Shown in pieces: positions 1 to 33,826 of a stretch of DNA of 33,826 nucleotides. Position numbers and translations under genes: made by a program. Below the pieces are notes generated by a model. It had not been told where the DNA came from and did no database searches. It was given only the letters and a program-made list of their open reading frames with translations. Positions within the stretch are counted from its first letter, which is position 1, and the number at the start of each line of letters is the position of its first letter. The DNA comes from Anaerolineae bacterium (GTDB taxonomy: Bacteria; Chloroflexota; Anaerolineae; JACIWP01): the NCBI GenBank assembly GCA_028275445.1, contig JAPWUQ010000007.1, forward strand, positions 1-33,826. The letters are read 5' to 3'.

Positions 1-302
1 CCGGCGCCAGCTCCAGCAGGGCCTGGCGGGAGGGATCCGCCAGCAGAGCCGCCGGCCGCTCGCGGTCCGCCTGTCCGCCGTTCAGCAGGGCCAGCGCGCT
101 CTCCCCCATCACCCAGCGGCCATCCTGCGTGATGCCGATGGGGACAATCTCATAACGCTCCGGGTTCATAGCGCCCATCACGGAACGCGCCGAGATCAGG
201 CTGATCTCATGCTCCCCCGAGCGCCCCCCGAAGATCACGCCCACGCGCAGTTTCGCTCGCCGCTCCGCCATCCGTTCGGTCGCTCCACTCATGCGAACTC
301 AC
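1..302 (-). CDS. ddl: D-alanine--D-alanine ligase, N-terminal part (truncated by window edge)
   Basis: Reverse-strand translation gives KLRVGVIFGGRSGEHEISLISARSVMGAMNPERYEIVPIGITQDGRWV, the Ddl N-terminal signature. A GTG start at 302-300 overlaps the murB stop; no ATG is in frame. Confidence 0.88.
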
Positions 303-1260
303 CCACCAGTTCGATTTCCAGCTCCAGCTCCACACCGTGCGCCCTCCGCACGCTCTCGCGCGCCAGCTCGATCAGCCGCAGGATATCCTGGGCGGTCGCG
401 CCGGCATCATTCACGATAAAATTGGCATGGCGTTCGGAAATATGCGCTCCCCCGATGCGCCGGCCCTTCAGCCCAGCCTCCTCAATCAGCTTGCCGGCAT
501 ATCCGCCGGCGGGATTGCGAAAAACCGAACCGGCGCTCGGGCCGGCCGGCTGACGGGAACGCCGCAGTGCCGCCAGCTCCGCATGCCGCGCCCGCAGTTC
601 CGCCGGCTCCCGGCGTTCCACCTGCATTCGAAGCCCCAGCACAATGATATCTCGCCGGCCGCGCAGCCGGCTGGAGCGGTAGCCAAAGCCGCACTCCTCC
701 CGCGGCCATGCGCTGAGCCGGCCGGCAGGGTCCATCCACTCCACCTCAATGACCCGGTCGGCCAGGCACTCTCCGAAGGCGCCGGCGTTCTGCACCACGG
801 CGCCGCCGATCGTCCCCGGGATATCCGCCGCCCAGGTCAGCCCGTCCCAGCCCAACTCGATGAGCCGGCGGGCCGCCGCCGGCAGGGCGGCGCCGCTCTC
901 CAGGTACAGCACTGCCTCCTGCATATCCGCCGGCGCCTTTTCCAGCGGGAAGCGCTGGCCGGCGATCTCAACGCTCATCGCGCCGGCGCGGTTGTGTACC
1001 ACCAGCCCGCGGATGCCCCCATCCCCGACCAGGATATTGGAGCCGCCGCCCAGCACAAAGCAGGGCAGTTCGTACGTCCAGGCCAGCTCGACGGCATGGA
1101 TCAGGTCATCTATGCTCTGCACGGTCACAAACAGGTCGGCCGGCCCCCCGACACGCCAGGTGGTATGCCGCGCCAGCGGTTCATCGCGGCGCACCGCCAG
1201 GCCCAGGGTCTGCAGTCTTGCCTCCAACTCCAACAGGCCGGCCGGCTCAGCCCTGACCAT
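289..1260 (-). CDS. murB: UDP-N-acetylenolpyruvoylglucosamine reductase
   Basis: ORF contains TTWRVGGPADLFV, GGGSNILVGDGGIRGLVV, NAGAFGECLADR, SAGSVFRNPAGGYAGKLIEEAGLKGRRIGGAHISERHANFIVN. Likely ATG at 1260 (MVRAEPAG...), which overlaps the murC end; the annotated longer ORF to 1383 reads into murC. Confidence 0.95.
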   Translation of the reverse strand: MVRAEPAGLLELEARLQTLGLAVRRDEPLARHTTWRVGGPADLFVTVQSIDDLIHAVELAWTYELPCFVLGGGSNILVGDGGIRGLVVHNRAGAMSVEIAGQRFPLEKAPADMQEAVLYLESGAALPAAARRLIELGWDGLTWAADIPGTIGGAVVQNAGAFGECLADRVIEVEWMDPAGRLSAWPREECGFGYRSSRLRGRRDIIVLGLRMQVERREPAELRARHAELAALRRSRQPAGPSAGSVFRNPAGGYAGKLIEEAGLKGRRIGGAHISERHANFIVNDAGATAQDILRLIELARESVRRAHGVELELEIELVGEFA

Positions 1261-2665
1261 GCCCCACCTCGCGTTCGCGCAGAGCGGCCAACAGTTCCTC
1301 GCCCACGCGGTATCCGTCGCCGGCGCCCAGCGTGATGACCACATCCCCCGGCGCCGCATGCTCTGCCAGATAGCGCCGCACATCCGCCAGCGCGCCGATA
1401 TACTGCGCCCGCTCGCTCTGCATCATCTCGACCAACTGCGAGGCATGCACGCTGCCGTCGTCCGCCTCGCGCGCCGCGTAAATATCGGTCACGATGACCC
1501 TATCCGCATCGCCGAAGCTCTGAGCGAATTCCGCCAGCAGGGCCTTGGTGCGCGAATACGTGTGCGGCTGGAAGACCGCCCAGATGCGCCGGCCCGGGAA
1601 GCGCCCTCGCGCCGCGCTCAGCGTGGCGCGGATCTCGGTGGGATGATGCGCATAATCGTCAATGACGGTCACCCCGCCGGCCTCCCCCTTCAGCTCGAAC
1701 CGGCGCCCCACGCCGGCGTAACTGCCCAGCGCCGTCAGGATGCATCCCTCATCCAGGCCCACCTGCATTCCGACAGCAAATGCCGCCAGCGCGTTCAACA
1801 CGTTGTGATTCCCCGGCACCTGCAGTTCAATCGGCCCGAAGGAACGTCCCTGCCAGTGCGCCCAGAACCGCTGGCCGCCGGCCGGACTCCCGCCCGCCAG
1901 CTCGGCGCGCCAGTCCGCCGCCCCCCAGCCGTACGTGAGCATGTGCGGCCGGCCCTTGGCGCACCGCTTTTCCGCCTCCAATGCCGCTTCCATGGCTGTC
2001 CGGCTCTCCGCGCAGATCAGCCAGACACCGTCCTCTTGCGTCCGCGCCAGGAACGCGGCGTACGCCTGGCGCACATCCGCCAATGTCGGATAGCAGTCCA
2101 CATGGTCCAGCTCAATGTTGGTCACCACCGCCAGCCAGGGGGTCAGGCCCCAGAACATGCGGTCGTACTCATCCGCCTCGATGACGAAATACGCACTGCG
2201 GCCGGCCCGTGCATTGGTCCCCAGGTTGGCCATCACTCCGCCGACGATAAAGCCGGGCTCCAGGCCGGCGTTCGTCAGCATCCAGGCGATCATGGCGGTT
2301 GTGGTGGTCTTGCCGTGGGTGCCGGCCACCGCGATGACGCGCCGGCCAGCCAGCAGCTCGCCCAGGAACTCCGCCCGCTTCCGCACCGGGATGCCCAGCC
2401 GGCGGGCCTCCTGGACCTCGGGGTTGTCGGCATGCACCGCCGACGAAACGACCACCACATCCGCCCCGTGCACGTTCTCGGCGCGGTGCCCGATGGTGAC
2501 CTTGGCGCCCAAGGATTCCAGGCCGGCCGTCAGCGCGCTGGCCTGCAGGTCCGAGCCGCTCACCTGCTCCCCCTGCTCCAGCAGGACCTTGGCGATGGCC
2601 GAAAGGCCGGCGCCCCCGATGCCGACGAAGTGCACTCTTCCCATGCGCATCACTTCAACTGCCAC
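1247..2665 (-). CDS. murC: UDP-N-acetylmuramate--L-alanine ligase
   Basis: HFVGIGGAGLSAIAKVLLEQG, GTHGKTTTTAMIAWML, EADEYDR, DDYAHHPTEIRATL, FQPHTYSRTKALL. True start probably one of the later Met codons just after the upstream gene's stop (MRMGRVHF / MGRVHF). Confidence 0.95.
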   Translation of the reverse strand: MAVEVMRMGRVHFVGIGGAGLSAIAKVLLEQGEQVSGSDLQASALTAGLESLGAKVTIGHRAENVHGADVVVVSSAVHADNPEVQEARRLGIPVRKRAEFLGELLAGRRVIAVAGTHGKTTTTAMIAWMLTNAGLEPGFIVGGVMANLGTNARAGRSAYFVIEADEYDRMFWGLTPWLAVVTNIELDHVDCYPTLADVRQAYAAFLARTQEDGVWLICAESRTAMEAALEAEKRCAKGRPHMLTYGWGAADWRAELAGGSPAGGQRFWAHWQGRSFGPIELQVPGNHNVLNALAAFAVGMQVGLDEGCILTALGSYAGVGRRFELKGEAGGVTVIDDYAHHPTEIRATLSAARGRFPGRRIWAVFQPHTYSRTKALLAEFAQSFGDADRVIVTDIYAAREADDGSVHASQLVEMMQSERAQYIGALADVRRYLAEHAAPGDVVITLGAGDGYRVGEELLAALREREVGHGQG

Positions 2666-3312
2666 TTAAAGATTCTGCTCAACACCACCAACCCCAGGAT
2701 GGCGGCCATCAAGATAATCACCCAGGGAGCGACGCTCTGCAGAAAGGGCTGTTGGGGCACGTTCTGGATGGCCACGGAAACGCCCTGCGGCGGAGGTGCG
2801 CCGGCCTGCAGGGACGCCATCGCCGCCCGCTGTTCCATCGTCAGGCCCTGGAAATAGCGCACCAAGAACTCCCGGAACAGCGAGACAGCGATGAAGCCGT
2901 TGAAGGCGCCCAGCACCCCGCCCAGGATCCGGCTCAACGGCGAAAGCCCCTCATCTTTGAAAGCCACCTTACTTCCCAAATAGGACAGCCCGATGAGGAA
3001 CAGCAGGGTCCAGAGCAGAAAGTTGTACGGATTTTCCGGCGTGAAGATATCCTTCAGCCCCGCCTGCGCGCCGGCGGCCGGCTTGGGCCCTCCCGGCAGG
3101 TTGATCCACACCGCCTTCAGGAGCTTCACGATCTGATTCGCGACTACCAGCAGGGGCGTCACCAGCTCCGGCTTGAACACCACCGCCACCAGCAGTACGA
3201 GCAGTACGGTGGTGACGGCCTCCTTCAACCATCCGCGCATGAAGCCCACCAATGCGAACATCAGCACGGCGATCAGGGAGATGGTTTGATAATCAATGGT
3301 GATGATTCCCAT
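2650..3312 (-). CDS. CvpA-like multi-pass membrane protein inserted between murG and murC
   Basis: 220 aa, about four hydrophobic segments; N-terminal GFMRGWLKEA resembles the CvpA G-F/Y-x-R-G motif and GGVLGAFNGFIAV resembles a later CvpA helix. End overlaps the murC start region. Confidence 0.6.
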   Translation of the reverse strand: MGIITIDYQTISLIAVLMFALVGFMRGWLKEAVTTVLLVLLVAVVFKPELVTPLLVVANQIVKLLKAVWINLPGGPKPAAGAQAGLKDIFTPENPYNFLLWTLLFLIGLSYLGSKVAFKDEGLSPLSRILGGVLGAFNGFIAVSLFREFLVRYFQGLTMEQRAAMASLQAGAPPPQGVSVAIQNVPQQPFLQSVAPWVIILMAAILGLVVLSRIFKWQLK

Positions 3313-4419
3313 CTAGCCCTCCCCGCCGGCGGCCAGCCGGCGCAGTTCCGCCGCAATGCGCTCCGCCGCCCCGGGCTGGGCCAGGGCCGCGGCCTTCCGT
3401 CCCATTTCCAGGCGCCGGCTCTCATCCGCCAGCAGTCGGCGCACGGCCGGCACCAGCTCCCGCGGCAGGTCCTTATCCTCCACCATCACCGCCGCGCCGC
3501 GCTCCACCAGAAACCGCGCGTTGGCGTACTGATGCTGGCCCGAATACGGATAGGGCACCAGCACGCTGGGCAGGCCGAAGGCGGGAAACTCCCCCAGGGT
3601 GGAGGCGCCGGCGCGCGACACCACCAGGTCCGCCGCCGCCAGCGCGCATCCCATCTCCTCCTCCAGATACTCGAACACGAGATAATGCGCCTGGAGCTCC
3701 GCCGGCATTTTGGCCCGCGCCTCCGCCACCCAGGGATAATCCAGACTGCCCGTGATATGCACCACATCCGCCATTTCCAGCAGGCTGGCCGCCCCCTGTA
3801 CCACTGCCCGGTTGATACTGCGCGCGCCCTTGCTCCCGCCAAAGGCCAGCAGTACCGGGCGGTTGCCCTTCAGCCCCAGCCGGCGGAGCGCTTCTTCCCT
3901 CCCCACTTTCAGCAGTTCCGGCCGCACAGGATAGCCGGTCACCACGGTCTTGCCCGGCGGGAAAAAGGCCTGCACCTCCGGGAAGGTCACCGCCACCTTC
4001 GGCACCAGCCGGCCGAGGAACTTGACCGTCAGGCCCGGCTCTGCATCCGGCAGGAAGATCAGCGCCGGCACCGCCTCCAGGCGGGCGGCGATGAGCACTG
4101 GCGCCGCGCCATAACCTCCCGTCGTGAAGATCACATGCGGGCGGAACCCCTTCAGGAACCGGCGCGCCTGCCCGATGCCGCGCGCCAGCCGCACCAGGCT
4201 CCGAGCGACGTCCCACGGCGCCCGCCCCCGCATCTGGCCGCTCTCCACGATCTCGAACGGGATATCGGCGCGCGCCGCAAGGCGGGCTTCCACACTGCCT
4301 GGCATGCCGGTATACACCAGGTTCAGCCCGTCCCCTTCCTGCCGGCGCAGTGCCTCAACGACGGCCAGGATGGGATAGACGTGTCCGCCGGTTCCGCCAC
4401 CACACAGCACCACTCGCAT
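3313..4419 (-). CDS. murG: UDP-N-acetylglucosamine--N-acetylmuramyl-(pentapeptide) pyrophosphoryl-undecaprenol N-acetylglucosamine transferase
   Basis: MRVVLCGGGTGGHVYPILAVVEAL, FTTGGYGAAPVLIAA, LAFGGSKGARSINRAV, SRAGASTLGEFPAFGLPSVLVPYPYSGQHQYANA. ATG at 4419 preferred over the longer ORF start at 4446. Confidence 0.95.
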   Translation of the reverse strand: MRVVLCGGGTGGHVYPILAVVEALRRQEGDGLNLVYTGMPGSVEARLAARADIPFEIVESGQMRGRAPWDVARSLVRLARGIGQARRFLKGFRPHVIFTTGGYGAAPVLIAARLEAVPALIFLPDAEPGLTVKFLGRLVPKVAVTFPEVQAFFPPGKTVVTGYPVRPELLKVGREEALRRLGLKGNRPVLLAFGGSKGARSINRAVVQGAASLLEMADVVHITGSLDYPWVAEARAKMPAELQAHYLVFEYLEEEMGCALAAADLVVSRAGASTLGEFPAFGLPSVLVPYPYSGQHQYANARFLVERGAAVMVEDKDLPRELVPAVRRLLADESRRLEMGRKAAALAQPGAAERIAAELRRLAAGGEG

Positions 4420-5659
4420 TTCCGGGATCTTCCTCGCCGGTCGCATATCGCGATATATTCAGCAAAACCCCTACGCCGGCCAGCGCGCTGATCAGCGAAG
4501 AACCGCCGTAGCTCAGGAACGGGAGCGGCATGCCGGTCACCGGCACCGCGCCGACCGCTACCGCAATGTTAATGAACGCCTGCAGGGTCAGCCACACCGT
4601 AATGCCCAGCGCCATCAGCATGCCCATCATATCCGGCGCGCGGCGGGCGATCTCCAGCCCTTTGCGCGCGATCCACATGTACACGCCCAGCACCACCAAC
4701 GCCCCCACCAGGCCAAACTCTTCGCCGATCACGGCGAAGATACCGTCCGAATGGGGCAGGATCACGTTGGCTTTGACCTCACCGCCGGCCAGCCCCTTGC
4801 CGAAGATGCCGCCGGCCCGCAGGCTCTGGATGAACCAGTACGCTTGGTCATCGGGGTCCGCCCAAGATGGCTGGCTCCACCGATTGATAAAGCTCTCCGT
4901 GCGATCCCGGGCATAGCCGGCAGAGAAAAAGGTGACTACCGCCACCAGCGCGATCACCAGCAGGATAACCACCACTTCCTTCGGGTGTGCGCCGGCGATG
5001 ATGAACATCACGACCGCCACCACCAGCAGAAGCAGTGCTGTGCTCTTATCCGGCTCGGCGAAAATCAAACCACCTACCACACCAAACATGAAACCGTAGG
5101 GTATCAGCCCAAAGCTGAAACTCTGCAGTTTATCCTTTTTCGATGACAGCCAAATGGCCGCGTACAGTATCATCGCCAGCTTGACGAACTCGCTCGGCTG
5201 CAAGGAACCGTTGAAGAGCGTCCGGGTAGCGTTATACCGTTTGTCGCCCACCAACAGCACCAGGAGGAGCACGCCGATGGAGCCGATCAGAAGCTCAACG
5301 CTCCACTCTCTCCAGAACGAATAGCGCACCGTCCAGAACAAGCCCATCGCCGCCAGGCCGATGGCCATCCAGAGGATCTGCCGGACGGCGTAATAGTTCA
5401 GCGGTTCGTTCAGCGGGACAAAGCGGCCGGGGAGCGAGGCGCTGTAAATCATCAGGACGCCCAGGCACGAAAGCCCCAGCACCGCCACCAGCAGTGCCCA
5501 ATCTGTGCCGGCAAAATTGCTCAGGTCCAATGCATCGTCCCAGCGCTTGCTCTCCAGCCAGCGCCGCAGGCCGGCCAGGGAACTGCCCCAAGGCCGGCGC
5601 TCGACCCGCCCCAATTCTTCCGCCGGCACAGCAAAGGTGTACGCGGTGCGCTCTTTCAT
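4355..5659 (-). CDS. ftsW: FtsW/RodA/SpoVE family peptidoglycan polymerase
   Basis: SEDS family features: LLVAVLGLSCLGVLMIYSASLPG, QPSEFVKLAMILYAA, FAEPDKSTALLLL, SDGIFAVIGEEFGLVGALVVL, GAVPVTGMPLPFLSYGGSSLI. Confidence 0.93.
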   Translation of the reverse strand: MKERTAYTFAVPAEELGRVERRPWGSSLAGLRRWLESKRWDDALDLSNFAGTDWALLVAVLGLSCLGVLMIYSASLPGRFVPLNEPLNYYAVRQILWMAIGLAAMGLFWTVRYSFWREWSVELLIGSIGVLLLVLLVGDKRYNATRTLFNGSLQPSEFVKLAMILYAAIWLSSKKDKLQSFSFGLIPYGFMFGVVGGLIFAEPDKSTALLLLVVAVVMFIIAGAHPKEVVVILLVIALVAVVTFFSAGYARDRTESFINRWSQPSWADPDDQAYWFIQSLRAGGIFGKGLAGGEVKANVILPHSDGIFAVIGEEFGLVGALVVLGVYMWIARKGLEIARRAPDMMGMLMALGITVWLTLQAFINIAVAVGAVPVTGMPLPFLSYGGSSLISALAGVGVLLNISRYATGEEDPGNASGAVWWRNRRTRLSHPGRR

Positions 5660-7083
5660 AGCATCTTCACCAATTTGCGGAAGTGTTCGCCCCGTTCCAC
5701 GAAATCCGTATAGGCATCATAGCTCGTCCCGCCGGGGGAAAGCAGTACCACGTCGCCCGGTTCCGCCATCTCGGATGCGATCTGCACTGCCCGCTCCAGC
5801 GTCACCGCCGGCCGCACGTTTTCCGGGGACAGCCGGCACCGGCACCCCGATTCCGCCGCTCGCTCAAACGCCCTCTGTAGTGCCCGCTCGATGAGGCCGG
5901 CGGCCTCGCCGAACAGGATGACGCCGCGCGCCTTGCGAAGCACCAGGTCCGCCCATTCCTCCCACGGCAGATGCTTATCCCGTCCGCCGGCCAGCAGGAT
6001 GATCGGCTCGTCAAACGAACGCAGGGCCGCCATGGAGCGCTCCGGCGAGGTGGCGATGGAATCGTTCACGAACTGCACCCCGTTCCACTCGCGCACCAGC
6101 TCCAGGCGGTGAGGGACCCCCTGGAACGAGCTGATGGCCACCCGCATGGCATCTGCCGGCGCGCCGGCCGCGCCGGCGATCGCGCAGGCCGCCAGCACGT
6201 TCAGCAGATTATGAGCGCCGCGCAGGCGAATATCCTCCAGCCCGCACACCCTCTGCGCCGGCCCGACGACCTCCAGCAGTACCGCACCTTGCTCGGCCCA
6301 CGCGCCCGGGCGCCTCGGCTCCGCCGCGCTGAACCACATCGCCCGGCCGGCGGAATACCCTTCCCCCAGCCGGCGCGCCGCCGGGTCATCCCAGCCGAAC
6401 ACCGCCGTATCGCCGGCGCCCTGATGCGCGACGATCTGACGCTTGGCGTTGATATAGGCCTCCATGCTCTCGTGGCGGTCCAGGTGATTGGGCGTGATGT
6501 TCAGGATGGCCGCGATATGCGGGCTGACCCGCAGATGCTCGAGCTGGAAGCTGGACAGCTCCATCACCACCCGGTCGTGCGGCCCGATCTCGTCCAGATA
6601 GTTCAACAGCGGGTCGCCGATATTGCCGCCGACCCAGGTACGTTCGCCGGCGGTTTTCAGTATCTCCCCCACCAATGTGGTGGTGGTCGTCTTGCCGCTG
6701 GAGCCGGTGATGCCGATGATGGGCGCCGGGCACAGGCTGAAGAACAGCTCCGTCTCACTGCTGAGGCGAATGCCGCGCCGCACCGCCTCGACCAGGAGCG
6801 GGATGGTGCGCGGTACACCGGGGCTGACGAAAATAATGTCCGTGTCCAGCACCCAGTCAGGATGTCCGCCCAGCGCATAGCGGATGGGAAATGAGCGAAG
6901 CATGGACAGCGCGCCGGCCAGCGCCTCCGCCGGCTTCATGTCCGTAGCGGTCACCTCTGCCCCGCGCGCCGCCAGGAAGCGCGCCACCGCCGTGCCCTCG
7001 CGCGCCAGCCCGACCACGGTTACGCGCACCCCCTGCCACGACATATGCGGTTGGAACGGCCGGCCGCTTTCCGCTTCGGTCAT
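5656..7083 (-). CDS. murD: UDP-N-acetylmuramoylalanine--D-glutamate ligase
   Basis: VTVVGLAREGTAVARFLAARGAEVTATD, FVSPGVPRTIPLL, GITGSSGKTTTTTLVGEIL, ELSSFQLEHL, NITPNHLDRHESMEAY, LLAGGRDKHLPW, LLSPGGTSYDAYTDFVERGEHFRKLV. Confidence 0.95.
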   Translation of the reverse strand: MTEAESGRPFQPHMSWQGVRVTVVGLAREGTAVARFLAARGAEVTATDMKPAEALAGALSMLRSFPIRYALGGHPDWVLDTDIIFVSPGVPRTIPLLVEAVRRGIRLSSETELFFSLCPAPIIGITGSSGKTTTTTLVGEILKTAGERTWVGGNIGDPLLNYLDEIGPHDRVVMELSSFQLEHLRVSPHIAAILNITPNHLDRHESMEAYINAKRQIVAHQGAGDTAVFGWDDPAARRLGEGYSAGRAMWFSAAEPRRPGAWAEQGAVLLEVVGPAQRVCGLEDIRLRGAHNLLNVLAACAIAGAAGAPADAMRVAISSFQGVPHRLELVREWNGVQFVNDSIATSPERSMAALRSFDEPIILLAGGRDKHLPWEEWADLVLRKARGVILFGEAAGLIERALQRAFERAAESGCRCRLSPENVRPAVTLERAVQIASEMAEPGDVVLLSPGGTSYDAYTDFVERGEHFRKLVKML

Positions 7084-7093
7084 CTCCCGTCCC

Positions 7094-8074
7094 TCACCAC
7101 AACGCCAGCGCCACGCCCAACATGCCGGCGAGCACCGAAATCAGCCAAAACCGCTGAGTGATATGCGTCTCGGACCAACCCAGCAGTTCAAAATGGTGAT
7201 GGAGCGGCGCCATCTTGAACAGCCGCTTACCGCCGGTAAGCTTGAAATAGGCCACCTGCAGGATATCGGACATGGCCTCCGCCACGAAGACGATGCCGAT
7301 GATCGGCAGTAACAGCCACTGTCCCGTCATCAGCGCCACCACCGCCAGCGTCGCTCCCAGCGCCAGCGCTCCCACATCCCCCATAAACATCTGCGCCGGA
7401 TAGGCGTTGAACCACAGGAACGCCATGATCGCGCCGGTGACGGTGAAGCAGAACGCGGCCAGCCATGTCTGCCCCTGCAGATTGGCGATCACGCCGTAGG
7501 CGACGAAGGCGACCGCCGCGGTACTGCCGGCCAGCCCATCCAGCCCATCCGTCAGGTTGACGGCGTTGGAAAACCCGACGATGAGCAGGGTCGCCACGGG
7601 GATGTACCACAGCCCCATGTCGATCTTCTGCGGCACCCTCGGCAGAGCCACGCTGTGAATATCCAACAGGAAATAGAACACCAGCGCCGTGGGTACCGCG
7701 ATCACGAACTGCCACAGGAACTTGGTGCGGGCCATCAGGCCCTGGCCCTTTCTCCCCCGCACGCCGGCCAGGTCGTCCACAAACCCCAGCGCCCCAAAGG
7801 CCAGCATCACAAAAATGGGCACCAGGATGGAGCGCCCGATCAGCGTCCGACCGAAGAGATTGGCGATGTTCAGCGCCACCGTGATGAGCACCACCGGCAC
7901 GATGATCATCAGGCCGCCCATGGTGGGAGTGCCCATCTTCACCTGATGCGAACTCGGTCCGTCAATGCGGATCTGCTTGCCGATCGAATACTTGCGCAGT
8001 ATCGCCAGCAGTGGGTTGCCCCATATCACTGCCAGCAGAAACGCCACTGTTCCCAGGGTCAGCGCGTAGGCCAT
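7094..8074 (-). CDS. mraY: phospho-N-acetylmuramoyl-pentapeptide-transferase
   Basis: SSHQVKMGTPTMGGLMIIV, GFVDDLAGVRGRKGQGLMARTKFLWQ, NAVNLTDGLDGLAGSTAAVAF, MFMGDVGALALGATLAVVAL, MAPLHHHFELLGWSETHITQRFW. Confidence 0.96.
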   Translation of the reverse strand: MAYALTLGTVAFLLAVIWGNPLLAILRKYSIGKQIRIDGPSSHQVKMGTPTMGGLMIIVPVVLITVALNIANLFGRTLIGRSILVPIFVMLAFGALGFVDDLAGVRGRKGQGLMARTKFLWQFVIAVPTALVFYFLLDIHSVALPRVPQKIDMGLWYIPVATLLIVGFSNAVNLTDGLDGLAGSTAAVAFVAYGVIANLQGQTWLAAFCFTVTGAIMAFLWFNAYPAQMFMGDVGALALGATLAVVALMTGQWLLLPIIGIVFVAEAMSDILQVAYFKLTGGKRLFKMAPLHHHFELLGWSETHITQRFWLISVLAGMLGVALALW

Positions 8075-9513
8075 GCCGGCCTCCCCAACGCGGCCACAAT
8101 CTCTTCCATCTTCATCCCTCGTGAACCCTTGACCAGGATGATATCCCCTGGCTGGATAATCGTGCGGAGAAGCTCCACTGCCTCCTGATTCGTATCCACA
8201 GAATAGACATCCGCCGCCGGCATACCGGCTTTCAGCGCCTCCTCGGCGATCAGCCGGGCGCGCCGGCCCACGGTGATGAGCTTGGCCGCCACATCCCGGG
8301 CACGCAGTCCCACTTTGCGGTGCCCCACTTCCTCATAATCCCCCAGCTCCAGCATATCCCCCAGCACGGCGATGCGCCGGCCGTCCAGCTCAGCCAGCAG
8401 GTTCAGCGCCGCCAGCGAGGACGCCGGGCTGGCGTTATACGTGTCATCCAGGATGGTGGAACCGTGGATGCCGGGCGTTGCCACCAGCCGGATATGGGCG
8501 GAGGTATCCTGCAGGCCGGCGACAATCTCTTCCCATGACTCCCCCTCAATGAGGCCCACCGCCGTGGCGGCCAGCGCGGTGTGGACGCTGTGCCGGCCCA
8601 ACAGGGGCACGCGGAGATGCAGGGTTTCGCCGCGATAATGCAGGCGGAAGAGGATGCCCTCCAGCCCCCGGCTCTCGATATCGCTCGCCCACACGTCGGC
8701 GCTGGGGTCCAGCCCGTAGTAGAACACCCGCGCCGGCGTATGCTCCGCCATAGCGCAGACCAGCGGGTCATCCTTGTTCAGCACGGCGAAACCATCTGCC
8801 GGCAGGGACTCCACCAGCTCCCGCTTCGCCTGCGCGATGCGCTCGATGCTCCCCAGCCGCTCCAGATGGGTTGGGCCGACATTGGTCACCACCCCAATCA
8901 CCGGGCGCGCAATCTCGGCGAGCTGGCGGATCTCCCCCAGGGCATACATGCCCATCTCCAGCACAACCCGCTCATAGGTGTCGTTCAGGCGCAGAAGCGT
9001 CAGCGGCAGGCCGATTTCGTTGTTATAATTTCCCTCACTGCGCAGGGTGTGGAACCGCCGGCGCAGTACCGACCAGACCATCTCCTTGGTCGTGGACTTC
9101 CCCACACTGCCGGTGATGCCCACCACGCGCACGTCGAACTGGGACCGCCAGTACGCCGCCAGCCGCTGGAGACCCGCCAGCGTGTTGTCCACCAGCAGAC
9201 AGCAGGGCATGGGCAGTTCGGCAACCTCCGCCGGCGCCCGCAAGTCCACCACCGGCGCCTCGACTTCCACCGCATGGTCAATCAGGGCCATGACCGCCCC
9301 TTTTGCAAACGCATCGCTGACATAGCGGTGCCCATCATCCCGCTCGCCCTTCAGCGCCACGAACAGCGAGCCGGCCCCGGCCAGGCGCGAATCGATGACC
9401 ACGCCGGCAACCGGCTGGTCCTTCAGACGCGCCGAATCGGGGAGCATGCCCCCCAATCCCTTGATCACATCCGATATCATCAACGCTCGTGTCACATCCT
9501 CACCTCGACCCAT
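8059..9513 (-). CDS. murF: UDP-N-acetylmuramoyl-tripeptide--D-alanyl-D-alanine ligase
   Basis: VVIDSRLAGAGSLFVALKGERDDGHRYV, GITGSVGKSTTKEMV, NYNNEIGLPLTLL, LEMGMYALGEI, DDTYNASPASSLAAL, VLGDMLELG, LVKGSRGMKMEEIV. Start may be internal (MISDVIKGLGG). Confidence 0.94.
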   Translation of the reverse strand: MGRGEDVTRALMISDVIKGLGGMLPDSARLKDQPVAGVVIDSRLAGAGSLFVALKGERDDGHRYVSDAFAKGAVMALIDHAVEVEAPVVDLRAPAEVAELPMPCCLLVDNTLAGLQRLAAYWRSQFDVRVVGITGSVGKSTTKEMVWSVLRRRFHTLRSEGNYNNEIGLPLTLLRLNDTYERVVLEMGMYALGEIRQLAEIARPVIGVVTNVGPTHLERLGSIERIAQAKRELVESLPADGFAVLNKDDPLVCAMAEHTPARVFYYGLDPSADVWASDIESRGLEGILFRLHYRGETLHLRVPLLGRHSVHTALAATAVGLIEGESWEEIVAGLQDTSAHIRLVATPGIHGSTILDDTYNASPASSLAALNLLAELDGRRIAVLGDMLELGDYEEVGHRKVGLRARDVAAKLITVGRRARLIAEEALKAGMPAADVYSVDTNQEAVELLRTIIQPGDIILVKGSRGMKMEEIVAALGRPAWPTR

Positions 9514-9516
9514 CCC

Positions 9517-11253
9517 TCACGGTGTCCCGCCTCCTGGCGGTATGCCGAATATCTGCACCAGTTGGCTGGCGACCCGGCTGAATACCGGGCCGGCCACCTG
9601 CGCTCCCAGTGTCTCACCCTTCGGTTCGTCGATCTTCACCAGGATGGCAAGCCGGGGATTCTCCGCCGGCAGGTATCCCACGAAGCTGGCGATCACCCGA
9701 TCCGCGGCGTAGCCTCCCCCTTCCGGTATCTGTGCCGTGCCGCTCTTGCCGGCCACCCGATAGCCCGGCACTCCCGCCTGCGGCGCGCCCTGCTCCACCG
9801 CTTTGACCAGCATATCGGTCAGCGTCCGGGCCACCGCCGGCTGAATGACCTGCCGCACGGCATACGGCTGTATCTCCATCACCCGCCCCTGATAGATGAT
9901 GCCTTTCGCCACATGCGGATGCATCAGCACGCCGTCGTTCGCCACCGCGCTGATCGCCGTGAGCATCTGCAGCGGCGTGACGGCGATGCCCTGGCCGAAA
10001 GAGTTGGTCCCCAGGTCCGACTCGTGGAACTTCGGCGTGCCGTACCAGTGGACATCGCCGGCGACCTCCTGCGCCAGGTCCACCTCGGTTCGCTCCCCAA
10101 AGCCGAACAGCCGCACGTACTCGTAGAAATCTTTGGGCCCCAGGCGCGTGCTGACAAAGGTGGAGCCAAGGTTCAGGGAATATACCAGCACGTCCTGCAT
10201 GTCGACGAGGCCGTACGGTACCTTTCGCATATTGCAGATCGGCTCGCCGCCCAGCTCGATACAACCGCTGTCAATATATGTGCTTTGGGGGGTGATGACG
10301 CCGGCGTTCAGGCCGGCGGCCAGGGTCACGACCTTGAAGACCGAGCCTGGCTCGTACTGGCGGGAGATGGCTGGATCCGCCCAGACCTCAGGAGATACTT
10401 CGGTATAGCGCGCCGGCGCATAGGCCGGATAGCTGGCCGATGCCAGGATCTCCCCGTTCCGGGGATTCATCACCAGGACCGTCCCACCCACTGCGCCGGC
10501 GCTCACAACCGCAGAACGCAGTTCCTGTTCCACCAGGTATTGCGCGGCACGGTCAATGGTCAGGATAATATCACACACGGGCTCCGGCGAGGCGTTCTGC
10601 ACAAAGCGCCAGCCCAGGTCCGCCAGGTATGTATCCGTCGGTTCCAGCTTCGGGATATCCTCCCCCCTCAAATAGCGCTCATACGCCTTTTCCACGCCAT
10701 AATACGCCTTTCCCTCCGCATTTACAAATCCCAGCAGGTGACCTGCCAGGGAGCCTTCGGGGTAGACGCGGAAAGGAACCGGGGTCAGGGTGACGCGGTA
10801 GCGGTGCAGTCCTTCCTCTTTCAGCTTCTGATACAGTTCGACGCCGGCCGGATAGTCCAGGTTCCCGAGATACACGTATTGCCGATCGCCTTGCAGTATC
10901 TCGCGGAGCTTATCCTCTCCCCATTCGGGGAAATACGGGGAGATGATCCTGGCCAGGGTATCGACTTCGCTGTTCCGCACGGCGGAGGGAGATACGCCCA
11001 CCTGCCAGCGGTATTCGATGCCGGCGAGCAGGGCGCCGTCGCGATCCAGGATGTTCCCGCGCACATCCTGCGCCGGACCGTGCACCACTGCCTCTGGCTT
11101 CCAGCGGCGGGCATCCTCTCCCCCGGCGAAGACCACTCGCAGGGACTGGAAGCCCAGCACTATGCAGAGCAGGAGCGTCAGAAGCAAAATAGAGACGTCC
11201 ACACCCCGCAGTCTGTGCCGGGCCTGTCGGTCAAATTCATCGCCCATGCTCAT
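9517..11253 (-). CDS. ftsI: penicillin-binding protein 2 / FtsI (SpoVD-like) transpeptidase
   Basis: DVRGNILDRDGALLA, EPGSVFKVVTLAAGLN (SxxK), VYSLNLGS (SxN), GKSGTAQIP (KSGT), one N-terminal TM segment; no PASTA repeats seen. Confidence 0.92.
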   Translation of the reverse strand: MSMGDEFDRQARHRLRGVDVSILLLTLLLCIVLGFQSLRVVFAGGEDARRWKPEAVVHGPAQDVRGNILDRDGALLAGIEYRWQVGVSPSAVRNSEVDTLARIISPYFPEWGEDKLREILQGDRQYVYLGNLDYPAGVELYQKLKEEGLHRYRVTLTPVPFRVYPEGSLAGHLLGFVNAEGKAYYGVEKAYERYLRGEDIPKLEPTDTYLADLGWRFVQNASPEPVCDIILTIDRAAQYLVEQELRSAVVSAGAVGGTVLVMNPRNGEILASASYPAYAPARYTEVSPEVWADPAISRQYEPGSVFKVVTLAAGLNAGVITPQSTYIDSGCIELGGEPICNMRKVPYGLVDMQDVLVYSLNLGSTFVSTRLGPKDFYEYVRLFGFGERTEVDLAQEVAGDVHWYGTPKFHESDLGTNSFGQGIAVTPLQMLTAISAVANDGVLMHPHVAKGIIYQGRVMEIQPYAVRQVIQPAVARTLTDMLVKAVEQGAPQAGVPGYRVAGKSGTAQIPEGGGYAADRVIASFVGYLPAENPRLAILVKIDEPKGETLGAQVAGPVFSRVASQLVQIFGIPPGGGTP

Positions 11254-11283
11254 CCGCCCCCTGGAAGCCGCGGCTCCACCCGC

Positions 11284-11736
11284 TCAACGGGCCTGCGCCA
11301 GATTTTCGCTCCTCACCAACGGCCCTACGACCAGGATGTCCACCCGATCTTCCGGCTGAAGCCTGAGGGCCTGGGCATAGCGGAACACCTGCTCCATGGA
11401 GGTCTGCTGTGCCACCTGCACCTGCAGATAACGGATGTCGCGCTCCTGGGCCTTCTGCATCTCTTGCAGAAGGCCTATGGATTGATGCGCTTCCTTAATA
11501 ACAGCGGTCTGTTCCAGGTACAGCCAGCCGGCGGCGGACAACAACAGGATAATCAGCACCAGGCCCAGGGCAGTGCGGGGCCGCAGGCGCGCGCCCGTCC
11601 GCACCGCAGAGGGACTACGCCAGAAAGGCCGGCTCACCAGCGCAATGGGGGACTGCCAGGACAGCGAATCAGCGAAAGACCTCTGCCACATGGAGCGTAC
11701 AGATGTGCGCATTTCCCCCTCCATTGAGATGTTCAC
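11284..11736 (-). CDS. FtsL-like small bitopic division protein
   Basis: 150 aa between rsmH and ftsI; one TM segment (ALGLVLIILLLSAAGWLYLEQ) followed by a coiled-coil-like stretch. Assignment rests mainly on position and topology. Confidence 0.65.
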   Translation of the reverse strand: MNISMEGEMRTSVRSMWQRSFADSLSWQSPIALVSRPFWRSPSAVRTGARLRPRTALGLVLIILLLSAAGWLYLEQTAVIKEAHQSIGLLQEMQKAQERDIRYLQVQVAQQTSMEQVFRYAQALRLQPEDRVDILVVGPLVRSENLAQAR

Positions 11737-12782
11737 ACCGTACTGTGCCCGCCCACAGAACGCGGGGCACCATCAGGTGGCAATCGGCGCGCCGCCCGCA
11801 GTTTCGCACTGCGCGCCCGAGGATTGGCCGCCACTTCCGCCGGCGTCGGCACGACCGGCTTACGGTACATCAGCTCCAGCCGGGGCACATGCCCACACGT
11901 GCAGATCGGAGCCTCCGGCGGACAGATGCACGCCGACGCTTCCCTTTGCATGAACTGCTTGACAATGCGGTCCTCCAGGGAATGGAAGGTGATGACCACC
12001 AGCACACCCCCCGGCGCCAGCAAATCGGGTAGTTGCTCGAGCGTGCGCTGGAGCACCCCCAGCTCGTCGTTGACCCGGATGCGCAGGGCTTGGAACGTGC
12101 GCGTGGCCGGATGGATCTTTTCCCGCCGGCCCACCGTCCGCTCGATCAATTCCGCCAGCTCGCGGGTGCGCGTGATCGGCCGATGCGCCACGATGGCCCG
12201 TGCGATCCGCCGCGCATACCGCTCTTCACCGTATTCCCACAGCAGATCCGCCAGCTCCCGCTCGCTCAATGAGTTCACCAGGTCGGCGGCGGTGATGCCG
12301 CCCGATGGGTCATAGCGCATGTCCAGCGGACCATCCACCATGAACGAGAAGCCGCGCGCCGGGTCCTCGACCTGCGCGCTGGACCATCCCAGGTCCAACA
12401 GGATGCCATCCACCGGCGCAAACTGATAGGCATAGGCAATCGAAGACACATGTACAAAATTGCTGTGTACCAGAATGACCCGATCGCGCCAGGGGGCGAG
12501 GTTCTGGCCGGCAACCGCTATTGCCTGTGGGTCTGCATCCAATCCCAGTAACCGCCCGTCTGGAGAGGAATGCTCCAGAATCGCTCGGGCGTGACCGCCT
12601 TGTCCTACCGTGCAGTCAATATAACGGCCGCCTGACCGGGGGGCGAGTGCCTGGATGACCTCGGCGCATAATACCGGTACATGGGAGGCGGGAACTATTG
12701 AACCTAGAGCTTCTCCAGGCTGGATATCCTCTCGATCAGCCCTTCGGGGTCTTGCTCCATCAGCGCTTCCTGTTCCTCCCAT
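11733..12782 (-). CDS. rsmH: 16S rRNA (cytosine(1402)-N(4))-methyltransferase
   Basis: HVPVLCAEVIQAL, GRYIDCTVGQGGHARAIL, GLDADPQAIAVA, DGILLDLGWSSAQVEDPARGFSFMVDGPLDMRYD, FQALRIRVNDELGVLQRTLE, ITFHSLEDRIVKQFM. Only ordinary in-frame start is ATG at 12782, inside mraZ (see findings). Confidence 0.93.
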   Translation of the reverse strand: MGGTGSADGARPRRADREDIQPGEALGSIVPASHVPVLCAEVIQALAPRSGGRYIDCTVGQGGHARAILEHSSPDGRLLGLDADPQAIAVAGQNLAPWRDRVILVHSNFVHVSSIAYAYQFAPVDGILLDLGWSSAQVEDPARGFSFMVDGPLDMRYDPSGGITAADLVNSLSERELADLLWEYGEERYARRIARAIVAHRPITRTRELAELIERTVGRREKIHPATRTFQALRIRVNDELGVLQRTLEQLPDLLAPGGVLVVITFHSLEDRIVKQFMQREASACICPPEAPICTCGHVPRLELMYRKPVVPTPAEVAANPRARSAKLRAARRLPPDGAPRSVGGHSTV

Positions 12783-13147
12783 CGCTGTGCGCTCCAGATC
12801 TCCACCCGTGAATTCAGCCCCACCACCACGACTTCGGATTTGGGTTCGATGCCGGCGTATTGTGCGAGATGGTCAGGAAGGCGGATCCTCCCCTGCTGGT
12901 CGGGCAAATCATCGGATGCGCTGGAGAAGAAAAAGCGGCTGGCCAGCCGGCCGTCCTTGGTGGACATCTTCACGTCTTCCTCGAAGCTCGCGGAAAGCTG
13001 AGCCCATTTCTCCTGCGTGAAGACCCACAGACAGCGGTCCGGCCCACGCGTCACCACCGCCCCGTTGCGGAACTCCTCCCGGAAACGGGCCGGCAGTGCC
13101 ACCCGCAATTTCTCGTCGACGCGGTGCCGGTACTGGCCGAGGAACAT
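12704..13147 (-). CDS. mraZ: transcriptional regulator MraZ
   Basis: MFLGQYRHRVDEKLRVALPARFREEF...GPDRCLWVFTQEKWAQL...DQQGRIRLPDHLAQYAGI...VVVVGLNSRVEIWSAQRWEE; first gene of the dcw cluster. Confidence 0.95.
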   Translation of the reverse strand: MFLGQYRHRVDEKLRVALPARFREEFRNGAVVTRGPDRCLWVFTQEKWAQLSASFEEDVKMSTKDGRLASRFFFSSASDDLPDQQGRIRLPDHLAQYAGIEPKSEVVVVGLNSRVEIWSAQRWEEQEALMEQDPEGLIERISSLEKL

Positions 13148-13192
13148 GAGCGCCTTTCTTTCCTACCAGCCTGGACGTCGGGGAACCTTGCT

Positions 13193-13238
13193 CCCCACTT
13201 TTCCCCATTTCTTTTCTCACCTTCCCCATTATACACCA
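13193..13238 (-). promoter_or_regulatory. putative mraZ promoter -10 with MraZ-box-like direct repeats
   Basis: On the minus strand: TGGTG-TATAA-TGGGG ... TGGGG-AAAAG-TGGGG. TATAAT lies at 13233-13228; TGGTG/TGGGG units are spaced 10, 21 and 10 nt. Confidence 0.6.
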
Positions 13239-13307
13239 TTTTCCTGTTTTGCGCTACTCTTTTTGCGGCCAAAAACCTTAAAATTTCGCGCCCTCCTGAG
13301 AAAGCTT

Positions 13308-13341
13308 GCAGCCATCGGTCGGGTGGGGAACCGATGGCTGC
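13308..13341. other. 12-bp perfect inverted repeat (hairpin) upstream of mraZ promoter
   Basis: GCAGCCATCGGT (13308-13319), 10-nt loop, ACCGATGGCTGC (13330-13341). Confidence 0.75.
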
Positions 13342-13551
13342 TCGCCGTGGATGGGATGGGAAATGGTGGGACTTCAGATGAAAGCCTATCAAGCTGTTAA
13401 GGCGCTCTTTTCCCCCAGGCTGTGCAACCGCGTGAACCTGTGTCCGCCTCCCGTACTGCTGTGCCCGACCCTTCGTTATCGTCAACTACATTATAATGCA
13501 GTCGGGCACGAAAATCCAGAGGTTTTCCACTCTATCCGGGACATTTAACAT

Positions 13552-13586
13552 AAAAAACCGCCTGCCGCGCATACTGCGGCAGGCGG
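13552..13586 (-). terminator. Rho-independent terminator of the pilin/lamin-tail gene
   Basis: Minus strand: CCGCCTGCCGC AGTATGC GCGGCAGGCGG TTTTTTA; 11-bp perfect stem with T6 tract, just downstream of the 13608 stop. Confidence 0.9.
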
Positions 13587-13607
13587 AAACAAGGTGCGTG
13601 GAACGGG

Positions 13608-14576
13608 CTAATAGCCCAGCCGGCTCACCTCATTGCCGGCAGAATCGTACAGCACCGCGGTATCCCCTTTATCATGCCAGATATTTTTGCGCGTCCAGCG
13701 GAGATGCACGGGTGGGTTGCTGGTCGCCATCAATCCGCTGTGCACGTACACTGCCCCGCCCGGCGATAGGACATAGCCGGCAGGGAAGGTATACCACTGG
13801 TTGCCTTTGACGCTGAGGAGCCGCCAGCCAGTCATATCCTGCGGCGCAGTGCCGTCGTTCACTATTTTGACATATTCATCCGACGACCAGTATTTCAGCT
13901 CGGCAAGCACGAGGTGTGGGCGCGGCTCCGGGGTGGGCGTGGGAGTCGGAGTGGGAACGGGGGTTGTGGTGGCCTGAGACGTCGGCGTGGACGGAGGAAG
14001 CGTCCCCGCCGGCCCGCTTGGCCGGCCGCGCACCGCCACCTGAATGCTCCCCTGCCAGCTTCCAGCTTCCCCCACCAGACTGTTAAAAGTCACTCGCAAC
14101 AGCTCCACGCCGTCCAGCCAGGCATCGAGTTCCGCGCCGCCCATGGCATCCGGGCCGGTATATGCCGGCTGACCGCTGGAAGACTGCCGGCCGCGAAACA
14201 CATGAGAAGCCCCACCGGAAAGCACCGTGACCAGATGATCATCCGGCGGAACGCCCTCCAGAGAGATCTCGCCTGAGATCAGCTCCGAAAACGACTTCCC
14301 CAGATTGCACTCCACCATTAGGGTGCCGGCGCCCGAAAACGAGACCGGCGCCGAGCAGGTCGCCGTCTCGACGATAGGCGTAGGGCTGGCCTGCGGTGTC
14401 CCCGATGGGGTCGGCTGGACCACCAGCGCGTGGGAGGAACGGCGGAACACATCCCCCACACTGGTCCCTGTGGCCGCCAGCACCCCGACCACCACCAGCG
14501 CCAGTGTGCCAAGGAGAACAGCATACTCTACCAGGCCCTGGCCGGCCCTCTGCCTATCCCTTCCCCCCGCCATCAT
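13608..14576 (-). CDS. Flp/TadE-type pilin-like N-terminus fused to C-terminal lamin-tail-like domain
   Basis: N-terminus RAG|QGLVEYAVLLGTLALVVVGVLAATG fits the Flp prepilin G|XXXXEY motif plus hydrophobic helix; linker TPVPTPTPTPTPEPRP; C-terminus LVLAELKYWSSDEYVKIVNDGTAPQDMTGWRLLSVKGNQWYTFPAGYVLSPGGAVYVHSG...WHDKGDTAVLYDSAGNEVSRLGY fits LTD style. RBS GGAGGT precedes ATG 14576. Confidence 0.75.
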   Translation of the reverse strand: MMAGGRDRQRAGQGLVEYAVLLGTLALVVVGVLAATGTSVGDVFRRSSHALVVQPTPSGTPQASPTPIVETATCSAPVSFSGAGTLMVECNLGKSFSELISGEISLEGVPPDDHLVTVLSGGASHVFRGRQSSSGQPAYTGPDAMGGAELDAWLDGVELLRVTFNSLVGEAGSWQGSIQVAVRGRPSGPAGTLPPSTPTSQATTTPVPTPTPTPTPEPRPHLVLAELKYWSSDEYVKIVNDGTAPQDMTGWRLLSVKGNQWYTFPAGYVLSPGGAVYVHSGLMATSNPPVHLRWTRKNIWHDKGDTAVLYDSAGNEVSRLGY

Positions 14577-14622
14577 GTCGCACCTCCGCGCGAGTCATCC
14601 GTATTTACCCTTCCACACCGCC

Positions 14623-14652
14623 AATATACATGCAAACACATATTTTTGTCAA
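14623..14652 (-). promoter_or_regulatory. sigma70-type promoter for the pilin/lamin-tail gene
   Basis: TTGACA (14652-14647), 18-nt spacer, TATATT (14628-14623), about 47 nt upstream of ATG 14576. Confidence 0.7.
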
Positions 14653-14726
14653 TCACCTTTTCATCCTATCCGCCCTGTGGCCTCACACCGCACTCCCCTT
14701 GGCCCAACACTTCAGCCCGGCACGCC

Positions 14727-14755
14727 TTGACGAATCGCACATCCTCGGATATCAT
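14727..14755 (+). promoter_or_regulatory. sigma70-type promoter for ubiA-like gene
   Basis: TTGACG (14727-14732), 17-nt spacer, TATCAT (14750-14755), upstream of ATG 14818. Confidence 0.65.
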
Positions 14756-14817
14756 GGAGGCCGTGCCGGCCCCGCCGCGGAGCCGGCGGAATCTCTTGCA
14801 CGTCGGAGAGCTGGTTC

Positions 14818-15687
14818 ATGCTCATCGGTCTGCTCAAAACCATGCGTCCCAAACAGTGGACGAAAAACGTCTTTGTCTTCGCCGCGCTCATCTTCGACAA
14901 AAAACTGTTCCACCCGGTCTGGTTCGCCCGCACGCTGGCCGCCTTTCTCCTCTTCTGCTTGATCTCCGGCACCGTGTACCTGATCAACGATGTGGTGGAC
15001 CTGGAAAAGGACCGCCGGCACCCCGAGAAGCGCAAGCGGCCCCTGCCGTCCGGCCAGCTCTCCCCTCAGGCCGCCATCGCGGCGGCGGTCGTCTTTGGCG
15101 CGGCCGGCATCGGGCTGAGCTTCCTGCTGGACCTGCGCTTCGGCGTCATCGCCCTGCTGTACCTGGCCAGCATGGTGCTCTACTCGTTCGTGCTCAAGCA
15201 CCTGGTCATCATTGACATCATGACCATCGCCGCCGGCTTTGTCCTGCGGGTCGCCGCCGGCGTGGTCGTCATCCCGGTCGAGCGCTTCTCCCCGTGGCTC
15301 TACGTCTGCACCACCCTGCTGGCGTTGTTCATGGCCGCCAGCAAACGCCGGCATGAACTGGTGCTCCTGGCCGAGAGCGCCAACAATCACCGCCGCATCC
15401 TGGACGAGTACAACATCGAGTTCCTGGATGATATCATCGCCCTGGTGACCTCGACCACGGTCATCGCGTATTCGCTGTACACCTTCTCGGCGCCCAACCT
15501 GCCGGCCAATCACGCCATGATGCTCACCATCCCCTTCGTCCTGTACGGCCTGTTCCGCTACCTGTACCTTGTGCGGGTCAAAGGCCTGGGCGGGGCGCCG
15601 GAGGATCTCCTGCTGAAGGATATCCCCCTCCTGCTGGACGTCGTCGGCTTTGGCCTGGCGGCCGTGCTGATCCTCTATATTTTCTAA
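14818..15687 (+). CDS. UbiA-family prenyltransferase, decaprenyl-phosphate phosphoribosyltransferase-like
   Basis: MRPKQWTKNVFVFAALIF, NDVVDLEKDRRHPEKRKRPLPSG (NDxxDxxxD), multiple TM segments, YNIEFLDDIIALVTSTTVIAYSLYTF, GAPEDLLLKDIPLL; fits the DPPR synthase subgroup. Confidence 0.82.
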   Translation: MLIGLLKTMRPKQWTKNVFVFAALIFDKKLFHPVWFARTLAAFLLFCLISGTVYLINDVVDLEKDRRHPEKRKRPLPSGQLSPQAAIAAAVVFGAAGIGLSFLLDLRFGVIALLYLASMVLYSFVLKHLVIIDIMTIAAGFVLRVAAGVVVIPVERFSPWLYVCTTLLALFMAASKRRHELVLLAESANNHRRILDEYNIEFLDDIIALVTSTTVIAYSLYTFSAPNLPANHAMMLTIPFVLYGLFRYLYLVRVKGLGGAPEDLLLKDIPLLLDVVGFGLAAVLILYIF

Positions 15688-15731
15688 GGGTCACGCCGGC
15701 CGGGCGGCCGGCGTTCTGCGGTATGGCGCGC

Positions 15732-15762
15732 AAAGCAGGGATGCGGACCGCATCCCTGCTTT
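15732..15762. terminator. bidirectional Rho-independent terminator between ubiA-like and rpsI
   Basis: AAAGCAGGGATGC GGACC GCATCCCTGCTTT; 13-bp perfect stem with A/T flanks between convergent genes. Confidence 0.85.
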
Positions 15763-15805
15763 GTTCGTTGCTGTACGGAATAATCGAATTGGCCGGCCGC
15801 AGGCC

Positions 15806-16222
15806 TTAGCGCTTGGTGTACTGCGGGGCCTTGCGGGCGCGCTTGAGACCGGGCTTTTTGCGCTCTTTCTCGCGCGGATCGCGGGTCAGGAAGCCGCCCT
15901 GCCGCAGGATGGGCCGCAGTTCTGGGTTCACCTGCAGGAGCGCCCGTGCCAGGCCGTGGGCGACCGCGCCGGCCTGCCCGCTCACACCGCCGCCTTCGAC
16001 CTTGATGGATACGCCGAAGGCGTGGCGCATGCGCACCGCCTCCAGCGGGGCCAGGGCGATCTTCTGATCGCGCAGGCGCGGGAAATACTCCTCGAAGGGG
16101 CGATCGTTGACGATGACCTCCCCATCGCCGGGATAGAGGCGCACGCGCGCGGTGGCGGTTTTCCGCCGGCCTATCCCCTCAAAATATCTGCCGCTCAAAT
16201 CAATGACCATGCTTTCCTCCAC
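15806..16222 (-). CDS. rpsI: 30S ribosomal protein S9
   Basis: YFEGIGRRKTATARVRLYPGDGEVIVNDRPFEEYF...GGVSGQAGAVAHGLARALL...RPILRQGGFLTRDPREKERKKPGLKRARKAPQYTKR. Confidence 0.96.
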   Translation of the reverse strand: MEESMVIDLSGRYFEGIGRRKTATARVRLYPGDGEVIVNDRPFEEYFPRLRDQKIALAPLEAVRMRHAFGVSIKVEGGGVSGQAGAVAHGLARALLQVNPELRPILRQGGFLTRDPREKERKKPGLKRARKAPQYTKR

Positions 16223-16258
16223 GTCTCTCGTTCACCAGGGATTGCCATCGCCCGAATG

Positions 16259-16687
16259 TCACAGTTCCAGCGGCTTGGGCTGTTGGGCCTGATGTGGATG
16301 TTCTGGCGAAGCGTAGACTTTCAGCTTCTTGAACATCTTGCGGCCCAGCCGGTTCTTCGGCAGCATGCCCCGCACCGCGGCCTGCAGAACCCGCTCCGGG
16401 TGCGTCTGCAACTGCCGGCGCAGGGTGACCGATTTCAGCCCTCCGGGATACCCGGAATGCCAGTAATACATCTTCTGGTCCAGCTTGCGGCCAGTGACGC
16501 GGATCTTGTCCGCGTTAATGACGATGACGTAATCCCCGCAGTCCATGTGCGGCGTGTAATAAGGTTTGTGCTTGCCGCGCAGGATTTTGGCGATTTCCGT
16601 GGCAAGCCGGCCCAGCGTCTTGCCGGCGGCATCCACCACGTACCACTCGCGTTGAATGTCTTTCTCTTTCAGCGTATAGGTTCTCAC
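16259..16687 (-). CDS. rplM: 50S ribosomal protein L13
   Basis: [71 protein letters not shown]...[18 protein letters not shown]. Confidence 0.97.
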
Positions 16688-17463
16688 TTCACCCTAACTC
16701 CTTCGAAGTGTTCTGGCGCGTATCCATCGGCATACCGCACGGCCACCAGACATAGCCCTTGTGCGGGCGCCGGCGGGCTGGTCTGCGAGCGGTCTCGCGA
16801 CGCAAAGCGCCGCGCAAACTCCTCCCCGCTCATATTCCCCAGCCCCACCTGCAGGGCCGTGCCAACGATACAGCGCACCATCGTTCGCAAAAACCCGTTG
16901 GCCTCGATATCCATCCACACCAGGGAGCCCTCGCGGTGCCACTCGATGCGGTAGACCTGGCGCACCGTGGACTCCCCCTGCGTGGGCGTGCCGAAGGTGG
17001 CAAAATCGTGCGCTCCCACCAGCAAACGGGTCACTTCCGCCATCGCCTGCACGTCCAGTGCCTGCGGGACGTGCCAGGCATAGCGACAGCGGAGCGGCGA
17101 GCGAATCGGCTCGTTCCAGATTTGGTAACGATACAGCCGGCTCAGCGCATCATAGCGCGGGTGAAACCCCGCCGGCGCCTCATCCAGCCGCCGCACCGCG
17201 ATGTCCTCCGGCAGGAGGGCGTTCATCCCCTGGTGCAGTTCCTGAAGCGAGTGGGACCAGTTCGTATCGAACGCGATCACCTGCCCCAGGGCGTGCACGC
17301 CGGCGTCGGTGCGGCCGGCGGCCAGAATCCGCACATCTTCTTGTGTTAACCGCCGTAAAACGGCCTCGATCTCTCCCTGAACCGTCAGCGCATTCGCCTG
17401 GCGCTGGAATCCCGCGTACCGTGTGCCGTCATACTCCACGATGGCCCGCAATCGGAGCGCCAT
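16684..17463 (-). CDS. truA: tRNA pseudouridine(38-40) synthase
   Basis: [84 protein letters not shown]. Confidence 0.95.
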
Positions 17464-17477
17464 CGCCTGCCTCGACC

Positions 17478-17849
17478 TTATTCGACCAGCTCCAGCAGGA
17501 CCATCTCAGCGCCGTCCCCCTGCCGGCGGCCCAGCTTCAGGACCCGCGTGTAGCCGCCCGGCCGCTCCAGGTAGCGCGGCGCAATCTCCTCAAACACCTT
17601 CTTCACCACCTGCGGGTCATTCAGGCGGGCCGCCACCAGCCGGCGGGCATGAAGCGCATAGCTCTCATCCTTCAGGCCCTTCTTGGCAATGGTGATCAGC
17701 TTCTCCGCCGAGGGACGGATGGCCTCCGCCTTCGCCTCGGTGGTGCGGATCTTGCCATGCCGGAGCAGTTCCGTCGTCAGGTTGCGGAACAGCGCTTGTC
17801 TATGTCCAGTCGAACGACTCAGCTTTTTTCCTGCGACTCGATGCCTCAT
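17478..17849 (-). CDS. rplQ: 50S ribosomal protein L17
   Basis: MRHRVAGKKLSRSTGHRQALFRNLTTELLRHGKIRTTEAKAEAIRPSAEKLITIAKKG...PRYLERPGGYTRVLKLGRRQGDGAEMVLLELVE. Confidence 0.96.
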   Translation of the reverse strand: MRHRVAGKKLSRSTGHRQALFRNLTTELLRHGKIRTTEAKAEAIRPSAEKLITIAKKGLKDESYALHARRLVAARLNDPQVVKKVFEEIAPRYLERPGGYTRVLKLGRRQGDGAEMVLLELVE

Positions 17850-17901
17850 TGGTCATTCCCCCCATGACGTCATAAATCCACGCCAGACCTGATGGACAGG
17901 C

Positions 17902-18963
17902 CTACTCCAGCTCCTCGTCCTCGATGTAGTCCTCGTCCTCTTCCAGCTCTTCCTCTTCTTCTTCCGATGCGGCCCGAGCGGAGGCCGAGGGCGTATAATC
18001 GATGTAGGACAGGAACCCCTTGGACTGCAAGATGGTGAGCAGTTCGCTGAGCGACTTCCGCCCAAAGTTGCGGATAGCCAGCAGTTCATCCTCGCCCTGC
18101 TCCAGCATGTGCAGGATTTCCCCGACGGTGGAGATGCCGGCGCGCTTCAGGCAGTTGAACGCCCGCACCGACAGCCCCAGGTCCTCGATGGGCATGCGCG
18201 CCACCTTGCTGGGGATGCGCTCCTTCTTCTCTTCCGGCTCGACCACGCTCACCGGTACTTCCTGAAGGCGCGCGATGCGGGAGAACTGCTCCACCAGGAT
18301 GCGCGCGCTTTCGATCAGGGCCGCCTCTGGCGTGATGGTGCCGTCGGTCCAGATTTCCATGACCAGGCGGTCATAGTTGGTCATCTGTCCGACGCGGGTG
18401 CGGGTGACCTGGAAGTTCGCCTTGCGCACGGGGCTGAAGATGGCGTCCACCGGGATCTCCCCGATGGGCAGTTTGCCCCGCTCCTCCGCCGGCGAATACC
18501 CCCGCCCCCGGCTGACCACCATCTCGATATCCAGATTGACTTCGTTGGAATCCGCCGTCAGCAAATGCAGTTCCGGATTCACCACCTCCACCTGCGAGGG
18601 GCACTGCAGATCCGCCGCGGTCACCTCCCCTTCCTGCGTGACGCTCAGGTAAATCCGGTACGATTCATCGGTATCCGAGTGAATCTTGAAGCGCAGTTGC
18701 TTCACGTTCAAAATAAACGCGGTCATATCCTCTTTCACGTGAGGGATGGTCGCGAACTCGTGCGGCACATCGCTCACGCGAATGGAAGTCACTGCAGCCC
18801 CGGGTAAAGACGAGAGCAGGACGCGGCGCAGGGCGTTTCCCAGCGTGATCCCATAGCCGCTCTCCAATGGGCTGATGACAAAGCGCCCATACTGCTGAGA
18901 GCTCGCTTCACACTCGATTTGGGGCAGTACTTGCGTTAACAAAGAACTATCCTCCTTATGCAC
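17902..18963 (-). CDS. rpoA: DNA-directed RNA polymerase subunit alpha (with acidic C-terminal tail)
   Basis: LESGYGITLGNALRRVLLSSLPGAAVTSIRV, EDMTAFILNVKQL, alpha-CTD IEDLGLSVRAFNCLKRAGISTVGEIL...IRNFGRKSLSELLTIL; tail ASEEEEEELEEDEDYIEDEELE. Confidence 0.97.
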   Translation of the reverse strand: MHKEDSSLLTQVLPQIECEASSQQYGRFVISPLESGYGITLGNALRRVLLSSLPGAAVTSIRVSDVPHEFATIPHVKEDMTAFILNVKQLRFKIHSDTDESYRIYLSVTQEGEVTAADLQCPSQVEVVNPELHLLTADSNEVNLDIEMVVSRGRGYSPAEERGKLPIGEIPVDAIFSPVRKANFQVTRTRVGQMTNYDRLVMEIWTDGTITPEAALIESARILVEQFSRIARLQEVPVSVVEPEEKKERIPSKVARMPIEDLGLSVRAFNCLKRAGISTVGEILHMLEQGEDELLAIRNFGRKSLSELLTILQSKGFLSYIDYTPSASARAASEEEEEELEEDEDYIEDEELE

Positions 18964-18980
18964 AGCTCATGCTTGCAGGC

Positions 18981-19019
18981 GGGTGGGGCCGGCCGGCGCA
19001 CTGCCGGCGCCGTCCCACC
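18981..19019. other. GC-rich imperfect hairpin in rpsD-rpoA spacer
   Basis: GGTGGGGCCGGCCGGCGCACTGCCGGCGCCGTCCCACC; outer GGTGGG/CCCACC arms and inner GCCGGC-rich arms in a 68-nt noncoding spacer. Confidence 0.5.
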
Positions 19020-19031
19020 ACCTATCAAGGC

Positions 19032-19667
19032 TTAACGGCTGTAGTACTCCACGATGAGCTGTTCGTTGAGACGCACGTCGATCTGCTCGCGCCGCGGCAC
19101 CTCGAGCACCTTGGCCGCCACCCGCTGGGGGTCCAGCGACAGCCACTCGGGCGGCTGGTGCTTCATCAGGTGATCCATGCGCTCGCGGAAGTAGGTCAGC
19201 CGGCGCGCACGCTCCGTGATGGAAACCACATCCCCGGGCTTCACCAGCGCCGACGGGATGTTGGTCTTCCGCCCGTTCAGCGTGATATGTCCGTGCAGGA
19301 CAAGCTGGCGCGCCTGGGCGCGCGAATCCGCCAGCCCCATGCGGAAGACGACGTTATCCAGCCGCGACTCCAGCAGGGCCAGCAGGTTTGCACCCGTCAG
19401 GCCCGGCATGCGCTCGGCCTCTTCGAAGTAGCGCCGGAACTGCCGCTCCAGCACGCCGTAGATGCGGCGGGCGCGCTGTTTCTCGCGAAGCTGAATGGCG
19501 AAGTCCGATTCCTTCCGGCGCCAGCGCTGGCTGGGGCCGTGCTGGCCGGCCGGATAATTCCGCCGCTCAAAGGCGCATTTCGACGTATAGCACCGTTCGC
19601 CTTTCAAGTATAACTTCTGACCCTCTCGGCGACACAGCTTGCAGACTGGTCCCGTATACCTAGCCAT
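19032..19667 (-). CDS. rpsD: 30S ribosomal protein S4 (Cys-rich N-terminus)
   Basis: [44 protein letters not shown]...[31 protein letters not shown]. Confidence 0.96.
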
Positions 19668-19721
19668 TTTGCCTCCTGCTTGTCAACAAATCCCCTGCCG
19701 ATAACAGAATACGCGGAATCA

Positions 19722-20114
19722 TTACACGCGCCGCTTCTTCGGCGGCCGACAGCCGTTGTGCGGGATGGGCGTCACATCGGTGATGGAGCGCACCCGCAGG
19801 CCGGCGCTCTGGATGGAGCGGATGGCCGCCTCGCGCCCAGGACCCGGTCCCTTGACAAAGACGTCCACTTCCTGCATGCCCATATCCTGGGCCAGCTTGG
19901 CCGCCTCCACCGCCGCCTGCTGGGCGGCAAAGGGCGTGCTCTTGCGCGAGCCCTTGAAGCCCACGGAGCCGGCGCTCTTCCAGCCCAACACGTTCCCCTT
20001 CGGGTCCGTGATGGTCACAATCGTATTGTTGAACGATGCCTGGATATGCACCTGCCCGACGGGCACAATCCGCTTTTCCCGGCGAGCTGTCTTTTTTCGC
20101 CTGACTGGTGACAT
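19722..20114 (-). CDS. rpsK: 30S ribosomal protein S11
   Basis: [68 protein letters not shown]...[15 protein letters not shown]; start chosen at ATG 20114. Confidence 0.96.
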
Positions 20115-20177
20115 TGTTCCTCCTGCGTCAAACCGCTGTTCTGCTGAACATCCAGATGGTGATGCGTACCAACATCT

Positions 20178-20208
20178 CATGCCGGGCGGCCAGGGCCGCG
20201 CCGGCATG
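20178..20208. other. strong hairpin in rpsM-rpsK spacer
   Basis: CATGCCGGGCGGC CAGG GCCGC(G)CCGGCATG; 13 bp paired with one bulge. Confidence 0.6.
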
Positions 20209-20236
20209 CCCAGGGCCCGCGGGGAGCCCCCAGGGC

Positions 20237-20620
20237 TTACTTCTTGGCCCGCGAGCGCTTGCGGCCGGCGACCGTCTTGCGCGGACCGCGCTTCGTGCGC
20301 GCATTGGTGCGGGTGCGCTGGCCGCGCACGGGCAGGTTGCGCCGATGCCGCAGTCCACGATAACAGCCGATTTCCATCAGCCGCTTGATGTTCATGGACA
20401 CTTCGCGGCGCAGGTCACCCTCCACCTTATATTCCCGGTCGATGATCTCGCGGATGCGGCCGATCTCCGCCTCCGTCAAGTCCTTCACCCGGGTGTCCGG
20501 ATTGACGTTCGCCTTCTGCAAAATCTTGTTGCTGGAGGTTCGCCCGATGCCGTAGATGTAGGTCAGGGCAATCTCCACCCGCTTATCTCGAGGTAAGTCT
20601 ACCCCAGCAATACGTGCCAT
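20237..20620 (-). CDS. rpsM: 30S ribosomal protein S13
   Basis: [34 protein letters not shown]...[36 protein letters not shown]. Confidence 0.97.
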
Positions 20621-20713
20621 TCCTTTTTTCCTCCACTAACTGGCCATTGACAAGATTAAGGTACGCTCCCCGCAGGAAGCCGGCCGAAACCCCTTCCGCC
20701 TTCCCTGGCCAAC

Positions 20714-20827
20714 TTATCCCTGGCGCTGTTTGTGCTTCGGGTTGGTGCAGATCACCCGCACGATACCCCGCCGGCGGATGATCTTGCAGTTGGCACAGCG
20801 TCTCTTGACTGATGGTCGCACTTTCAT
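20714..20827 (-). CDS. rpmJ: 50S ribosomal protein L36 (zinc-type)
   Basis: Not in the ORF track (37 aa); reverse-strand translation [37 protein letters not shown]. Confidence 0.95.
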
Positions 20828-20855
20828 CGTCGTATCTCCTTCGTTCGCCTGCTGT

Positions 20856-21635
20856 CTATAAACGTGTCAATATTTCCGCTTCGCCATCGCGCACCACGAT
20901 GGTGTGCTCGAAATGTGCCGACAGGCTCCCATCATACGTCACGACGGTCCAGCCATCGGCCAGCACCCGGGTGCGCCAATCTCCGACGTTCACCATCGGC
21001 TCCAGGGCGAGGGTCATGCCGGCCCTCAGCCGCACACCGCGGCCCGGCTCCCCGAAATTGAGCACCTGAAGCCCCTCATGCATCTCCCGGCCGATGCCGT
21101 GGCCGGTGTATTCCCGCACGACAGAGAAGCCGCGCGATTCGACGTAGCTCTGAATGGCGTGGGAGATATCTCCCAGCCGGTTGCCGGCCCGCGCTGCGGC
21201 GATGCCGGCGTACAGCGCCCCTTCCGTGACCTCCATCAGCCGCCGGGCAAGGTCCGAAACCTTCCCCACCGGCACCGTGATGGCCGCGTCGCCGTGATAG
21301 CCCTGGTAAATGGCACCCACATCCACCGAGAGAATCTGCCCCTCTTCCAGCACCCGCTGGCGGGATGGGATGCCGTGCACTACCTCATTGTCCACGGAGG
21401 CGCAGATGGTCGCCGGAAAGGGCGGACGGTCACTGCCGCCGTCGTATCCCTTGAAGGAGGGAATGCCTCCCTCTGCCCGGATGATGCGCTCCGCCAGCTC
21501 ATCCAGCTCGCCCGTGGTGATGCCAGGGCGCACCTGCTCGCGGATCGCCTCCAGCACCTTGGCGACGATCTGGCCGGCCCGCCGCATGAGAGCGATCTCT
21601 CGCTCCGACTTGATGACAATGCCGGCCACGTTCAC
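20856..21635 (-). CDS. map: type I methionyl aminopeptidase
   Basis: [92 protein letters not shown]. Confidence 0.96.
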
Positions 21636-22315
21636 GCATGGCCTCCGAGCACCGGCTCCAGCGCCGCCTCCACTGCCTGGCGAACCGATTCGACATCCTG
21701 CTCGCCGTCAATCTCGACCAGCAGGCCCCGCTCCTTGAAGTACTCGATGAGCGGTGCGGTCTGTTCCAGGTAAACCCGGATGCGCCGGCGTTGGGTCTCC
21801 GGCTGGTCGTCGGGGCGCTGATACAGCTCCCCGCCGCAGACATCGCAGATGCCGGGCTGTTTGGGCGGGTTAAAGCGCTCATGGTACACCGCGCCGCACT
21901 GCCGGCAGGTCCAGCGCCCGCCCAACCGCTCCAGCAAAGTCGCCTCGCTCGCCCGGATGTACAGCACCAGGGCCAGCCGGGAGCCGCGCTCCGCCAGCGC
22001 CTTCTCCAGAGCCTTCGCCTGCTCGATGGTCCGCGGGAAGCCGTCCAACAGGGCGCCGCCGGCGCAGTCCGGCTGGGACAGGCGCTCCATGACCATGGCG
22101 ATGGTCACATCGTCCGGCACCAGCTCGCCCCGGTCCATATAGCTCTTGGCCAGCTTGCCCAGTTCCGTCTGGTTGGCGATGGCCGCCCGGAACAGGTCGC
22201 CCGACGCCACATGAGGGATGCCCAGCTTTTCGGTCAGGAACGCCGCCTGGGTGCCCTTGCCGGCGCCCGGCGCCCCTAACAGCAAGATGTACAGCGGATC
22301 ATGTGAGCCAGCCAT
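21632..22315 (-). CDS. adk: adenylate kinase (with zinc-finger-like LID)
   Basis: LLLGAPGAGKGTQAAFLTEKLGIPHVASGDLFRAAI, LLDGFPRTIEQAKAL, LID GGRWTCRQCGAVYHERFNPPKQPGICDVCGGELYQRPDD. Confidence 0.96.
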   Translation of the reverse strand: MAGSHDPLYILLLGAPGAGKGTQAAFLTEKLGIPHVASGDLFRAAIANQTELGKLAKSYMDRGELVPDDVTIAMVMERLSQPDCAGGALLDGFPRTIEQAKALEKALAERGSRLALVLYIRASEATLLERLGGRWTCRQCGAVYHERFNPPKQPGICDVCGGELYQRPDDQPETQRRRIRVYLEQTAPLIEYFKERGLLVEIDGEQDVESVRQAVEAALEPVLGGHA

Positions 22316-22342
22316 GTGCGCCCCCGCGAGACCAGCGGATAT

Positions 22343-23641
22343 TTATTTCTTAATGAACCCTTCATAGTGGCGCATCAACAACTGCGCCTCCAACTGCTTC
22401 AGGGTATCCAACACCACGCCCACCACGATCAGCAGGCCGGTGCTGGTGATCAACATGGTGCCCGTTTCCGTCACGTCACGCACCAGCCAGGGCAGGATGG
22501 CCACGCCGGCCAGGAACAGCGCGCCCACCAGGGTGATGCGCTGGAGCACGCCGTTGAGATACTCTTCCGTCTGCTTGCCGGGGCGAATGCCCGGGATAAA
22601 GCCGCCCTGCCGCTGAAGCACTTCCGGCAGGTTCTGCTGTCGGAAGACCACGTCGGTATAGAAGTACGTGAACCCGATCACCAGGAAGAAGTACAGGATC
22701 CAGTACAGGTTGCCGTTCGGGCTGAAAGCACTGCTGATGGCCGTCGCCACCTTCGATACGAACTGCGACTGCGAGTTGACGAAGTAGCTGGCGATGGTGC
22801 CCGGGAAGAGCATCAGGCTCTGGGCGAAGATGAGCGGGATCATGCCGGCCGTGTTCACCCGGATGGGAATATGGGTGCTCTGGCCGCCGGCGATCCGCAG
22901 GCGGTTGCCGCGCATCGCCATGACCCGCTTGCCGTACTGCACCGGGATGCGGCGCTGTCCCTCCTGCACCACCACGATGACCGCCACGGTGATGACCGTC
23001 ACCACCACAAACACCAGCAGAGACCATGGGTTGGCGATCAGGTTCGCCGCGATGCGCTGGGGGATGCGGGCCACGATGCCGCCGAAGATGATGATGGACA
23101 CACCGTTCCCCACGCCGCGCTCGGTGATCAGATCGCCCAGCCAGACGGCCACCATGGTGCCAGCGGTCAGCGTGGCGATGGTCGAAAGCGTCGCCAGCCA
23201 GTGCTCTGCCGTGAACCCGAACGCCGGCATCAGCCCCTGCTGTTTCAGGATCGAAGACTGCCCAAAGGCCTGCAGGGCCGCTAACGGCACCGTCAGGTAA
23301 TATGTATACCGATTGAGTTTGTTGCGCCCTTCCTCGCCCTCTTTGGCGAGCTTCTCCAACTGCGGGATGAGCGGCATCAGCAACTGCAGGATGATGGACG
23401 CTGTGATGTACGGGTAGACGCCCATGGCCATGACAGAAAAGTTGGCCATGGCGCCGCCGGAGAACAGGTCCAGCATGCCTAACAGTTGGTTGCTCTCAAA
23501 CAGCCGGGCCAGGCCGGCCGCATCCACACCCGGCACCGGCACATGCGATGCCAGCCGATAGATGACCAGGATCCCCAGGGTGAAGAGGATCTTTTTGCGC
23601 AGATCCGGCAGTCGAAACGCGTTCGCAACCGCTTGTAGCAT
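22343..23641 (-). CDS. secY: protein translocase subunit SecY
   Basis: KKILFTLGILVIYRLASHVPVPGVD, LGMLDLFSGGAMANFSVMAMGVYPYITASIILQLL, GRNKLNRYTYYLTVPLA, GGQSTHIPIRVNTAGMIPLIFAQSLMLFPG, RQGGFIPGIRPGKQTEEYL. Confidence 0.97.
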   Translation of the reverse strand: MLQAVANAFRLPDLRKKILFTLGILVIYRLASHVPVPGVDAAGLARLFESNQLLGMLDLFSGGAMANFSVMAMGVYPYITASIILQLLMPLIPQLEKLAKEGEEGRNKLNRYTYYLTVPLAALQAFGQSSILKQQGLMPAFGFTAEHWLATLSTIATLTAGTMVAVWLGDLITERGVGNGVSIIIFGGIVARIPQRIAANLIANPWSLLVFVVVTVITVAVIVVVQEGQRRIPVQYGKRVMAMRGNRLRIAGGQSTHIPIRVNTAGMIPLIFAQSLMLFPGTIASYFVNSQSQFVSKVATAISSAFSPNGNLYWILYFFLVIGFTYFYTDVVFRQQNLPEVLQRQGGFIPGIRPGKQTEEYLNGVLQRITLVGALFLAGVAILPWLVRDVTETGTMLITSTGLLIVVGVVLDTLKQLEAQLLMRHYEGFIKK

Positions 23642-23698
23642 CCTGATGGGCCTCCATTCCCCATCTCCGCCGGCGCTTCCGCCGGCGAGAGCACTCCA

Positions 23699-24151
23699 TT
23701 ACTCCAGCGGCAGGACCTCCACCGTGCCGCCGGCGGCCTCGATCTTCGCCCGCGCGCTCTCCGAGAAGCGGTGCGCCTTGACCGTCAGCGGGCGGTCCAC
23801 CTCGCCGCGGCCCAGGATGACCACCGGCTTCTTGGCCGATTTGATGACGCCGGCCGCCGCCAGGGTCTCAGGCGTGACCACACTGCCGGCCTCGAAGACA
23901 TCCAGTCGCTCCAGGTTCACCGGCGTGTATTCGACCCGGAAGATATTGACGAAGCCGCGCTTGAAGGGAAGCCGGCGCACCAGGGGGAGCTGACCGCCCT
24001 CGAAGTACGGCGGCTTCACCCCACCACTGCGGGCGCGCTGGCCTTTCGTGCCCCGGCCGGCGGTCTTGCCGTGGCCGGAGGAAATGCCGCGTCCCACGCG
24101 CTTTCGATCTTTCTTGGAGCCCGGCAAGGGCCGCAGTTCATGCAGTTTCAT
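23699..24151 (-). CDS. rplO: 50S ribosomal protein L15
   Basis: [67 protein letters not shown]. Confidence 0.97.
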
Positions 24152-24189
24152 AATGTCTCCACCTCACGTACGCCCAACTCGCTTGCCCG

Positions 24190-24402
24190 TTATTCGGCAA
24201 CTTCCACTTCTTCCACCGTCACCAGATGGCTGACCTTGGCAATCATGCCGCGAATCACCGGGGTATCGTCATGCTCGACGGTCTGGCCCCGCCGCTTCAG
24301 ACCCAGGGCGCGGATAGTGCCGCGCTGGGGCTGTTTGGCGCCGATCAGGCTTTTCACCCAGGTGATGCGGAGCCGCTTCTTCGTCGCAACCGTGTTAGCC
24401 AT
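24190..24402 (-). CDS. rpmD: 50S ribosomal protein L30
   Basis: [70 protein letters not shown]; start trimmed to ATG 24402. Confidence 0.93.
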
Positions 24403-24937
24403 TGGCCTTCCTCCGCTTCCAGTGTGGCAGGACACGGGAGACCGGCACCTTGCGCCGGCGGGCCACTTCCTCCACATCCTGAAGCTGGCACAGCCCGTTC
24501 CAGGTGGCAAAGGCCACGTTCAGGATGTTGGAACAGCCCAGCGACTTGCTCAGGATGTCGCGATAGCCGGCGGCCTCCAGGACGGCGCGCACCGCGCCGC
24601 CGGCGATGATGCCGGTACCGGGCGAGGCCGGCTTCAGCAGAACCACCGCCGCATCCTGGCGGCCGATCACCTCATGCGGGATGGTGGTGTCCACCATGGC
24701 CACCTTGCGCATATTCTTGCGGGCGCGCTCCGTCGCCTTGCGGATGGCATCGGGCACTTCCGCCGCCCGGCCGATGCCCAGGCCCACGCGCCCTTTGTTA
24801 TCGCCAACCACCACCACCGCACGGATGCGGAAGCGCCGGCCGCCCTTGATGACCTTGGCTGTGCGCGTGATATGGATCACCCGCTCGTCAAGACCCTCTT
24901 CTTCGCCGTACGCCTGTTCTTCAGTCCAATCCTGCAT
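24395..24937 (-). CDS. rpsE: 30S ribosomal protein S5
   Basis: [61 protein letters not shown]...[25 protein letters not shown]; start taken as ATG 24937 (MQDW). Confidence 0.95.
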
Positions 24938-24989
24938 TGATATTCCTCCAACTTGGCTCCCGCCGTGTTGCAGGGTGATGCTCACCCGG

Positions 24990-25358
24990 CTAGAATTCGA
25001 GACCAGCCTCGCGCGAGCCTTCGGCCAGCGCCTTCACCCGACCGTGGTAGGGGTAGCCGCCGCGATCGAACACCACCTGCTTGATGCCGGCGGCCAGCGC
25101 CCGCTCCGCCACCACCTTCCCCACCAGGCGGGCCTGCTCGGTCTTCGGCAGTCCCTTGATCAGCTCGCGCACCTTCGGATCGATGGTGGACGCGGACACC
25201 AGCGTATGGCCGCGCGTGTCATCGATGATCTGCGCATAAATATGATTGAGGCTGCGAAAGACGTTCAAACGCGGGCGCTCTGGCGTGCCAAATACTTTCT
25301 TGCGCACGCGTTCATGACGCCGTTTGCGAGCTGCGTGTGCCTTCAATTCCTTTCCCAT
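24990..25358 (-). CDS. rplR: 50S ribosomal protein L18
   Basis: [50 protein letters not shown]...[27 protein letters not shown]. Confidence 0.96.
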
Positions 25359-25435
25359 TCTTGACCTCCGCAGTGCCGGCGGCCCACTGCCGCCTGCACA
25401 TCTCCAAGTCCTGACTTCCGTCTCGAGAACGCCGC

Positions 25436-26011
25436 TTACTTCTTGCCGCCCTTGCCGCCTTTGCCGCCCTTACCAGCTTTGCCGGCCTTCAGGCGCACCA
25501 CCTCGTCGGCATAGCGCACGCCCTTGCCCTTGTACGGCTCCGGCGGACGCACCGCCCGGATCTTCGCCGCGACCTGGCCAACCAGCTCTTTGTCGATCCC
25601 TTCCACCTGGAAGTCGCGGCCGCCCTTGTCCACGGAGAAGGTGATGCCAGGCGGCGGCAGGAACTCCACCGGGTGGGAATAGCCCACGCTCAGCACCAGG
25701 GCGTTGCCGCGCATTTCCACGCGATAGCCGACGCCCTGGACCTGCATGCGCTTGACAAAGCCCTTGGACACGCCCTCCACCATGTTGGCCAGCAGGGCGC
25801 GCGTCAGGCCGTGCAGGGCGCGATGCCGGCGGGAATCGGTCGGCCGGGTGACCTTAAGCTGGTTGTCCTCCAGCGTGATCTGTATATCCGGCGAAAAGGT
25901 GCGTTCGAGTTCCCCCTTCGGCCCTTTGACCCGCACGCGATTGGTGCGAGGGTCAATCTCGACCGTGACGCCCTTGGGCAAAGGGATTGGTAATCGCCCA
26001 ATTCTTGACAC
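25436..26011 (-). CDS. rplF: 50S ribosomal protein L6 with Gly/Lys-rich C-terminal tail
   Basis: [19 protein letters not shown]...[12 protein letters not shown]...[25 protein letters not shown]...[39 protein letters not shown] 26011 with GGAGG seven nt upstream is the preferred start. Confidence 0.94.
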
Positions 26012-26063
26012 TTTCACACCTCCAATCGCTCGGCTGTCGCCGGCTGTGACTTCGACAGCCAGA

Positions 26064-26465
26064 TTACCAGACATAGCACAGGATTTCACCGCCAACGCCC
26101 AGCCGGCGCGCCTTCTGGTCGCTCATAATCCCCTTCGAGGTGGACAGGATGGCAATGCCCAGCCCGCTCCGCACCCAGGGGATCTCATCCCGGCGCACGT
26201 ACATGCGCCGGCCAGGCTTGCTGACCCGCCGCAACGCCGTGATCACCGGCTGGCGCCGCTCATCATAGCGAAGCTGGATGCGCAGGAGCATATAGGCCCG
26301 CTTCGGATCGCGCACCAGTTGATAATCCTCAATGAAGCCCTCTTCCTTCAGCACGCGCGCGATCTCCTGCTTCACCTTAGACGAGGGCACCACCACAAAA
26401 GGATGGCGAGCCATCGCCGCGTTACGAATGCGAGTCAACATGTCCGCAATTGGATCCGTATGCAT
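26064..26465 (-). CDS. rpsH: 30S ribosomal protein S8
   Basis: [45 protein letters not shown]...[52 protein letters not shown]. Confidence 0.96.
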
Positions 26466-26534
26466 CGAAATTCTCTCCTCCAGAGCCACTTCAGCTAAGG
26501 GACTTGGCCGGTGCGGGACATCCGTCCGCGTGCC

Positions 26535-26717
26535 TTACCAGCTCGACTTCACCACGCCGGGGATCTGACCCTCCCAGGCGAAGCGGCGGAAGCAGATGCG
26601 GCACATTTTGAAGCGGCGCATATAGCCGCGCGGCCGGCCGCAGATCTGACAGCGGTTCCGCACACGAACGGCATATTTCCGGCGCTGTTCCCGATACATC
26701 ATGCACTTCTTGGCCAC
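26535..26717 (-). CDS. rpsN: 30S ribosomal protein S14 type Z (zinc-binding)
   Basis: [60 protein letters not shown]; CxxC pairs. Confidence 0.96.
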
Positions 26718-26759
26718 GTTCTCTCTCCTCTTCAGCGCGTCGTGATGCGCAGTGTCCTG

Positions 26760-27317
26760 TTATTCCACCAGCGTCTCGGGCTGGCGGAACGGCATACCCA
26801 TCAACTGCAGCAGCCGGCGGGCTTCCTCGTCGGTCTTCGCCGTGGTCACGATGGTGATCTCCATGCCGCGGACCTTATCGATCTTGTTGTAATCGATCTC
26901 CGGGAAGACCAACTGCTCCCGAATGCCCAGGGTGTAATTCCCCCGGCCGTCGAAGGAATCGGGCGAGACGCCCCGGAAGTCCCTCTGGCGCGGCAGGGCC
27001 ACGTTGATCAGGCGGTCCAGGAAGTCGTACATGCGGTTGCCGCGCAGGGTCACCTTGACGCCGATGGGGTTGCCGGCGCGCAGTTTGAAGCCGGCGATGG
27101 ACTTCTTGGCCCGCGTGATGATGGGTTTCTGGCCGGTGATGATGGCCAGGTCCTCGCTGGCCGCGTCCAGCGCCTTGGCGTTCTGCAGTGCCTCGCCCAG
27201 CCCGATATTGACCACCACCTTCACCAGGCGCGGGACTTCCATAATGTTCCGATATTTGAACTCCCGCATCAGCACGGGCACGATTTCTTCTCGGTACTTA
27301 TCTTTCAATCTCGGCAT
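26760..27317 (-). CDS. rplE: 50S ribosomal protein L5
   Basis: [43 protein letters not shown]...[44 protein letters not shown]; start trimmed to ATG 27317. Confidence 0.96.
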
Positions 27318-27358
27318 ATTGCTCTCCTGCTTTCGCCGCTGATGGTCTGCCGGCGGCA

Positions 27359-27718
27359 TTATTCGATGATCTCGCCACAGCGCTTGCAGTAACGAGCCTT
27401 GGAGCCATCCTCGAAGACGCGGATGCCCACCCGGGTAGGCTTGTCACAGCGCTTGCAGACCAGGGCCACGTTCGAAATATGAATGGGCGCCTCGCGCTCG
27501 ATGATTCCCACCTGCGTGCGCACGTCGCCGGTGCGGCGCTGGTGCTTCTTCACCAGGTTGACGCCGGCCACGATGACGCGATCGCGATTGGGGTCCAGCC
27601 GGCCAGGAAACCGCACCGACCGACCCGGCAGGACCTTGCGCACCGTGCCGCGCATGCCCCGGTTCTTTCCGCTGATAACTTCGACTGTATCGCCTGCTTT
27701 GATCTTTCGCATCCCCAT
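27359..27718 (-). CDS. rplX: 50S ribosomal protein L24 (with Cys-pair C-terminal extension)
   Basis: [30 protein letters not shown]...[13 protein letters not shown]...[32 protein letters not shown]; start near ATG 27718/27712. Confidence 0.95.
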
Positions 27719-27768
27719 AACCTCCCCGGCATCCATCCTGGGACGTCCTCGCGCCTCTGGTGCCGCGC

Positions 27769-28137
27769 TCACAGCACTTCAGGGGCCAGCGAGACGATCT
27801 TCATGAACCCCTTCTCGCGCAGTTCACGGGCCACCGGGCCGAAAATGCGCGTCCCCTTCGGGTTGCGACGCTCGTCCAGGATGACCGCCGCGTTGTCATC
27901 AAACCGGATATACGTGCCGTCCGGGCGGGCGTAGGGCTTTTTCACCCGCACGATCACCGCGCGCACCACCTCCCCCTTCTTGACGGAGGCGGTCGGGGTG
28001 GCCTCCTTCACCGAGGCAATGATGATATCCCCCACCGTGCCGTAATAGCGGTGAGAGCCGCCCATGACCCGGATGCACAGCAGTTCCTTGGCTCCCGTGT
28101 TATCCGCAACAACCAGCCGAGATTCTTGCTGAATCAT
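27769..28137 (-). CDS. rplN: 50S ribosomal protein L14
   Basis: [46 protein letters not shown]...[44 protein letters not shown]. Confidence 0.97.
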
Positions 28138-28382
28138 TGCTCTGCCCTCTCGATGATTTCAGTGACGATCCATCGCTTTTCACGGCTCAGGGGCCGCGAC
28201 TCGAGAATGCGCACCAGGTCGCCCACCCGACAGGCATTGTTCTCGTCGTGCGCCTTGTACTTCTTGCGCGCACGCACGGTCTTATGATACAGCGGGTGCT
28301 CGTAGGTGCGCGTGACCTCGACGACCACTGTTTTATCCATTTTATCGCTGACCACGCGACCAATCAGTTCTTTTTTGGGCAT
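28134..28382 (-). CDS. rpsQ: 30S ribosomal protein S17
   Basis: [73 protein letters not shown]. Confidence 0.96.
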
Positions 28383-28385
28383 GGC

Positions 28386-28613
28386 TTACACTCCCCGTCC
28401 CTGTTCCAGCTCACGCAGGATGGTTTTGATGCGCGCGATGTCCCGCTTGACCTGGGTCATGCGCTGGTAGTTTTTCAACTGACGCGTGGCCCACTGGAAC
28501 CGCAAGTTGAACAATTCATGATACAGCTCGTCCAGGCGGCGTTCCAGTTCTCGCCTGGCGGTGGGATAATCCAGTCCCGCGATGGATGCTCGGATTTCCT
28601 GCGCCTTCATCAA
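28386..28613 (-). CDS. rpmC: 50S ribosomal protein L29
   Basis: [65 protein letters not shown]. Confidence 0.94.
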
Positions 28614-29038
28614 CTACCCTCCCCCTCGCTTTCAACGCGAGTGACGATCTGGGTTTTGATGGGTAGTTTATGGGAAGCCAGCCGCAGGGCTTCGCGCGCC
28701 ACATCTTCGCGCACGCCGGCGATCTCGAACAGGATGCGTCCGGGCTTCACCACAGCAACCCAACCTTCCACATTGCCCTTGCCGCCGCCCATGCGGGTCT
28801 CCGCCGGCTTCTTGGTGATGGGCTTGTCCGGGAAGATGCGGATCCAGAGCTTCCCACCACGCCGCACATAGCGCACGATGGCGCGGCGGGCCGCCTCAAT
28901 CTGCCGGTTGGTCATCCAGCAGGGCTCCAGCGCCTGCAGGCCGTATTCGCCGAAGGCGATCTCGGCGCCGCGCGTGGCCCGCCCCTTCATCCTTCCACGA
29001 TGCTGTTTGCGATATTTGACTCGTTTCGGCATCAACAT
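28610..29038 (-). CDS. rplP: 50S ribosomal protein L16
   Basis: [104 protein letters not shown]. Confidence 0.97.
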
Positions 29039-29130
29039 ATGTCCAACTCCTCAGCCGCACCAGCCCCGCTGGTGCTCTTCAAGATAGCGGTTTCATGAAA
29101 CTGCGCCGATCTTCGGCCTGGCCGGCACCC

Positions 29131-29802
29131 TCAGGCACCCGCCTCGGCGAACTGCTCGGCCTGGGATTTCTTCTCGGGCAGGACATCGCCCTTGTAAATC
29201 CACACCTTCACCCCGATGCGGCCGAAGGTGGTGAGCGCCTCCGCCTTGGCGTAATCAATGTCCGCCCGCAGGGTATGGCGCGGCACCCGCCCCATGCGCA
29301 CCGTGTCTTTGCGGGCCATTTCGGCGCCGCCCAGCCGGCCCGAACAGGTGACCATGGCGCCCAGGGCGCCGGCCCGCAGGGCCCGCAGGACCGCCTGCTT
29401 CATCGCCCGCTTAAAGGACACGCGGCGCTCCAACTGCTCGGCGATGCTCTCCGCCACCAGATAGGCATCCAGCTCCGGCTTCTCGATTTCCTCGACGTCA
29501 ATGCGCACGCGCTTCTTGGTGAAATCCTCCAGGAGCTGGCGGAGCTTGTTCACGCCGGCGCCCTTGCGGCCGATGATAATGCCGGGCTTGGCCGTGTGGA
29601 TGACGATGGACACCTGATTCGGGAAGCGCTCGATCTCGATCTTGGAGATGCCGGCATTAGGCAGTTCCTTGCGGATCATCTCCCGAATCTTGATGTCCTC
29701 CATCAACAGTTTGCCGTATTCCTCGCCCTCGGCATACCAGCGCGCATCCCAGGTGCGGATAATGCCGAGACGGAACGCATTCGGATGAACTTTACGCCCC
29801 AA
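29131..29802 (-). CDS. rpsC: 30S ribosomal protein S3
   Basis: [47 protein letters not shown]...[21 protein letters not shown]...[30 protein letters not shown]. Confidence 0.97.
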
Positions 29803-29866
29803 ATTGAACCTCCTTGCGCTTCAGCTCCACGATGTGCATTTGCCCGCCGGCCGCGGGGGCCTGGCG

Positions 29867-30208
29867 TTATTCCTTCTCTTCCAGCACGACGGTGATATGC
29901 GACGAGCGCTTCAGGATGGGCTTGAAGCGGCCGCGTGCACCGAACCGCCGCCATCGGCGCGTGGGCCCCTCGTCGGCGTAAATCTGGGCGATGTACAGGT
30001 CCTCGCCGGCCATGCCGAAATTCTCCTCCGCGTTGGCGATGGCCGAACGAATCACCTTGGCCACAGGCTTCGCGGCGGCCTTCGGCACGAACTGCAGCCG
30101 CTCCAGGGCCTCCTGCGCCCGCATGCCGCGCACCAGGTCCACCACCAGCCGGACCTTCTGGGGCGACATGCGAATATACTTCGCTACTGCCCTAACCTGC
30201 ATCCCCAT
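29867..30208 (-). CDS. rplV: 50S ribosomal protein L22
   Basis: VRAVAKYIRMSPQKVRLVVDLVRGMRAQEALERLQFVPKAAAKPVAKVIRSAIANAEENFGM...RRWRRFGARGRFKPILKRSSHITVVLEEKE. Confidence 0.97.
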   Translation of the reverse strand: MGMQVRAVAKYIRMSPQKVRLVVDLVRGMRAQEALERLQFVPKAAAKPVAKVIRSAIANAEENFGMAGEDLYIAQIYADEGPTRRWRRFGARGRFKPILKRSSHITVVLEEKE

Positions 30209-30211
30209 GAT

Positions 30212-30493
30212 TTACCCCCTTCTGGTCTTCTTCTCTTTCGCCACATGCCCCCGGAAGGTCCGGGTCGGGGCGAACTCGCCCAGGCGATGACCGACCATGT
30301 TCTCGGTGATATAGACAGGGATGTGGTGCCGGCCGTTGTGCACGAGGATCGTGTGCCCCACCATCTGGGGGAAGATGACCGAGGCGCGCGACCAGGTGCG
30401 GATCGCCACGCGCTTGCCCGTGCGGTTCATCTCCTCGATCCTCTTCAACAGCTTCGGATCCACATACGGCCCTTTTTTCAATGACCTCGACAC
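30212..30493 (-). CDS. rpsS: 30S ribosomal protein S19
   Basis: [83 protein letters not shown]. Confidence 0.97.
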
Positions 30494-30544
30494 TGGTCAA
30501 CCTCCTGCTTCGTCACTGCGTAGACCTAAGATGTGCTGACAGCA

Positions 30545-31378
30545 TTACCGGCCGGCGGTGCGGCGGCGCACGATGTACTTGTCCGTCGCCTTGTTGCGCC
30601 GGGTCTTATAGCCCAGCGCCGGCTTGCCCCACGGCGTCTTCGGGCCGGGCATGCCGATGGGTGAGCGGCCCTCACCGCCGCCATGCGGGTGATCGCGCGG
30701 CGTCATCGCGGAGCCGCGCACGGTCGGGCGCCAGCCCAGCCACCGCTTGCGGCCGGCCTTGCCCAGCTTGATGTTGCTGTGGTCAATATTGCCGACCTGG
30801 CCGATGGTGGCCTTACAGCGCTTGTCCACCAGGCGCATCTCGCCGCTGGGGAGGCGCAGGAGCACATACTTGCCCTCTTTCGCCATCACCTGGGCGGCGG
30901 TGCCGGCGGCTCGCGCGATCTGGCCGCCTTTGCCGACATGCAGTTCCACGTTGTGCACCATGGTGCCCAACGGGATGTTCTCCAGCGGCAGGGTGTTGCC
31001 AGGCCGGATCTCCGCATCCGGAGCGGAGATCACCGTGTCGCCAACCTTGAGCTCCAGCGGTGCGATGATGTACCGCTTCTCGCCGTCCGCATAGACCAGC
31101 AGGGCGATGCGCGCCGAGCGGTTGGGATCGTACTCGATGCTCACCACGCGCGCCGGGATGCCTTCCTTGTCGCGCTTGAAATCAATGATGCGGTACATGC
31201 GCTTATGACCGCCGCCCCGATGCCGCACAGTGACTTTGCCGCGGAAGTTCCGCCCACCGTGTTTCTTCAGCGGCACCAGCAGGGAGCGTTCGGGTTCGGT
31301 CTTGGTGATCTCCTCGAAGGTGTACCCCGTCATGCCCCGCCGGCCGGGTGTGGTCGGTTTATAGACTTTGATCGGCAT
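30545..31378 (-). CDS. rplB: 50S ribosomal protein L2
   Basis: [25 protein letters not shown]...[30 protein letters not shown]...[40 protein letters not shown]. Confidence 0.98.
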
Positions 31379-31426
31379 TCTATCTGACCTCCACTCGCTG
31401 ATTGCACTCAGCGCCGCGTCGTATCA

Positions 31427-31714
31427 TTACACGCCTTCGAAGAACTCGATGCGCTGGCCAGGCGTCAATGTGACGATCGCCTTCTTCCACGCCGGCTGTT
31501 TGACCACCACACGCCGGCCGTAGCGGGAGCGCTTCGGCTTCATCGAGACGATATTCACGTCCACCACCGTCACATTAAACGCCTTCTCGACAGCCGCTTT
31601 CACCAGAGCCTTGTTGGCGCGTCGGTCCACCTCAAACACGTATTTCCCCTTCTCCGCCAACGCGCTCGACTTCTCCGTGATCACCGGGCGCCGCAATACT
31701 TCGTAAAGGTGCAT
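31427..31714 (-). CDS. rplW: 50S ribosomal protein L23
   Basis: MHLYEVLRRPVITEKSSALAEKGKYVFEVDRRANKALVKAAVEKAFNVTVVDVNIVSMKPKRSRYGRRVVVKQPAWKKAIVTL. Confidence 0.95.
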   Translation of the reverse strand: MHLYEVLRRPVITEKSSALAEKGKYVFEVDRRANKALVKAAVEKAFNVTVVDVNIVSMKPKRSRYGRRVVVKQPAWKKAIVTLTPGQRIEFFEGV

Positions 31715-31754
31715 TTCGACCTTTCCTCCCTACACACGTCCTGGCGCGCGACGA

Positions 31755-32387
31755 CTACTGCCCCAGGATGGACTCGATGACTTCCAGCGAACCCTTGGGC
31801 ATCAGCACGTAATCATAGCCCAGGAGGTCGCGCACGTTCAGGTAATTGGCCAGCAGTGTCTTGACCTGCGGCAGGTTGCGCGCGGACATCTCGACGGCGG
31901 CATCCTTGGCCGGCAGGAGGATCAGCACGCTGGAATCCAGCTTCAGCGCACCGAGCACCTGCAGCATCTGCTTGGTCTTCGGCGCTTCCAGAGCCAGCTC
32001 GTCCAGCACAACGATCTGCTGGTCCGCCGCCTTGGCGGACAGGGCCGCCCGCAGTGCCAGGCGCCGCATCTTGCGCGGCATCTTCTGGGCATAGCTGCGC
32101 GGATGAGGGCCAAAGACCACGCCGCCGTGCCGCCAGTGCGGCGCGCGGATGCTTCCCTGGCGCGCTCGACCGGTGCCCTTCTGCCGCCAGATCTTGCGGC
32201 CGCCGCCGGAAACCTCGCCGCGCGTCTTGGTATCGTGGGTGCCCAGCCGGGCATTGGCCAACTGCCGCAGTAATGCCTGATGCATCACCGCCTTGGTCGC
32301 CGGCGTCAACGGCACCCCAAATATGTCGTCGCGCAGTTCGACTTCGCCTACGATTTCACCCTGCATATTTCGCAATGGCACTTGCAT
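31755..32387 (-). CDS. rplD: 50S ribosomal protein L4
   Basis: [97 protein letters not shown]. Confidence 0.96.
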
Positions 32388-32453
32388 CGTCTCTTTACTC
32401 CCACTCCAGATGCGCCGGCTGTACCGCCTACTGCAGGCGCCGGCACATAATGG

Positions 32454-33086
32454 TTATCCCTGCTTGCGAGCCTGCTTGATGAGCAGTAATCCACCGCGCG
32501 GGCCAGGCACCGGGCCCTTCACCGCCAGCAGATTGCGCTCCGGGTCCACCAGAACGACCTTAAGGTTCTGCATGGTATGGCGCCGGCCGCCCATCCGCCC
32601 CGCCATGCGCGTGCCCTTCAGCACACGGCCGGGCGTCTTACAGGCACCGATGGAACCCGGCGCACGCTGTCGGTCCGACTGGCCGTGCGTCTTGGGGCCG
32701 CCGCGGAACCCATGCCGCTTCACGACGCCGGCAAAGCCCCGGCCCTTGGTGGTGCCCACGACGTCCACGCGCTCACCCACCGAGAAGATGTCCACGGTGA
32801 TCTTCTGCCCCACGTCGTAGGGCTCATCCTCTTTGACGCGGATTTCCCGCAGGATGCGGAGCGGCGGCAGGTTATGCCGGCGCAGATGCCCCAGCAGTGG
32901 CTTGTTCAGCTTCCGCGGCGGGACCTCCTCATAGCCGATCTGGATGGCGGAGTAGCCATCGCGCGCCACGGTCTTGCGCTGGGTGACGTAGCAGGGCCCG
33001 GCCTCGATCACCGTCACCGGCACGACCTCGCCCTTCTCGTCGAAAATTTGCGTCATGCCAACTTTTCTGCCCAGTATGCCTTTCAT
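32454..33086 (-). CDS. rplC: 50S ribosomal protein L3
   Basis: [39 protein letters not shown]...[57 protein letters not shown]; start trimmed to ATG 33086. Confidence 0.97.
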
Positions 33087-33243
33087 CGTTCCGTTTCGGA
33101 CGAGAAGACTGCCGCTGGTTCCTGCCGCATCATCTTCCCGCCCATACCTCCTTTGCCAGAGTTTGTCTCGCAATAGGTTCGGGGGCGCTGTACCTCTGCC
33201 GGCCGCGCGCCGGCCCCCAGGTCCAGCACTCCCCTGCCTGGCG

Positions 33244-33552
33244 CTACAGCTTGATCTCGATATCCACGCCGGCCGGCAGGTTCAGGCGCATCAGCGTGTC
33301 GATGGTCTTGGAGCCCGGGTCAAGCACATCGATGAGCCGCTTATGGGTGCGGATCTCGAACTGTTCCCGGGAATCCTTGTCGATGAACGGAGAGCGCATC
33401 ACGGTAAAGCGCTCGATCTTGGTGGGCAAGGGAATGGGGCCCACCACGACCGCACCAGTGCTCTCCGCCGCCTCCACGATCTGCCGGACCGACTGGTCCA
33501 GGACCCGATGATCGTACGCTTTAAGCCGGATTCGAATACGCTGTTTTGCCAT
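33244..33552 (-). CDS. rpsJ: 30S ribosomal protein S10
   Basis: [102 protein letters not shown]. Confidence 0.98.
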
Positions 33553-33575
33553 CGGTTGCTACCTTGCCCACCTGA

Positions 33576-33826
33576 TTATTCGACGATCTTGGTGATGACG
33601 CCGGCGCCCACGGTGCGGCCGCCCTCGCGAATGGCGAAGCGCGACCCCTCCTCCAACGCCACCGGCGCGATCAGCTTCACCCGCAGGTTCACCCGGTCTC
33701 CCGGCATCACCATCTCCACACCCTCGGGCAACTGCACCTCGCCCGTCACGTCCATCGTCCGAATGTAAAACTGCGGACGATACCCGCTGAAGAACGGCGT
33801 GTGCCGGCCGCCCTCCTCCTTCGTCA
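33576..33826 (-). CDS. tuf: elongation factor Tu, C-terminal part (truncated by window edge)
   Basis: Reverse translation [82 protein letters not shown]. Confidence 0.97.

Follow-up and report, generated by a model that had tools for sequence, protein, structure and literature searches.

The window analysed here, a 33,826-nucleotide stretch of the genome of an uncultured Anaerolineae bacterium, contains an open reading frame on the minus strand (13608-14576, the coordinates given in the first-pass annotation) that encodes a protein of 322 amino acids. Its downstream side is flanked by rsmH/mraW and further dcw genes, and on the other side a divergent gene at 14818 encodes a UbiA-type prenyltransferase, with truA and rpoA beyond it. 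This agrees with the earlier placement of the gene between the dcw and ribosomal clusters. Upstream of the dcw genes, window positions 13310-13375 and 13470-13515 hold a cluster of TGGG repeats resembling MraZ boxes, along with a conserved TATAAT between CCCGAC and GTCGGG. The features of the gene and its product, all on the minus strand, are as follows:

14623-14652, minus strand: sigma-70-type promoter TTGACA-N18-TATATT, 11/12 consensus matches, kept in both orthologs
14582-14587, minus strand: Shine-Dalgarno sequence GGAGGT, 5 nt 5' of the ATG, kept in both orthologs
13608-14576, minus strand: coding sequence, probable modular Flp-type prepilin with a beta-rich middle domain and a lamin tail domain (LTD)
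14541-14576, minus strand: leader peptide, residues 1-12, with prepilin-peptidase cleavage predicted after Gly12 from sequence and alignment
14415-14540, minus strand: Flp pilin module, residues 13-54, a hydrophobic helix and a short second helix (profile of short Flps, 38.0 bits, E=2.1e-10)
14358-14414, minus strand: Pro/Ser/Thr-rich linker 1, residues 55-73, 63% P/S/T
14016-14357, minus strand: middle domain, residues 74-187, beta-rich, with the Cys pair C74/C90, shared with a paralog on contig C55
13920-14015, minus strand: Pro/Thr-rich linker 2, residues 188-219, 72% P/S/T
13611-13919, minus strand: LTD, residues 220-322 (PF00932, E=5.9e-18)
13558-13586, minus strand: intrinsic terminator, 11-bp stem, 7-base loop and T tract, -25.3 kcal/mol, z=-4.68

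Orthologs are present in two genomes of the same genus (94% and 82% protein identity). Their surroundings are colinear with the window, over 9.0 kb with 95.9% identity in the first and over 5.6 kb with 85.6% in the second. A scan of the genome contigs returned only the ortholog in one of these genomes (G001). Measured against the orthologs, dN/dS is ~0.16 over the whole frame; it is 0.05 in the LTD (against the 82% ortholog) and 0.07-0.13 in the Flp segment, and is much above the LTD value in the leader and in the fast-evolving linker 1, which is the pattern expected of folded domains on flexible links. The promoter hexamers and their spacing are kept in both orthologs, including where the spacer has changed, and the terminator is preserved in both as well, which bears out the proposal that this is a single-gene unit with its own promoter and terminator. 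The assembly is in pieces (318 contigs), so a chimeric join or a spurious frame had to be weighed; the colinear orthologs, the low dN/dS and the conserved expression signals leave practically no room for either, and we consider both ruled out by the orthologs. The frame is a real gene under purifying selection.

Flp pilins are treated as minimal pilins of about 40-60 residues that lack a head domain. The N-terminus of the 322-amino-acid protein includes the prepilin motif Gly(-1)-x4-Glu-Tyr, formed by Gly12, Glu17 and Tyr18, followed by a hydrophobic helix. These three residues, equivalent to Gly(-1), Glu5 and Tyr6, are invariant in an alignment of long and short Flps. The leader has three basic residues and one acidic residue, and a low-confidence structure model places helices at residues 8-36 and 40-50. 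Against the Flp_Fap family (PF04964), the protein scores 14-16 bits (14.4 in one search), under the curated cut-off of 32.2 bits. Because this cut-off is missed even by the genome's canonical 49-residue Flp (29.9 bits), we made our own profile out of 32 ordinary short Flps, all taken from other Anaerolineae families and outside this genus, and ran it against 3082 ORFs. The N-terminus matched at 38.0 bits (E=2.1e-10), and the similarity does not stop at the membrane helix but also covers the part that follows it in typical short Flps. The Flp-type N-terminus proposed earlier is thereby confirmed. The mature protein has 310 residues instead of the short length of Flps (about 40-60 residues), and we therefore file it as a Flp variant, not a canonical member.

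A TadE/TadG-type pseudopilin would also account for a pilin-like N-terminus on a long protein, as TadG/CpaL bear large C-terminal domains (PMC12607857). TadE-type ORFs, however, reached at most 17.7 bits in the Flp-profile search, and the 322-amino-acid protein has no TadE match at E<=1, which makes a pseudopilin very improbable. A generic signal anchor is likewise disfavoured by the Flp-profile comparison.

Beyond the Flp module, the Pro/Thr stretch noted before the C-terminal domain is found at residues 188-219, and a further Pro/Thr-rich linker occurs at residues 55-73. Between the two, the middle domain gave no Pfam match and no credible PDB match in sequence searches. It shares 32% identity with the middle domain of the C55 paralog, with both cysteines invariant, and C74 and C90 may form a disulphide. 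The alignments behind the structure models are shallow: an AlphaFold model of the middle domain from a two-sequence alignment has a pLDDT of 62.6, and its fold matches are weak and beta-sandwich-like (FlhE at E=3e-4, followed by viral coats and by furin). The full-length model (pLDDT 45.6) is too poor for a fold search.

The C-terminus was described in the first-pass annotation as lamin-tail-like, and residues 217-322 indeed match the Pfam LTD profile (PF00932) with a score of 65.7 bits, where the cut-off is 34.3, covering profile positions 3-107 of 109. The top PDB sequence matches are the Ig domains of lamins A and B1 (E=5e-6). On this sequence evidence, we are certain that it is a genuine LTD. 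A PHROG tail-protein match (E=2e-4) was set aside, being confined to the LTD part.

Elsewhere in the Anaerolineae genomes examined, lamin tail domains mostly follow Pro/Thr linkers and are carried by secreted, lipoprotein-like, transmembrane-anchored, metallo-beta-lactamase, nuclease-like, LysM-like, kinase and NuoB proteins. The LTD is therefore a mobile module. C-terminal LTDs of metallo-beta-lactamase, nuclease-like, LysM-like and kinase proteins were seen at loci L026, L042, L049, L037, L048, L046 and L031. In one Anaerolineae family, two genomes encode a NuoB-like protein (PF01058) with a C-terminal LTD (L029 and L030; G057:C273 and G022:C92; Pfam run on the L029 protein only), an odd fusion of a surface-type module to a cytoplasmic respiratory subunit. 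Among the genomes examined, the combination of Flp and LTD was seen in no genus but the one studied here.

The role of prokaryotic LTDs is unsettled (PMC6085458). They are known from extracellular nucleases (PMC6085458, PMC4486849) and are found, in related genomes, on metallo-beta-lactamase and nuclease-like proteins, and the Flp pili of M. luteus have been connected with transformation (PMC6370729), all of which would fit DNA as the ligand of the LTD. The domain is neutral, however, with nine K/R and nine D/E residues, the mature protein is acidic (pI 5.5), and ExeM can degrade extracellular DNA without its LTD (PMC6085458). We thus regard DNA binding as improbable. For an LTD that is neutral and rich in Trp and Tyr, we infer that a glycan or protein ligand may fit at least as well.

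As to the assembly machinery, the genome has TadA-type ATPases on contigs C129 and C203, with TadZ, RcpC/CpaB and TadB pieces also on C203, named by comparison with the matching G001 locus (RcpC-TadZ-TadA-TadB-TadC). In addition, there are TadE genes on several contigs and the canonical Flp on C233. The two TadA-type ATPases (G000:C129, 2235-3584, and C203, 614-1996) are distinct, and there are perhaps two Tad-like systems in the genome. The canonical flp gene of the genus (G000:C233; L012, 12718-14240) lies directly 3' of a sigma-70 gene, preceded by a dnaG-like gene, and outside the tad locus.

A search of the genome's own assembly for peptidase A24 returned no match. Both genomes of the same genus have full-length prepilin peptidase genes, and in the assembly studied here the last 30 codons of this gene (93% identical) run right up to the end of contig C177, with the matching neighbouring sequence beside them. 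The apparent absence of a prepilin peptidase is therefore rejected as a contig-edge artefact; by this match, the gene is present and truncated by the contig end. The Tad-like system that the first-pass annotation had asked for is thus represented by TadA, TadZ, RcpC/CpaB, TadB, TadE, the canonical Flp and the tail of the peptidase gene. Likewise, the two features on which that annotation had made its reading depend are both found, the LTD with certainty and the prepilin peptidase gene by its tail at the end of C177.

Our favoured reading, which we hold to be rather likely, is that the 322-amino-acid protein is a modular Tad/Flp (type IVc) prepilin, a minor subunit whose swappable head would bind a ligand at the pilus surface. 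In this reading, which is the simplest one, prepilin peptidase would cut the short basic leader after Gly12, and TadA with TadB/TadC would pull the Flp helix, with its Glu5 retained, into the Tad filament. The two flexible Pro/Thr linkers could then let the middle domain and the terminal LTD protrude from the pilus tip or shaft and bind a ligand, which may be another cell, a surface or a polymer of the matrix. Glu5 is usually absent from the subunit that caps the tip of type IV filaments (PMC10191384). Since Glu5 is kept here, the very apex is not favoured, and the protein may equally well sit along the shaft or just under the tip. In Anaerolineae, transcription of Tad genes is strong, and these genes have been linked to cell aggregation (PMC4877987).

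Prepilins sit in the membrane ahead of assembly, and the Flp helix may instead be a mere anchor that holds the protein in the cytoplasmic membrane, so that the LTD is exposed on the cell and the protein does not become part of a filament. Such an anchor is consistent with this membrane stage of prepilins, with the position of the gene outside any tad operon in this genus and with the ordinary secreted, lipoprotein-like or transmembrane-anchored proteins that carry other Anaerolineae LTDs. A plain anchor, however, needs neither the retained Gly(-1), Glu5 and Tyr6 nor similarity past the membrane helix, and the constraint on the Flp segment (dN/dS as given above) also argues against it. We consider it unlikely, though less so than the other alternatives. 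The protein is thus, as far as its sequence can tell, probably a pilus subunit displaying a binding module, and we infer that it may serve as an adhesin or scaffold, as first suggested.

The protein has company. The C55 paralog in the same genome has the same Flp head and middle domain without the LTD, and Flp heads with C-terminal extensions of at least ~80 amino acids were found in at least eight Anaerolineae families, counts that come from top-ranked, partly hand-picked matches and are not frequencies. In three of three cases tested outside the genus, the extension matched PF06439 (concanavalin-like fold) above cut-off, and other extensions look beta-rich by eye. Among the top-ranked long-frame Flp matches from other Chloroflexota classes, none had a long C-terminal extension. 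By its domain architecture, the 322-amino-acid protein is a member of a wider Anaerolineae set of Flp-headed modular proteins.

Several members of this set occur in distinctive arrangements. Tandem genes joining an Flp head to a lectin-type domain were seen in G018 (three; L079:4616-7172) and in G142 (two; L132:275-1876). Loci L078:10878-17119 and L190:905-3020 each hold an Flp-lectin gene 5' of a gene for a REC-ParA (TadZ-like) ATPase, an order of genes seen in the two genomes G003 and G017; the ATPases share 54% identity, and that of G003 is 30% identical to TadZ of the genus studied here. The G017 Flp-lectin gene begins 10 bp past a CHASE4/GAF/PAS hybrid histidine kinase gene, which suggests that signalling proteins and a dedicated pilin form one unit there. 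G052 encodes two extended Flps at a distance of ~8 kb from an ORF with a resemblance by eye to TadB/TadC and no NCBIfam match.

Altogether, we see about an even chance that Anaerolineae Tad pili incorporate Flp subunits with exchangeable ligand-binding heads (lamin-tail, concanavalin-like or other beta-rich), in which Flp would be a plug-in carrier and LTDs would be pilus-displayed binding modules, a class missed by surveys of short Flps only. One published Flp search kept only ORFs of <100 amino acids (PMC5430801), a filter by which Flp-headed long genes would be hidden. If the Flp-headed proteins do enter Tad pili, this would explain specific binding by a very thin pilus, and the prokaryotic LTD would gain a directly testable setting.

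Among known systems, the protein shares with canonical Flp (PF04964) the Gly(-1), the Glu5-Tyr6 pair, the hydrophobic helix and the short second helix, and differs in ~270 extra residues and a score under the Pfam cut-off. Like bacterial LTD proteins such as ExeM and other secreted nucleases (PMC6085458), it carries an LTD on a protein predicted to be exported; unlike the ExeM type, it is without an enzyme domain, and a predicted prepilin-type leader replaces the Sec signal peptide. Added C-terminal domains are also found on two Tad minor pilins, Caulobacter CpaL/TadG (PMC12607857) and Myxococcus KilN (PMC12075869), for which a place at the tip has been proposed, and the Kil Tad tips are a precedent for Tad-pilus subunits with extra domains (PMC12075869). 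In those proteins, however, the pilin part is a long helix with a beta-sheet pilin-like fold, whereas here it is the Flp module, otherwise the major subunit. PilB, with a vWA domain, and PilC, with a lectin domain, are modular type IV pilins of the type IVa pili of Streptococcus sanguinis (PMC8179133, PMC9934059). As a modular pilin joins a pilin module to a domain that is not specific to pilus biology, the 322-amino-acid protein is one by its composition: it has an N-terminal pilin module, a linker and a C-terminal domain that is not pilus-specific, and, as in PilB/PilC, a concanavalin-type module is found on pilin modules, here the Flp heads of related genomes. In contrast to PilB/PilC, which have the type IV pilin motif IPR012902, the carrier here is a Flp module, which lacks the pilin beta-sheet, and it bears an LTD as cargo. 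A limited search of the open-access literature turned up neither a description of modular pilins with Flp heads nor one of a pilin that carries an LTD. The principle of a pilin plus a module is already known, and what look new are Flp as the carrier and the LTD as its cargo.
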